This document shows positions 1 to 57,639 of a stretch of 57,639 bases of DNA, piece by piece (the first letter of the stretch is position 1; every line of letters begins with the position of its first letter). The position numbers and the translations under genes were made by a program. The stretch is from Verrucomicrobiaceae bacterium (GTDB lineage: Bacteria > Verrucomicrobiota > Verrucomicrobiia > Verrucomicrobiales > Verrucomicrobiaceae): contig JAEUHJ010000139.1 of assembly GCA_016795375.1 (NCBI GenBank), positions 1 through 57,639 on the forward strand. The letters run 5' to 3'. Under the pieces are notes generated by a model. That model was given only the letters and a program-made list of their open reading frames with translations. It had not been told where the DNA came from and did no database searches.

Positions 1-2
1 CG

Positions 3-1022
3 GCACGCAAGGTATTCGCCGACCGCAGGGTCTATCTCCTCGGCGAGATCATCCATAATCAGGAGGTCAACCGCCAGCTCTCCGAGATGGGCGTGGTCAG
101 CATCCCGGTGAGTGAGCACGAGTCCGCCGTGGCAAAGCTGACAAACGAGGACGTCGTCATCGTGCCAGCCTTCGGCGCCGAGACGCGGCTGATGAAACTC
201 ATCTCCGAGCGCGGCTGCCTCGTCGTCGATACCACCTGTGGTGACGTGATGAGCGTGTGGAAGCGCGTGCGGCAGTACGCAAAATCAGGCTTCACCTCCA
301 TCATCCACGGCAAGGCGTCCCATGAAGAGACCCGCGCCACATCCTCGCGTGCGATGGGTGACGACGGCATGGGCAACTACCTCGTCGTGCTCACACTGGC
401 CGATGTCGATTACGTCTGCGACTACATCCGCAGCGGCGGCGACAGGGAGGCGTTCATGAAGCGGTTCCCGCCGGCCGCGCGCTCCACCGGCTTTGATCCC
501 GACCTGCATCTCATCCGCGTCGGCGTGGCCAATCAGACCACGATGCTCAAATCGGAGACCGAGGAGGTGCAGCGCCGCTTGAGGCAGGCGATCCTGGATC
601 GCGACGCTGAAGAGAAGGGTGAGATGAACTTCCAGGTCTTCGACACCATCTGCGGCGCCACGCAGGAGCGGCAGGACTCCCTTTTCGGCCTGCTGCGCCA
701 GCCGCTCGATGTCCTGCTCGTTGTCGGTGGCTACAACAGCTCCAACACCACGCATCTCGTCGAAATCGGCGAGCAGCAGCTTCCCACCTTCTTCATCCGC
801 ACCGCCGGCTGCCTCAAATCGCTGGAGCAGATCGTGCATTTCGACCTGCATTTGAAAGCGGAGAAGGAAAGCTACTCCACCAAGCTCGCCAGCAGCGATC
901 CTGTGACCGTCGGCATCACCGCCGGCGCCTCCTGTCCGAACAACCTCATCGAGGACACCGTCCTGCGCGTCTTCCAACTGCGCGGCCTCGATGAAACCGC
1001 CATCCGCGCTGCTTTGAACTGA
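3..1022 (+). CDS. ispH: 4-hydroxy-3-methylbut-2-enyl diphosphate reductase, 5' truncated by window edge
   Basis: IspH/LytB is the last enzyme of the MEP isoprenoid pathway and reductively dehydrates HMBPP to IPP and DMAPP using a cubane Fe-S cluster. The frame is open from base 3 and begins inside the conserved GEIIHN segment, so the N-terminus, including the first cluster cysteine, lies outside the window. Two cluster cysteines are visible: VDTTCG (codon 237) and TICGATQERQ (codon 651). The ITAGAS substrate-binding segment lies near the end. A long insertion with HGKASHEET, YVCDYI and VANQTTMLKSETEE matches the cyanobacterial/plant HDR subtype as I know it, not the shorter E. coli type. The stop is 3 bp before the next start, so the two genes are probably co-transcribed. 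Confidence 0.93.
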   Translation, partial: ARKVFADRRVYLLGEIIHNQEVNRQLSEMGVVSIPVSEHESAVAKLTNEDVVIVPAFGAETRLMKLISERGCLVVDTTCGDVMSVWKRVRQYAKSGFTSIIHGKASHEETRATSSRAMGDDGMGNYLVVLTLADVDYVCDYIRSGGDREAFMKRFPPAARSTGFDPDLHLIRVGVANQTTMLKSETEEVQRRLRQAILDRDAEEKGEMNFQVFDTICGATQERQDSLFGLLRQPLDVLLVVGGYNSSNTTHLVEIGEQQLPTFFIRTAGCLKSLEQIVHFDLHLKAEKESYSTKLASSDPVTVGITAGASCPNNLIEDTVLRVFQLRGLDETAIRAALN

Positions 1023-1025
1023 CTC

Positions 1026-1457
1026 ATGGACACACCCACCTTTGAAACCCGTGAGGAAGTGATGTTCTTCGACACCGACTGCGGTGGTGTCGTCCACAAC
1101 ATCGCCTACCTGCGCATGATCGAGACCAACCGCACGCGTCTCGCGGGCCAGCTCGGCATGAAATTGCGCGAGATGTCGCAGACGCAGCTTTTTCCCGTCG
1201 TCGTGCGCACCGAGATCGACTACCGGAAGCCCGCGAAGCTCGGCGATGAAATCCTCATCCACGGCCGCCTCGAAAGCGTCGAACGCGCGCGTTTCTGGTG
1301 CGCCTTCGAGCTGCGTCGTGCCGCCGATGGCGTTCTGCTCATCACCTGCCGTCAGTCCCTCGCGCTCGTGCAGATGCCCGAAGGCCGCCCGCGGCGCCTG
1401 CCCGACGACTGGCAGGTGAAATATGCGCATCTGACGCCGTCAAAACAGCCTGCATGA
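1026..1457 (+). CDS. acyl-CoA thioesterase, hotdog fold (YbgC/FadM type)
   Basis: This 143-residue protein has the length and signature of the 4-hydroxybenzoyl-CoA thioesterase family. Near the N-terminus it reads FFDTDCGGVVHNIAYLRMIE, the family D-x-D-x-x-G-x-V-x-x-x-x-Y-x-x-x-x-E pattern in which the second Asp sits in the active site. The rest is a single hotdog domain with no signal peptide, so it is expected to be cytosolic and to hydrolyse acyl-CoA or aryl-CoA thioesters. The substrate cannot be told from sequence. It starts 3 bp after the ispH stop and is probably in the same transcript. Confidence 0.85.
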   Translation: MDTPTFETREEVMFFDTDCGGVVHNIAYLRMIETNRTRLAGQLGMKLREMSQTQLFPVVVRTEIDYRKPAKLGDEILIHGRLESVERARFWCAFELRRAADGVLLITCRQSLALVQMPEGRPRRLPDDWQVKYAHLTPSKQPA

Positions 1458-1622
1458 GCCGCTCTGCTGCCGCGGCGCGTTGACCAGCCCGTCGATTTTG
1501 CCAAAGAGCCGTCGCATCTGCTCCAGACTGCGAACAGAGACGGCATCCGGTTTATCTGGGGTTCTTCCAGGGAATGCTGTTGGAACGGTTGTTTTTCCAT
1601 GCTTCATGTCGGATGACTCCCC

Positions 1623-2078
1623 ATGCCGTTCCGCATCTGCAAAACCCTCGACATCGAAAACGGGCACATGCTCTCGAAGCATCCCGACAAGTGCCGCTTT
1701 CCTCACGGACACACGCGGAAGGTCGAGTTCGTCATCGAGGCGGACGAGCTGGATGACAGCCAGATGGTCTGCGACTTCAAAATCATCAAGGAGGCGGTGG
1801 GGGAATGGCTGGACACCTTTGACCATGCCCTGTGCATGAACACGGCGGATTCCGCCTACGCTGACTTCAAGGCGCGATATGGGGAGCGTGTCATCGGCTT
1901 CGAAAATCAGGATCCCACCACTGAAGTCATGGCCTGGACCATCTTTGATCACGCCGTGGCGGCTCTGGCCGGCTACGCGGCACGGCAGGACGCCCGCTAT
2001 TCGTTGCGTCCGCATGTCCGTCTGGTTTCGGTGCGCGTGTGGGAGACGGCCAGCTCCTGGGCGGAATACAGTGCCTGA
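1623..2078 (+). CDS. queD: 6-carboxytetrahydropterin synthase / PTPS family (QueD)
   Basis: QueD converts 7,8-dihydroneopterin triphosphate to 6-carboxytetrahydropterin in the queuosine/preQ0 pathway. The 151-residue product carries the family features in order: a zinc-ligand His in ENGHML, the catalytic Cys followed by the HGH zinc ligands in DKCRFPHGHT, the VCDFKIIK segment, and the DHALCMN motif. No queC, queE or queF is adjacent. A 165-bp gap precedes the gene, and I see no preQ1-I-like pseudoknot in it. The PTPS family also includes folate-pathway variants. The Cys before HGH favours the QueD-type enzyme. Confidence 0.85.
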   Translation: MPFRICKTLDIENGHMLSKHPDKCRFPHGHTRKVEFVIEADELDDSQMVCDFKIIKEAVGEWLDTFDHALCMNTADSAYADFKARYGERVIGFENQDPTTEVMAWTIFDHAVAALAGYAARQDARYSLRPHVRLVSVRVWETASSWAEYSA

Positions 2079-2112
2079 TGCGCGAATGGAACGACCGTGG
2101 CGCTGCGTTCAT

Positions 2113-2118
2113 AGGAGG
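2113..2118 (+). promoter_or_regulatory. strong Shine-Dalgarno site for the esterase gene at 2127
   Basis: A perfect AGGAGG lies 8 nt before the ATG at 2127. It fixes the start of the exported esterase and is unusually strong here, since most genes in the window show no obvious SD. Confidence 0.75.
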
Positions 2119-2126
2119 CCAATCTC

Positions 2127-3212
2127 ATGTTTCTTATCCGATATCTCTTTCTGGGCGCGGCCTTGGTCGCGCATGCCGCCGCCGGTGATCTGCCCTTCAC
2201 ACAAGTGCCGGCGGAATTCGCCGGGCAGTTCTCGCCGGGGAAGTCGCCGCTGGAGTTCAAGAGTGGCAGACAGGTGAAAAATGCGGCGGATTGGCGGGAG
2301 CGTCGTGCGGAAATCCTGGCTGACTGGCATCAAATCATGGGTGCATGGCCGGAAGTGATCGGGAAACCGAAGATCGAGGTGCTGGAGACGACGAAGCGCG
2401 ACGACGGTGTCACGCAGCGGAAGGTGCGGGTGGAGATCGCCCCCGGCCAGACAGGTGATGGCTACCTGCTGCTGCCGTCGAATGAAGGGAGGCGCCCTGC
2501 GGTGTTCGTGCCGTTTTACGACCCGGAGACGAGCGCCGGGATCAGCGGCAAGCTCATGCGCGACTTTGCCTGGCAGCTCGCACGGCGTGGATTTGTGACG
2601 CTGAGCATCGGATCGCCCGGCGGGGATGCGCGCAAGCCGGTGCTGGCCGCTGGGACGCAATGCCAGCCGTTGTCCTACCTCGGTTACATCTGCGCGAACA
2701 TGTGGAACGCGCTGGCCTCATTGCCGGAGGTGGATGCGGCGCGCATCGGCGTCGTGGGGCATTCGTATGGCGGGAAGTGGTCGCTCTTTGGCTCCTGCTT
2801 GTGGGAGAAGTACGCCTGCGCGGTGTGGAGTGACCCCGGCATCGTTTTTGACGAGACACGCGGCAGCATCAACTACCAGGAGCCGTGGTACCTCGGCCTC
2901 GATCCCGCGATGACGCGCAAGCCGGGCCTGATCAGCGCGGAAAGTCCGCGCACGGGCGCTTACAAGACGCTGGTCGAAAAAGGCCACGACCTGCAGGAGT
3001 TGCATGCGCTGATGGCCCCGCGCCCGTTTCTGGTCTCAGGCGGCGCGGAGGATCCGCCGAAGCGCTGGAGAGCGCTGAACCATGCCATCGCGGTGAACGC
3101 ATTGCTGGGCTTCAACGACCGGGTGGCGATGACGAACCGCAAGGAGCACAGCCCCGATGTGGAGTCGAACGAGCAGATTTACCGTTTCTTCGAATACTGG
3201 CTCAAGCCTTGA
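2127..3212 (+). CDS. exported alpha/beta-hydrolase, acetyl-xylan-esterase/dienelactone-hydrolase-like
   Basis: The 361-residue protein starts with a hydrophobic export signal ending near AAAG. The body is an alpha/beta-hydrolase fold. The nucleophile elbow is GHSYGGK with Ser213. A likely acid residue lies in the SDPGIVFDE region, and the probable catalytic His is in RKEHSPDVES near the C-terminus. Homologous esterases are common in planctomycete and verrucomicrobial genomes and are usually linked to polysaccharide deacetylation, so a carbohydrate-ester substrate is an inference. The gene ends 6 bp before the convergent RlmM-like gene, with no terminator between them. Confidence 0.75.
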   Translation: MFLIRYLFLGAALVAHAAAGDLPFTQVPAEFAGQFSPGKSPLEFKSGRQVKNAADWRERRAEILADWHQIMGAWPEVIGKPKIEVLETTKRDDGVTQRKVRVEIAPGQTGDGYLLLPSNEGRRPAVFVPFYDPETSAGISGKLMRDFAWQLARRGFVTLSIGSPGGDARKPVLAAGTQCQPLSYLGYICANMWNALASLPEVDAARIGVVGHSYGGKWSLFGSCLWEKYACAVWSDPGIVFDETRGSINYQEPWYLGLDPAMTRKPGLISAESPRTGAYKTLVEKGHDLQELHALMAPRPFLVSGGAEDPPKRWRALNHAIAVNALLGFNDRVAMTNRKEHSPDVESNEQIYRFFEYWLKP

Positions 3213-3218
3213 GTCGCG

Positions 3219-4262
3219 TCAGCCGCAGGTGAGGCAGATTTCCCGGCGGTTGGCGGCCAGTTGCGTGGCGAACACGGGCGCGGGGGCGAAGCGGCGCACG
3301 GCGTCGATGAATTCGTGGGCGCGGTCTTCGAGGGCGGGGGTGTTGAGCTTGAGTGTGAGGATGAGGCGGCGCGCCTGGATGGCGTCTTGAATGCGGGCGA
3401 GGTGAGGGAGCACGTCGGGCGGGGCGAGATTGATGTCGCAGAGGAGGACGGCAGGCTCGTGAGGCAGGGCGGTGAGGTTCAGGCGGCCTGCGGCGGTGCG
3501 CCAGTGCTCGAAGCGGACGTTTTGCGCTTTGGCGAGTTGGAGGACGCGGGAATCCATGTCGCCCGTATCGACCCCGAGGACGTGCATGCCGCGTTGCAGG
3601 AGAGCGGAGGTGGCGCCGCCGGGTGCGCAGCCGAGATCGAGGGCGGTTTCACCGCGCAAGTCGAGTTTGTCCCAGCCGCGCCAGGCGAGGGCTTGTTCGA
3701 GTTTGAGCCAGGCGCGTGAGGGGACGGCCTCCGGCAAGGTGATGCGCGGCAGGCCGCCGGGATGCGTGTGTGAGGCGGGCTGATGCTCGTGATGGCCGAG
3801 GAAGATGGGTTCCGCGTCAGTTTCGCCGACAATGACATCAAGGATCAAATCTCCAGGAGCGTAAGGCAGCCTTGTTTCCCATTGGACGCCGGTTTGTTGG
3901 AGTGCGTGTCTGATGTCAGCTTCGAGGGCATCGCTGCGCCGCCATTCTTCGGTGGGAACGCCATCCTCGGGGGTGATTCGCGGAAAGGCGTGGAGGCGGA
4001 GCGGTTTTTGGGCATCCAGTTTGCGGACGTGATCGGTGATTTCGGAGACCGAATGGCAAAGTCCGAGGGAGATGCCGCTGACCCTGGCAAAGTGACTGAG
4101 CGTGTGCGGCGGGGTGAAGCCGGGCTGGCGCACTTTCCAGGTGATGAGCTGCGGCTTCATGAACGCGGGGGTGAGACCGCCGTTGAAATGAGCGGCGATG
4201 TCACGCTTCAGCGTGGCTTCGGAACCCGCGCGGCAGGTTGTGAAGCGGAAGGGGGCGTTCAT
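3219..4262 (-). CDS. RlmM-like / FtsJ-type SAM-dependent RNA 2'-O-methyltransferase
   Basis: The ATG at 4262 (MNAPFRFTT) is chosen because longer in-frame starts would run through the terminator of the upstream cytochrome gene. The product is 347 residues. The C-terminal half carries a Rossmann methyltransferase motif I, LDLGCAPGGATSALL, an acidic GVDTGDMD strand, CDINLAPPDVL, and LILTLKLN. This is the RrmJ/FtsJ fold seen in RlmM, which methylates C2498 of 23S rRNA. The N-terminal half fits the THUMP-like region of RlmM only loosely, so the exact rRNA target is inference. It is convergent with the esterase gene. Confidence 0.7.
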   Translation of the reverse strand: MNAPFRFTTCRAGSEATLKRDIAAHFNGGLTPAFMKPQLITWKVRQPGFTPPHTLSHFARVSGISLGLCHSVSEITDHVRKLDAQKPLRLHAFPRITPEDGVPTEEWRRSDALEADIRHALQQTGVQWETRLPYAPGDLILDVIVGETDAEPIFLGHHEHQPASHTHPGGLPRITLPEAVPSRAWLKLEQALAWRGWDKLDLRGETALDLGCAPGGATSALLQRGMHVLGVDTGDMDSRVLQLAKAQNVRFEHWRTAAGRLNLTALPHEPAVLLCDINLAPPDVLPHLARIQDAIQARRLILTLKLNTPALEDRAHEFIDAVRRFAPAPVFATQLAANRREICLTCG

Positions 4263-4263
4263 G

Positions 4264-4300
4264 CGGGGAAAAAGAAGGGCGGAGCCGTGGCTCCGCCCTC
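4264..4300 (-). terminator. rho-independent terminator of the cytochrome gene
   Basis: Bases 4276-4286 and 4289-4299 form a perfect 11-bp GC-rich inverted repeat. Read on the minus strand, the stem is followed by TCTTTTTCCCC. It lies just downstream of the cytochrome stop codon at 4325 and just upstream of the methyltransferase start at 4262, so those two minus-strand genes are probably separate transcripts. Confidence 0.85.
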
Positions 4301-4324
4301 CGTGGTGGCTTGTGAGGTCAAATT

Positions 4325-4756
4325 TTATTCGACGCCCTTCCAGGCGCCGAAGTTCGCGCCTTCGGTGATCCACTTCTTGATGAGGTCGATGTTGGCGGGG
4401 GTGACGCGGTCGCCCTTGCCTTCCGGGGGCATGGCGAGTTCGTCGGAATCCGGCAGAACCATGGTCTTCACCAGCCAGCTCGCGTCGGGTTTGCCTGCCA
4501 CGACGTTTTCATCCGGGTATTCTTTGCCGCCTTTGATGATGAGGGCCGCGCCGTCGAGGCGCAGGCCGCCTTTGGGCTTCTTCTTCTTGCCGTTCTCCTC
4601 GTGCTCCTTTTGGTGACACTTGAAACAGTTATCCTTGAGGATGGGGAGGATCTGCTTTTCAAAGTCCACCTTGCCGGCATCCTGGGCGCGGCTGGTGGTG
4701 ACGGAGGCACTGAGGGCGAGCACGGCGGCAAGGGCGAAGACGAGTGTGTTTTTCAT
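4325..4756 (-). CDS. exported single-domain c-type cytochrome (planctomycete/verrucomicrobial PSCyt1-like)
   Basis: The protein begins MKNTLVFALAAVLALSAS, a classic Sec signal, with likely cleavage after SRA. The mature part is about 120 residues. It carries one haem c site, CFKCH, followed by a lysine-rich GKKKKPKGGLRLDG loop and a distal MPPEGKG segment whose Met could be the axial ligand. This layout matches the planctomycete cytochrome C domain that usually sits at the N-terminus of large DUF1549/DUF1553 proteins. Here it stands alone. A role in periplasmic electron transfer is inferred. The gene is divergent from ftsK. Confidence 0.8.
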   Translation of the reverse strand: MKNTLVFALAAVLALSASVTTSRAQDAGKVDFEKQILPILKDNCFKCHQKEHEENGKKKKPKGGLRLDGAALIIKGGKEYPDENVVAGKPDASWLVKTMVLPDSDELAMPPEGKGDRVTPANIDLIKKWITEGANFGAWKGVE

Positions 4757-4916
4757 TGGTTGGAGTGAAACGGGAGGCGGGCGAAGATGTTCACGAGGAT
4801 TTTTCGCGGTCAAGCCGCAACCCGGCGTTCATCGAAGCCGATTCATAAAAATGAAGCAAGATAAATATTTCGGTAGCCTTAAATAAAATCGTCTGGCAGA
4901 ATTTGCCGTAATTGCC
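4757..4916. promoter_or_regulatory. divergent intergenic region, AT-rich promoter candidate
   Basis: This 160-bp gap separates the divergent cytochrome and ftsK starts. Its middle, about 4841-4895, is conspicuously AT-rich in an otherwise GC-rich window and contains TATTT and TAAATAAAAT stretches that could serve as -10 elements. No clear -35/-10 pair with standard spacing can be assigned on either strand. Confidence 0.3.
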
Positions 4917-7508
4917 ATGAGCCGTGCCGCCGCTGTCGCCTCCCGCCCTCCTCGTGTCCGCTCCACGGACGAGAAGGTGAGTCCATGGAACGATGTGCAT
5001 GGCATCCTGCTCCTGCTGATCTCCGCGCTGATGCTGCTGGCGCTGGTGTCGTATGACCCGCGTGACATGCCCTCGTGGTCGTTTTTGGCCCTGTCGGAGG
5101 CCACCGGCGGTGAGACGATCAATTTTGTGGGGCGCGCCGGGGCGCTGCTGGCAGGACACATGCTGTGGTTGATGGGCTACGCGGCTTATGTGCTGCCTTT
5201 CAGCATGACGTGGTTCGGCGTGAGCAAGCTGCACTCCAAATTGAAACTTAGTTCCTCCGCTTGGCTGGGCGTGGCGGTCATGATCATCAGCGGGGCGGCC
5301 CTGTTTGAAGTCCAGAGCCTGCTCCTCGATCGTGATCATGTCACCCCGCTCGGTGGCTCCGGCGGGCTGGGTTATGTGGTCGGTGGTGTCATCCTCAAGC
5401 AATTGCTGGGCAAGGTGGGGGCCACATTGGTGCTCGGCGGCGTTTATCTGTGCGGGCTGTTCCTGGTGACGGGAACGCATCCGTTGATCGCGCTGCGTCA
5501 TCTGCGTGAGGAACTGGCCCGCTGGCAGCAGGAGCGTGAGGCGCAGCGCCTCGCGGAGGAAAAACTGGCTGAAGAGGCCGCGAACACGGTTCCGGGCACG
5601 CTCACGCCGGTTCCCGCAGACCTGCGGAGGAAGAAAAGAGGCGGCGTGGAGATGCGTGGTGACTCACCGGCCCAAACCGCGACGAATCTCGAGCTGCCGC
5701 TTAAATTCGACCCGCCGCCGCCCAAGATCATCGACGCCTCCGTGCCACGTGCGCATGATGATAATGCCAACAAGCCGAAACTGGCCGAGGTCTGGGAAAA
5801 AAAGCGGGCGCAGAAGATCGAGCAGGCCCCCCACGGATCGCTGGGAAACCTCACGGTGCGCTTCAAGGATTACAAACTGCCGCCGATGGACCTGCTGCGC
5901 TGGTCTGACGACGGCCAGCACGCCCCCACGGACAAATCCGAGCTGCTCGCCATCCAGGCCACCATCGTCAAGGCGCTGTCCTCCTTCGGCATCAGCGTCG
6001 AACCTGGCGACATCACCCGCGGCCCCGCCATCACCCGCTACGAGGTGCGCCCGGTTGACGGCCTGCGCGTGAGCCGCATCGCGAACCTCGACGCCGACAT
6101 CGCCCGCGCCACCCGCGCCGAGCGCATCAACATCCTCGCGCCGATCCCCGGCAAGGACACCGTCGGCATCGAGCTGGCGAACAAGGACAAGATCGTCGTG
6201 CCCCTGCGCGAGCTGCTGGAGGACGACACCTTCGTCAATGGCAAAGCCAAGCTCCCCGTCGCCCTCGGCAAGGACGTGTATGGCAAGACCATCATCGGCG
6301 ACCTCGCCGCCATGCCGCACCTGCTCGTCGCCGGCGCCACCGGCTCCGGCAAATCCGTCTGCATCAACAGCATCATCACCAGCCTCCTCTGCCGCTTCGC
6401 GCCGGACGAGCTGCGTTTCATCATGATCGACCCGAAGGTCGTGGAAATGCAGAACTACGAGGAACTGCCGCACCTGGCCCTGCCCGTCGTCACCGATCCG
6501 AAGAAAGCCCTGCTCGCCTTGCGCTGGGTGGTGAAGGAGATGGAAAACCGCTACCAGATCTTCGCGCAGGAAGGCTGCCGCAACTTCGAGGCATTCAACA
6601 ACCGCAACCGCAAGCGCAAGGCAGAGGCCGATGCCGCCCGTGCCGCGCGCAACGCAGCAGCCCCCGTCAAAGCCGGGACCGATGACGCCCGCGTCTCCGC
6701 CGCCTTCGCCAAGGAAGCCGCGGCAACGCCAAAAACCGCCGAAGTCGGCACCGTGGACGGCGATCCTGAGCTGCGCGACGCCAGCGGCACCTGGCTGGGT
6801 GATGCACAGCCACCCCCGCCGCCGAAGCAGGAGGTCGTCATTCCCGACACGATGCCTTACATCGTTGTTATCGTCGATGAGCTGGCCGATTTGATGCAGA
6901 CCGCGCCCGCCGACATCGAAGTGGCCATCGCCCGCATCACACAGATGGCGCGTGCCGCCGGCATTCACCTCATCGTCGCCACGCAGACGCCGCGCGCGGA
7001 CGTGATCACAGGCGTCATCAAGGCGAACATCCCGACGCGTATCGCCTTTCAGGTCTCCTCGGCGCTCGACAGCCGCGTCATTCTCGACCGCAAAGGCGCG
7101 GAGAACCTCGTCGGCAAAGGCGACATGCTCTACGTTCCGCCCGGCGGCGCGCAGCCCGTGCGCAGCCAGGGCGCGCTGGTCACCGACGATGAAATCCACG
7201 CGCTCGTCGAACACTGCGTCGCCCAGGGCAAGCCGGTCTTCGATGTCAAGGTCGATGATGAAAGCGGCGCCTTCGGCGGTGATGATGATGGGGACGGCGA
7301 CGGCGTCAGCGCTGACGAGCTCGAGTGCCTGGAAAAGTGCCTCGAAGTCATCCGCCAGGAGAAAAAGGCCAGCACCAGCCTGCTCCAGCGCCGCCTGCGC
7401 CTTGGTTATGGCCGCGCCGCCCGCATGATCGACCTCCTCGAAGACCGTGGCATCATCGGTCCCGGTGAAGGCGCGAAGCCGCGCGAGATTCTCGTGCAGA
7501 TGGATTGA
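4917..7508 (+). CDS. ftsK: DNA translocase FtsK/SpoIIIE
   Basis: The 863-residue FtsK has the standard three-part layout. Four hydrophobic segments in about the first 190 residues anchor it at the division septum. A charged linker follows. The RecA-like motor carries Walker A GATGSGKSV (Lys479), FIMIDPKVVEM and the Walker B region YIVVIVDELADLM. The C-terminal winged-helix gamma domain (LECLEKCLEVIRQ to the end) reads orienting DNA sites. An Ala/Arg-rich then proline-rich insertion of roughly 85 residues (about 561-648) separates the two halves of the motor, longer than in E. coli FtsK. The role is chromosome-dimer resolution and terminus segregation at the septum. Confidence 0.95.
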   Translation: MSRAAAVASRPPRVRSTDEKVSPWNDVHGILLLLISALMLLALVSYDPRDMPSWSFLALSEATGGETINFVGRAGALLAGHMLWLMGYAAYVLPFSMTWFGVSKLHSKLKLSSSAWLGVAVMIISGAALFEVQSLLLDRDHVTPLGGSGGLGYVVGGVILKQLLGKVGATLVLGGVYLCGLFLVTGTHPLIALRHLREELARWQQEREAQRLAEEKLAEEAANTVPGTLTPVPADLRRKKRGGVEMRGDSPAQTATNLELPLKFDPPPPKIIDASVPRAHDDNANKPKLAEVWEKKRAQKIEQAPHGSLGNLTVRFKDYKLPPMDLLRWSDDGQHAPTDKSELLAIQATIVKALSSFGISVEPGDITRGPAITRYEVRPVDGLRVSRIANLDADIARATRAERINILAPIPGKDTVGIELANKDKIVVPLRELLEDDTFVNGKAKLPVALGKDVYGKTIIGDLAAMPHLLVAGATGSGKSVCINSIITSLLCRFAPDELRFIMIDPKVVEMQNYEELPHLALPVVTDPKKALLALRWVVKEMENRYQIFAQEGCRNFEAFNNRNRKRKAEADAARAARNAAAPVKAGTDDARVSAAFAKEAAATPKTAEVGTVDGDPELRDASGTWLGDAQPPPPPKQEVVIPDTMPYIVVIVDELADLMQTAPADIEVAIARITQMARAAGIHLIVATQTPRADVITGVIKANIPTRIAFQVSSALDSRVILDRKGAENLVGKGDMLYVPPGGAQPVRSQGALVTDDEIHALVEHCVAQGKPVFDVKVDDESGAFGGDDDGDGDGVSADELECLEKCLEVIRQEKKASTSLLQRRLRLGYGRAARMIDLLEDRGIIGPGEGAKPREILVQMD

Positions 7509-7916
7509 GCAAAACTCGATCCTCGACATCCTGGCACCACTTCACCGGACGGACTGGATGCGAATGCGGCGAGCCATGCCTGCTTTTTTGGGTGCCTGAC
7601 AAACTGTCAGGCAGTTGCACCCTGATGACGCTGCCGGAAACTCGACAGCCCGGCGGCACGAATGAAAGAAGTCGCGTAGCGCGCAGGATGAAGCACAGAG
7701 AGGCTGGTGTGGTGCTGATCGGTTAATCCCGAACTCCGATGTTGCGGTGGAGTCCAGGAAGACAGAGCCCGTCTCGCAAGGTCACTCATCCTTTTTGAGC
7801 GCGGACGAATGTCCCGGATGTCAGCCGGGCGATCTGAACTGTGAGCCTTCATCTTTTCACAAATCCTCAAGACGCGAGGTATGGATTGAGGCCGGGGCGG
7901 GTGTGCTGTATGGGGC
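7509..7916. other. 408-bp non-coding gap with one short palindrome
   Basis: No convincing coding frame was found between ftsK and the next gene. The only clear structure is an 8-bp perfect inverted repeat at 7593-7600/7606-7613 (TGCCTGAC, 5-nt loop). A T6 tract lies upstream of it on the plus strand, not downstream, so it is not a canonical terminator for ftsK. The outer GGGTGC/GCACCC halves (7590-7595, 7617-7622) offer a competing pairing. Confidence 0.5.
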
Positions 7917-10127
7917 ATGTCCCCTCCGCCGCCCATGCCTGAATCCTTCCCCCAACGTCCCTTGATGCTGCGCACCGTCGTGCTCACGGTGCTGGGGACG
8001 CTGGTGGCGTGGTATTTGTTGGCGGTGGCGAGTTTCGCCTTCTCCAAACAGGGGTTCAACAACCGCTTCAGCGAGGTGGCCATCCAGCACCACTGGTGGT
8101 ACCTGGTGTGGAGCAATGTGGTGGTGCTCAAAGGTTACCTGCTGGTGGCGGCGGGTTATGTCGCGGTGATTTATCCGCTGATCCGGCTGTGGGCGCGGTT
8201 CCAGACCTTCGGGCGTCGCGGGATCGTGTGGCGTGTGCTGCTGCTGTGCGCTTTGATGTACGGCTTTTTCATTTTCCGGCTGATGCTGGAGAAGCCCTAC
8301 TTCGGGGATTACAGCTACCTGCTGGGCTGGTATGACGCGTTGGGAGCCTGGTGCGGCGTGTGGGCGCAGGATGTGCTGCACGCGCTGGTCGCGCAGGTGT
8401 TTCCGCTGCTGGCGCTGAGCGCGGCGGCGGGATTTTATCTTTTCGAGCTGCGCCGGTGGTTTGCGCGGGCCGCGCGGCCGCTGATCTTCAGCGTCGCGGC
8501 CGTGGCGGGCCTGCTGGGGCTGCTGGCGGTCAGTGGTCATGGCGTGAACCGCGTGCCGGATGCGGCGGAGCTGGCCGGAGGGCGGAAGCGGCCGAAGAAC
8601 ATCGTGATCCTCGGCTCCGACTCGCTGCGGGCGGATCATCTCTCCTGCAACGGCTACCACCGGCCGACTTCGCCGAACATCGACCGCATCGCAGCCAAAG
8701 GGGTGAACTTTGACCGCTGCCTGACGCCGATCGCCTCCACGCTGGAGTCGCTGACGTCGATGTTTTCGTCGCAGTATCCGCACACGCACGGGGTGCGGCA
8801 CATGTTCCCGAACCGGGGGATGGTGGACCGTGCGAACCGGGAGGCACCATCGCTGGGCGCGGCGTTGCAGCGCCTGGGCTACGACACGGCGGTGATCGGC
8901 GACTGGTGCGCGTGCGGCTTCAACGAGCTGCCGATGGGCTTCAAGGACATCATCGTCTCCGACTTCGACAACTTCCGCGTGTACATGAGCGAGGCGGTGT
9001 TCCTGCATCACCAGATCCTGCCGCTTTTCTTCGACAATCATGTGGGGCACATGCTGTTCCCGAGGCTGAAATCCTTCGCCAGCTACATGACGCCGGAGGT
9101 GGTGACCGACCAGGTGATCGAACGGCTGGAGCAGCGCGCGGCGGACGGGCGGCCCTTCCTGCTCCTCGGCTACTACTCCTGCACGCACCTGCCCTACAAG
9201 ACGCCCACGCATTACGCGAAGCTGTGGACGGACCCGAAATACGACGGCCCGCACAAGCATGAGCTGGCGCTGAACGTGGACCAGTTCATCGGCGAGACGG
9301 ACATCAACGAGAAGTGGAGCAAGCTGCCGCAAAAGGAGGTGGAGCAGATCACCGCGCTGTATGACGGCTGCGTGCGCATGTTTGACGACTCGGTGGGCCG
9401 TGTGGTGGCGGCGTTGGAGAAGCAGGGGCTGCTGGAGGACACGATCATCCTGATCACCGGCGACCACGGGGATGATCTTTTCGAGCCGAACTGCACCTTC
9501 GGCCACGGCACGACCTTCAACGGCGGCGACCAGGCGAATCATGTGCCGGCGATCTTCCACATCCCGGGCATGGAGAAGCCGCTGCGCCATTCCCGCGTCG
9601 TGCGCACGATTGATTTCGCGCCCACGCTGCTCGACCTCGTCGGCGCGCCTGCGGAGCCACGCTTTGAGGGCACCAGCCTGGCCCCGGTCATTCGCGGGGA
9701 GAAGGAAAAGCTCGACCTGGCCTTCTTCGGAGAGAGCAGCTATCTCTTCTTCAGGCGGAAGATTCCGGGCGAGCAGCCGCTGTTCATCCCGCCGATGGAC
9801 GAGACCACGTTCATCGACCCGGACTTCGACTTCCATTTCGTTCTCAAGGACAAGTTCCAGGATGCCGTACTGAAGACGAAGGAGCACTGCGTGCGCACGG
9901 AGCGTTTCAAATATGTCCGCACGCCGGGTGTGAGCCATTCCATCGAGCGGCTTTTCGACCTGCGTGATGATCCGCACTGCGAGCGCGATGTGAAGCGGCT
10001 TTATCCCGATGTGAAGGCGCGTCTCTCCGCAGCGCTGGACCAATGGCTCACGACGCGAGTGCAAAGCACCACGCAGGAGATTTACGGCATCCTCGGCGAG
10101 GACACGCAGAAGCCTTTGGAGCAGTGA
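7917..10127 (+). CDS. membrane-anchored sulfatase-fold enzyme with Thr nucleophile (phosphohydrolase/phosphotransferase-like)
   Basis: The 736-residue protein starts with about five transmembrane segments in the first 220 residues, followed by an alkaline-phosphatase-superfamily domain. Metal-site motifs are GSDSLRADHLSCNGY, ITGDHGDDLF and FGHGTTFNGG...NHVP. Aligned backwards from the conserved YPHTHG, the position of the formylglycine cysteine of true sulfatases is Thr275 (IASTLESLTS). Thr nucleophiles are typical of phosphodiesterases and phosphotransferases such as LtaS and phosphoethanolamine transferases, so a phospho-substrate or head-group transfer at the membrane is more likely than sulfate ester hydrolysis. 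The start follows GGGGCATGTCC, and MPESFP (codon 7935) is an alternative. Confidence 0.75.
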   Translation: MSPPPPMPESFPQRPLMLRTVVLTVLGTLVAWYLLAVASFAFSKQGFNNRFSEVAIQHHWWYLVWSNVVVLKGYLLVAAGYVAVIYPLIRLWARFQTFGRRGIVWRVLLLCALMYGFFIFRLMLEKPYFGDYSYLLGWYDALGAWCGVWAQDVLHALVAQVFPLLALSAAAGFYLFELRRWFARAARPLIFSVAAVAGLLGLLAVSGHGVNRVPDAAELAGGRKRPKNIVILGSDSLRADHLSCNGYHRPTSPNIDRIAAKGVNFDRCLTPIASTLESLTSMFSSQYPHTHGVRHMFPNRGMVDRANREAPSLGAALQRLGYDTAVIGDWCACGFNELPMGFKDIIVSDFDNFRVYMSEAVFLHHQILPLFFDNHVGHMLFPRLKSFASYMTPEVVTDQVIERLEQRAADGRPFLLLGYYSCTHLPYKTPTHYAKLWTDPKYDGPHKHELALNVDQFIGETDINEKWSKLPQKEVEQITALYDGCVRMFDDSVGRVVAALEKQGLLEDTIILITGDHGDDLFEPNCTFGHGTTFNGGDQANHVPAIFHIPGMEKPLRHSRVVRTIDFAPTLLDLVGAPAEPRFEGTSLAPVIRGEKEKLDLAFFGESSYLFFRRKIPGEQPLFIPPMDETTFIDPDFDFHFVLKDKFQDAVLKTKEHCVRTERFKYVRTPGVSHSIERLFDLRDDPHCERDVKRLYPDVKARLSAALDQWLTTRVQSTTQEIYGILGEDTQKPLEQ

Positions 10128-10148
10128 GGGCCGGGCTTCAATGAAAGC

Positions 10149-10224
10149 TGGCCGAAAAAGAGAAAAGAATGAAAAGAGAAGGGGCTGACTCGGCCTTTTT
10201 CGTCTTTTTTCACTTTTTCGGCCA
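10149..10224. terminator. long A/T-armed hairpin, probable bidirectional terminator
   Basis: A perfect 12-bp inverted repeat, TGGCCGAAAAAG at 10149-10160 and its complement at 10213-10224, encloses about 52 nt with further A-rich/T-rich pairing around a GC core. It lies exactly between the convergent phosphohydrolase (stop 10127) and FmdB-like (stop 10241) genes, so termination in both directions is the natural reading. Confidence 0.6.
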
Positions 10225-10240
10225 ATCCACCTCTGCCGTC

Positions 10241-10462
10241 TCAATGGCAGCCGCAACCGCTGCCGCAGGAGCCGCCACCGCTTTTCGGCGCGGGGACGCC
10301 ACCACCCATGATGCCCGTGCCGCCCACCGGCACCCGGCGCACCGGCTGGCCGCTGTCCGGATGCTGCGTCAGCGCGGCGTCCTTCATGCTCTGGCGGATT
10401 TCGAAGCGTTTCGGCGGATCGCCTTCAAACTGCGGGATGGTCTCGTAAACGTAGGTGGGCAT
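10241..10462 (-). CDS. FmdB-like small protein lacking the zinc-ribbon cysteines
   Basis: This 73-residue protein keeps the FmdB/CxxC_CxxC_SSSS frame: it begins MPTYVYETI, has the central RFEIRQSMKDAAL segment, then QPVRRVPVGGTG. In ordinary family members the two CxxC pairs form a zinc ribbon. Here the first pair is replaced by ETIPQFEGDPP and the second by HPDSG, so no ribbon can form. The C-terminus instead ends in a short Cys/Gly tail, GGGSCGSGCGCH, which could bind metal. The overall match and small size argue for a real gene. Its function is unknown, and the name fmdB-like describes homology only. Confidence 0.7.
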   Translation of the reverse strand: MPTYVYETIPQFEGDPPKRFEIRQSMKDAALTQHPDSGQPVRRVPVGGTGIMGGGVPAPKSGGGSCGSGCGCH

Positions 10463-10471
10463 GGCGGGGGA

Positions 10472-10507
10472 GTTTTAAGTTCCAAGTTCAAGGTTTCAAG
10501 TTTCAAA
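10472..10507. repeat. low-complexity AAGTT/CAAGTTT tract
   Basis: A degenerate tandem of short AAGTTC/CAAGGTTT words lies between the FmdB-like gene and the terminator of the MFS gene. It is AT-rich against its surroundings and non-coding. From general knowledge, similar tracts recur between genes in planctomycete and verrucomicrobial genomes. Confidence 0.5.
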
Positions 10508-10524
10508 CAGGGGCAAGGCGGGAA

Positions 10525-10556
10525 ATCAAAACGGCGTCCCGGTGAGGGGACGCCGT
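10525..10556 (-). terminator. rho-independent terminator of the first MFS gene
   Basis: Bases 10531-10540 and 10547-10556 form a perfect 10-bp stem with a 6-nt loop. On the minus strand it is followed by TTTTGATTTCC. It lies 27 bp beyond the stop codon of the MFS gene that ends at 10583. Confidence 0.85.
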
Positions 10557-10582
10557 GTGGGGGGGAATGAAAGAGGCAGTTC

Positions 10583-12172
10583 TTACGCGGCCTGCTCGTC
10601 GATCTTGACGACCTTGTAACCGCCAATGGCCTTGAAGTAGAGCAGCAGGAGCAGGTAGATGGCGGCCATGGTGGCGGGGAGATACGAGTCGAACTTGAGC
10701 GTTTTGCGGTCCCCAATCCGGTCGGCGGCAACGACGGCCTTTTGACTTTCGGTGGCGGCCTCCTTGGCATCCTTTGCCGCGGCGAGCTTGGTGCCGTCAA
10801 AGCCATAGGTGGCGGTGGATTTGATGTTGAGGAAGGTGCTGGGCTGGGCGGCTTTGTATTCTTCAAAGACAGCGGCGTTTTTCGTCTTCAGCTCCTCACC
10901 GGCAAAGCGATCCTTCAGATAGCCGAGGCCGGAGCCGCCGATAGTTCCCACGGACAGCATGCCGATGCCACCCATGATGGAGATGGCCACGGCACCGCTG
11001 CGCGGATAACGGTCGGAGGCGACCGCCAGCATGGTGGGCCAGAAGAAAGTCTTGCCCACAGCGTAGATGCCCAGAGCGACGAGGGCTGTGGTGAAGGTGT
11101 TCATCGTGGAGGCCAGGGTGAGGCCGGCGCAGGCGAGGACCGAGCAGACGAACAGCAGGCCCACGGGGGAGAGTTTAAGCGTGTTCTCGATCCAGTGACC
11201 GCAGAAGCGGAGGCCAAACATGATGGCCGAGGTCCAGAGGAACAGGTATTTGCCTTGTTCCGAGGTGAACAGGTTGCCGGTGATGAACTGGATCCACTGG
11301 TCGGTGCCCAATTCCACCGAGCCGATGATGGCGTGAGTGAGGAACAAGATGAACAGCAGGAAGGAGCCGAGGGAAAAACGCGTGAGAACGCCGACAGCGA
11401 CCACGACGAGTCCACCGACGACATAACCGACGATCTTGGCGGTGTCGGGCTCCACGCTGAAGAGCTTGAGGAAGTCCGCGAAAAAGAGCGAGAGGAGAGC
11501 GCCGACGATGAGAGCGCCGAGGATGCCCACATCTTTGAGCATCTGGCCGAGGCTGGCTCCTTTCTCAGCAGCTTCCGAGCGTGGAAATTTCTGTCCCATG
11601 AACATGAGGCCGTAAATGGCGGTCGGGATGAGATAGAGCGCCAGCTGCGATTTCCAGCCAAGCCCCATCTTGTCGTCCAGCACCCAGCCGAGCGCTGTGC
11701 CAAGGATCATGCCGGCGGGCCAGCTTGCATGGAGGAGATTGAGGTAGTGGGTGCGGTTTTCCGGGAACAGCGTGGCGACCAGGGGGTTCGCCACGGCTTC
11801 GAGCGTGCCGTTGGCAAAGGCAAAGATGAACATGCCGCCAAAAAGATAATTATAAGCGAGTGTTTGCGCGGCAACCCCACCATCACCCGGCACAGCGGCG
11901 AATGTCACGACTGCCGATATGATGTGAAGCAAGAATGCAGTGATCACGAGTTTGCCGTAGCCGACTTTATCGCAGATCACACCGCCGATGATGATGCCGA
12001 AGCAAAAACCGGACAACCCGGCGGCACCGATGGCCCCGAGCTGCGCCCCAGTGAAGCCGAACTCCTTGCCCCAGTTGTCAAAGATGCCGCCACGGATGGC
12101 GAAGCCGACGCCGGCCGCGAGGATGGCCATGAAGCCGGCCCAAAGGAGTCTCATTCGATTGTTTTCGCTCAT
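10583..12172 (-). CDS. MFS transporter, paralogue 1
   Basis: The start at 12172 (MSENNRMRLLWAGF) is preferred over an upstream in-frame ATG because it directly precedes the first membrane helix. The 529-residue protein shows about twelve hydrophobic segments. Family-typical stretches include FAFANGTLEAVANPLVATLF and LNLLHASWPAG, shared with the neighbouring paralogue and resembling the FucP-like sugar branch of the MFS. An unusual hydrophilic insertion of about 80 residues (GYLKDRFAGEELKT... to ...KTLKFDSYLP) separates the last two helices. The protein ends LYFKAIGGYKVVKID. The substrate is unknown. It has its own terminator downstream, and the repeat array lies upstream. Confidence 0.8.
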   Translation of the reverse strand: MSENNRMRLLWAGFMAILAAGVGFAIRGGIFDNWGKEFGFTGAQLGAIGAAGLSGFCFGIIIGGVICDKVGYGKLVITAFLLHIISAVVTFAAVPGDGGVAAQTLAYNYLFGGMFIFAFANGTLEAVANPLVATLFPENRTHYLNLLHASWPAGMILGTALGWVLDDKMGLGWKSQLALYLIPTAIYGLMFMGQKFPRSEAAEKGASLGQMLKDVGILGALIVGALLSLFFADFLKLFSVEPDTAKIVGYVVGGLVVVAVGVLTRFSLGSFLLFILFLTHAIIGSVELGTDQWIQFITGNLFTSEQGKYLFLWTSAIMFGLRFCGHWIENTLKLSPVGLLFVCSVLACAGLTLASTMNTFTTALVALGIYAVGKTFFWPTMLAVASDRYPRSGAVAISIMGGIGMLSVGTIGGSGLGYLKDRFAGEELKTKNAAVFEEYKAAQPSTFLNIKSTATYGFDGTKLAAAKDAKEAATESQKAVVAADRIGDRKTLKFDSYLPATMAAIYLLLLLYFKAIGGYKVVKIDEQAA

Positions 12173-12420
12173 AGAGGATGGGGAGGGTGGTTGGTGGGTG
12201 GGATTGCGGGAAAGGGCGTGTTTTAGGTGCCTCCCTTCGCTGCGACAAGGAAAAAATGCTCGCACAGATGAGAACTGGCCACGCGGGGGCGGAAGGCCGG
12301 TGCGCGCGGCTCTCAGCGCTCTTTCCGCGGCTTTCTTATCTCCATGTGCCATCGAGCAGGCGGATTGAGGCGGTTCTGCCAGGGGGTGCCGGGGGCTTGG
12401 GACCGTGCGGTGGCTTCATG

Positions 12421-12693
12421 CCGCCGCACCGGGAGATCGTCCGGCGGTGCGGAATCTTCTTCCGGCGGCATCGGGAATCCATTCCACCGCACGGTAGAAT
12501 CATTCCACCGTGCCGGGAAATCGTCCGGCGGTGTGGATTTTTTCGTCCGGCGGTGCCGGGGAATCATTCCACCGTGTCGGAAAAGTGTCCGGCGGTGCGG
12601 TTTTTTCGTCCGGCGGTGCCGGGGAATCATTCCACCGTGCCGGAAAAGTGTCCGGCGGCGCGGTTTTTTCGTTCCACCGTGCCGGGAAACCGC
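12421..12693. repeat. tandem array of 13 alternating 20-22 bp GC-rich units with hairpin/T-tract modules
   Basis: Thirteen consecutive 20-22 bp units fill 12421-12693. Type A units start CCGGCGGTG and type B units start CCACCGTG; these contain complementary CGGTG/CACCG cores. Unit starts are 12421, 12441, 12462, 12484, 12505, 12525, 12547, 12569, 12589, 12610, 12632, 12652 and 12674. A higher-order period of 63-64 bp is evident for 12525-12588 and 12589-12651. Each B-A junction can fold into a roughly 9-bp stem with a 2-nt bulge, and three of these are followed on the plus strand by T6 (12538-12543, 12601-12606, 12664-12669). The array lies between two minus-strand MFS genes, and nearly every frame through it is stop-free. 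I regard it as non-coding. Confidence 0.85.
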
Positions 12694-12713
12694 CCCGAGC
12701 CGCGCCGCGCCGC

Positions 12714-14270
12714 TCAGAAGCCCGGCTTGACTTCCTCGCCGTGGCCGAGGGCGACGGGTTTGTAGCCGCCTTTGGTGCGGAAGTAGAGCAGCATGAGCAG
12801 GTAACAGACGAGCATGAAGGCGGGGAGGATGGCGATGTTGGTGAAGGCACCGCGTTTGCTGTCGGCCTGCACGGCATTGAGCTCATGGGTGGCGGCGGGG
12901 GACAGCGCCTTGATCTTCTCTTGGTCGAGGCCGGGGGTGCTGCCGAAGATGCTGGGCTTGGCCGCGCCTTCCACCTGGGCGAGGAGGGCGGTGTGACCGC
13001 TGGCTAGGCGGGCGTGCATGTCCTTGTCCTGCTGGTAGCCGATGAAGGGGCTGCCGAGCACGCCGAGGAAGAGCACGCCGACGGCGGAGACGCCGTTGAG
13101 GGTGAGGGCACCGCCTTTCGGGAACTGCTCGGAGGTGAGGCCGAGCGTGGTGCTCCAGAGGAAGGTCTTGCCGAAGGCATAGACGGTGGAGGCTGCGACG
13201 ATGGTCCAGCCGACGCTTTTGGAGAGGAACACTAGGCCAACGATGGCGACGGCGGAACCGAGTACGAGCAGGCCGACGGGCGAGAAGCGATGCACGATGG
13301 GCCCGGCGTAGAAGCGCAGGATGGTCATGATGGTCGAAACATAGACGAATACCCAGGCGGCGAAGGTGACATTGCCCTCCGCGGAGGCGAAGGGGCCGTT
13401 GAGCTTCAGCAGTTCCGGCATCCAGCCATCGGTGCCCAGCTCCGTGGTGGCCAGGGGGCCGATGATGATGAGCACGAGGATGAAGAGCCAGTTTCCTGCG
13501 GAGAGGGTGTAAATCCCCGCCAGCAGGCCGACGAGCGCACCGGCGATGAGGGAGGACTGGAGGGATGCCTCCTTGCCGGCCATCTGCATGATGGCGAAGT
13601 ACATGAGAAATCCGATGATGAAGAAGCCGACGGCGCCGACTTCCCGCAGCATGTCACGGTAGCTCACGCCGGCGGCGACTCGTTCATTGACGGGGAATTT
13701 GCAGGGCAAAATGAGCAGTGCGTAGGCCACCACCGGGATGAAGCTGAGGGCGAAGCGGAACTTCCACACGGCGTCAAAGAACAGCCGCGTGTCGGGGAAC
13801 AGTGCGCAGAACAGCGCACCCAGCGCCAACCCCGCAGGCCAACCGGCGTGCAGGATGTTCAGCCACTTCGCCTTTTCTTTGCTGAATACCGTGGCGACGA
13901 CGGGATTGATGAAGGACTCGACGGTGCCGTTCGCGACGGCCACGAGCAGCGTGCTCCAGTAGAAGGACTCGTAACCGGTGGCGTTCAGCGTGAGCACGAG
14001 CGAGACGAGATGGCAGGCGATGGCGAAGAGGGCGACGGTCTTGTAGCCAATCCAGTCGATGACGAGGCTGAAGAAGATGATGCTGATGGCGAAGGGCCAC
14101 ATGCCGGCGCCGTTGATGTTGCCCTTTTGCGCCTCGGAGAGGTTGAAGCCGTCCTGGAGCAGGCCGATGGAGTTCGCCCGCACGCCGAAGACGAAGGAGG
14201 TGGCGACGAGGGCGATGAAGCAGGCCCAAAAGAGTTTCATGTCGGCTTTGCCGGAGGTGGACTGGCTCAT
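12714..14270 (-). CDS. MFS transporter, paralogue 2
   Basis: The ATG at 14270 (MSQSTSGKADMKLFWAC) precedes the first helix; MKLF at 14240 is an alternative. The 518-residue protein has about twelve membrane segments. It shares with paralogue 1 the ANGTVESFINPVVATVF and LNILHAGWPAG motifs, a TELGTDGW/VELGTDQW motif and the closing LYFRTKGGYKPV. It also has a hydrophilic insertion of about 75 residues before the last helix (QQDKDMHARL... to ...DSKRGAFTN). The two genes look like an old tandem duplication, and the repeat array fills the space just downstream of this stop codon. The substrate is unknown; a sugar is a guess from FucP-like features. Confidence 0.8.
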   Translation of the reverse strand: MSQSTSGKADMKLFWACFIALVATSFVFGVRANSIGLLQDGFNLSEAQKGNINGAGMWPFAISIIFFSLVIDWIGYKTVALFAIACHLVSLVLTLNATGYESFYWSTLLVAVANGTVESFINPVVATVFSKEKAKWLNILHAGWPAGLALGALFCALFPDTRLFFDAVWKFRFALSFIPVVAYALLILPCKFPVNERVAAGVSYRDMLREVGAVGFFIIGFLMYFAIMQMAGKEASLQSSLIAGALVGLLAGIYTLSAGNWLFILVLIIIGPLATTELGTDGWMPELLKLNGPFASAEGNVTFAAWVFVYVSTIMTILRFYAGPIVHRFSPVGLLVLGSAVAIVGLVFLSKSVGWTIVAASTVYAFGKTFLWSTTLGLTSEQFPKGGALTLNGVSAVGVLFLGVLGSPFIGYQQDKDMHARLASGHTALLAQVEGAAKPSIFGSTPGLDQEKIKALSPAATHELNAVQADSKRGAFTNIAILPAFMLVCYLLMLLYFRTKGGYKPVALGHGEEVKPGF

Positions 14271-14448
14271 AAGTGATGGATTGGGGATGGGTGCTGGCGC
14301 GAGGCGGGGCGATTCAAGCAAATCACCACCCGCAGCGCAATGTCTTCTTCCCGCCGGGCGGCCGACCTGCGCCTTGACGCCGCGCAGGCGGGGCCGCATG
14401 TTGGCTTGCCGCCGGATGCATCGCTCCGGCGGTTGTTTTCCGACCTTC

Positions 14449-16500
14449 ATGCCTCTGCTGTCCTCATCGCTGAAATCGCGCCTGTGCCAGGCGGTGTTTT
14501 GTCTCCAAGTCGCGGCCCTGCCGCTTCCGGCCCAGACGCAGGTGGTTTTGAAGGCGCAGCCGGTGGTGGATGAGCCGAAGGCGGAGACGAAGCCAGCCGA
14601 GCCGGTGAAGCAGGATCTGAAGGCGTCCTGGCAGACGCAGAAGGAGGCGCGGGCGCTGACGCTGAGCGTGCCTGCGCCGCGCGGGCAGATCGTGGACCGC
14701 CACGGCATCCCCTTCGCGCAAAACCGCGCGGCGAACTACCTGGCGCTGGTGATGCCCTACATGGACGGGGCCAGCGAGGCGCAGATCACGTCTTTCGCGA
14801 AGTCCACCATCGACAATGTGAACCGCGTGCTGGGCAAGACGTGGTCGCTGAGTGATGAGAAAGTGCTCCTTCATTACAAGCACCGCCGCTGGCTGCCGCT
14901 GGTGTTTTCGGTGGAGGAGGGGCTGAACGTGGAGATCACGCCGGACATGGAGGCGAAGCTCGGCCCGCTGCTGGGCAAGAGCGTGGTCATCCAGCCGGCC
15001 TACATGCGCCATTACCCGCAGGGCGCCACGGCCTGCCACATCATCGGCTACACGGGCAAGACGCGGCCGCTGCCGACGGGGCCGATCGTGGACGGCGATC
15101 CGGTCTTTGAGGAGATGGAGGGCCGCGAGGGCATCGAAACAGCCTTTGACAGCGACCTCAAAGGCCAGCCGGGCATCGTGAACGTGCTCTTCAGCCCGGA
15201 TGGCAAACGCCTGGCCGAGGATGTGCGCCGCACGCCGAGTCCGGGACGCAATGTGGTGCTGTCGATCGACTACAACTTTCAAAAGTATGCCGAGAACGCG
15301 CTGAGGAGGCACACCACCGGCGGCGCGATGGTGATCATGGATGTGACCAACGGAGACATCCTGGCGATGGCGTCCAATCCGGGCTTCGACCTCAATGAGT
15401 TCGTGCCGGGCATCCACGCGAAACGTTATGCCGAGCTAACCAAGGATCCGCATCTGCCGCTCTTTCCACGCTCCTTCCGCGGGGAGTATCCGCCGGCCTC
15501 GACCTTCAAGATCGTCACCGCTCTCGGCGCGCTGGACAGCGGGAAAGTGGACGAGCGGACGTACTTTGAATGCGATTCGGCGATGGAGATCGGCAACCGC
15601 GTCTTCCACAACTGGAACAAGGAAGGGGAGGGCAGCATGACGGTCGTCACCGCCATCAAGCGCTCCTGCAACACCTGGTTCTACCGCGCGGCGTTGGAGG
15701 CGGGCGCGCCGTCCATCTCCAACATGGCGCTGCGCCTCGGCTTTGGCGAACGCACGGGCATTCCGCTGAAGGCGGAGGGGGCCGGTTTTGTGCAGACGGA
15801 TGCCTGGACGCTGCAAAACCTCGGCAGCAAGATGCAGTCCGGCGACCTGGCGAACATGGCCATCGGCCAGGGCCGGGTACTGGCCACGCCGCTGCAGGTC
15901 TGCCAGAGCATGGCGGGACTGGGTGACGGGATGCGCATCCCGCAGCCGCGCCTCGTCCTGCAAATCCAGGACATGGCCGACCGCGTCATGATGGCCTACG
16001 AGCCGAAGGATCGCAGGCGCATCGACCTCAACCCCGTCCACCGCCAGGCGGTGATCAACGGCATGGTGGCCGTGGTCAATGGCGGCGGCGGCACCGGCCG
16101 CGCCGCCGGGATCAAGCACGCTCAGATCGCCGGCAAGACCGGCACCGCGCAGTGGAAGGTGGCGAAGGATCAGAACCTCGCATGGTTCACCGGCTTCCTG
16201 CCCGCCGGGAAGCCGATGTTCGCCTTTGCCGTCGTGTATGAGGGGGAGCCGGGGGAGGATGTCAGCGGTGGCAAGAAAGCCGCGCCCATCGTGCGGGAGG
16301 TCTTCACCAACATCTTTGAAAAGGCGCCGGCGGATGATCCGATGCTCCTGGCCATGAAGGACGCGCCGAAGGCATCGGTCGTGGAGGAGGAGACCGTCGA
16401 GACGCCGGTGGACACGCCCTCCATCCGTCCCGCCCAGCCGGTGCCGCAGCAGAAAAAAGGCATCGGCGGGTTCTTCCGCCGCCTGTTCGGCCGGGACTAG
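14449..16500 (+). CDS. penicillin-binding protein 2-type transpeptidase
   Basis: The start at 14449 (MPLLSSSLKSRLCQAVF) supplies an N-terminal hydrophobic export/anchor segment; the frame is open upstream but reads through the divergent MFS start. The 683-residue protein has a PBP dimer region (from about residue 80, APRGQIVDRHGIPFA) and then a transpeptidase domain with all three penicillin-binding motifs: STFK with Ser351, SCN at 406-408 and KTGTAQ at 563. A Pro-rich tail of about 60 residues ends in a basic FFRRLFGRD. The order matches class B PBPs of the PBP2/MrdA group, which cross-link peptidoglycan during elongation. It is followed by two small genes on the same strand. Confidence 0.9.
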   Translation: MPLLSSSLKSRLCQAVFCLQVAALPLPAQTQVVLKAQPVVDEPKAETKPAEPVKQDLKASWQTQKEARALTLSVPAPRGQIVDRHGIPFAQNRAANYLALVMPYMDGASEAQITSFAKSTIDNVNRVLGKTWSLSDEKVLLHYKHRRWLPLVFSVEEGLNVEITPDMEAKLGPLLGKSVVIQPAYMRHYPQGATACHIIGYTGKTRPLPTGPIVDGDPVFEEMEGREGIETAFDSDLKGQPGIVNVLFSPDGKRLAEDVRRTPSPGRNVVLSIDYNFQKYAENALRRHTTGGAMVIMDVTNGDILAMASNPGFDLNEFVPGIHAKRYAELTKDPHLPLFPRSFRGEYPPASTFKIVTALGALDSGKVDERTYFECDSAMEIGNRVFHNWNKEGEGSMTVVTAIKRSCNTWFYRAALEAGAPSISNMALRLGFGERTGIPLKAEGAGFVQTDAWTLQNLGSKMQSGDLANMAIGQGRVLATPLQVCQSMAGLGDGMRIPQPRLVLQIQDMADRVMMAYEPKDRRRIDLNPVHRQAVINGMVAVVNGGGGTGRAAGIKHAQIAGKTGTAQWKVAKDQNLAWFTGFLPAGKPMFAFAVVYEGEPGEDVSGGKKAAPIVREVFTNIFEKAPADDPMLLAMKDAPKASVVEEETVETPVDTPSIRPAQPVPQQKKGIGGFFRRLFGRD

Positions 16501-16539
16501 CGTCCCCGCCAGCCTGCGCATAGTGATCCAAAGCCACTG

Positions 16540-16968
16540 ATGAACATCCAGATCGCCACTGTTTGTGACTACGCCGCCGATTACCAGGGGAAGCTGTGCA
16601 TCCAGGGCGCGTTCGACACGCTGTGCGCGCAAAATTTCCCCGTGGTGCATCCGCAGTGCTCCATCGCCATCCGCGTGGTCTTCCAGCCGGATGACACCGG
16701 GAAGCACGAGTTTGTGATCCGCTGCGTCGATCCCGAAGGGAGGGAGTGTCTGCCGCCGACACCGCCGATCCACCTGGAGGTGAAGTTTCCCTCCCAGTTC
16801 ATCCCGTTCGTGTCGCGGAACGTCGTGTATTCGATGCAGCATCTGAAGTTCGAGCGCCAGGGGCTGCACCGCTGGCTGGTGCAGCATCACAACAACACCG
16901 TGGCCAGCATCCCGCTGCGGGTGACGCTGTTTGACGACCGCCGCGCCACCAGCGGCCCCGCAGGCTAG
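16540..16968 (+). CDS. DUF6941-like protein of unknown function
   Basis: This 142-residue cytosolic-looking protein has no signal peptide or membrane segment. The segment QGAFDTLCAQNFPVVHPQCS resembles the FDxLxAxxFPxxHP pattern of the DUF6941 family known from diverse bacteria. The remainder is predicted beta-rich (CSIAIRVVFQ, HLEVKFPSQF, LRVTLFDDRR). No catalytic motif is apparent. It lies 39 bp after the PBP2 gene and 12 bp before the tandem-ACT gene, so the three probably share a transcript. Function unknown. Confidence 0.7.
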   Translation: MNIQIATVCDYAADYQGKLCIQGAFDTLCAQNFPVVHPQCSIAIRVVFQPDDTGKHEFVIRCVDPEGRECLPPTPPIHLEVKFPSQFIPFVSRNVVYSMQHLKFERQGLHRWLVQHHNNTVASIPLRVTLFDDRRATSGPAG

Positions 16969-16980
16969 CCGCCGGATCCA

Positions 16981-17460
16981 ATGACCACCTCCAAGCCCCA
17001 GACCCAGGCCGGAACCGGCACGCCCGCAGGCACGCCGGTGCGGCAGTTGTCCGTGTTCCTGCACAACCGTGTCGGCGCGCTCATGGCGCTGGTGAAGCTG
17101 CTGGCCGAGCACCGCGTCGAAGTCCTCGGCCTGTCCTTGCAGGACACCACCGAGCTGGCGCTGGTGCGCATGGTGCCGAGTGATCCGGAGACGGCGGAGA
17201 TGCTCTTCATCGAAAAAGGCATCCCGCATGCCGTGTGTCCCGTCACCGTCGTCGAACTGCGCGAGACGGAGCACACGCTGGTGCATGCGCTCTCCGCCCT
17301 TCTGTCAGCGGAGATCAACATCGACTTCAGCTACGGGCTCTTCGTGCGGCCCACGCAGCATCCCTTGTTCGTGCTGCACCTCGACTCGGCCGATCTGGGC
17401 GCCGAGGTGCTCTCCAGCGCCGGCTTCAAGGTGCTGACGCAGGAGGATCTGAGCCGCTAG
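16981..17460 (+). CDS. tandem ACT-domain protein
   Basis: The 159-residue product is almost entirely two ACT-like modules. The first starts [18 protein letters not shown] with the Gly-Ala loop typical of ACT ligand-binding sites. The second covers about residues 80-155 ([19 protein letters not shown]...). There is no attached catalytic domain. Stand-alone tandem ACT proteins generally sense amino acids, so an allosteric or regulatory role is likely but the ligand is unknown. Its 3' end overlaps the convergent exosortase gene by 35 bp. Confidence 0.8.
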
Positions 17461-19258
17461 GCTGCGCTGGCATGAACTGCGGGGCGAGCTGGGTGATGAA
17501 GGCCCGCGCGTCCTCCACGGCGCCGAGTTCGATGAAGGGATCCTCCTGTCCCACACGCTGCTCCGGCAGCGGCACGAAGATGGAGGCCATCGCCCAGCGG
17601 TGCTGGACGTTGCGGAAGACGGAGTCGAAGTAGGAGAGGAACACATGCTCGTAGTGATCCGGGCAGGTGGTGCCGTCCGAGCCGATGTACCAGTAGAAAT
17701 TCACCGCCCGGCTGCGGATGCGCGTGCCGGGCTGCGGTTCGGCGTCGCGGAAGATGCGCACCATCATCACGGTGATCTCGCGCCCGTCCGCCAGCCGCAG
17801 CGTGACCGGTGTGCGGTCCGTCACCGTCCAGCCTTGGCTCGGCAGGCAGACCTCCGGACGGTGCAGGCTGCGCTTTTCGAAGCCGCTGAGGATCACCGTG
17901 CTCATGATCTGCCTGCCGGTGGAGGATGAGTAGAGGTTGCGCACGAGTTTCACGCCGGGATCGAGGAGGTTTTTCTCGCTCGCGGTCATGTCATACTCGC
18001 GCCCCTGGTAATCACCGAGGCTCAGCGGCAGATGGAGCCGCACTCCTGGCTCGGCCACTTGAAAACTGATGTCCGTGCCAGCGCAGATGCCCAGAGTCGC
18101 CAGCGGCAGCAGGATGGCCGCCGCCAGTTGGGCCAGCGGACTGCGTGCGGCGTGCGTGATCGTGCCGCCGCCAGCCGGGGAGGCGCCGGCGACGCGGCGT
18201 TGCAAATTCCGCTTCATCTCGCGCCCTTCGAACAACCAGCACAGCGCGAACATGCCCGCCAGCGCCACGCCGAACACCGCGAAACCCGCGAACATGTGGT
18301 AGAGCGACATTTCCTGGTGTTCTCCCAGACGCCGTCCAACGGCAAACTCGGAGCCGAACATCAGCGTTCCCGCCACCAGAAGCAGCAGGCGCACCACATT
18401 TCCCGCCACCGCCAGCGGGATCGCGCACGCGAACAAGATGAAACGTGAGCGCGGCTGCCGCAGCGCCAGATACCCCAGCAGTGCCGAGATCATCATCAGC
18501 GCGAAGAGGGAGTTGATGCCGCTGCACTTCGCATCCACGTCCAGGCTGAAGGCGCTGCCGATTTCGATGCCGCGTGCAGTGTCAGGAGCGGATTGCAACG
18601 CGGACCCCTCACTCACCGCTGGCACGCCCGCCATTCGAAGCAGTGATGCCGCCACTGCTGCTGTGCGCGGACGCAATGGCGAGGCCAGTGAGTCCTCCAA
18701 CGGCTGCATCGGCCATGAGAAAAACAAAAACAACCACGCAAAGAACAGCGCGCGCATCCATGCCATCCCGGCCACCAGCAGGATCATGCCCGCCAGCACG
18801 AACTGCACCGCCAGAAAGCCGGGGTAGCCTGTGTTCGCCTTGTAACCCAGCCAGAAAAAGAACAAGCCCGCCATCAGCGGCAGCAAGCCCCGCCAGTCCC
18901 CCTGCAAAGGCAGGCCGCGCAGCAGGTCACGCCGCAGCCACACCAGCCAGCCCACCAGGACGGGCACCGCCAGGCAGAACTGCCAGTCCGCTTTCAGGCT
19001 CACCCAGCGCACCCATCCTGTCAGGATGCTCTGACGCCTGACGAAATCCCACTGCTGGTAAGGCCATGCCAGGAACAGCGCCAGCAACACCGCCGCCAGA
19101 CTCCAGAGCGCCACGAGCCGCGGCATCCCGTCATGATTTTTACCGGCGGGCGCCGCCTGTGCCCCGGCGGGCAGGTCGGAGGCATGGGTGGATTCTGTTG
19201 GCATGGGCTGGTTGACTGACAAAGGCTGGCCTTGTTTGTTGCATCTGGCAACTTTCAT
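17426..19258 (-). CDS. exosortase fused to an EpsI-like C-terminal domain
   Basis: Exosortases are integral-membrane cysteine proteases/transpeptidases that process PEP-CTERM-tagged exported proteins. The 610-residue protein has about eight transmembrane segments. The catalytic Cys is in [12 protein letters not shown] (Cys245), the Arg in [13 protein letters not shown] and the His in [12 protein letters not shown]. After a further helix comes a soluble domain of about 200 residues ([34 protein letters not shown]) resembling EpsI/DUF3485, usually a separate protein. The start could be 19258 (MKVARC) or 19204 (MPTEST). No PEP-CTERM substrate is recognisable in the window. The gene converges on the ACT gene and diverges from the gene at 19284. 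Confidence 0.85.
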
Positions 19259-19283
19259 CGAGTAACGTCACCGCCCCGCCTTC

Positions 19284-20333
19284 ATGCCCGACTTGTTCTC
19301 ACCCTACGACCCCAGCGACCCGCAACCGGCCATGGAAAACGCCAGACCAGCGGCAGAAAAAACGCCGGCTTCCGCCGCCAGGGAAGAGCTGCCTCTGCAC
19401 CGGGAAGCCGCCTCTGTGCCGAACCTGCGCCGTTCACATCTGACCCGGCGGCACCTGCTCATCTCGCTCGCCTCCTCCATCGTGGTCGGCGCGTTCGTCT
19501 TGTATGCGGCCAGGACTTATACGGAGCAACAGCTCGGCGCACAGTCACGGCCGCAGCCGGTGGTGACACCTCCGGTGGTCGCACCCATCGCTGATGACCG
19601 CGCGGCGGAGCAGATCGCGGCGCTGCAAAAACAGGTCGATGTCATGCGCCGGGAGCAGCTTCTGTTGCAGCAGAACACCCGCGAATCGCTGGAAGGCATC
19701 TCCGCCTCGCTGAAAAGCGCCAGGCCCGCCGCCCTGGCCCCTCAGGCGGCGGCAACCAGCACCGGGCAGCCAGGTGTGCCACGCATCGCCGACATGAAAC
19801 CGGACATCTCCCCCACGCAGGAGGAGTTCATCCTGCTCAAGGAGCGCAACCGCCTCGCCCAATATGCTGACGAAGCCATCGCCACCGGAGAGCGCAAGCC
19901 TCTGGAGGTGCTCGTCGAGTACATGCGTGATCCTGACGCGAAACACCTGCATGAGGCCGCGAAGGCCGAGTACTTGCGCGCCGTGCGCTCCGTCCAGTTC
20001 ATCCAGCGGGAGGATCCCGGCTACCGCCTGCCTGTGGCAGGGCTGTTCAAGGATCCCAACATCCGCGACGAGGCCGACGTGAAGCCCGACGCGCTGCTCA
20101 AACTCCTCGCCGACCACCAGCAGCCCTGGGAGGTGCGCCTGCGCGTCTGCTTCCTCCTCCTCGGCAGCGAACTCCCGGAGACGAATGCCAGGCTCATCCA
20201 GGCGATCAAGGAAGATCCCTCGCTCGACGTCGCCAAGCACGCCCAGTTCTCCCTCGAGCAGCGCATCAAGCGCCGCTTCCGCATCTTCGACATCCCGGCG
20301 ATCGAGGCGTGGGCCGGATCGCAAAAGAAATAA
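19284..20333 (+). CDS. membrane-anchored protein of unknown function, coiled-coil then helical domain
   Basis: I do not recognise a family. The 349-residue protein has a cytosolic N-terminus, one membrane segment at about residues 55-75 (HLLISLASSIVVGAFVLYAA), then a heptad-like stretch (AEQIAALQKQVDVMRREQLL) suggesting a short coiled coil. A low-complexity Ala/Gln linker follows, then a helical domain from about residue 175 (PTQEEFILLKERNRLAQYAD) rich in Leu/Ala. The last part could be HEAT-like, but that is only a visual impression. It is divergent from the exosortase with 25-80 bp between starts, which makes shared regulation plausible. It ends 17 bp before the glycogen synthase gene. Confidence 0.7.
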   Translation: MPDLFSPYDPSDPQPAMENARPAAEKTPASAAREELPLHREAASVPNLRRSHLTRRHLLISLASSIVVGAFVLYAARTYTEQQLGAQSRPQPVVTPPVVAPIADDRAAEQIAALQKQVDVMRREQLLLQQNTRESLEGISASLKSARPAALAPQAAATSTGQPGVPRIADMKPDISPTQEEFILLKERNRLAQYADEAIATGERKPLEVLVEYMRDPDAKHLHEAAKAEYLRAVRSVQFIQREDPGYRLPVAGLFKDPNIRDEADVKPDALLKLLADHQQPWEVRLRVCFLLLGSELPETNARLIQAIKEDPSLDVAKHAQFSLEQRIKRRFRIFDIPAIEAWAGSQKK

Positions 20334-20350
20334 TGGCGATGTAGCCGCCA

Positions 20351-21571
20351 ATGACCGGCAAGCAAATCATGAAAACCCTCTTCCTCACCAACGAATACCC
20401 GCCTCACATCTACGGCGGCGCCGGCGTCCACGTCGAATACCTCTCCCGCGAGCTTGCGAAGCTCATCCAGGTCGATGTCCGCTGTTTTGGCGACCAGGAC
20501 AGCCACGACGGCAATCTCCAGGTCAAAGGCTTCGGCCTCGACACCACCGGCTGGGACAGCCCGCTCAATTTGAAATCCGTGTTCGGCGCCTTGCAGCGCT
20601 GCCTCGACTTCAACACCGCCGGCATCGACGCGTCACTCGTCCATCTGCACACCTGGTATGCGCATTTCGGCGGCATCCTCACCAAGCTCAACTACGGCGT
20701 GCCCATGGTGCTCACGGTTCATTCGTTGGAGCCGCTGCGTCCGTGGAAGCGCGAGCAGCTCGGCCATGGTTACGATTTCACCGTCTGGCTCGAAAACACC
20801 GCGCTCCGCATGGCCGACGCCGTCATCGCCGTGTCGGAGGAGACCAAGGCCGACCTGCTGCGCCTCTTTGAGCTCGATCCGCACAAGATTCACGTCATTC
20901 ACAACGGCATCGACCTCGATGAATACCGGAAAATCGAGGCACCTGACGTGCTGAGGAAACACGGCGTCGATCCCGGCAGGCCGTATGTGCTCTTTGTCGG
21001 GCGCATCACGCGGCAGAAGGGCATCATCCATCTCGTACGCGCCATCCAGCACCTCGATCCCGGCTTCCAGGTCGTCCTCTGCGCCGGAGCGCCTGACACG
21101 ACGGAGATCAAGCAGGAGATGGAGGCCGCCGTCGCCGCTGTGAGCCAGAACCGCCCCGGCGTCGTGTGGATTCAGTCCATGCTGCCCGTGCAGGAAAAGA
21201 TCGCCATGTACTCGCATGCGGATGTCTTCTGCTGCCCGTCGATCTACGAGCCTTTCGGCATCATCAACCTCGAAGCCATGGCCTGTGAGACCGCCGTCGT
21301 CGCCAGCGCCGTCGGCGGCATCAAAGAAGTCGTCGTCGAAGGCGAGACCGGCTTCCTCATCCCGCTCGAACAGCAGACGGAAAGCCCCTTCGAGGCCGTG
21401 CATCCCGAGAAATTCGCCCGTGATCTCGCCGCCGCCATCAACAAGCTCATGGCCGATCCCGTCCTGCGTGACCGCATGTCCAAAGCCGGCCGCCAGCGTG
21501 CCGAGGACCACTTCAGTTGGAAGTCCATCGCCCGCAAGACCCTCGCGCTTTACAAGACGCTCGCAGTTTGA
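20351..21571 (+). CDS. GT4 glycosyltransferase, GlgM / Corynebacterium-type glycogen synthase
   Basis: The 406-residue protein starts MTGKQIMKTLFLTNEYPPHI (MKTLF at 20369 is an equally possible start). The N-terminal EYPPHIYGGAGVHVEYLSRE is the hallmark of the actinobacterial-type glycogen synthase family. Homologues use ADP-glucose either to extend glucan or, as GlgM, to make maltose-1-phosphate. The C-terminal GT-B half carries LFVGRITRQKGI and the E-x7-E motif in EPFGIINLEAM. No other glg gene is adjacent, so which acceptor it uses cannot be judged. It lies 17 bp after the unknown membrane protein and may be in its operon. Confidence 0.82.
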   Translation: MTGKQIMKTLFLTNEYPPHIYGGAGVHVEYLSRELAKLIQVDVRCFGDQDSHDGNLQVKGFGLDTTGWDSPLNLKSVFGALQRCLDFNTAGIDASLVHLHTWYAHFGGILTKLNYGVPMVLTVHSLEPLRPWKREQLGHGYDFTVWLENTALRMADAVIAVSEETKADLLRLFELDPHKIHVIHNGIDLDEYRKIEAPDVLRKHGVDPGRPYVLFVGRITRQKGIIHLVRAIQHLDPGFQVVLCAGAPDTTEIKQEMEAAVAAVSQNRPGVVWIQSMLPVQEKIAMYSHADVFCCPSIYEPFGIINLEAMACETAVVASAVGGIKEVVVEGETGFLIPLEQQTESPFEAVHPEKFARDLAAAINKLMADPVLRDRMSKAGRQRAEDHFSWKSIARKTLALYKTLAV

Positions 21572-21648
21572 TCGCGGCGGCGGTGGTGCGCCGCACAGAC
21601 CAACGCTTTCTCATTGCGAGCCGGGCATTCCTGCGTGCTTGTCGGCAC

Positions 21649-22431
21649 ATGACGCCTGGTGCCTTTTCCCTCCACGAACGCGACATCTGGGTTTTCGGCG
21701 GCGCGGGATATCTCGGCCGCGCGGTGGTCGCGCAGCTCGTGCAGATGCAGGCGCGGGTGCTGTGCGTGGATCTTGGCGGCCGCGCCGCAGAAGCGGTGAA
21801 AGACATGAATTTGAGTGGCATCGTGACGCCCGCGTCGCTCGATGCCGCCGACATTGTGGATGTGGAAAATTTCGTCAGCGATCAAATCGCGGTGCGTGGC
21901 GTGCCGCATGGCCTGGTGGTGATGACCTACGCCTCCACGGCGAAGCGCTTCGATGATCTCACGGCGGAGGATTTTGATCACGCGAACCACGGCAACCTCA
22001 CTGCCTCCTTCGCGCTCGCCCGCGCCGTCGGCGGGCGCATGGCTGGGCGGGGCAGGGGGAGTGTCGTGTTGTTTTCGAGCATGTATGGCAGCGTCTCGCC
22101 CGATCCATCGCTCTATGCGGAGCCGATGACTCCGAATCCCGTCGAGTATGGCGTCGGCAAGGCGGGCATCCAGCAGATGGCGCGTTATCTCGCCGTGCAC
22201 TACGGGCCGCGCCAGGTGCGCGTGAACGCCGTCTCGCCCGGTCCCTTCCCGAATCCAGCGGTGCAACGCGACAATCCAGGCTTCATCGACCGCCTCGCGA
22301 AAAAAGTGCCGCTCGGTCGTGTCGGCCAGGCTCCGGAGATAGCGGGCGCGGTGACGTTTTTGCTTTCGGACGCTGCTTCCTTCATCACCGGCCAGAATCT
22401 CGCCGTCGATGGCGGCTGGACGGTGTGGTGA
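21649..22431 (+). CDS. short-chain dehydrogenase/reductase
   Basis: The ATG at 21649 (MTPGAFSLHERD) is chosen; the frame is open further upstream but there reads the glycogen synthase 3' end in another frame. The 260-residue SDR has the cofactor loop GGAGYLG, the acidic CVDLGG end of strand 2, Ser in LFSSMYGS, and the catalytic Tyr167-x3-Lys171 (YGVGK). It ends with ITGQNLAVDGGWTVW, the usual SDR C-terminus. The Asp after strand 2 suggests NAD(H) preference. The gene is convergent with the GntR/LacI regulator 4 bp away, and a sugar alcohol or sugar acid substrate is inferred from the neighbourhood. Confidence 0.85.
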   Translation: MTPGAFSLHERDIWVFGGAGYLGRAVVAQLVQMQARVLCVDLGGRAAEAVKDMNLSGIVTPASLDAADIVDVENFVSDQIAVRGVPHGLVVMTYASTAKRFDDLTAEDFDHANHGNLTASFALARAVGGRMAGRGRGSVVLFSSMYGSVSPDPSLYAEPMTPNPVEYGVGKAGIQQMARYLAVHYGPRQVRVNAVSPGPFPNPAVQRDNPGFIDRLAKKVPLGRVGQAPEIAGAVTFLLSDAASFITGQNLAVDGGWTVW

Positions 22432-22435
22432 GGCG

Positions 22436-23548
22436 TCACACCGTCTCTCCGCGCACGAGCTGCGGCATCAGGCGGGCCGCCTTCGGCGGCAGGACGCCTG
22501 TCTCCGCGAGCTGGCGCGCCGCCTTCGACACGTTGCGTGCGAACTGCGCCGGATCCGCCGCGTAGCGCGTTACCGCCGGCACCGTGTGCTGGAGAAAGGA
22601 CTCGTCGTCGCGTGACACGACCGCCATGTCCTGCGGGATGCGCCTGCCGCCGCGCTGGAGGTGCATCATCACCGTCAGCGCATGCACGCCGCGTGCCACG
22701 ACGCAGGCCGTGGGCGGGTTTGCCGTGCGCAGCATCTTGTCCAGCATCGCGCACACATGCGCCGCCGTGCCGTCATGCCGCAGCACCTGGAATTTCGGCG
22801 GCTCGCCGCCCTGCATCGCCTCGACCAGGCCGTTCTCGCTTTCGATGTCGCCGCCGAACTCCCCCTCCGGGCGGATCAGCACGATGTGCTTGTGTCCTTT
22901 GCGCCGCAGCATGGCTCCGGCATGACGGCACAACGCGCGGTAATCCGTGTCGAAGGAAGGCAGCGCGATGCCACGCGGGCTGGATCCCACCACCAGGCAT
23001 GGCAGCCGTTTGCGCAGAAACCATGTCTGCATCGGCTCCAGGGAGCTGAGCAGGATCCACGCCGCCGCAGGCGTCCGCGCCGTGAGTGATTCGAGCGCGC
23101 GTGCGGGCTTCGCGGTGAAGCAGGCGGGCGTCACATGCATCTCCAGCGAGAATCCGGCGCGTGAGAGCTGGTCGCGCAGCTCGTCGATCATCACCACCGC
23201 CGTGGGTGACATGGCCGTCAGCGGGCGTGAGGAGAGCACCGCGATCACTCGCGGCTGCGCGGCTCTGGGGGTGGTTTTCTTCAAATGGATGCGCCGCCGC
23301 TGCCGTTCACTCACCTCCAGATGGCCTTCGCGTTGCAGCTCCGCCAGCGCGGCGCGCAGCGTGTGGCGGCTGACCTGGAGCTTGGCGCACATCTCGCGCT
23401 CTCCCGGCAGATGCCCCTGCCAGTGGCCTGCCTGCATGGATTCCAGCAGGCTCTGCGCCGTGAGGCTCACCAGCGAGACGCGCTGCGGGGGTTTCGGGGC
23501 GGTGGGATGCGTGTTTTCCATCTGGTTCGCGGAACGTGCCAGCAGCAT
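22436..23548 (-). CDS. GntR/LacI-type hybrid transcriptional regulator
   Basis: The 370-residue protein has an N-terminal winged helix (LPGEREMCAKLQVSRHTLRA, GntR style), a basic linker, then a periplasmic-binding-protein-like sensor domain from about residue 95 (VIAVLSSRPLTAMSP...) as in LacI and AraR. Such hybrids repress sugar-catabolic genes and are released by a sugar ligand. The start could be 23548 or MENTHP at 23521. It is divergent from the sialidase gene by roughly 80-110 bp, so the promoter of the sialidase/glycosidase operon is the obvious target. I could not identify a clear palindromic operator in the gap. Confidence 0.82.
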   Translation of the reverse strand: MLLARSANQMENTHPTAPKPPQRVSLVSLTAQSLLESMQAGHWQGHLPGEREMCAKLQVSRHTLRAALAELQREGHLEVSERQRRRIHLKKTTPRAAQPRVIAVLSSRPLTAMSPTAVVMIDELRDQLSRAGFSLEMHVTPACFTAKPARALESLTARTPAAAWILLSSLEPMQTWFLRKRLPCLVVGSSPRGIALPSFDTDYRALCRHAGAMLRRKGHKHIVLIRPEGEFGGDIESENGLVEAMQGGEPPKFQVLRHDGTAAHVCAMLDKMLRTANPPTACVVARGVHALTVMMHLQRGGRRIPQDMAVVSRDDESFLQHTVPAVTRYAADPAQFARNVSKAARQLAETGVLPPKAARLMPQLVRGETV

Positions 23549-23628
23549 GGCGTGGGCGCGGCCCGTTTGAAAAGGAAATTTGCCGGATCATTCCGAAATC
23601 CCTCCGCTCCACGTCACTCCCTGCTCTC

Positions 23629-24732
23629 ATGCGCCGCCTCATTGTCATCCTGCTTCTCACAGTGTCTGCTTTCAGCGCCGAAAGCATCATCACGCTCAAT
23701 GTCGAACCCACCAAGGAGCACCCGCGCAACTCCGAAGGCTCCTTCGCCACGCTGAAATCCGGCCGCGTCATCTTCATCTACTCGCAGTTCTACGGCGGCG
23801 CGGCCGATGAGAGCGCCGCGCGCCTCGTCAAAATCCACTCCGACGATCAAGGGCGCACCTGGAGTGCCCCCGTCACCGTCGTGGAAAACACCGCCGGCAA
23901 CAACGTCATGAGCGTCTCCCTGCTGCGCCTCGCCAGCGGCAAACTGGCGATGTTTTACTGCATCAAGAACAGTTGGATCGATTGTCGGCCTCACATGCGC
24001 CTCTCCAGCGACGAGGGCGAGACCTGGACCGAGCCAAAGCTCATCCAGCAGGCCCCCGGTTATTTCGTGCTCAACAACGACCGCGTCATCCAGACCAGCA
24101 AGGGACGTCTCATCGTCCCGCTCGCCTTCCACCGCTCACGCGGCAGTGATCCGCACAGCAGCAAATCGTGGGACGCCCGCGCCATCACCACCTGGCTCTA
24201 TTCGGATGATGAAGGTGCCACTTGGGCGGAATCCTCAAGCTGGTGGGCCATTCCCGTGCGCAGTGGCAGCGGTTTGCAGGAGCCGGGTGTCGTCGAGCTC
24301 GCGGATGGCTCCATTCTCTCCTGGTCCCGCACCGATCAAGGCACGCAATACGGCTTCCGCTCCACCGACGCGGCCAAAACCTTCTCCGCGTCTGAACCCA
24401 CGGAGATGAAATCGCCCAACGGTCCCGCCAGCATCAAGCGCCTGCCCGGCAGCAGCGACCTCCTCGCCATCTACAACGACCACTCCGGCCGCTTTCCCTT
24501 CCCGCCAAAGAAGCGCAATCCCTTCGTCGCCGCCATCTCCAGCGACGGCGGCAAGACCTGGCCCCAGCGCAAGCTCATCGAAAGCGATCCCGACGGCCTC
24601 TACCACTACACCGCCATCCATTTCATTGGCGATGCCATGCTCATCGGCTACTGCGCCGGTGACAGCAAAGTCGGCGCCTTGAACCGCCTGCGCATCCGCC
24701 GCATCACGCTCGACTGGCTCCAGCAACCATGA
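23629..24732 (+). CDS. exported sialidase-like protein with Asp-box repeats
   Basis: The start at 23629 gives a short Sec signal (MRRLIVILLLTVSAFSA). The 367-residue protein contains at least four Asp boxes (S-x-D-x-G-x-T-W): SDDQGRTWS, SSDEGETWT, SDDEGATWA and SSDGGKTWP, spaced as in six-bladed sialidase/BNR propellers. Exo-alpha-sialidases of the GH33 type, or related propeller lyases, are the closest match. I did not verify the arginine triad, so the sialic-acid specificity is open. The stop overlaps the start of the next gene (ATGA at 24729-24732), which indicates translational coupling. Confidence 0.8.
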   Translation: MRRLIVILLLTVSAFSAESIITLNVEPTKEHPRNSEGSFATLKSGRVIFIYSQFYGGAADESAARLVKIHSDDQGRTWSAPVTVVENTAGNNVMSVSLLRLASGKLAMFYCIKNSWIDCRPHMRLSSDEGETWTEPKLIQQAPGYFVLNNDRVIQTSKGRLIVPLAFHRSRGSDPHSSKSWDARAITTWLYSDDEGATWAESSSWWAIPVRSGSGLQEPGVVELADGSILSWSRTDQGTQYGFRSTDAAKTFSASEPTEMKSPNGPASIKRLPGSSDLLAIYNDHSGRFPFPPKKRNPFVAAISSDGGKTWPQRKLIESDPDGLYHYTAIHFIGDAMLIGYCAGDSKVGALNRLRIRRITLDWLQQP

Positions 24733-26036
24733 ACCGCCGCCACTTCATCACCCGCGGCACCGCCGCGCTCACCGCGCCCGTCATGGCAGCACACGCAGCG
24801 GCTGCGAAAACGAAAACCGTCTGGGGCATCGCCGAGCTTTGGCAATGGCTTTACCATAAGCAGCAAAGCAGCGGGCACGACTCCGCAGACTGCCTCCAGG
24901 CGCATCTCGACCACGGCATCCGCCATGTCATCTGGGCGCTGGGGCGCAGCACGCTCGACTACCACAGCGCACTGCCCACTTCCACGCTGTATGCGGGCGA
25001 TTCGCGCCCGCAGACGAAGGTGATCGGCGACTCATTCCTCCGCGAGTGCTCGCTGCGTGCCGCGTTGGCCTTTGCGGCGAAGAACGACATGGTCATCTAC
25101 GCCCGTCTCGGCATGAACCGCCACTACAGCGGCCAGGCCGGCGGCGGCATGTGCTCGCAATACATCGCCGCGCATCCCGAATGGATGGAGAGGCATCGCA
25201 GCGGCCAGGTGGATGGCACCAAGGTCAGCTTCGCCGTGCCGGAGTATCGCGCCGAGCGCATCGCCGTGCTGCTGGAGGCCGCGCAGCTCGGCGCGCACGG
25301 CTTGTGCCTCGACTTCTGCCGTCAGCCGCCCATCGCCCGCTATCATCCGCAAATCCTCGATCCTTGGCTCAAGACGGGCCGCGATGATCCACGCAAGATG
25401 ACCGTCGGCTCACCCGAGTTTCTCGCCTGGGCGCAGCATCGCGCGGCCTTTGTAAACATCTTCATGCGTGACCTCCGCACCCAGCTCCGTGAGTTGGAGA
25501 AAACCACGAAACGCAGGGTGTCGGTGATGGTTCGCATTCCCGAGGCCACGCTCGAATTGAATCTGATGGAAGGCATCGATCTGCGCACCTGGCTCAAAGA
25601 TGGCTGGGTGGATGAGATCGCCCTCGATCCGCTGTGGGTCTGGGACTTCGACTATCCCGACACCGCGCGGCCCTATGTCGAGCTGGCGCGTGCTCATGGC
25701 GTGAAGATTCACGGCGGCGTGAACACCGTCACCGGCAAAGGCGTCACGGCCAACGCGCGCGCCTTCCTCGAAAGAACCGCGCGCAACTACGATGAAGGCA
25801 CAGACGGCATCGCCCTCTTCCAGACCGACGCCGTGCTGCTCGACCCCGCCCTCAAAGCCTTGCTCGCTCCGCTCTTCCCCCACCTCGGCGATGCCGCCGC
25901 CACCACCGAAAAACTCGCCGCTGCGCGGAAGAAACAGACGGCGATGAATGACAGCGAGCGTCACTACGGCCTGGATAATCACAGCCTGCTCCACCAGCTC
26001 GGCAGGGCGCCGCGCTACAGTCTGGATACGATTTGA
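24729..26036 (+). CDS. exported TIM-barrel glycosidase-like protein, paralogue 1
   Basis: The 435-residue protein starts MNRRHFITRGTAALTA, a twin-arginine-like leader. It belongs to a family also represented at 27793 and 31445. The three share an L-D-F-x-R motif (here GLCLDFCRQPP, Asp195), a strand MVRIPEATLE, DLRTWLKDGWVDEIAL and AHGVKIHGG. The strand/motif pattern fits a family-10-like glycosylhydrolase barrel (GHL10/DUF187 type), with Asp195 as the candidate catalytic residue. The second acid is not certain. It is translationally coupled to the sialidase gene. Enzyme activity is inferred, and no substrate can be named. Confidence 0.65.
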   Translation: MNRRHFITRGTAALTAPVMAAHAAAAKTKTVWGIAELWQWLYHKQQSSGHDSADCLQAHLDHGIRHVIWALGRSTLDYHSALPTSTLYAGDSRPQTKVIGDSFLRECSLRAALAFAAKNDMVIYARLGMNRHYSGQAGGGMCSQYIAAHPEWMERHRSGQVDGTKVSFAVPEYRAERIAVLLEAAQLGAHGLCLDFCRQPPIARYHPQILDPWLKTGRDDPRKMTVGSPEFLAWAQHRAAFVNIFMRDLRTQLRELEKTTKRRVSVMVRIPEATLELNLMEGIDLRTWLKDGWVDEIALDPLWVWDFDYPDTARPYVELARAHGVKIHGGVNTVTGKGVTANARAFLERTARNYDEGTDGIALFQTDAVLLDPALKALLAPLFPHLGDAAATTEKLAAARKKQTAMNDSERHYGLDNHSLLHQLGRAPRYSLDTI

Positions 26037-26208
26037 AGCCACTCCGCACCACGATGACGCGCAACCTTCTCTTCTCTTTTATCCCCGAGTATTGCGCCGC
26101 CGCCTACCACCGGCACTCTCACGCTCGACTCCCCGAGAGATCACCTTCGAATGACGTTGTGAAGGCTGTTCAGCCACACGGCGACTCTTATAAGCCAGAA
26201 TCCAGACC

Positions 26209-27573
26209 ATGAAGAATGCAGATCAATCCGCCACACCCCGCGCGCCGTGCGCTGAGATAAGTTTGAGGACGAAGCCGGCAGCCATCCGCCGTGGACGCGG
26301 TTTGGCCTGGTGTTGTTTCGCGGGTGTTGTTTTGAGCGTGTTCGTGAACGCCGCGCCCTGCCTTGCGGCGCGCGTCATCGCCGTTTCACCGGCTGGGAGC
26401 GATCAAGCCGCAGGCACCGAGAGCGCACCGTTCCTGACCTTGGGCAAGGCGATCTCCGCATCCGCCGCTTGGGACACGGTCCGCATCGCCCCTGGCGAAT
26501 ACGACTGCGGAGGATTTTCAGGCGAGGTCAATCACCCGCTGGCAATCACGGGAAGCGGCATGGACAAGACCGTTCTCAAAAACTTCGGTGTCCTGAAGTT
26601 CACCCAGACGCTCCGTGTGAAAGACCTGGCGTTCACAGACTCGCCCGGCCCGGTCCTCGTGCCTTTCACCGCCGAGGGGGCGAAGCTGGAGAACGTGCTC
26701 ATTGAGAACTGCGCCTTCATCAACGTGAGTCGTGGCATCGACACCGACGATGTGTGCCGCGGCATCATCACGGGTTTCACGGTCCGCCTATGCGACTTCA
26801 AAAACATGAAGGGCGCGAAGGTGCTCGGCATCGCCATCACCTCCGGTGTGATCTCCAAAGCCGCGATCACGGACAACACCTTTCAGAACCTCGAATCGGC
26901 GGCCAAAATCTGCACAGCCATCGCCGTCGGCGGCAACAAGACGCGCGGCACGACCAGGGACATCATCATCTCGGGCAACCGCATGGAAGGCATTGTCGGA
27001 CCGGTGAAAACAGCCACCGCGCCCGGAGCGGAGACACACGGGATCCTCGCCTACGGGGAACAGATTCAAATTCTCAAGAACACCATCAAAGGCGTGAATG
27101 CGGGCGGAGACCACGAGGCGATCTATCTGAAAGCCAGCAACAGCCTGATCGCGGAGAACGTCCTGGAAGAGTGTTCTTCGGATCAAGGCGACATCGGCAT
27201 CAAAGGCGCGGAGGAAACGCACGACAACGTCATCAGGGACAACCGCATCTTCGGACAAGGCCGAGGACTCGGCATCTACGCCCACGGAAGCGTCACGGTG
27301 AAAGGGAACGGAGTGAAGAAACCAAACGGCGAATTCGGCATCCGCATCTACGCCTACCAAAAGCCCGTCGTGATCGAAGGCAATTACGTCGAAGCCCGCG
27401 AAAACAGCGTGCGCATCAGCGACGCGGCGGACGCCGTGATCATCGGGAACAGGCTGGTCTCCCTCAACCGCGAGGCAATCGATCTGACCGGCTCCTGCAA
27501 AGTGAAACAGATGGAAAACAACAAGACGCACAAGGGCCCCAATCCACCGGCAGACTGGCAGCGCCTGAAATGA
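26209..27573 (+). CDS. exported right-handed parallel beta-helix protein
   Basis: The 454-residue protein has an N-terminal hydrophobic segment (GLAWCCFAGVVLSVFVNAA) and then a DUF1565-like opening, IAVSPAGSDQAAGTESAPFL. The rest is a repetitive stack of short strands rich in N-x-I/V and G-N motifs (ITDNTFQNL, ISGNRMEGI, IRDNRIFGQG, VIEGNYVEA). This is the pectate-lyase/NosD superhelix that typically binds or cleaves polysaccharides. No catalytic site is evident. It lies between two glycosidase-like paralogues and probably acts on the same glycan. A 172-bp gap without visible features precedes it. Confidence 0.75.
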   Translation: MKNADQSATPRAPCAEISLRTKPAAIRRGRGLAWCCFAGVVLSVFVNAAPCLAARVIAVSPAGSDQAAGTESAPFLTLGKAISASAAWDTVRIAPGEYDCGGFSGEVNHPLAITGSGMDKTVLKNFGVLKFTQTLRVKDLAFTDSPGPVLVPFTAEGAKLENVLIENCAFINVSRGIDTDDVCRGIITGFTVRLCDFKNMKGAKVLGIAITSGVISKAAITDNTFQNLESAAKICTAIAVGGNKTRGTTRDIIISGNRMEGIVGPVKTATAPGAETHGILAYGEQIQILKNTIKGVNAGGDHEAIYLKASNSLIAENVLEECSSDQGDIGIKGAEETHDNVIRDNRIFGQGRGLGIYAHGSVTVKGNGVKKPNGEFGIRIYAYQKPVVIEGNYVEARENSVRISDAADAVIIGNRLVSLNREAIDLTGSCKVKQMENNKTHKGPNPPADWQRLK

Positions 27574-27792
27574 AGATCGTCACGCAGCCGGGTGGGAAGG
27601 CGGTGAAGGTCTTCATCGCCGAGAGTTCCGCGTTCCCGAGAAGTTCGCGAAGCTGTGGGGCAAGTGATTGTGCGAAAGGAATTTCACCGCACTCGTTGTT
27701 GTTGCTGCCTGGCCCGCCACGGCCTAACCTTGAAACTCATCCTCTCATTCATCACCGCAGCCCGTGTTCACCCAGCTCTGCATCGCCTTCCG

Positions 27793-29952
27793 ATGAAAAT
27801 TCTCACCCTCTCCGCCCTCCTCGCGCTCAGCGCCCTGCCTGACCTCGCCGCCGCTGCGGCGCAGGAAGAAATCACCACGCTGGCGGAGCTTCGCGCCGAG
27901 CGCACGAAGATTGCCGCACGCCCGCGCCGCCTCATCGCCAACAACGACGGCTGTGACGCCATCTATTTCCCGAAGGACAAGGAGCCGACCGCGAAGAACT
28001 TCATCGACTGGCGCACCGCCGTGCTCGCCGGATCGCAGGTGGGCACGGTGTCGTATTGCTCCATCAGCTCCGGCTTCGGCTTCTTCACGCACAATACCAA
28101 GGCGGGCGAGGTGCTCACGCGGCAGCCGGTGGATTACGGCCTGCGGCCCGATGCGAAGAACATCACCGCCGATCTCATCCGCCAGGGCACCGACACGCTG
28201 CGCGCGGTGACGGACTTCGCCCACGCGAACGGCCTCGAGTCATTCTGGTCCATGCGCATGAATGACACGCACGACCTGGAGCAGCGCCCGGAGAAGCCCT
28301 ATCTCCTCTTCCCGCCGTGGAAGGTGCGGCACCCCGACATGCTCGTGGGCGATCACATCCAGCGCACGCCCTACGGCCGCTGGAGTTCCGTCGATTACGC
28401 ACGCGCCGAGGTGCGTGATCTCGCTTTCCGCTTCATCGAGGAAGTCTGTCGCGACTACGATGTGGATGGCGTGGAGCTCGATTTCTTCCGCCACCTCTGC
28501 TACTTCAAAAGCACGGCACATGGCGGCAAGGCGAGCGCCGAGGAAGTCGCCGCCATGACCGGCCTCATGCGCCGCATCCGCACGATGACCGAGGAGATCG
28601 GCCTCAAGCGCCAGCGTCCCATCCTCGTCACCATGCGCCTGCCCGACTCCACCGGCTACGCGCTGGACATGGGCTTCGATCTCGAAACCTGGCTCAAGGA
28701 AGGCCTCATGGACATCCTCATCACCACTGACTACTTCCGGCTGAATCCGTGGGATTACAGCATCGCCCTCGGCCACCGCCACGGCGTGAAAGTGTATCCC
28801 GCGCTCACCGATCCGCGGGTGAAAGGCGAGTCGCGATTCCTGCGCACCAGCGACTCCGCCTACCGCGCCCGCGCCGCGAACGCCTGGGCCTCCGGCGCCG
28901 ACGGCCTCTATCTCTTCAACCTCTACGACATCGACCGTGCATCCCCCCTGTGGCGCGAGCTGGGCGACCCCGCCGCGCTCGCCTTCACCGACAAAGAATA
29001 CTTCGTCTCCGATCTCGACGGCAAACCCACCGTCTGGCTGGCAAAGGGCGACAAACATCAAACCATCCCCGTGCTCACGCCCACCGCACCCGTGCCACTG
29101 AACGCGAAGCAGACCTTCCGCACGCACATCACCCTCGCCGACGACTTCGCGGCCGCCGCGAAGGCCGGCAAGCAAGCCACCGCCGCGCTGCACATCGAGC
29201 TGCCCGGCCTTAACGAGGCCACACGCATCACCGCCGCGCTCAATGGCAAAGATTTGCCCGCCGGCAAGCTCAGCGAAGGCTGGCTCGACTGGCCGCTCAC
29301 CCCGGAGCAGTTGCGCAAAGGCGTGAACGACATCGCCGTGACGCTGCAACCCGCCGCAGCCACCGCCGAGCCCGCCTGGCGGCTCATCTATGACGGCAGC
29401 CGCAAGCCCGCCCGTCCCTGGCAGCGTGATGCTGGCTCGACGAAGATTCACGAAGAAATCCGGGACGGCGCCCTGCTCCTCGCCGACCGCGGCACCGCCA
29501 GCGGCGACTACTGTTATTACCGCAGCGCCTGGGGCGCGGACCCGGAGAGCGAGAGCACCATCGAGGCCCGCGTGAAAGTGGTCAGCGGCTCCAGCTTCCT
29601 CATCTTCTCCAACGGCGTCAGCGGCGAGCGCCTCGAGCTCACCCCCACCGGCATCGGCCTGCATCACCATAGCAAGCTGCGCCACGCCATGAACACGACC
29701 GACGCCTTCCACACCTACCGCATCGTGATCCAAGGCACCGGTCTGCAAGTCCACGTGGACGGCGCATTGTGCCTCGACGCCCCCGCCGCCCTCACGCCCC
29801 GCAACGACACCCTCCGCAACGAGTTCGCCTTCGGCGCCGCCAACAGCACCGGGCAGGGCGAGGCTCTCTGGCGCGAGGTCAAATACAAGACCAAGGGCGC
29901 CACCCAGCCCCTGCACGACATCGTCGTGAGCATCGGTTATGGGAAGGAGTGA
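27793..29952 (+). CDS. exported TIM-barrel glycosidase-like protein with C-terminal beta-sandwich, paralogue 2
   Basis: The start at 27793 gives the Sec signal MKILTLSALLALSAL; the frame extends upstream without a better start. The 719-residue protein has a barrel of about 430 residues with DGVELDFFRHL (Asp230), VTMRLPDSTG, DLETWLKEGLMD and RHGVKVYP, matching the paralogues at 24729 and 31445. A linker domain of about 100 residues (PVPLNAKQTFRTHITLADD) is followed by a C-terminal concanavalin-like sandwich (WRLIYDGSRKP... to ...VDGALCLDAPAAL), likely a carbohydrate-binding module. This is the largest and most elaborate member of the trio. Confidence 0.68.
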   Translation: MKILTLSALLALSALPDLAAAAAQEEITTLAELRAERTKIAARPRRLIANNDGCDAIYFPKDKEPTAKNFIDWRTAVLAGSQVGTVSYCSISSGFGFFTHNTKAGEVLTRQPVDYGLRPDAKNITADLIRQGTDTLRAVTDFAHANGLESFWSMRMNDTHDLEQRPEKPYLLFPPWKVRHPDMLVGDHIQRTPYGRWSSVDYARAEVRDLAFRFIEEVCRDYDVDGVELDFFRHLCYFKSTAHGGKASAEEVAAMTGLMRRIRTMTEEIGLKRQRPILVTMRLPDSTGYALDMGFDLETWLKEGLMDILITTDYFRLNPWDYSIALGHRHGVKVYPALTDPRVKGESRFLRTSDSAYRARAANAWASGADGLYLFNLYDIDRASPLWRELGDPAALAFTDKEYFVSDLDGKPTVWLAKGDKHQTIPVLTPTAPVPLNAKQTFRTHITLADDFAAAAKAGKQATAALHIELPGLNEATRITAALNGKDLPAGKLSEGWLDWPLTPEQLRKGVNDIAVTLQPAAATAEPAWRLIYDGSRKPARPWQRDAGSTKIHEEIRDGALLLADRGTASGDYCYYRSAWGADPESESTIEARVKVVSGSSFLIFSNGVSGERLELTPTGIGLHHHSKLRHAMNTTDAFHTYRIVIQGTGLQVHVDGALCLDAPAALTPRNDTLRNEFAFGAANSTGQGEALWREVKYKTKGATQPLHDIVVSIGYGKE

Positions 29953-29956
29953 GGCC

Positions 29957-30192
29957 GTGCCGTAGCACGAGTTTTCCAACCCGTGCGCTTGGTGGCTTGG
30001 GGGCTTGGGGGCTTGAAAGGGGGGGGCGCACCGTCCTCTCTGCGGGGTTTGGGGGGACTCGATGACCGCACACGGAGTGTGCGGACCACTTTGGGCTGTA
30101 TCCCGCGTGCGGCGGTGGCTTTCCCGGCCATTCCACCTGCGGCCCGTAGTGCGGGTTTTCAATTCGCCACTTCAACGGGTTGGAAAACCCGT
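29957..30192. repeat. composite interspersed repeat bounded by an 18-bp inverted repeat
   Basis: ACGAGTTTTCCAACCCGT at 29967-29984 is repeated inverted with one mismatch at 30175-30192. A degraded direct copy (CCGTAGTGCGGGTTTTC) begins near 30144. Inside lies a perfect 8-bp hairpin, CCGCACAC-GGA-GTGTGCGG, at 30066-30084, and a run of GGCTTGGGG words at 29992-30015. There is no open frame that looks real. The arrangement is MITE-like. From general knowledge, both the GTTGGAAAACCCGT motif and the GTGTGCGG hairpin resemble repeats seen between genes in verrucomicrobial and planctomycete genomes. Confidence 0.65.
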
Positions 30193-30629
30193 CCGACGTT
30201 GCCGCGCCCCACCAGCGAGGCGAGGAAGCTGCGTCAGTGAGACTCCGCTTCGCTCAACGCGGCGCTGACGCCCAGGATGGTGCGTTTGCCATCGGTGCCG
30301 TCATCACGAGCAAGATTTTCCGCACCGAGGCAAAGGAACGAAGTCGCCGCTTACGGCCTGCTCGCGCTCCTTGATCTCGGTCCGTATCCAGATGCGCTGC
30401 CTTCTGCGCGCTGAGGGACCTCCACGCGAGCACCTGCAGGAAGCGCGGACTTTTGCCCGCGCCACACCGGGCTGCACCCGAGTCCGGTATCGCTGCGGCA
30501 GAGATGTGTCCCCGCTGGTCTTGCGGCTGAACCAGCGGCTCCGCGCAGGTTCGGCAGGCGTGCGGGCGTTGATGCAGGGGACAGGAGCACCGCCTCCCTG
30601 TTTTATCCCAGATTTCCCACCCACCTCCC
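30193..30629. other. non-coding spacer, possibly decayed coding sequence
   Basis: About 440 bp lie between the composite repeat and the aldolase gene. Several overlapping short frames are open on both strands, but none shows a recognisable motif or a plausible start. One plus-strand frame around 30300-30410 has a coding-like stretch (AAYGLLALLDLG) that ends in a stop, which might be the remnant of a lost gene. No promoter can be assigned with confidence. Confidence 0.4.
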
Positions 30630-31445
30630 ATGCGCCCCTCCAAAGTCCTCGCCAAACTCCGCTCCGGTCAGGTCGCACGCATCTGCGCCACCGGCTCCCC
30701 CATCGCCTTCTTCCCGGCCATGGCCGCTCATTTCCACTATGATGGCATCTGGGTGGATGCAGAACACCGCGCCTGGGAGCCGCGCGAGATCGAAACCACG
30801 CTCGGCCGTCATCACGCCGCTGACATCGATTGTGTGTGGCGCTCCATCACGAAGGAGAAAAACAGCCTCTACCGCCTTCTCGAAGATGGTGCTGCCGGAT
30901 TGATGATCCCGCACGTCGCCACGGCTGACGAAGCGCGGGCGATCGTCCAGGCCATGAAGTTCCCGCCGCTCGGTGATCGCGGTTTCTGCGGTGGCGGACG
31001 CGATGCCGATTACTGGATCGGCAAACCCGCCGACTACACCGACGCAGCGAATCGAGAGACTTTCCTCGTCGTGCAAATCGAAACACCGCAGGCTCTCGAA
31101 AACGCCGACGCCATCGCCGCCGTGCCCGGCGTGGAGGTGATCTTCCTCGGCCCCGGAGACATGTCCCTGCGCCTCGGCTGCACGCCCGGCGTGAATGATC
31201 CCGTCATGCTCGACGTGCAAAAGAAAATCGCCGCCGCCGCGAAGAAACACGGCAAAGCCTGGGGCCGCCCCGTCGGCTCCGCAGCCGATGCGAAGACCAT
31301 CATTGGCCTCGGTGCGCAGTTTGTCGTGCTCGGTAGCGAGTTTGGCGGCATTCATGATCACCTGGCCGCCTGCTCGGCGGACTTTGACTCCATCCTCCGC
31401 GAGACCACCGCCGCGCCCGCCATGCCCGAAGGCAAAACTTACTGA
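30630..31445 (+). CDS. HpcH/HpaI-family class II pyruvate aldolase
   Basis: The 271-residue cytosolic protein fits the HpcH/HpaI aldolase / citrate lyase family. The N-terminal DGIWVDAEHRAW holds the general-base His, the metal-binding Glu is in VVQIETPQAL, and the metal-binding Asp is in FLGPGDMSLRLG. The gatekeeping loop FPPLGDRGFCGGGR is also conserved. Relatives cleave 2-keto-3-deoxy sugar acids (such as 2-dehydro-3-deoxyglucarate) to pyruvate and an aldehyde, which suits a sugar-acid breakdown locus. The specific substrate is inference. The stop overlaps the start of the next gene (TGATGA at 31443-31448). Confidence 0.85.
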   Translation: MRPSKVLAKLRSGQVARICATGSPIAFFPAMAAHFHYDGIWVDAEHRAWEPREIETTLGRHHAADIDCVWRSITKEKNSLYRLLEDGAAGLMIPHVATADEARAIVQAMKFPPLGDRGFCGGGRDADYWIGKPADYTDAANRETFLVVQIETPQALENADAIAAVPGVEVIFLGPGDMSLRLGCTPGVNDPVMLDVQKKIAAAAKKHGKAWGRPVGSAADAKTIIGLGAQFVVLGSEFGGIHDHLAACSADFDSILRETTAAPAMPEGKTY

Positions 31446-32641
31446 TGAAACACCTCCTCCTGCTTCTCCTCTGCTCCTGCGCCATCGCCGCCGAGCCACC
31501 ACCACCGCGTCATGGCTCCCTCCTGCTCGCGGTCAATGACGACGGCTTCAGCGCCTTTCACAACGGGCGCTACCAGTCTGCGGATGATCTGCGCAGGGCC
31601 ATGCTCGCCTTCAAAGACACGCAGGTCGCCATCATGGAATGGTGCGTCATCGCCGGCAGCCGCGCCAATTACCCCTCGAAAGTCACCGAACTCATCGGCT
31701 CGGGCATGACGGAGTTCCCGCGTCGTGGTGACGAGCTCGCCCACACCACCCTCAAGCGCATGGCCGACGCTGGAGAGCACACTCTGAAAATCGTCGCCGA
31801 TGCCTGCCACGAGGCCGGACTCGCCTGCTACGCCTCCCTGCGCATGAATGGCGACTATGCCGAGAGCCTGTCGGGCGGCAGTTTCGCCAGATATGCCAAC
31901 AGCAGCTTCTGGTGGAGGCATCCGCAGCTCCGCATCACCAATGCCGCCGGCAAAAGCGGCCAGCGCTTCTCCTTCGCCTTCCCACAGGTGCGTGAGTTCA
32001 AGCTCAGCATCCTGCGCGAGGTGGTGCAGCAGGACATCGACGGCATCAATCTCGACTTCCAGCGCCACCCCGTGTTCTTCGGCTTTGAAAAACCCATGAC
32101 CGATGCCTTCAAAGCCAGATACGGCATCGAGGCCGACGGCATCTCCCAGGATGATCCACGCTGGGTGCCGCTGCGTTATGCGATCATGAGCGGCTTTGTC
32201 CGCGACGTGCGCAGGCTGCTGGATGAGGCGGGCAGGGCGAAAGGCCGTCACCTCGGCCTCTCCGTCCGCGTGGACTGGAAAAAATATCCCACCTGGGGCT
32301 GCGACATCGCCACCTGGCTGAAGGAAGGGCTGCTCGACTACCTCGTCATCGGCCAGCATGGCCTCGGCGGCTACGACTTCGACATCACACCCTTCGTCAA
32401 AATGGCCGCCGGCAGTGGCTGCGCCGTGCTCTTTGGCGAAGAGGCCATCCTCAGCGGCCACGACCGCACCGCCGAGGAGGACCGGCTCATCGCCGCCGGG
32501 AAAATGAAGCCCGCCCCCCGCAGCCTGCTCACACGGGAGCACTACGAAAAACGCGCCGCCAGCCTCCGCGCCGCAGGCACCCAGGGCATCCACCTTTTCA
32601 ACGAAACCCGCAAAGCCATGCTCAGCGGCTACAGTCCGTAA
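31445..32641 (+). CDS. exported TIM-barrel glycosidase-like protein, paralogue 3
   Basis: The 398-residue protein begins with a lipoprotein- or Sec-like signal (MKHLLLLLLCSCAIAA; the Cys could be lipidated). Shared family motifs are DGINLDFQRHPVFF (Asp204), LSVRVDWKKYP, DIATWLKEGLLDYLVI and a final TQGIHLFN. It overlaps the aldolase gene by one base, so the two should be translationally coupled. Pairing an exported glycosidase-like protein with a cytosolic aldolase suggests extracellular cleavage followed by intracellular breakdown of a sugar-acid product. Confidence 0.65.
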   Translation: MKHLLLLLLCSCAIAAEPPPPRHGSLLLAVNDDGFSAFHNGRYQSADDLRRAMLAFKDTQVAIMEWCVIAGSRANYPSKVTELIGSGMTEFPRRGDELAHTTLKRMADAGEHTLKIVADACHEAGLACYASLRMNGDYAESLSGGSFARYANSSFWWRHPQLRITNAAGKSGQRFSFAFPQVREFKLSILREVVQQDIDGINLDFQRHPVFFGFEKPMTDAFKARYGIEADGISQDDPRWVPLRYAIMSGFVRDVRRLLDEAGRAKGRHLGLSVRVDWKKYPTWGCDIATWLKEGLLDYLVIGQHGLGGYDFDITPFVKMAAGSGCAVLFGEEAILSGHDRTAEEDRLIAAGKMKPAPRSLLTREHYEKRAASLRAAGTQGIHLFNETRKAMLSGYSP

Positions 32642-32711
32642 ATCCCACCATGCTCTCTCTTGCCTGCCGCGAGCAGGCACATCACTCCACGCTGGCAAAG
32701 CAAAAGGCCCC

Positions 32712-33719
32712 ATGAACACGGAAGAAATCCTCCCCCTCCTGCGTGACGCCGGGCTCATCACCGGCGAGGCACGCGTGACGCCGCTCGCCGGCGGCGTGTC
32801 CAGTGACATCGCGCTCATCGAGTCGGCGCAGGGAAAAATCGTCGTCAAAGCAGCTTTGGAAAAACTCCGCGTCAAAGACGACTGGTTCGCCGATGTCGCG
32901 CGCAATCGCGTGGAGCAGGACTACTTCGACTACGCCGCGAACATCATCCCGCGGTCCGTCCCGCGCATCCTGGGCAGCGGCCCGGGCTGGTTCGCCATGG
33001 AATACCTCGGCGACATGCCGAACTGGAAATCCCAGCTCCTCGCTGGAAACATCGAACTCAGCACCGCGCAGCTCGCGGGAGAGGTTTTAGGCCGCCTGCA
33101 TGGCGCTTCATGGCTTGATCCTGTGGCGCGTGACCGTTTCGCCACGCTGCCAAACTTCCACGCCCTGCGCATCGAGCCCTATCTGCTCACCACCGCCGCC
33201 CGCGTGCCGGAGGCCGCTGAGTTCTTGCGCCGGGAGGCCGCGATGCTCGCTCAGACCCGGCTCGCCCTCGTCCACGGTGACTACAGCCCGAAAAATCTTC
33301 TCACCGGCCCGCAGCGCCTCGTCGTCCTCGATGCCGAATGCGCCTGGTTCGGCGATCCCGCCTTCGATGTCGCTTTCATGCTCTCGCACCTGCTGCTGAA
33401 AGCGCTGCTGCATCGGGACACGACCCGGCTCGTCCCCGAGTTCTGGTTCGCCTATGCGCATGGACTGGAACTGATGCGTGAGAGTCATGATGCCTCCACG
33501 GATTCCTCCGTGAAATTTCTTGGAAACAGCACGCTTCGTTCCTTTGCGGCGCTTGAAACTCGCATGACGAGGCTCCTCCTCTGCCTTCTGCTCGCCCGCG
33601 TGCATGGCAAGTCACCTGTCGAATACCTCAGCGACGACCAGCGGGCGCACGTCACGCGATTTGTGCTCGCCCGTCTGCCGGAACCTCCCCCGTTCCCGGT
33701 GCTGGTCAAAGCCTGGTGA
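32712..33719 (+). CDS. aminoglycoside-phosphotransferase-fold kinase (APH family)
   Basis: The 335-residue cytosolic protein has the APH/choline-kinase fold: an N-lobe Lys in IVVKAALEKL, the catalytic loop LVHGDYSPKNLL (H-G-D-x-x-x-x-N) and the metal-binding VVLDAECAWFGDPAFD. Such kinases phosphorylate small hydroxylated molecules (sugars, methylthioribose, choline, homoserine), and antibiotic resistance is only one branch. Placement after the aldolase/glycosidase pair makes a sugar kinase role plausible. It follows the glycosidase-like gene by 70 bp with a weak 7-bp hairpin between. Its end overlaps the convergent lgt gene by 14 bp. Confidence 0.8.
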   Translation: MNTEEILPLLRDAGLITGEARVTPLAGGVSSDIALIESAQGKIVVKAALEKLRVKDDWFADVARNRVEQDYFDYAANIIPRSVPRILGSGPGWFAMEYLGDMPNWKSQLLAGNIELSTAQLAGEVLGRLHGASWLDPVARDRFATLPNFHALRIEPYLLTTAARVPEAAEFLRREAAMLAQTRLALVHGDYSPKNLLTGPQRLVVLDAECAWFGDPAFDVAFMLSHLLLKALLHRDTTRLVPEFWFAYAHGLELMRESHDASTDSSVKFLGNSTLRSFAALETRMTRLLLCLLLARVHGKSPVEYLSDDQRAHVTRFVLARLPEPPPFPVLVKAW

Positions 33720-34650
33720 CCGGGCCGGGGCGTTTGCCGGAAAAGCAGCCCCAGAGCAGGAAGGCCAGGCCCGTCACGATCATGAATGTGGAGAAGAACT
33801 GCCCCTTCGTCAGGCCCAGGATCATCTCCGAGCCGCTGTCCGGCTGGCGCACGTTTTCCAGCGCGATGCGGACCACCGAGTAGAGCAGGAAGAAGAGGCC
33901 GGTGAGGACGCCATGCGGCAGGCGTGGCCAGCGGACGCGGATGAACAGCAGGAGCGCGCAGAGAAGGAGCCCCTCTCCCAATGCCTCGTAAAGCTGCGAG
34001 GGATGGCGCGGATGCAGGATCGTCTCCAGCTCGGCGCGGCCGCCGCGCTGCTGCTCGAAGAAGGCGATGATGTCCGGGCTGTGCTGGATTCCATAGGGCA
34101 GCAGGTCGCGCTGTCCGCCCTGCGCCACGAAATCCTCATGCAGCAGCTCGGTGGGGAATTTCATCGCCCACGGCACGTTCGTGACACGGCCGAAGAGCTC
34201 GCCGTTGATGAAATTTGCGATGCGCCCGAGGAAGATGCCCAGCGGCGCGCCGCACACCAGCGTGTCGCCGATGCCGGTCCAGGAAATCTTGTGCTTCCGC
34301 GCATACCACAGGCAGTACAGCGCCACGCCCGCGATGCCGCCGTGGCTGGCCATGCCGCCCTGGTTCAGCAGGAAGAAGATCCACGGCTCGCGGATGAACT
34401 GGTCGAAGTTGTAGAGCAGCATGTAGCCGAGCCGTCCGCCGAGCACGACGCCAAAGAGGGCCACCTGTGTGATGAAGTCCGCCACCGCCTCCGGCTTGAT
34501 CTCCGAAAGTCCGCGTCGTGCGAGGAAGAGCATCACGCGGTAGGCCAGGTAGAAGCCCAGCACATACGCCAGCCCGTACCAATGCACCGCGATGCTGTCC
34601 GTGATCTTGACCAGATGGGGGCTGAGGTCGTGCAGATAGTGGGCGAGCAT
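33706..34650 (-). CDS. lgt: prolipoprotein diacylglyceryl transferase
   Basis: Lgt transfers diacylglycerol from phosphatidylglycerol to the lipobox Cys of prolipoproteins in the inner membrane. The start at 34650 (MLAHYLHDLS) is preferred because the longer frame adds an unrelated 19 residues. The 314-residue protein has about seven membrane helices, the HWYGLAYVLGF segment, GGRLGYMLLYN, HGGIAGV and the family signature GRIANFINGELFGRVT containing essential Arg/Asn/Glu residues. Essential lipoprotein maturation fits the lipoprotein signals seen in this window. It overlaps the APH gene and follows the FAD oxidoreductase gene on the same strand. Confidence 0.95.
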   Translation of the reverse strand: MLAHYLHDLSPHLVKITDSIAVHWYGLAYVLGFYLAYRVMLFLARRGLSEIKPEAVADFITQVALFGVVLGGRLGYMLLYNFDQFIREPWIFFLLNQGGMASHGGIAGVALYCLWYARKHKISWTGIGDTLVCGAPLGIFLGRIANFINGELFGRVTNVPWAMKFPTELLHEDFVAQGGQRDLLPYGIQHSPDIIAFFEQQRGGRAELETILHPRHPSQLYEALGEGLLLCALLLFIRVRWPRLPHGVLTGLFFLLYSVVRIALENVRQPDSGSEMILGLTKGQFFSTFMIVTGLAFLLWGCFSGKRPGPVTRL

Positions 34651-34688
34651 GGGGATCAATGAAGTCTCGTGAGGAGCCGGGGCGCGGG

Positions 34689-36767
34689 TCACTTCGCAGG
34701 CAGCCACTGCGCGGCGTCGATGATGACGTGGCCGTGCGTGCCTTCGTTGCGGACTTCCACCCAGCCGGTTTTACCTTTCTCAAAGCGGAAGGTGCCCAGC
34801 GGAAAGATCACATCCTTTTCCGGCGCGGCCTTTTTCTGGTTCACGACGATTTTCTCCTCGCCGTCGGCGTGGTGGATGATCACCGGCACGTTGTCGGCGC
34901 GGTTGCCCAGCGCGGTGTAGGTGATGGCGACGCGGTATTTGCCTGCAGCAGGCAGCTCCGGGATGAAGCGGGCCTTCTGCGCGCCTTTTTCCGCGTCGCC
35001 GTCATGGCGGTAGCCTTCGCCGACAAAACCGGGCGTGCTGTGGCCTTCGGCGGTGAAGCCTGTCAGCTCCGCCTCGCCGTCATCGACGACGGTGCCGCCG
35101 AGCTGCGCCTTGGTCAGATGCACACGCTCCGGCATGGGCGGGGATTCAAAGTCGAGCACCTGGCCGTCGGCGAGGAGGCGCTCCTTGAGCTTCGCGTAGT
35201 CGAGTTTTTGCAGCGCGACACTGTTCTCGATGGCGAGCACGGCGGCGGTGGCGGCGCTCTGGCCCATGACCATGAACACCGGCTCCATGCGGATGCTGCC
35301 GTAGGAGATGTGGCTGGCGCTCAGGCAGATGGGGACGAGGAGATTCGTGCATTCCGCCGCCTTCGGTGTGATGCTGCGGTAGCTGATGGGGTAGGGGCGC
35401 ACGCCGATCTGGATGTCGCCTTCGTTGCGGGCAAAGCCTTCCTTCGTGACGTAACGCTGTGTGTGGTGGCTGTCCATGTTGTAGGCGCCCATGCCCACGC
35501 TGTCCTCCACGATCACGCGGCGCTTGCAGTTTTGTTCGCTCATCACGTAACCTCCGATCATGCGGCGGGCCTCGCGCACATACATCTGGCGCGGCCAGTG
35601 GCCGTTGTCGGCGAACTCATCCTTCGCCAGGCCCCACTGGGAATAGTAGGCGCGGATGGCCTCAGGCACGCGCGGATGGTTCGCCAGCGTCCACATGAGT
35701 CCCTTTTGGTAATCCTCATGTGCCTTCCAGATCTTCGCGCGGGTGGCGTAATCGCCATCTGGGTAGTCGTAGTTCATGCCGATGTTGTCCGTGCTGAAGG
35801 CGAAGTTGTTGTTCGTGTCTGTCTTGCGGTTCGGCATCGGCGTGGGCGCCCAGGGCTTGCGCTCGTCGCCAGCCTCGAAGTTGCGCAGCAGCAGCTCGAA
35901 TTGCTTTTCGTCGTAGTTCTCCGGCTTGGGGAAGGGGACGCGGTTGTCGGGGGCGTCCGTGTTGCACATGCGGAAGTTGTAGGCCTGGATGCGTTTGTCG
36001 CCGTCGCCGTCTTTGCCCTCCGGCATGGGCGTGATGCCCCAGAGCAGGCCGCTGGAGGGATCACCCGGCTTCACATAGGGATCGACGTTCCTGACAAACT
36101 GGTGGTGCTTCGCGCCGGCCATCTGGAGGCCGTTGATGGTCTCGCCGTACTGTGCGTTCGGCTCGCGGCCCACATGGTAGCTCACACCGGCCTTCGCCAT
36201 GAGATCGCCCTCATAAGTGGCGTCGATGAACATCGCGCCTTCGAACTCGCGCCCGCTTTCCATCACGATCTTGACGATCCTCGGCCCTTTCTTGACGACT
36301 CCGCTTTTCAAGTTCAGCCGCTCGCCGAAGACGATGGTCACCAGGTCCTTCACCTTCGCCAGCATGGCGTCATAGACCTCCGTGGCCGCGTGCGGCTCGA
36401 AAGTCCACATTGTCGTCTCCTTGCTGGTGTTGCCGTGCGGGCGTCTGGCGAAGTATTCCTCACGCGTCTGCTGCTTCCAGCGCGCCGCTTCGTTGTAGTA
36501 GGTGAAGATGTTCGCGTAAAACTCCCGTGAGATGCCGCCGATGGCCTTCTTGTTGCCGATGTCTGTCGCGCCGAGGCCGCCGGTGGTCAGACCGCCGAGG
36601 AATTTCGTCGGCTCGATCAAAACGGCCTTCTTTCCCATGCGCGCCGTCTGGATGGCCGCGGCGACACCACCGGAGGAGCCGCCGTAGATGATGACATCCG
36701 CGGAATCTGCCGCCGGAAGCGGCGCGGTGGCGAGCAGGAGGGAGAACAAAGGGGAGGGGAGTTTCAT
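34689..36767 (-). CDS. exported FAD-dependent oxidoreductase (FAD_oxidored family) with golvesin-like C-terminal domain
   Basis: The start at 36767 gives a Sec signal (MKLPSPLFSLLLATAPLP). The 692-residue protein has a dinucleotide-binding loop immediately after the signal, VIIYGGSSGGVAAAIQTAR, then EPTKFLGGLTTGG, typical of PF12831-type FAD_oxidored proteins. Planctomycete/verrucomicrobial homologues are often annotated near polysaccharide genes. From about residue 570 a golvesin/xanthan-lyase-like beta domain follows (TPGFVGEGYRHDG, GKYRVAITYTALGN, TGWVEVRNEGTHG), probably a binding module. An exported flavoprotein would need cofactor loading before or after transport, so Tat versus Sec export is worth noting. 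The substrate is unknown. Confidence 0.82.
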   Translation of the reverse strand: MKLPSPLFSLLLATAPLPAADSADVIIYGGSSGGVAAAIQTARMGKKAVLIEPTKFLGGLTTGGLGATDIGNKKAIGGISREFYANIFTYYNEAARWKQQTREEYFARRPHGNTSKETTMWTFEPHAATEVYDAMLAKVKDLVTIVFGERLNLKSGVVKKGPRIVKIVMESGREFEGAMFIDATYEGDLMAKAGVSYHVGREPNAQYGETINGLQMAGAKHHQFVRNVDPYVKPGDPSSGLLWGITPMPEGKDGDGDKRIQAYNFRMCNTDAPDNRVPFPKPENYDEKQFELLLRNFEAGDERKPWAPTPMPNRKTDTNNNFAFSTDNIGMNYDYPDGDYATRAKIWKAHEDYQKGLMWTLANHPRVPEAIRAYYSQWGLAKDEFADNGHWPRQMYVREARRMIGGYVMSEQNCKRRVIVEDSVGMGAYNMDSHHTQRYVTKEGFARNEGDIQIGVRPYPISYRSITPKAAECTNLLVPICLSASHISYGSIRMEPVFMVMGQSAATAAVLAIENSVALQKLDYAKLKERLLADGQVLDFESPPMPERVHLTKAQLGGTVVDDGEAELTGFTAEGHSTPGFVGEGYRHDGDAEKGAQKARFIPELPAAGKYRVAITYTALGNRADNVPVIIHHADGEEKIVVNQKKAAPEKDVIFPLGTFRFEKGKTGWVEVRNEGTHGHVIIDAAQWLPAK

Positions 36768-37043
36768 GACCACGCATTCGAACGCAGGAAACATGCTCAT
36801 GCAACCCGGATGGCACCACGAACGTCAAGTCTCCGGCCCGCGTTCTCGGTGAACAGGTCAAAGTGTGATCGTGGGTGTGAAAGAGCGGCTTGGGGCGGCA
36901 AAAGACTTTCCCCAGCGGCGTGGGCAGACCGCCTTTGACAGCAGAAAAGCCGCTCAAGCAGCCGGATCGTCGGGCGACGGAGACGCCGGGAGGGACGACA
37001 TCACGTCGGCCCAACACATCCGGCCTGCCTTGTCGGCCTGCGC

Positions 37044-39623
37044 TTAGCCGCGGTTGCGCACACCCGCCGGCTTCTTCGGCGCTTTTGGCTTCGGTTCGCG
37101 TGGTGGGAATTCCCAGCTCATGATGCGCTTTTCGCCGGGCGTGCAGACGAGGAAGGTGCTGAAGGGGCGGCCGCGTTTGGAGATCATGCCGGTGATGAGG
37201 GAGGTCTTGCCGCCTTCGAAGAATTCGCGGGCGTTTTCAGGGGTGATGTCCTTTTTGCAGAGCACCTTGGGCAGGCGGGCGTTGCATTTGCCGGATTCGG
37301 TGAGGGCGATTTTGCACGCATAGCCGTCGGGCGTGTCGTGGATGCTGCCTTCACGCTTCTTGAGTGCGCAGACGGGGCACCGGGCGATGACGGGGCATTG
37401 ATCCCAATCGATGGCGTCGGGATCGTTGCCCTCAAAGACGAAGGAGAGCTTCATGTCGTCCTTGATCTGGAGTCCGGCGCTGAATTCTTTGCCCTTTTTG
37501 CTGCGGAAGCCTTCGAGCGGGCCGATGAAGCGTTTTTCGATCAGGGTGCGGATTTCATCGTCGCTGAGCGGGCGGCTGGCGACGGTCTTATAGACGCGCA
37601 CCTTGCACTTCGGATTTTTGCAGCCGTAGAACTCCTCCGTCTGCTTGTAGCCGTCCTTGCTGCCGCAAACGCCGCAGATGGCGGTGAACTCGGGATAAAC
37701 TTTTTCCTTGGCTTCTTTCGAGTATGCCTTGGTCTTTTCCACGACCTGCTTGGTGACGTGGCGGATGTCCTTCATGAAGCTGGCGCGGTCGAGCTGGCGC
37801 TGCTCCATCTGGCGCAGCTTGTATTCCCACTGGCCGGTCATTTCGGGGGAGCTGAGCGCGTCGATGCCGATGGCGCTGATCTGATCAATGAGCGCGAGAC
37901 CTTTTTGCGTGACGTGCATGTCACGCTGCACGCGCTCGATGTAGCGGTCAAAGATGAGACCTTCGATGATGGCGGCGCGTGTGGCTGGTGTGCCGAGGCC
38001 GCGTTCGCTCATCGCCTCGGCGAGTTCCTCGTCCTCCACGAGTTTGCCGGCGCCTTCCATGGTGGAGAGCAGCGTGGCCTCCGTGTAGCGGGGCGGGGGC
38101 TTGGTCTGGAGTTCGTTCACCTCGACATCCAGCGTGCTGGCGGTGTCGCCGTCGTTGGCGGCGACGAGGAGCTTCGCGGCGTTCTCGTCGCCTTCGGCGG
38201 CCTCCTCGGCGGCTTTTTTGCCATAGACGGCCAGCCAACCGGGAGCCTTGAGCACTTTGCCGTCGCTTTTGAAGGCGTCTTTGCCCACACGGGTGATGCG
38301 GGTGGTGACTTCAAACTCCGCAGCCGGAAAGAACACGGCGACGAAGCGGCGGGCGACCATGTCGAAGAGTTTCTGCTCGGCCTCGGGCAGTTCCTTCGGC
38401 GGAATCTGGCCGGTGGGGATGATGGCGAAGTGGTCGCTGACTTTGCTGTTGTCAAAGATGCGCTTGTTCATGCGCACCCAGTTGTTGTCCAGCGCGGTGG
38501 CGGCATGGGTGCCGAGCTCGTGCGGCAGCGCGTCATGCTTGCGGCTGTCGTGGCTGGCGAAGGTCTTCAGCGTGCCGGTGACGGTGCCGAGGTAATCTTC
38601 CGGCAGGTGGCGTGAGTCGGTTCGCGGATAGGTGAGCACCTTGAACTTCTCATACAACGCCTGCGCGATCTGCAGCGTTCGGCGGGCGGAGAAGCCGAAG
38701 CGGTTGCTCGCCTCGCGTTGCAGGCTCGTGAGATCATAGAGCAGGGGGGCGGCCTGACGGGCGGGCTTGGTGGTCTGCTCGATCTTGCCGGGCTTGCCGA
38801 TGCAGCGGTCGGCGATGGCTTGCGCGGACTTTTCATTCCAGATGCGCTCGGGCTTCTTGTGCTCGTCGTTTTCGTCCTTTTTGAATCCTTCGTCGATCCA
38901 GCGGCCCTGATAACGACCGGCAGGGATTTCAAAGAGCGCGATGGCCTCCCAGTAGGTGCGCGGCTCGAAGGCGGCGATCTCGCGCTCACGTTTGGCGAGG
39001 ATGGAGAGCGTCGGTGTCTGCACGCGGCCAACCGGCGTGAGGCGGAAGCCGCCGTGACGTGAATTCAGCGCGGTGAGGGCGCGTGTGCCGTTGATGCCGA
39101 CGATCCAGTCCGACTCGCTGCGGCATTTCGCGGCGTCGGCCAGCGGCTGCATCTCCTCGTCACTGCGCAGACGCTTGTAGGCGTCGAGGATGGAGCCTTG
39201 TGTCATGGATTGCATCCACAGGCGCTGGACGGGCTTCTTCGTGCCGGTGGCATCGACGATGTAACGGAAGATGAGCTCGCCTTCGCGGCCGGCGTCACAT
39301 GCGTTGATGAGGGTGTCGATGTCTTTGCGCTTGATGAGCCGGGTGAGAACCTTGTAGCGGTCTGCGCTGCTTTCGATGGGGTTGAGGTCGAATTTTTCGG
39401 GAAGGATCGGCAGGCTGGTGAAGCCCCAGCCGATTTTCTTGCCGTTCACCATCGGCATGCCGAGTTCCAGCAGATGGCCGACGGCGGAGGAGATGACGTG
39501 CGTCTCGTTCTCATACCAGTCTTTTTCCTTTGTGAATGACTTCATGCCGGGGGCTTTGGCGAGAGCGCGGGCGAGGTCGGCTGCGACGCTGGGCTTTTCG
39601 GCGATGATGAGTGCTTTGGGCAT
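37044..39623 (-). CDS. topB: DNA topoisomerase III (type IA)
   Basis: The 859-residue enzyme starts MPKALIIAEKPSVAADLA, the Toprim glutamate motif of type IA topoisomerases, and continues with CDAGREGELIFRYI (acidic Toprim DxD-like site). The catalytic tyrosine is Tyr332 in VLTYPRTDSRHL. The QREASNRFGFSARRTL and GLGTPATRAAIIEGL motifs are also typical. The C-terminus (from about residue 650) has Cys pairs CGVCGS, CKNPKC, CPVCALK plus a Toprim_Crpt-like repeat, FEGGKTSLITGMISKRGRPF, as in TopB of many Gram-negatives. Its role is decatenation and removal of recombination intermediates. It stands alone, with about 100 bp before surE. Confidence 0.95.
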   Translation of the reverse strand: MPKALIIAEKPSVAADLARALAKAPGMKSFTKEKDWYENETHVISSAVGHLLELGMPMVNGKKIGWGFTSLPILPEKFDLNPIESSADRYKVLTRLIKRKDIDTLINACDAGREGELIFRYIVDATGTKKPVQRLWMQSMTQGSILDAYKRLRSDEEMQPLADAAKCRSESDWIVGINGTRALTALNSRHGGFRLTPVGRVQTPTLSILAKREREIAAFEPRTYWEAIALFEIPAGRYQGRWIDEGFKKDENDEHKKPERIWNEKSAQAIADRCIGKPGKIEQTTKPARQAAPLLYDLTSLQREASNRFGFSARRTLQIAQALYEKFKVLTYPRTDSRHLPEDYLGTVTGTLKTFASHDSRKHDALPHELGTHAATALDNNWVRMNKRIFDNSKVSDHFAIIPTGQIPPKELPEAEQKLFDMVARRFVAVFFPAAEFEVTTRITRVGKDAFKSDGKVLKAPGWLAVYGKKAAEEAAEGDENAAKLLVAANDGDTASTLDVEVNELQTKPPPRYTEATLLSTMEGAGKLVEDEELAEAMSERGLGTPATRAAIIEGLIFDRYIERVQRDMHVTQKGLALIDQISAIGIDALSSPEMTGQWEYKLRQMEQRQLDRASFMKDIRHVTKQVVEKTKAYSKEAKEKVYPEFTAICGVCGSKDGYKQTEEFYGCKNPKCKVRVYKTVASRPLSDDEIRTLIEKRFIGPLEGFRSKKGKEFSAGLQIKDDMKLSFVFEGNDPDAIDWDQCPVIARCPVCALKKREGSIHDTPDGYACKIALTESGKCNARLPKVLCKKDITPENAREFFEGGKTSLITGMISKRGRPFSTFLVCTPGEKRIMSWEFPPREPKPKAPKKPAGVRNRG

Positions 39624-39726
39624 GTTTTGGAGGCGGCTGGCGGGAAAGGGGGCTATCTAGGGCACGCGATCACCCCGGATGTCAAGGCGGCGACGTTTTT
39701 GGGGACATGACTGCGTGCATGTCTGC

Positions 39727-40416
39727 TCATACGTCTAGCAGCGAGACTGCGACGCTGCCGCCGAAGCACACGTCCACGTCGGAGCCGGGATCACGCGGGC
39801 GCTGTGCGTAGGAGGCGGTGTAGGTGAAGCCGTGCTCGTTTTTCGCGTAGGACACATTCAATGGTGAAAGGGCCGGTCGGCAGACAATGCGCGGTGGTAA
39901 TTCATTGGGGCCTGCGGGCAGATGCGGAAGATTGATGTTCCAATAAGTGCGCGGTGGCTGTGTTTGAGGATGAAGCTCGCGCAGGATGCCGGAGATCCAT
40001 GACGCGGTGCGCCGCCAATCAACCGCGAGATCGTTGATCATGTAATGTGAGAGAGCGAAGGAGCGCAGGCCATGATAGGCGGCCTCGCGTGCGGCGGCGA
40101 CGGTGCCGGAGATGACGATGTCCTGGCCGAGGTTGCCTCCGGCGTTCACGCCGGAGAGCACGAGATCGGGTTTCACATCGAGCGCGAACAAGGCGATGCG
40201 CACGCAGTCGGCGGGCGTGCCATGGACCGCGTGGCGATGCGTGCCGTGCTGCTCGACCTTGAGCGGGTGATGCGTGGTGACGCGGTGGCCGCACATGCTT
40301 TGCTCCGTGGCGGGCGCGACGATGACGGACTCCCAGCCGAGCTGTGTCATGGCGTCCTCCAGCGCACGCAGGCCCGGCGCGGCGATGCCGTCGTCATTGG
40401 TGAGGAGCACGCGCAT
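39727..40416 (-). CDS. surE: 5'/3'-nucleotidase SurE
   Basis: SurE is a metal-dependent nucleotidase that dephosphorylates nucleoside monophosphates. The 229-residue protein starts MRVLLTNDDGIAAPGL, where the DD pair binds the metal, continues with ATEQSMCGHRVTTHHPL, then LVLSGVNAGGNLGQDIVISGTVAAA, the metal-ligand Asn loop. It is preceded by only 6 bp by the MDR reductase gene on the same strand, indicating an operon. Length and motifs are standard. Confidence 0.93.
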   Translation of the reverse strand: MRVLLTNDDGIAAPGLRALEDAMTQLGWESVIVAPATEQSMCGHRVTTHHPLKVEQHGTHRHAVHGTPADCVRIALFALDVKPDLVLSGVNAGGNLGQDIVISGTVAAAREAAYHGLRSFALSHYMINDLAVDWRRTASWISGILRELHPQTQPPRTYWNINLPHLPAGPNELPPRIVCRPALSPLNVSYAKNEHGFTYTASYAQRPRDPGSDVDVCFGGSVAVSLLDV

Positions 40417-40422
40417 GAGGCT

Positions 40423-41409
40423 TCAGGCGAGGTCGAGGATGACTTTGCCGTGACGCGAATCTTGCTGCGCGCGCAGGATGGCCTCCTTGAAATCAGCGAG
40501 AGGCACGATCTGGTCGATGGCGGTGACCAGGCCGCCTTTTTCAATGAGCGCGGTGAGCGGGTCGAGCACTTTTTGCAATTCAGCGGGCGTTGCTTGCTCC
40601 AGCCATTTCGTGATCCACAAGCCGCGGAGCTGGAGGTTTTTGAAGATGAGGAATTTGTTCGGCACCTTGAGGCTGCGACGGCTCATGGCACCGTAAGTGA
40701 CCATGATGCCCTCCGAGCTGAGCACGTCCATGAGGTGAATGGCGCTGTCGCCGCCGACGGCGTTCGCGGCGAGGCGGACGGGCTCGTGGCCGGTGATTTT
40801 TTTCGCCTCGGCCACGCCGTCGTCGTTGTCGAGTATGACGGCGTCGGCGTCGAGCGCTTTCAATTCATCGAACAGGTCCGCGCGGCGGACGAAGTTCAGC
40901 GTGCGCAGGCCGAAGTGATGAGCGAGCTGGATCAAGGCGCGGCCGACGCCGGAGTTCGCGGCGTTTTGCGCCACCCACGCGCCTTTTTCGAGCGTGGCGT
41001 AGTGTTTGAGCAGCGCCCAGGCGGTGACGGGATTGATGCGCAGCATGCTGGCCTGCACGGCGTCGATCTGCGGCGGCAGTTTGGCGAAGTGATGTTCCGG
41101 CGCGGTGAGATGCTGAGTCCAGCAGCCTGTGCCGAGCAGGGGGATGACAACATCGCCTTTCACCAGTGAGGTGACGGCTCCGCCGACCTCCTCGACTTCA
41201 CCGCAGCCCTCATGGCCGGGGATGCAGGGCGGATGCGCGGCGCGGCCATAGGTGCCTTCGATGAAATTCAAATCAGCCGGATTCACCGGCGCGTAGCGCA
41301 TACGCACGCGCACCTCGTGGCCCTGCGGCTGGGTGAGCGGGCGTTCACGGAGCTGGAGAACCTCGGCGGGGCTGCCGGCGCGGTCGAACTGGAGGAAATG
41401 CGAGGTCAT
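40423..41409 (-). CDS. zinc-independent MDR oxidoreductase, MECR/enoyl-thioester-reductase-like
   Basis: The start at 41409 (MTSHFLQFDRAG) is taken; METTPPM at 41427 is an alternative. The 328-residue medium-chain dehydrogenase/reductase has APVNPADLNFIEGTYG near the N-terminus, PGHEGCGEV, and the nucleotide-binding loop QNAANSGVGRALIQLAHHFG, which differs from the GxGxxG of zinc ADHs and matches mitochondrial-type 2-enoyl-ACP/CoA reductases. The NFVRRADLFDEL segment after the second strand fits NADP(H). It probably reduces enoyl thioesters, but related quinone reductases share the fold. The operon partner is surE 6 bp downstream. It is divergent from the DUF1501 gene. Confidence 0.82.
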   Translation of the reverse strand: MTSHFLQFDRAGSPAEVLQLRERPLTQPQGHEVRVRMRYAPVNPADLNFIEGTYGRAAHPPCIPGHEGCGEVEEVGGAVTSLVKGDVVIPLLGTGCWTQHLTAPEHHFAKLPPQIDAVQASMLRINPVTAWALLKHYATLEKGAWVAQNAANSGVGRALIQLAHHFGLRTLNFVRRADLFDELKALDADAVILDNDDGVAEAKKITGHEPVRLAANAVGGDSAIHLMDVLSSEGIMVTYGAMSRRSLKVPNKFLIFKNLQLRGLWITKWLEQATPAELQKVLDPLTALIEKGGLVTAIDQIVPLADFKEAILRAQQDSRHGKVILDLA

Positions 41410-41511
41410 GGGCGGAGTTGTCTCCATACGGCAGCCCGCGCGCTTTGCGCTGTTTTTTTGAGGATGCACGGGGGCAAAATCAGCGCTTTCTCCGGCGTAA
41501 TTATATCGCTC

Positions 41512-42948
41512 ATGCTCCACACCCGACGCTCCATCCTCAACCGCTCCGCCTACGGCATCGGAGGCATCGCCCTGGCCACCCTGATGCAGGAGCAGGGCCT
41601 GATGGCCACCGCCGAACGCGCCACGGCGCAGCATTATGATTTGAAGCCGAAGCGTCCGCACCGCTTCGGCCAGGCGAAGGCGATGATTTCGATGTTCATG
41701 CAGGGCGGGCCGAGCCACATGGATTTGTTTGATCCGAAGCCCGAGCTCACACGCCTGGACGGCAAGGATTTCCCCGGTGAGGTGAAGTATGATGATGCCG
41801 CGGGGGCCAGCCGTGAGGTCATGGGCAGCCCGTGGAAGTTCAAGAAGCACGGCCAGTGCGGCATGGATGTCAGCGAGCTGCTGCCGCATTTCTCACGCAT
41901 CGTCGATGACGTGACGCTCATCCGTTCGATGCACACGGGCGTGAACAACCACGGCCAGAGCATTTATTCCCTGATGAACGGCCAGGTCACCGGCGGGCGG
42001 CCGACGCTGGGCTCATGGGTGACTTACGGCCTGGGTTCTGAAAACCAGGAGCTGCCCGCCTATGTGGCGCTGACCGATCCGCGCGGCGTTCCGGTGCTCG
42101 GCGTGGACAATTGGAGCAATGGCTGGCTGCCGTCGTTGTTCCAAGGCACGGTCATCCGCCCGAAGGAGCCGCGCATTCCGAATCTCGACGCGCCGATGAG
42201 CCTGAAGGGCGAGGCGCAGGCCCGCTATCTCAATTTCGTGCAACGTCTGAACCAGGAGCATCTGGCGGCGCGTCCGGGCGAGGCGGATCTGGAGGCGCGC
42301 ATCCAGAGCTTTGAGCTGGCGGCGCGCATGCAGACGGCCGCGAAGGAGGCGCTCGACATCTCGCAGGAGAGCGCGGCCACAAAAAAGCTCTACGGCCTGG
42401 ACAACCCGGCCGCGGCAGAGTTCGGCACACGTTGTCTCATCGCGCGCCGTCTCGTCGAACGCGGCGTGCGTTTTGTCTCCCTTTTCACAGGCAACCAGAC
42501 ATGGGATCATCATCAGAACATCCTCACCAGCCTGCCGCAGACCTGCCTTTATGTTGATCAAGGCGCGGCGGCGCTCGTGACGGATCTGAAGCAGCGCGGC
42601 CTGCTCGACACGACCATCGTGCATTGGGGCGGCGAGATGGGCCGCCTGCCCGTCATCCAGAACCGTGCCGGCGCCATGGATCGCAGGACCGTGGGCCGCG
42701 ATCACAACACCCACGGCTTCAGCATGTGGGTGGCCGGCGGCGGCTTCAAGGCCGGCCACATGCATGGAGAGACGGACGAGTTCGCCCATCATGCCGTCAA
42801 AGGCGTGGTCAATCACTTCGACTACCACGCCACGCTGCTGCATCTCTTCGGGCTGGATCCGGACAGGCTCGTGTACATGCGCAACGGCATCGGCATGAAA
42901 CTGGTGGAGAATCCGCAGGCGCGGGTGGTGCGGGAGCTGCTGGCCTGA
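41512..42948 (+). CDS. DUF1501-family exported protein, copy 1
   Basis: The start at 41512 (MLHTRRSILNRSAYGIGGIA) places an RR-containing, Tat-like leader first; the frame is open further upstream. The 478-residue protein matches the DUF1501 (sulfatase/alkaline-phosphatase-like fold) family characteristic of Planctomycetes and Verrucomicrobia: MFMQGGPSHMDLFDPKPELT, LPHFSRIVDDVTLIRSMHT, RLVERGVRFVSLFTG, WGGEMGRLPV, GRDHNTHGFSMW. These proteins are usually next to DUF1549/DUF1553 cytochrome-domain genes, and none is adjacent here. Catalytic function is unproven. A second copy is at 50728. It is divergent from the MDR gene, with a possible TAATTAT -10 near 41499. Confidence 0.88.
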   Translation: MLHTRRSILNRSAYGIGGIALATLMQEQGLMATAERATAQHYDLKPKRPHRFGQAKAMISMFMQGGPSHMDLFDPKPELTRLDGKDFPGEVKYDDAAGASREVMGSPWKFKKHGQCGMDVSELLPHFSRIVDDVTLIRSMHTGVNNHGQSIYSLMNGQVTGGRPTLGSWVTYGLGSENQELPAYVALTDPRGVPVLGVDNWSNGWLPSLFQGTVIRPKEPRIPNLDAPMSLKGEAQARYLNFVQRLNQEHLAARPGEADLEARIQSFELAARMQTAAKEALDISQESAATKKLYGLDNPAAAEFGTRCLIARRLVERGVRFVSLFTGNQTWDHHQNILTSLPQTCLYVDQGAAALVTDLKQRGLLDTTIVHWGGEMGRLPVIQNRAGAMDRRTVGRDHNTHGFSMWVAGGGFKAGHMHGETDEFAHHAVKGVVNHFDYHATLLHLFGLDPDRLVYMRNGIGMKLVENPQARVVRELLA

Positions 42949-43012
42949 CGGCGTGCCTTACAGACTTGTAATGTTCCGGCAAGACTGTGGTCATGCGGGG
43001 GATGTCTTTGTC

Positions 43013-43032
43013 GGGTGGAAATCATTCCACCC
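43013..43032 (+). promoter_or_regulatory. perfect hairpin in the 5' leader of the HtrA gene
   Basis: GGGTGGAA-ATCA-TTCCACCC forms an 8-bp perfect stem with a 4-nt loop, ending 20 bp before the ATG at 43053. There is no T-tract after it, so it is not a typical terminator for the upstream DUF1501 gene. It could be a mRNA leader structure or a protein-binding palindrome. Confidence 0.45.
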
Positions 43033-43052
43033 AAACATCGAACCTCATCCAC

Positions 43053-44558
<1,506 letters not shown>

Positions 44559-44573
44559 CCCTCCTGCCTCACC

Positions 44574-44613
44574 CCCGCCCCGTCGTTGCGTAATGACGGG
44601 GCGGGTCTTTGTT
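44574..44613 (+). terminator. rho-independent terminator of the HtrA gene
   Basis: CCCGCCCCGTC at 44574-44584 and GACGGGGCGGG at 44595-44605 form a perfect 11-bp stem with a 10-nt loop, followed by TCTTTGTTT. It separates the protease gene from the response regulator gene. Confidence 0.9.
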
Positions 44614-44656
44614 TGGACAAGAACAGGCCGAGCGGCTAAGCATGAATCCACCTGCC

Positions 44657-45331
44657 ATGCGCATTTTAGTGATCGAAGATGACAGCAAGATCGCCTCGTT
44701 CATCGTGAACGGACTCAAGCAGTGCGGTTTTGGCGTGGACGCCGCCAGGGATGGCGAGCAGGGACTCGACCTGGCCTGCACGGTGACATACGACTGCGTC
44801 GTGCTCGATTTGATGCTGCCAAAACTCGACGGGCTCTCGCTGCTGCGGCAGTTGCGCAGGGAGAAGGCGCATGTCCCCGTGCTCATCCTCAGTGCGAAGG
44901 CCACGGTGGATGATCGTGTGAAAGGATTGCAGGCCGGCGGGGATGATTACCTGACCAAGCCCTTTGCCTTCTCAGAGCTGCTCGCGCGGGTGCAGGCGCT
45001 CATCCGCCGGGCGACGCATGTCGCCGAGCCGACCTCGCTCGCCGTCGCAGGCATCACGCTCGACCTGCTCTCGCGGGAAGTGACGCGTGAGGGGCGGAAA
45101 ATCGAGCTGCAGGCGCGGGAGTTCGCTCTGCTGGAGCTGCTCATGCGGCATCCCGGGCGTGCCGTCACCAAGACGATGATCCTCGAGCACGTGTGGGACT
45201 ACAGCTTTGATCCCCAGACCAATGTCGTGGACGTCCTCGTACACCGTCTGCGGGCGAAGGTGGACAAGGACGTCGGCGTGAAACTCATCCACACCATTCG
45301 TGGCGTCGGTTATGTTCTCAAACCTGATTGA
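44657..45331 (+). CDS. OmpR/PhoB-family response regulator
   Basis: The start at 44657 ([11 protein letters not shown]) is chosen; MNPPAM at 44642 is an alternative. The 224-residue regulator has a receiver domain with acidic pair EDD at positions 7-9, phospho-acceptor Asp51 in [13 protein letters not shown], and Lys in [10 protein letters not shown]. The C-terminal winged helix ([55 protein letters not shown]) is the OmpR type, close to CopR/CusR-like regulators. The kinase gene overlaps its end by 20 bp. Position after htrA suggests envelope stress as the signal, by analogy with CpxRA and CssRS. Confidence 0.93.
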
Positions 45332-46721
45332 CCGCTGGGGGCGCGGCTTCACCGCGCGGCTCACGTTCGTTTACGCGCTGATCTTCACGCTTAGCGCGGC
45401 GGTGTTGTTCGGCCTGCTCTATCTCCTGCTCGCCTCCGCGCTGGAACGCAAGGATCGCGAGATCATCGAGGCACGCTGGAAGGAATGCGCCGCCGTTTAT
45501 GCCGGGGGCGGCCTGCCCGCGCTGCGCAATCTGGTGGACCGCAGCGGCGCGGACACCGGCAAGTCGAAGTCATTCTTTGTCCGTGTCACCGGGAACCTCG
45601 GCAGCGTGCTGCTCGTCAATGTCCCCAATGACTGGATCAAACTGGACGCGACGCCGCAGCACCTGCGGCCGGAATCCGACGGGACGGACTGGCTGCGCAT
45701 TCCGAAGGATGACGAGCGCGACATCACCGTCGCCTCGGCCCGGCTGGCGGACGGGGCGGTGCTCCAGGTGGGGCGCAGCACCAACAGCCGCGAGACCGTG
45801 TTGCAGCCCTTCCGTCGCAACTTCCTGCTGGTGATGACGCCCGCGCTGCTGCTGGCCCTCCTTGGCGGCGCCGTTTTCGCGCACCGGGCCACGCAGCCCG
45901 TGCGCGAAGTGACCGCCACCGCTCGCAGCATCTCCGACACGGGGGATTTTTCCGCCCGCGTGAGCGCCCGCGCCAGCCATGCCGAGCTGGAGGAGCTCGC
46001 GACCGAGTTCAATCGTGTGCTCGACAAAAACCAGTCGCTCATCCAGGGCATGCGCGACGCGCTCGACAATGTCGCGCATGACTTGCGCACGCCGCTCACC
46101 CGTCTGCGCGGCACCGCCGAGAACGCCGTGCAGACGACGCCCGACCCCGTCGCCCGCGAGGCGCTGGCGGACTGTGTCGAAGAGTCCGACCGCGTGCTCT
46201 CCATGCTCAAGGCGCTCATGGACATCAGCGAGGCCGAGTCCGGCATGATGAAACTCGACCGCTCCCTGACCTCCATCCCCGACTTGCTCAATGAAGTGAC
46301 CGCGCTCTACGAAGTCATCAGCGAGGAAAAGCACATCCGCATCACCACGGACCTGGATCCCGCCTGCAAAGCCTCAGTGGACGCCACCCGCATGCGTCAG
46401 GCATTTGCCAATCTCCTCGACAATGCTCTCAAATACACGCCGGAGGGCGGACAGGTGCATCTTTTCTGCGCCTCCGCCTCGAACAACATCATTGTCCGTC
46501 TGCGTGACACCGGCATGGGCATTGCGGCGGCGGATTTACCTCGCATCTGGGAGCGCCTTTATCGCGGTGACAAAAGCCGCTCCCAACGCGGCCTCGGCCT
46601 CGGCCTGAGTTTGGTCAAAGCCATCATCACCGCGCACGGCGGCAGCGTGGCCGTGACGAGCAATGCAGGACAGGGCGCCGAATTCATCATCACCGTGCCG
46701 CAGAATCCCCTGGTGCCCTGA
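45312..46721 (+). CDS. sensor histidine kinase, HAMP-HisKA-HATPase_c
   Basis: The 469-residue kinase (ATG 45312, alternative GTG 45300) overlaps the regulator gene by 20 bp, indicating coupled translation. It has two membrane helices, [20 protein letters not shown] and [20 protein letters not shown], bracketing a periplasmic sensor of about 120 residues. A HAMP domain follows, then phospho-accepting His256 in [13 protein letters not shown]-box [14 protein letters not shown], and the G-boxes DTGMGIA and [10 protein letters not shown]. The sensor domain shows no recognised fold. The cognate partner is the adjacent OmpR-type regulator, and htrA is the candidate target. Confidence 0.92.
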
Positions 46722-46745
46722 CTCCCTGCCCTTTTGCCGGGAAAA

Positions 46746-46820
46746 TGGTGCGCAGTACAGGGTTCGAACCTGTGACCCCCACCATGTCAAGGTGATGCTC
46801 TACCACTGAGCTAACTGCGC
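46746..46820 (-). tRNA. tRNA-Val (GAC)
   Basis: The minus strand folds into a full cloverleaf of 75 nt with CCA encoded in the DNA. Acceptor stem GCGCAGT/ACTGCGC is perfect (7 bp). The anticodon loop is TTGACAT with anticodon GAC (valine). The T-loop is TTCGAAC. It sits 24 bp beyond the kinase gene end. Confidence 0.97.
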
Positions 46821-46884
46821 GAGTCCGGGGGCGCAGTGTATAGACGGCTTGCACACTCCGGGCAAACGGTTTTTGCCGGTAGAT

Positions 46885-47604
46885 TCAACCGTTGTCCACC
46901 TGCCTCCGCACGGTGGTGCCGTGGTTCATGAGGTCGTCGCGTTCCAGGCTGGTGATGCGCGAGATGGAACGCAGCAGCCAGAACAACAGCGCCAGAAACA
47001 CGCCCATGAGCGGGATGCCGATGACGAGAAAGCCACTCCAGTTCAGACGGCCGATGGCCTTGGCGTATTCCTGGCTGCCCGGAGCCTTGTCTCCGAGCAA
47101 ATAGAGAGCGAGCGCGAAGTTGGCCGCTGCGGAGAACAGAAACGTGCCGGTCATGCCCCAGGAGGCGCGTTTGAGCAGCGCGGCGAACTCATGATGCTTC
47201 GCCGGCGTGTCGAGCGCCTGATGCAGCACCGGCATGTTGATGACCTGCGGGTTGAGCAGCATCTCGTTCACCAGCGGCTTGCCCCAGCGATGGCTCAGAG
47301 GAAAAGCGATGCCGAGGAAGACCGGAAACAGGGCTTCTTTGACCGCAAACCAGGTGGCGTTCAGTTTCAGCAACCCCAGTCCACCAGTGACGATGACGGC
47401 GATCAAACCGAGCACGGAAAAGAAATTCAGCCCGCGTTTGTTGAGGTAGCACCAGATGCCAAACCCGAGTGGCAGCAGCAGCGCGACCACCAGCGCCCAT
47501 AACGGCCCGAGACGCTCCGGCGCGCTGAGTTTTTCCAGCGCGATGGAGGGCAGGATGACGGTGAGGGCGAGATCGAGCAGGGGATGGGGCTGTTTTTGGG
47601 TCAC
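46885..47604 (-). CDS. integral membrane protein, VC0807-like family
   Basis: The 239-residue protein starts MTQKQPHPLLDLALTVILPS and has about six transmembrane segments, including PLWALVVALLLPLGFGIWC, FFSVLGLIAVIVTGGLGLL and FLVIGIPLMGVFLALLFWLL. The overall pattern (N-terminal proline-containing start, central PVFLGIAFPLSHRWGKPLV) resembles the VC0807 family of unknown function. It has no catalytic motif. It runs opposite to nadA across a 237-bp gap and is not clearly linked to any neighbour. Function unknown. Confidence 0.7.
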   Translation of the reverse strand: MTQKQPHPLLDLALTVILPSIALEKLSAPERLGPLWALVVALLLPLGFGIWCYLNKRGLNFFSVLGLIAVIVTGGLGLLKLNATWFAVKEALFPVFLGIAFPLSHRWGKPLVNEMLLNPQVINMPVLHQALDTPAKHHEFAALLKRASWGMTGTFLFSAAANFALALYLLGDKAPGSQEYAKAIGRLNWSGFLVIGIPLMGVFLALLFWLLRSISRITSLERDDLMNHGTTVRRQVDNG

Positions 47605-47661
47605 GTAAGACTGTGGAATGATGAAAGGGGAATGTCGAATGACGAATATGGAATGCCGGGT

Positions 47662-47765
47662 TCGTTCTCGTCCTCGATCCTTCGCCCCGCCTCACCCCGT
47701 CCTCCGACCGCTCCTCAACGTGTCCATTCTCGTCATCCCATGATCGAGGACGAGTAGGAGAACGA
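47662..47765. repeat. imperfect inverted repeat of CGAGGACGAG-rich sequence
   Basis: TCGTTCTCGTCCTCGATC at 47662-47679 recurs inverted at 47742-47765, the second arm carrying a 6-nt insertion, and is followed by a second GAGGACGAGGAC tract (47764-47776). It lies in the non-coding gap before nadA. It could be a small mobile or interspersed repeat, or a terminator/leader structure; no T-tract follows directly. Confidence 0.5.
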
Positions 47766-47841
47766 GGACGAGGACGAAAAAGGTCTGCACATCGCTTAGA
47801 CCTCCCCCTTGCTTCTGCAGCGCTATGTTGTACACACTTTC

Positions 47842-48780
47842 ATGGTCGCCGCCGCCCCCAACCTCGTCGATGAAATCATGCGCCTGAAGAAGGATCGCAA
47901 TGCCGTGATCCTGGCGCACAATTATCAGGATCGTGCCATCCAGGAGATCGCGGACTTCGTGGGGGATTCGCTTGGCCTGGCCTACAAGGCGAAGGAGACG
48001 AACGCGGATGTGATCGCCTTCTGCGGCGTGCATTTCATGGCGGAGACGGCCAAGATCGTGAATCCGGGCAAGACGGTCGTGCTGCCGGACGTGGAGGCCG
48101 GCTGCTCGCTGGAGCAGAGCTGCCCGGGGCCGCAGCTCGAGTCCTTCCTGAAGGCGAACGCGGCCAAGGATTATTATGTGGTCGCCTACATCAACTGCAG
48201 CGGTCATGTGAAGGCGCTGAGCGACTGCATCTGCACCAGCGGGAACGCGGACAGGATCATCGCCGCCGCGCCGAAGGACCGCCCGATCCTCTTCGTGCCG
48301 GACCAGAATCTCGGCTCATGGGTCATGGAGCGCACCGGCCGCAAGATGGATCTGTGGAAAGGCGCGTGCTACGTCCACGTCGAGTTCACCCGCGACAGCA
48401 TTCAAAAAATCAAAGACGAGCATCCTGGAGCGAAGGTCGTCGCCCATCCCGAATGCACCTATGCGGTGCGCATGCTGGCGGATGTGGTGTGCAGCACGGA
48501 GAAAATGGTCGGCTACTGCCGCGAGAGCCCCGCCGACGCCTTCATCATCGTCACCGAAAGCGGCATGCTGCACCGGCTGGAGCGCGAGGTGCCGGGGAAG
48601 AAGTTCATCCCCGGCCCCACCGGCCACTGCGCCTGCGCCGACTGCCGCTACATGAAGCTCAACACACTGCAAAAGCTGCACGACTGCCTGCGCGATCTGA
48701 CGCCGCAGGTCGAGCTGCCCGAGGAGCTGCGCAAGCGCGCCGAGAAACCGATCCTGCGGATGCTTGAGCTGAGCCGCTGA
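47842..48780 (+). CDS. nadA: quinolinate synthase A
   Basis: NadA condenses iminoaspartate with dihydroxyacetone phosphate to quinolinate in de novo NAD synthesis and carries an oxygen-labile [4Fe-4S] cluster. The start at 47842 (MVAAAPNLVDEIM) is preferred over 47809. The 312-residue protein has ILAHNYQDRAIQEIAD, FCGVHFMAETAKI, VLPDVEAGCSLEQSC, YINCSGHVKALSD, VAHPECTYAV and the C-terminal GHCACADCRYMKLNTL, covering the conserved cluster cysteines. No nadB or nadC is adjacent. The next gene follows at 81 bp. Confidence 0.95.
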   Translation: MVAAAPNLVDEIMRLKKDRNAVILAHNYQDRAIQEIADFVGDSLGLAYKAKETNADVIAFCGVHFMAETAKIVNPGKTVVLPDVEAGCSLEQSCPGPQLESFLKANAAKDYYVVAYINCSGHVKALSDCICTSGNADRIIAAAPKDRPILFVPDQNLGSWVMERTGRKMDLWKGACYVHVEFTRDSIQKIKDEHPGAKVVAHPECTYAVRMLADVVCSTEKMVGYCRESPADAFIIVTESGMLHRLEREVPGKKFIPGPTGHCACADCRYMKLNTLQKLHDCLRDLTPQVELPEELRKRAEKPILRMLELSR

Positions 48781-48860
48781 CGGATGTGAATGCGCTGCGC
48801 GGCCTCATGCCTCATTCTTCGAGCAAGCTCCCCCCGCCTGCCCCCGTTTCGACCCACCGT

Positions 48861-50159
48861 ATGATTTCGCGCGCCCTTTTCCTGCTTCTTGTCTTTGTTC
48901 CGCTGGTGCATGCCGAGAATTGGCCGCAGTGGCGCGGCCCACGCTTGGACGGCACCTCACACGACTCGGGTTTCCCGGTTTCCGCCGAGGGCAACGTGAC
49001 TTGGAGGCTGGAGCTGCCCGGCGGCGGACATGCATCGCCGATTGTGTGGGAAGACCGCCTGTTCACTGTCGCCGCGCTGCCCGAAAGTGAGGAGCGGGTG
49101 CTTCTCTGCGCGGACCGTTCATCAGGAAAACTGCTGTGGCAGTCAGTCGTGCTCAAAGCACCTGCGGAGAGAGCTCACAAGCTGAACTCGCTGGCATCGA
49201 GCACGCCTGCGACGGACGGCAGGCGCGTCTTCACGGCGTTCCTCGACAACACGCCCACGGATGCCACGCGCAAGGCTGATGAGGGGCGCACGATCGCGAA
49301 AGGCGAGGTGCCAAAAGGTACGGTGGTCATCTCCGCGCATGATTTTGACGGCAAACCACTCTGGCAGGCGCGTCCCGGCTTGTTTTCCAGCAAGCACGGC
49401 TTCTGCTCCAGTCCGGTTTTGTTTGAGGACAAGGTCATCGTGAACTGCGACCACGATGGGGACGGCTACATCGTGGCCCTTTCCCAGGCTGACGGCAGGG
49501 AGCTGTGGCGCATCGACCGCCCGAACAAAACGCGCAGCTACTGCGTGCCGCTCATCCGCGACATCGGCGGCCGCATGCAGATGGTGCTCTCCGGCACGAT
49601 GTGCGTGACGAGTTATGATCCGCGCACCGGGAAGCTGCTGTGGATCATCGACGGCCCGACGGAGCAGTTCGTCGCCTCGCTCGTGTTCAGTGACCAGACC
49701 GGCCTGCTTTACATGACCGGCGGTTTCCCGGAACATCACCTTCTGGCCATCCAGCCTGACGGGAATGGGAATGTGACCGGTTCGCATGTCGTGTGGCGCA
49801 CGAACAAAGGTGTGGCCTATGTGCCGTCTCCCATCATCGAGGGTGGCCGCCTGCTCATCGTGTCCGATTCCGGCGTCGCCCACTGTTTTGACGCCAAATC
49901 GGGCGAGATCGAATGGGCGGAACGTCTGCGCGAGCATCATGCCTCGCTCACCAGCGCGGAGGGGCGGGTGTATTTTGTCAATGATTTCGGCGTTCTGCGC
50001 ACAGTAAGGCCGGACAGGAGTTACAAGCTCGTCGCCGAGAGCGAGCTGAAGGAAAAAGTCTTCGCCTCTCCCGCCTTGAGCGAAGGGCAGTTGTTCATCC
50101 GCACGGAGAAGGCGCTGGTCTGCCTCGGCAAACGCGGCGCGAAAACTGCGGCGAAGTGA
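48861..50159 (+). CDS. exported PQQ-like beta-propeller protein (BamB-like)
   Basis: The start at 48861 gives a Sec signal (MISRALFLLLVFVPLVHA). The mature protein begins ENWPQWRGPRLDGTSHDSG, the usual opening of planctomycete/verrucomicrobial PQQ-repeat proteins. Repeated WR/WQ-type blades (VTWRLELPGGGHASPIVWED, LLCADRSSGKLLWQS, ALSQADGRELWRIDR, YDPRTGKLLWII, CFDAKSGEIEWAE) indicate a seven- or eight-bladed propeller. A true BamB scaffolding role is uncertain. No PQQ-binding or dehydrogenase motif is obvious, so a structural or binding role is possible. It overlaps, or lies just before, the GcvH-like start. Confidence 0.85.
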   Translation: MISRALFLLLVFVPLVHAENWPQWRGPRLDGTSHDSGFPVSAEGNVTWRLELPGGGHASPIVWEDRLFTVAALPESEERVLLCADRSSGKLLWQSVVLKAPAERAHKLNSLASSTPATDGRRVFTAFLDNTPTDATRKADEGRTIAKGEVPKGTVVISAHDFDGKPLWQARPGLFSSKHGFCSSPVLFEDKVIVNCDHDGDGYIVALSQADGRELWRIDRPNKTRSYCVPLIRDIGGRMQMVLSGTMCVTSYDPRTGKLLWIIDGPTEQFVASLVFSDQTGLLYMTGGFPEHHLLAIQPDGNGNVTGSHVVWRTNKGVAYVPSPIIEGGRLLIVSDSGVAHCFDAKSGEIEWAERLREHHASLTSAEGRVYFVNDFGVLRTVRPDRSYKLVAESELKEKVFASPALSEGQLFIRTEKALVCLGKRGAKTAAK

Positions 50160-50188
50160 CCGCTCAGCCCGTCTTTTCACAGTCTCCC

Positions 50189-50665
50189 ATGCTTAATTTC
50201 GTCCGCTTCAAGCACGCCCGCTTCTCGGCCCGGTTCCCTGACACATATCGCTACTCGCGTTCGCATTACTGGATGGCTCCCGTGGAGGGCGAGCCTGGTT
50301 TGTGGCGTGTCGGATTCACCAAATTCGCCACGCGCATGCTGGGGGAACTCGTGGACTGCGACTGGAAGCAGACGGATGGAGCCGAGGTTGCTCCCGGCGA
50401 CAACATCGGCTGGGTCGAGGGCTTCAAGGCCGCGTCGGATGTGTACTGCGTGATGAAGGGCGGCTTTGCGGGGGGGAATCCTGGGCTCAAAGCCGATGCC
50501 TGCATCGTGCGAAGCGACCCCTATGAGCAGGGCTGGCTCTATGCCGTGCGGGGCGAGCCGGAGGACGGATCGCTCGATGTTCATGGATACATCGAGCTGC
50601 TTGGTGCCACGATCCAGCGCATGGCGGAGGAAGGCCATGGCACAGAGGGGGCCGGGGAGGAATAG
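50189..50665 (+). CDS. GcvH-like lipoyl-carrier protein, orphan
   Basis: The start at 50189 (MLNFVRFKHARFSARF) is preferred over a GTG at 50156 that overlaps the previous stop. The 158-residue protein has the glycine cleavage H fold: an N-terminal YRYSRSHYWMAPVEGEPGLW, FTKFATRMLGEL, then the lipoylation site VEGFKAASDVYCVMKG with Lys80 in the canonical position. Usual H proteins read ES[VI]KA; here the residue pair before the Lys is Gly-Phe. No gcvT or gcvP lies nearby, so it may serve the cleavage system in trans or act as a lipoate carrier. The C-terminal tail is longer than usual. Confidence 0.85.
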   Translation: MLNFVRFKHARFSARFPDTYRYSRSHYWMAPVEGEPGLWRVGFTKFATRMLGELVDCDWKQTDGAEVAPGDNIGWVEGFKAASDVYCVMKGGFAGGNPGLKADACIVRSDPYEQGWLYAVRGEPEDGSLDVHGYIELLGATIQRMAEEGHGTEGAGEE

Positions 50666-50727
50666 TGGTCGGCTGGGGAAGGCGTGGCCGCCGGAGAGAT
50701 CGAGCCTTCAGTCCGCGTTTTTCTGTC

Positions 50728-52206
50728 ATGCACCCGGTTGAGCGCCAGATTTTGCTGAAACGCCGCGAATTTCTCACCACAGGCGCGAACGGCATCGGCG
50801 CGCTCGCGCTGGGGGCGCTGCTCACGGAGGAAGGGGTCATTTCACGCGCCTCGGCGCTGGAGGCCGATCCGTTGCTGCCGAGGGCGCCGCATTTTCCGGC
50901 AAAGGCGAAGAACTGCATCTTCATCTTTTTTGAAGGCGGGCCGAGCCAGATGGATTTGTTCGACCCGAAGCCGAAACTCAACGAGTTGAACGGACAGGCG
51001 CTGCCGGAGAGCATGACAAAGAACGTGCGTTTCGCCTTCATCCGCAAGGAGACCGCGCGGCTGATGGGCAGCCCGCGCAAGTTCGCAAAACACGGAGAGT
51101 GCGGCATGGATTTCAGCGACCTGCTGCCGCACATGGCGAAGCACGCGGACGACTGGCTCATGGTCCGCAGCCTGCACACGGACCAGTTCAATCATCATCC
51201 GGGCCAGCTTGTGCTGCATTGCGGACGCGCCCAGTTCGGACTGCCGACGATCGGCTCGTGGCTCAACTACGGCCTCGGCAGCATGTCGCGCAATCTTCCC
51301 GGCTACGTCGTGCTCAGCGCCGGTCGTGGCACCAGCGGCGGCGCGTCGTTGTGGCAGAGCGGCTTTCTGCCCAGCACCTACGCGGGTGTGCTTTTCCGCA
51401 ACCAGGGCGAGCCGGTGCTCAATCTGAAGAATCCGCCCGGCATTCCGATGAATCTCCAGCGCAAGGGCCTGGACACGCTGATGGAGCTCAATCAAAGCCG
51501 CTATGAGCACCTGCGTGACCCTGAGATCGCCAGCCGCATCTCCGCGTATGAACTGGCCTTCCGCATGCAGTCCTCCGCGCCGGAATTGATCGACTTGAAG
51601 GGCGAGAGTGAGAAGACGCTCGAAATGTACGGTGTGAATCGCAAAGATCCGCCGGTCAAAGCGGCCCGCAGTGGCGGCCCGGGCCAATATCAGGCATTTG
51701 CCAAGAACTGCCTGCTGGCGCGCCGCCTCGTCGAACGTGGCGTGCGTTTTGTCAGCCTCATGCACGCAAGCTGGGATCATCACAGCAATCTCAATGACGA
51801 GCTCGGCTACAACGCCGGCATGGCCGACCAGCCCATCGCCGCCTTGCTCACCGATTTGAAGCAGCGCGGCATGCTGGATGACACGATGGTCATCTGGGGC
51901 AGCGAGTTTGGCCGCACCCCGCTTGGCGAAAACCGGGGCGGCAACCCGAACGCGACCGGCCGCGATCATCACCCCTTTGCATTCACCATGCTCGCCGCCG
52001 GCGGCGGCCTCAAAGGCGGCCAGATTTTCGGCGAGACTGACGAGATCGGCTGGAGCGTGGTGCGTGATCCCGTCGATCTGCACGACTTCCATGCCACGAT
52101 GCTCAACCAGTTCGGCTTCGACCACCTGCGCCTCACGCACCGCTTCCAGGGCCGTGATTTCCGTCTCACCGATGTGGCCGGGCGAGTGATCAAGGAGTGG
52201 ATTTGA
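50728..52206 (+). CDS. DUF1501-family exported protein, copy 2
   Basis: The start at 50728 gives MHPVERQILLKRREFLTTGANG, a Tat-like leader with KRREF. The 492-residue protein has the family motifs IFFEGGPSQMDLFDPKPKLN, DLLPHMAKHADDWLMVRSLHT, RLVERGVRFVSLMHASW, WGSEFGRTPLGENRGG and GRDHHPFAFTMLAAGGGLKG. It clearly parallels the copy at 41512 but differs in the central part (an SAGRGTSGGASLWQSG loop replaces GVPVLGVDNWSNGW). No DUF1549/DUF1553 partner is adjacent. It lies 62 bp after the GcvH-like gene and 29 bp before the DUF423 gene. Confidence 0.88.
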   Translation: MHPVERQILLKRREFLTTGANGIGALALGALLTEEGVISRASALEADPLLPRAPHFPAKAKNCIFIFFEGGPSQMDLFDPKPKLNELNGQALPESMTKNVRFAFIRKETARLMGSPRKFAKHGECGMDFSDLLPHMAKHADDWLMVRSLHTDQFNHHPGQLVLHCGRAQFGLPTIGSWLNYGLGSMSRNLPGYVVLSAGRGTSGGASLWQSGFLPSTYAGVLFRNQGEPVLNLKNPPGIPMNLQRKGLDTLMELNQSRYEHLRDPEIASRISAYELAFRMQSSAPELIDLKGESEKTLEMYGVNRKDPPVKAARSGGPGQYQAFAKNCLLARRLVERGVRFVSLMHASWDHHSNLNDELGYNAGMADQPIAALLTDLKQRGMLDDTMVIWGSEFGRTPLGENRGGNPNATGRDHHPFAFTMLAAGGGLKGGQIFGETDEIGWSVVRDPVDLHDFHATMLNQFGFDHLRLTHRFQGRDFRLTDVAGRVIKEWI

Positions 52207-52235
52207 GCGCGAAAAGGGATTAAACAACGGCCGTC

Positions 52236-52610
52236 ATGCAGCCTGACTCTCTTCGCCTCCGCATCTCCGCCATCACAGGTTTTTTCGCCATTCTTCTCGG
52301 TGCGCTGGGCGCGCACGGCGCGTTGCATGAGAAATTGAAGGCAGCCGGGCAGTTGGAGCACTGGGAGACCGCGCTGCGCTATCATCTGCCACATGCGGTG
52401 CTGCTCCTGGCCATCGCGTTGCTGGCGGACGGGAGCAAGGCATTGCGCCGCGCCTGGTCGTTCCTTCATGCCGGGGTCATTCTTTTCAGCGGATCGTTGT
52501 ATGTGCTGGCTTGCACCGGGGTGAAATGGCTGGGCGCGGTCACGCCCTTCGGCGGTGTCAGTCTCATGCTCGGCTGGCTTTTGCTGGTCTTTGCCGCGAA
52601 GGGAAAATGA
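52236..52610 (+). CDS. DUF423 small membrane protein (YwdK/YgdD-like)
   Basis: The 124-residue protein has about four hydrophobic segments and the family's opening GFFAILLGALGAHGALHEKL, WETALRYHLPHAVLLLAIAL, and LYVLACTGVKWLGAVTPFGG, all characteristic of DUF423. Members are inner-membrane proteins of unknown function. The start ATG at 52236 follows the DUF1501 stop by 29 bp. Confidence 0.9.
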   Translation: MQPDSLRLRISAITGFFAILLGALGAHGALHEKLKAAGQLEHWETALRYHLPHAVLLLAIALLADGSKALRRAWSFLHAGVILFSGSLYVLACTGVKWLGAVTPFGGVSLMLGWLLLVFAAKGK

Positions 52611-52694
52611 GGAACGGGAGCAATCTTCGCACGACATGAAAAACCCGTTGCGCCGGGATTGAAGCATGCTCCAATAGCGGCCCTCCAAATCAGA

Positions 52695-52767
52695 GGCTCG
52701 GTAGCTCAGTCGGTAGAGCAGGGGATTGAAAATCCCCGTGTCGGCGGTTCGATTCCGTCCCGAGCCA
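52695..52767 (+). tRNA. tRNA-Phe (GAA)
   Basis: The sequence folds into a standard cloverleaf of 73 nt. Acceptor stem GGCTCGG/CCGAGCC is perfect. The anticodon loop TTGAAAA between GGGGA and TCCCC gives anticodon GAA (phenylalanine). The T-loop is TTCGATT. After the discriminator A the DNA reads CCT, so the terminal CCA is not encoded, unlike in the tRNA-Val of this window. Confidence 0.97.
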
Positions 52768-52801
52768 CCTCTTTGAGGAAGAGAGGTTGAAGCCCGGGAT
52801 T

Positions 52802-53275
52802 TCAGAGGGAGGTGTCCAGGCCGCCGAGCAGTTCCGAGACGCTGAGCGTCTGGCCGGGGAGCACCAGCGCGGGCCGGATGTCTGCCAGCGGTTGCAGCAC
52901 GAAGCGACGCTGGTGGAGACGCGGGTGGGGCAGCGTCAGCGCCGGATCGGTGCTCACCACATCGTCGGCGTAGAGGAGATCGAGATCGAGCGTGCGCGGG
53001 GAGTTGCGTTCGCGTTGCTGCGGCCGCCCCAGGGCCGTCTCGACAGCCTTGAGATGGGCATGCAGCTCCTGCGGCGTGCAATCTGCCCCGACTTCGATGA
53101 CGGTGTTCAGGAACGCCTGTGTTCCGGGGGCGCAGCCGACTGGTTCGGTCTCATACACGGGCGCGCTGGCGCTCAGCCTCAAACCAGGCACGCGGGCAAG
53201 CAGTAGTTCGACGGCACGCCGGATGTTTTCGGCGCGGTCGCCGAGGTTGGAGCCCAATGCGATGCCAAAGTGCAT
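52802..53275 (-). CDS. folK: 2-amino-4-hydroxy-6-hydroxymethyldihydropteridine diphosphokinase
   Basis: FolK pyrophosphorylates hydroxymethyldihydropterin in folate synthesis. The 157-residue protein has GIALGSNLGDRAENIRRAVE, the family's opening, YETEPVGCAPGTQAFLNTV, and the signature RTLDLDLLYADDVV with the metal-binding DLDLL, then LPHPRLHQRRFVLQPLADI. It follows dapB with 10 bp between, suggesting co-transcription. The standalone (non-fused) form is typical. Confidence 0.95.
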   Translation of the reverse strand: MHFGIALGSNLGDRAENIRRAVELLLARVPGLRLSASAPVYETEPVGCAPGTQAFLNTVIEVGADCTPQELHAHLKAVETALGRPQQRERNSPRTLDLDLLYADDVVSTDPALTLPHPRLHQRRFVLQPLADIRPALVLPGQTLSVSELLGGLDTSL

Positions 53276-53285
53276 GAGGCGGAGT

Positions 53286-54023
53286 TCACTTCAGTCCCAG
53301 CACGTCCTGCATGTCGTAGAGTCCCGCCGGACGGCCGGCGAGCCACTTCGCGGCGCGGACGGAGCCGTTGGCGAAGGTGTCGCGGCTGCTGGCCTTGTGC
53401 GTGAGCTCGACGCGTTCGCCGACGTTGGCGAAGACGACGGTATGGTCGCCGACGACATCGCCGCCGCGCAGGGCGTGGACGCCGATTTCCTTCGGCGTGC
53501 GTGCTCCCACGTCGCCAAAACGGCCGTGGCGGCAGTCCTTGTCGTATTCAAGTCCTCGCACATCGGCGAGGATCTCGACGAGCGTGCGCGCGGTTCCGCT
53601 GGGGGAGTCTTTTTTCATGCGGTGATGCATTTCGATGACTTCGAGGTCGAATTCGGGGCCGAGGAGCTCGGTGGCCTTGCGCGTGAGCCAGAACAGCGTG
53701 TTCACGCCGACGCTGAAGTTCGAGGCGAAGACGACGGGCAGCGTCTTGGATGCCTCGCGGATGGCGGCAAGCTGTTCGTTTGTGTGTCCGGTGGTGCCGA
53801 TGACCATGCTTTTTTTCTGACGGAGGCATTCGCCGAGCAGTTCGTCGCAAAAATGATGGGAGGTGAAGTCGATGACGGTGTCTGCCTTGGCGAGGGCAGG
53901 GGGGAGGGCGTCACCCATGTCGATGGTGGCGGCGACGGTGATGTTTTGAGCTTCGGCGGCGCGGACGATGGCCTGGCCCATGCGGCCTTTGCAGCCGGTG
54001 ATGAGGAGTTTGAGATCGGGCAT
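53286..54023 (-). CDS. dapB: 4-hydroxy-tetrahydrodipicolinate reductase
   Basis: DapB reduces HTPA to tetrahydrodipicolinate in the lysine/meso-DAP pathway using NAD(P)H. The 245-residue protein has the cofactor loop LLITGCKGRMGQAIVRAAE, a VIDFTSHHF segment, VIGTTGHTNEQL, and the catalytic and substrate motif EMHHRMKKDSPSGTA with the conserved His pair and Lys. GDHTVVFANVGERVELTHKA completes the family pattern. It follows the gluconokinase gene by 56 bp and precedes folK by 10 bp. Confidence 0.96.
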   Translation of the reverse strand: MPDLKLLITGCKGRMGQAIVRAAEAQNITVAATIDMGDALPPALAKADTVIDFTSHHFCDELLGECLRQKKSMVIGTTGHTNEQLAAIREASKTLPVVFASNFSVGVNTLFWLTRKATELLGPEFDLEVIEMHHRMKKDSPSGTARTLVEILADVRGLEYDKDCRHGRFGDVGARTPKEIGVHALRGGDVVGDHTVVFANVGERVELTHKASSRDTFANGSVRAAKWLAGRPAGLYDMQDVLGLK

Positions 54024-54079
54024 GAGGTGTGGCTGATAACCGGCTGCCGGAGTTATGCAAGAGCAGGCTGCCCGGCCTC

Positions 54080-54586
54080 TCAGTCGAGCTTCTGCAAAAT
54101 GCCTGCGACGATTTCTTCCGGCGTGCCGTCGATGGACACGCGGATGAGGCCAGGTGTCGGTTCCAGTGTGGCGAGCTGGCTTTCCAGCAGGCTCAGCGGC
54201 ATGAAGTGCCCCTGGCGCGCGGCCATGCGTGAGGTGATGAGTTCGCGGCTGCCATCGAGCAGCACGAAGCGGAGCGTTTCGTCCGAGTCGTTGGCGCGGA
54301 GCTTGTCGCGGTAGATTGGTTTGAGCGCGGAGCAGGCGAGGATATAAACCGGCGTGGCGCGGCGCATGTCCTCGATGCGCTGGCGCAGCACGGCATACCA
54401 GGGCCAGCGGTCTTCGTCATTGAGGGGCGTGCCGGCGGACATCTTCGCCTTGTTCGCGGGCGGGTGAAAGTCGTCGCCGTCCTCGAAGGTGGTGCCGAGT
54501 TTTGCGGCGAGCAGGCGGCCGATGACGGTTTTGCCGGAGCCGGAGACGCCCATGATGATGAGGGTTTTCAGGTCAGGAGAGGGCAT
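54080..54586 (-). CDS. gntK: gluconokinase (GntK type)
   Basis: The 168-residue P-loop kinase has Walker A MGVSGSGKTVIGRLLA near the N-terminus, GTTFEDGDDFHPPANKAKM, the substrate-region motif typical of GntK, LNDEDRWPWYAVL, VYILACSALKPIYRDKLR, and ARQGHFMPLSLLESQLATLE, which together match gluconate kinases of the GntK/IDNK family closely. It makes 6-phosphogluconate for the pentose-phosphate or Entner-Doudoroff route. It is divergent from the DUF1080 gene. Confidence 0.93.
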   Translation of the reverse strand: MPSPDLKTLIIMGVSGSGKTVIGRLLAAKLGTTFEDGDDFHPPANKAKMSAGTPLNDEDRWPWYAVLRQRIEDMRRATPVYILACSALKPIYRDKLRANDSDETLRFVLLDGSRELITSRMAARQGHFMPLSLLESQLATLEPTPGLIRVSIDGTPEEIVAGILQKLD

Positions 54587-54650
54587 GGGCGGGAGTGGAG
54601 GGTGTCAGCTTGACGATCATGGCGCGTTCATGGAGGATGTGCGAGAAATC

Positions 54651-55307
54651 ATGAAACGCCTTCTTCTGCCCGCCGCGATGCTCCTCGGAGCAGCCTTTGC
54701 CGCCGATGACATCAAGCCCGCCGCGGAGGCGCCGAAGGAGTTCGTGCTGTTCAATGGCAAGTCGCTCGATGACTGGGAGGCCGTGGATGTCGGCGGCAGC
54801 GGCGTGGTGGAGCTGGAGGGCGGGGTGATGATCATCAATCAGGGTGAGAGCGTGAGCGGCGCTGTTTACAAGAAGGCCGCCGCGCTGCCAATGACGAACT
54901 ATGAGATCACGCTGGAGGCGAAGCGCCTGCAAGGAGTCGATTTCTTCGTCGGGCTGACCTTTCCCGTCGGGGATGTGAAGCACTGCGCCACGCTCGTCTG
55001 CGGCGGCTGGGGTGGCAGCGTCACCGGCATTTCCTCCATCAACGGACTTGATGCCTCCGAGAACAACACGTCGAGCTATCAGCGCTTCGAGGATGACAAA
55101 TGGTATGCGGTGAAGCTGCGGGTCACACCTGAGAACCTCGGCGTGTGGATCGGTGAGAAGCAGGTCATCGACGAGGACATCCAGGAGAAGAAGATCGGCG
55201 TGCGCCCCGGCCCCATGGAAAGCTACCTGCCGCTTTCGCTGACGACGTTCAGCACCACCGCTGCCATCCGCAACGTGAAGCTCACGCCGATTCTGGTGAA
55301 AAAGTGA
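54651..55307 (+). CDS. exported DUF1080 (3-keto-disaccharide hydrolase) domain protein
   Basis: The start at 54651 gives a Sec signal (MKRLLLPAAMLLGAAFA). The 218-residue mature domain begins EFVLFNGKSLDDWEAVDVGG, the DUF1080 opening. It then folds as a concanavalin-like beta-sandwich (MTNYEITLEAKRLQGVDFFV, WYAVKLRVTPENLGVWIG, IRNVKLTPI). Family members are abundant in Planctomycetes/Verrucomicrobia; some hydrolyse 3-keto-glycosides, others are binding domains. The stop codon (55305-55307) overlaps the start of the downstream lipase-like gene by one base. Confidence 0.88.
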   Translation: MKRLLLPAAMLLGAAFAADDIKPAAEAPKEFVLFNGKSLDDWEAVDVGGSGVVELEGGVMIINQGESVSGAVYKKAAALPMTNYEITLEAKRLQGVDFFVGLTFPVGDVKHCATLVCGGWGGSVTGISSINGLDASENNTSSYQRFEDDKWYAVKLRVTPENLGVWIGEKQVIDEDIQEKKIGVRPGPMESYLPLSLTTFSTTAAIRNVKLTPILVKK

Positions 55308-56962
55308 TGCGTGCCGTCCTCGCGTTCCGCGTGCTGGCTCTCGCAGCCTGCGGCAGCCTCGCCTCGTGCGGCTCCACGCTGTCGCCGGTGTTTGAGCGCG
55401 CAGAGACGGTTCTCTCCGTGCGTGAGAAGCACCGCATCGCCGGTTTGCTCGATGAAATGGCCGCCGGCTGGGATGGCATGCAGCATGGGAAAATCAGCGA
55501 ACGGCGCAAGGCGCAGGATCGTTACGACACCGCGCTCGCAGCTTTTCTGCGCGAATGGGATGATCATCAAAGTCCGCGTCACTGGCAGCCGGGCACTGTT
55601 TTCACGTCGAAAAAGCAGGTGTTTCAGATCGACTTCGACACACGCTCTGATCCGCGTCGCGAAGTGACGCCGGCCTTGATCGACGAGATCATCTTTCCCT
55701 CACGCGTGAGGAGGCATGAGACGGACACGCTCGCCCAACGGCCCGGCGTGGGCATTCCTGTTGTCGGTCACATCCGGCGGACCGACGAAGCCCGGAGGGA
55801 GATGCCATTTCTCCCGCCCAACGGAGGAAATCTCACGCTCACCGTGGTCATGGAGATCGGGGATGCGCCGCATGACCCGGGCCAGGCCAGACGTTGCCGG
55901 CTGCGTCTCCACAACGCCTTGAACATCGACACCGTGAGGCTGCGTGGTGATGAGCGGCAGCTCGCCGCGAACTTCACCGCCGCGAAACAGCTCGCGCTCT
56001 CCAAGAAATCCTTCAATCCGCTCAAGTGGCTCGGCTTGTTCTACCCCGAGCGTGCCCTGGCGGATTGCCAGCTCTACCGCATGGACGTGCATGATCCGAA
56101 GCGCATCCCGGTCGTGCTCGTGCATGGTCTCATGTCGGATCCGCACATCTGGCTGAACCTCGTCAACGCCATCAGCTCCGACCCCGAGCTGCGCGCCCGC
56201 TACCAGCCCTGGTATTTCCTTTACCCCACCGGCATGGACGTGCCGCAGACCTCGGCACGCTTGCGCGAGTCCCTGCGCCAGGCGCGTGAATTCCTCGACC
56301 CTGATCACAACGACCCCGGCATGAGCCGCATGGTGCTTGTCGGTCACAGCATGGGCGGCCTGCTCGGCCGCATGCAGGCCATCGACTCCGGCGACAGGCT
56401 GTGGAATGCCATGTTCACGAAACCGCCGGAGCAGCTGGATGTCTCCGACGATGTGCGGGAGAGACTCGTCAGCACGCTCATGTTCAAACGCGATCCCGGA
56501 ATCAGGCGGCTGGTGTTCATCACCACGCCGCATCGGGGCAGCAACATCGCCAGCAGGAACATCGTCCGCCGGCTCTCATCCCTCATCCGCCTGCCGTTCG
56601 ACACGTTGCGCATCTCGCAGGAATTGCTCGGTGGGAACACGGACGCGCTTTCGCCGCAGATTCGTGATTGGGGCATTTACGGCTTCCTCAGCCTCGGCAT
56701 GCTTTCAGAGAAGCACCCGTATTACGATGGATTGAACGCCGTCCCCATGCCTGTCGCACACCATTCCATCATCGGCCGCCTTGGGAAAAGCAGCCGTTTT
56801 GGTGATTCCGATGGTGTTGTGCCCTACTGGAGCTCCCACCTCGACACCGCCGAGTCCGAGAAGGTCATCCAGGCCTGGCACGGCTGCGTGGAGAGACCCG
56901 AGGTTGTGCAGGAGGTCGTGCGCGTGCTGCGGGAGCACCTGCATGAGGGGCGGACGCGTTGA
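55307..56962 (+). CDS. lipoprotein alpha/beta-hydrolase, lipase-like
   Basis: The 551-residue protein starts MRAVLAFRVLALAACGSLAS and includes a probable lipobox LASCGS, so it is likely an outer-membrane lipoprotein. A helical N-terminal region of about 220 residues precedes the alpha/beta-hydrolase domain (IPVVLVHGLMSDPHIWLN). The nucleophile is Ser348 in VGHSMGGLLGR, a second conserved stretch is FITTPHRGSNIAS, and the catalytic His is likely in the final HLDTAESEKVIQAWH region. Homologues hydrolyse lipids or esters, but the substrate is not known. The coupled start (ATG overlapping TGA) links it to the DUF1080 gene. Confidence 0.8.
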   Translation: MRAVLAFRVLALAACGSLASCGSTLSPVFERAETVLSVREKHRIAGLLDEMAAGWDGMQHGKISERRKAQDRYDTALAAFLREWDDHQSPRHWQPGTVFTSKKQVFQIDFDTRSDPRREVTPALIDEIIFPSRVRRHETDTLAQRPGVGIPVVGHIRRTDEARREMPFLPPNGGNLTLTVVMEIGDAPHDPGQARRCRLRLHNALNIDTVRLRGDERQLAANFTAAKQLALSKKSFNPLKWLGLFYPERALADCQLYRMDVHDPKRIPVVLVHGLMSDPHIWLNLVNAISSDPELRARYQPWYFLYPTGMDVPQTSARLRESLRQAREFLDPDHNDPGMSRMVLVGHSMGGLLGRMQAIDSGDRLWNAMFTKPPEQLDVSDDVRERLVSTLMFKRDPGIRRLVFITTPHRGSNIASRNIVRRLSSLIRLPFDTLRISQELLGGNTDALSPQIRDWGIYGFLSLGMLSEKHPYYDGLNAVPMPVAHHSIIGRLGKSSRFGDSDGVVPYWSSHLDTAESEKVIQAWHGCVERPEVVQEVVRVLREHLHEGRTR

Positions 56963-57085
56963 CAAGCCCCGACTTCCAGGCAGGGCGGCCCGCAGGCTGG
57001 CGCGCGGTTTCATTTTGCGGTTCGACGGCAAGCTGGCGTTGCCAGACGTGCAATTAGAGGTAAGGACAGCGCTCCGCCCGTCCTC

Positions 57086-57589
57086 ATGTCGAATCACGCC
57101 TCAAGCCGCCCGCGTCCCACCCAGGAGCCGATCAGCATCGCGATCGTCGCCTCCCTTTACAACAACCAGTTCGTCCAAGGACTGCTCAATGCCGCCAAGG
57201 AGGAGATCGAGGTCATCGCGCCAAACGCGTCGCTGGATGTTTACCGCGTGCCGGGAGCGTTCGAGATCCCCGTCTGCGCCGAGCTCGTGCTGCGCGGCAG
57301 CGCGCCGGACGCCGTGATCGCGCTCGGTGTCATCATCCGCGGTTCGACGGAGCACGCGGATCTTGTCGGCGCGTCCGTCACCGACGCCTTGCAGCAGATG
57401 GCGGTGAAGCACTGCACCCCCGTTATTCATGAGGTGCTGCTTGTGGAGGACGAGGAACAGGCTGAGGAGCGCTGTCTCGGCACCACGATCAACCGCGGCA
57501 CCGAGGCCGCGCAGACCTGCGTGAAGATGATCAACCTCTTCGGCAAAATGAAGGCCAGCTTCGCCGGCGAACCCATCGACCACGCCTGA
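57086..57589 (+). CDS. ribH: 6,7-dimethyl-8-ribityllumazine synthase
   Basis: RibH condenses 5-amino-6-ribitylaminouracil with dihydroxybutanone phosphate in riboflavin synthesis. The 167-residue protein has IVASLYNNQFVQGLLNAAKE, YRVPGAFEIPVCAEL, ALGVIIRGSTEHADLVG with the catalytic His, and NRGTEAAQTCVKM near the end. The 123-bp gap upstream shows no FMN riboswitch-like core to my eye. The next gene begins 4 bp after the stop and reads like nusB, the usual ribH neighbour. Confidence 0.95.
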   Translation: MSNHASSRPRPTQEPISIAIVASLYNNQFVQGLLNAAKEEIEVIAPNASLDVYRVPGAFEIPVCAELVLRGSAPDAVIALGVIIRGSTEHADLVGASVTDALQQMAVKHCTPVIHEVLLVEDEEQAEERCLGTTINRGTEAAQTCVKMINLFGKMKASFAGEPIDHA

Positions 57590-57593
57590 CATC

Positions 57594-57639
57594 ATGGGAA
57601 GACGCCGCGAAGGCCGGGAGGCCGCCATTCAATTTCTCT
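57594..57639 (+). CDS. nusB: transcription antitermination factor NusB, 3' truncated by window edge
   Basis: The last 46 bases encode MGRRREGREAAIQFL, the typical NusB N-terminus (G-x-R-R-x-x-R-E-x-A-x-Q-x-L). The start follows the ribH stop by 4 bp, and ribH-nusB pairs are widespread. Only 15 residues are visible, so the assignment rests on these and on context. Confidence 0.8.
   Translation, partial: MGRRREGREAAIQFL

Follow-up and report, generated by a model that had tools for sequence, protein, structure and literature searches.

A 21-bp-phased array between two transporter genes

The window, by which we mean the whole stretch of 57,639 nucleotides analysed here, carries two minus-strand genes that both match MFS_1, namely MFS1 at 10583–12172 (E 2.5e-14, start codon at 12172) and MFS2 at 12714–14270 (5′ end as used here; E 1.5e-12), and their 35% identity bears out the sequence-only reading of this DNA, which had called them paralogues flanking an array. 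The array lies in the upstream region of MFS1, between the stop of one MFS gene and, ahead of the other, a promoter-like stretch that recurs in most of the aligned relatives. This stretch, TTGTCG-17 bp-TAAAAC at 12220–12248 on the minus strand, is the putative MFS1 promoter; a consensus promoter scan of 12100–12900 listed none, that stretch included.

The array (12440–12692) consists of twelve tandem units of two alternating types, which start at 12440, 12461, 12482, 12503, 12524, 12546, 12567, 12588, 12609, 12630, 12651 and 12672 (no strand assigned) and are spaced by 21 bp, one unit being 22 bp long. The tandem array described earlier therefore stands, while its count of thirteen does not: a thirteenth unit is at most part of a decayed, unstranded edge at about 12398–12439, where an inverted core pair, GACCGTGCGGTGGC / GCCGCCGCACCGG, can be made out by eye. 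Likewise, the unit range of 20–22 bp gives way to a step of 21 bp with a single 22-bp exception. Self-identity is 0.47 at lag 21 and 0.64 at lag 63, and TRF reports a higher-order repeat of 63 bp × 3.0 at 12497–12686 (90% matches), in agreement with the proposed alternation of unit types and higher-order period of 63–64 bp. Self-complementary CCGGC-GGT-GCCGG units had been placed at 12547 and 12610, and both are present in the sequence: the core CCGGCGGTGCCGG occupies 12547–12559, where 12546–12566 folds at −8.8 kcal/mol, and is read again at 12610–12622 (both without strand). Dyad symmetry of the units is insignificant in the window array in both tests applied (p 0.38 and 0.48), and Rfam gave no match in the window. 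When the window was cut into 700-bp pieces (n = 82), three attained a lag-21 identity of 0.52 over 84 bp, the array and two others, so that its periodicity exceeds chance. The sequence TTCCACCGTGCCGGRAA, at no more than one mismatch, has five sites in the own genome, four of them inside the array, so the unit is undispersed; a stretch of contig C180 considered as a second own-genome array looks by eye like low-complexity coding sequence.

For the transporter gap, 43 genus members match MFS2, and among them 18 with a nearby second MFS match were compared. The array was absent from the gap in all 18 (gaps of 108–688 bp); lag-21 identity was at most 0.43 in 17 of them, and the value of 0.55 in genome G015 comes from what by eye is coding-like sequence rather than an array. 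In G004, whose MFS2 is 90% identical, the gap measures 163 bp, against 547 bp in the window. Since the MFS pair lacks the array in every relative compared, the array is not ancestral to the pair, and insertion in the window lineage would be the simplest reading, with loss in the relatives formally possible. Two relatives (G047 and G002) have an extra ORF of about 130 codons in the gap, as judged by eye, and no array.

Hairpins and T runs on the plus strand

The sequence-only reading had neighbouring units of opposite type pairing at three plus-strand junctions, each followed by T6, and had likened these to terminators antisense to the flanking genes. The T6 runs at 12538, 12601 and 12664 are there, and the pairing before them is borne out by folding: the hairpin at 12503–12537 (−19.4 kcal/mol, z −3.1) precedes T6 at 12538–12543, that at 12567–12600 (−13.8 kcal/mol, z −2.1) precedes T6 at 12601–12606, and that at 12630–12663 (−16.5 kcal/mol, z −1.8) precedes T6 at 12664–12669, all on the plus strand. 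Folding both strands of the array region, a check that had been proposed, showed each to be more stable than its dinucleotide shuffles, with z scores of −5.2 for the plus and −4.4 for the minus strand. The hairpin-T6 modules on the plus strand do exist, though they are no trait of the family of arrays described below: the 56 gene-linked arrays hold 35 runs of T5 or longer, and 24 of these 35 are concentrated in four arrays.

Three consecutive intrinsic terminators on the plus strand, blocking antisense transcription into the MFS1 side, would account for the strong plus-strand folding and for the GC-rich hairpin and T run at each of the three junctions, of which a consensus terminator scan lists one. 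Over 12100–12900 that scan found two terminator-like sites, one of which falls in the array, where shuffles average 1.1; T runs are missing from most other arrays, and the window locus has no known antisense gene. The earlier suggestion of antisense terminators survives as regards the hairpin-T6 modules; the scan stays near the shuffle mean, and T runs do not mark the family. We judge this role improbable; it is possible for the plus strand and leaves the array family unexplained. As a separate observation, the four arrays that hold the 24 T5+ runs (L301, L302, L304 and L308) are related to one another; read in the gene's sense direction, their T5 runs follow GC-rich palindromes, an attenuator-like arrangement.

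Arrays with the same step elsewhere

A DNA search with the window array covered 96 genomes (the own genome and relatives) and gave many chance matches at E ≤ 1. Besides these, short matches came from two contigs of G082 (82% identity over 55 bp at E 1.6e-7; 91% identity over 34 bp at E 3.7e-6), whose contig C147 bears a gene-linked array, and G016 gave several weak matches in register. Inspection of the matched places revealed arrays with a 21-bp step. Patterns for the core and for the AT-rich linker, each at 21-bp spacing, matched in 10 of 68 genomes and, in a wider scan, in 89 of 239, a figure that includes many single pairs which chance may explain. By threshold and reading by eye, 15 of 18 examined places hold a 21-bp array; the exceptions are L245, L249 and L251, and it is L249 that is the site of the best DNA match. 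A 14-mer scan of the genome contigs gave scattered matches in at least 119 stretches. The suggested search for the unit in related genomes thus returned short matches (G082) and other 21-bp arrays, and no array in the same gap in the 18 relatives. A search of openly licensed papers found no account of arrays of this kind.

Two further observations concern the step. In G045, GGCRYGCC, a reversed control pattern, has 29 hits at 21-bp spacing, which suggests another array with the same step and a different word. In G166, from another family of the order, a 21-bp phase extends over about 14 units (L239, 316–610) that have little more than CTGY..CG..RCAG in common, and the locus yielded no FN3-family gene.

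An orphan FN3-fold gene family downstream of the arrays

At seven of the inspected loci (L241, L242, L243, L244, L246, L247 and L250) the array is followed, on the same strand, by homologues of one protein, an orphan encoded in multiple copies, with N-terminal helices and a C-terminal fibronectin-III (FN3) fold. It has no family match in Pfam, NCBIfam, PADLOC or PHROGs. The fold search matched the FN3 domain alone: Foldseek gave no PDB match at E ≤ 0.001, and its four matches among viral proteins at that threshold are FN3-like where named. A phage or plasmid home for the gene was rejected, as no phage or plasmid match was obtained, and none of 54 pattern-matched stretches of viral contigs encodes a relative. 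Of 68 genomes in the GTDB family, 33 matched a profile built from six homologues, with up to 15 matches per genome; in a draw of 145 genomes across the phylum 4 did so, two of them outside the GTDB family.

To this profile we owe 60 FN3 gene copies, taken from the top among the matches listed and chosen by length, not by arrays, with the seven starting loci excluded. An array was called where the 900 bp upstream showed a lag-21 identity of at least 0.52 that also exceeded lags 19, 20, 22 and 23 (rounded values). By this measure 53 of the 60 copies have an upstream array, two of which (L282 and L306) owe the lag-21 signal to a 7-bp repeat, whereas a lag-21 identity of at least 0.52 was seen in only 5 of 60 downstream flanks; as background, lag 21 gave 10 positives among 161 far flank pieces and 2 among 60 gene bodies. 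L327 and L338, two of the seven that missed, have less than 80 bp of upstream contig, and the others scored 0.51 (L291), 0.50 (L336), 0.49 (L293), 0.46 (L294) and 0.43 (L303). Because the FN3 genes at L327 (G056, contig C53) and L338 (own genome, contig C112) lie so close to a contig end, assemblies probably break at arrays or palindromes, and FN3 copy numbers are therefore probably underestimates. Over lags of 10–60 (n = 58) the best lag was 42 in 33 cases, 21 in 18 and another value in 7. G249, which belongs to a different class of the phylum, and G053 also have arrays ahead of an FN3 gene or a partial match (lag-21 identity 0.74 at L342, 0.63 at L347 and 0.64 at L345); L344 gives 0.50, and L343 of G250 has no array (0.38).

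Composition of the gene-linked arrays

The sequence of the array is private to each FN3 gene copy, while the 21-bp period is constant. In the better-defined arrays the unit is a 12-bp palindrome with a 9-bp spacer, for example GGTAGNNCTACC + 9 bp in the L330 group and GGGATGCATCCC + 9 bp at L311. Dyad symmetry of the unit reached p < 0.05 in 36 of 64 arrays and, by a second test, p ≤ 0.05 in 29 of 64, the window array being outside both sets. In five related arrays the palindrome arms differ by 0.092 and the spacers by 0.156 (p 0.011), a contrast to be read with the fact that masks shifted by one base separate equally well. The orthologous arrays of G037 and G039, beside a gene that we take to be purL, align over most of their units.

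These features bear on the possibility that the arrays are neutral minisatellites, generated by slippage and unequal exchange, with palindromes perfected by template switching and the step set by copying. Higher-order steps of 42 and 63 bp, arrays that are private to their locus and sometimes nearly perfect, and the array-free gap of the 18 relatives all speak for such an origin, yet it leaves unexplained both the exact 21 bp across unrelated sequences and the occurrence of arrays upstream in 53 of 60 copies but downstream in few for one gene family, and in one group the arms evolve more slowly than the spacers. We consider it rather unlikely, if the most serious of the rivals. The earlier suggestion of a minisatellite linking the two MFS genes is correspondingly split: amplification in steps of 42 and 63 is seen, and an element ancestral to the pair is not, given the 18 of 18 relatives without it.

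Translation of the arrays, at seven residues per unit, was also weighed. When frames are numbered from the FN3 gene, one has 15 stops over 53 arrays, as against 69 and 58 in the others, and more than one frame is open in several arrays; in the window, three of six frames are stop-free over 12437–12692, rather than the five stated before. The low-stop frame is, however, led by one subfamily of related arrays, the window array contains a 22-bp unit, and we rejected a coding repeat because no open frame is common to all arrays. This alternative is scarcely credible.

XRE-type regulators beside the gene-linked arrays

At 18 of 60 loci the array has a small XRE-type HTH gene ahead of it on its own strand (L339 being weak, E 9e-4), two of these HTH proteins matched HTH_3 and HTH_31 when tested in Pfam, and the profile detected no XRE-type gene at the other 42 gene-linked loci. 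A small MPFDP/MPYDP-type protein follows in 26 of 60 loci; at a separate locus, L242, such a protein contains a collagen repeat. For 13 of the 18 loci, three recognition-helix classes, derived from the same loci as those tabulated, pair with three array words in every case, with counts in the own class and elsewhere of 7–20 against 0–2 for GGTA[GT], 7–12 against 0–3 for GGGGGC and 7–9 against 0–2 for GGGGTG. At L335 the FN3 protein is nearest another class, whereas regulator and array share one class.

In a follow-up, 12 regulator hits were read among 32 listed. Seven had a measurable array: five agree (own genome, G017, G022, G006 and G020), one contradicts (G011, contig C50) and one is too weak (G007, contig C44). 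For G014 there was too little contig, and four had no array (G002, G001 and G013 twice), three of these being shortened or stop-bearing matches. Across 18 loci, partial Mantel tests related array similarity to HTH given FN3 (0.33, p 0.0008) and to FN3 given HTH (0.45, p 0.0006); because FN3 distance predicts array similarity as well as HTH distance does, co-inheritance is a sufficient account. In part of the family, then, the array of a relative is directly preceded by an XRE-type gene whose class changes, in most cases, along with the array word. At L381 (6680–6940; G013, contig C65) a full-length regulator of the RDM class, with no array or FN3 gene, directly precedes a frame that by eye resembles a site-specific recombinase.

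A solo array and its predicted role

The window yielded no FN3 gene, XRE-type regulator or MPFDP gene, and a search for FN3 gene remnants, both there and next to eight solo loci, gave weak matches (best E 0.019) that we rejected. The window array is a solo, free-standing copy of the gene-linked kind of array. The own genome has one FN3 copy, at the start of contig C112, and a regulator gene with a GGTA-type array that ends contig C237; the ends of the two contigs share 28 bp exactly, and the array word of this FN3 module differs from that of the window array.

A phased protein-binding array is the most economical account of these observations, with binding as a prediction, and of the three roles offered by the sequence-only reading it is the best supported, in that phasing is found in the window and its relatives, and dyads and XRE genes in the relatives. 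Repeats spaced by whole helical turns, as in an operator array, are present as the 21-bp step in both the window and the gene-linked regions. In the proposed mechanism, sites two helical turns apart would place a dimeric HTH regulator repeatedly on one face of the DNA, the 21-bp step would be kept for helical phase, and the bound regulator could act on the promoter of whichever MFS gene lies to the minus-strand side of the array, here MFS1; the window copy would have arrived as an array without its gene and may now affect the transporter. Tentatively, we lean towards the solo twelve-unit array being a multi-site operator, bound by a putative HTH protein and influencing the MFS1 promoter. It counts against this operator reading that the one regulator of the XRE kind found in the own genome pairs with an array of a different word. 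The insignificant dyad symmetry of the window array, the lack of an XRE-type gene in the window and at 42 of 60 gene-linked loci, the contradicting locus in G011 and the sufficiency of co-inheritance weigh on the same side.

A broader and more doubtful proposal is that the FN3 gene and its private 21-bp-phased array form a new module, in which the array is rewritten together with its own regulator so that one genome could hold many insulated circuits, and that free arrays such as the one in the window capture ordinary genes, for example a transporter. A gene family without a match in four libraries is preceded by arrays whose sequence varies by locus while the step stays constant, and in the window such an array stands alone ahead of a conserved transporter. 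If the arrays are operators, one genome would offer a natural set of diverging regulator-site pairs on which the evolution of protein-DNA specificity could be tested directly; otherwise, the constant 21-bp step over unrelated sequences still requires a cause.

Comparison with known systems

The lambda OR region is the model of tandem palindromic operators for regulators of the XRE/Cro-CI type. Like these operators, the gene-linked arrays have sites about two helical turns apart upstream of the gene that would be controlled, many of them dyad-symmetric, with an HTH neighbour at 18 of 60 loci; unlike them, they comprise about 10–25 putative sites rather than a few, their word is private to each gene copy, and most loci lack an adjacent regulator.

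TIGR arrays, as presented in excerpts of the TIGR-Tas report, alternate repeats of 8–12 nt with 9-nt spacers and are served by a Nop-domain protein (PMC12045711). By analogy, the arrays could encode guide-like RNAs with short repeats and 9-nt spacers, served by the FN3 protein, and the window array would be an orphan. An array beside one gene is common to those excerpts and our loci, and short repeats with 9-nt spacers may be so in part (PMC12045711): several arrays are built as 12-bp repeat plus 9-bp spacer, and the best lag of 42 in 33 of 58 is in keeping with such a design; a conserved-block test reached p ≤ 0.05 in 13 of 60. Set against the same excerpts, our arrays have no Nop-domain protein, often duplicate their spacers with the repeats and have no known transcript (PMC12045711). 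The window array is flanked by MFS genes, FN3-family proteins have no Pfam Nop match, and no nuclease domain was found in the FN3 protein; spacers amplify along with repeats in many arrays, and the window has no Rfam match. Sense-RNA hairpins were ruled out, as G-T mismatches in the dyads (379) do not outnumber A-C mismatches (573), nor when arrays are counted (11 versus 21 of 34, hand-chosen for low p). We regard guide RNAs as very improbable.

CRISPR repeats are given in the consulted part of another report as 24–48 bp long with non-repetitive spacers between them (PMC3733652), and the present arrays do not fit, because the whole 21-bp unit repeats as a unit. Borg tandem repeats, as far as the extracted text describes them, resemble these arrays in their independent origin and in fast-evolving tandem units in and between genes, and differ in having perfect units of variable length (PMC9879509), where ours keep a fixed 21-bp step tied to one gene family. 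Among Verrucomicrobia, REP elements with GTAG- and CGTC-tagged palindromes are reported from Opitutus terrae in the sections of the source used here, which present them as small extragenic palindromes, sometimes in tandem, as in our arrays (PMC3733652). In those sections, REPs are one sequence dispersed in high copy (PMC3733652), unlike arrays private to their locus, and with four of the five own-genome near-matches of TTCCACCGTGCCGGRAA inside the window array we rejected a REP/BIME assignment. Separately, a REP-like palindrome, CCGCACAG-AGGA-CTGTGCGG, with its variants flanks the array that belongs to the own FN3 module, where the assembly breaks, at about 1506–1570 and 2012–2052 of L380 (contig C237) and at 1–55 of L338 (contig C112).
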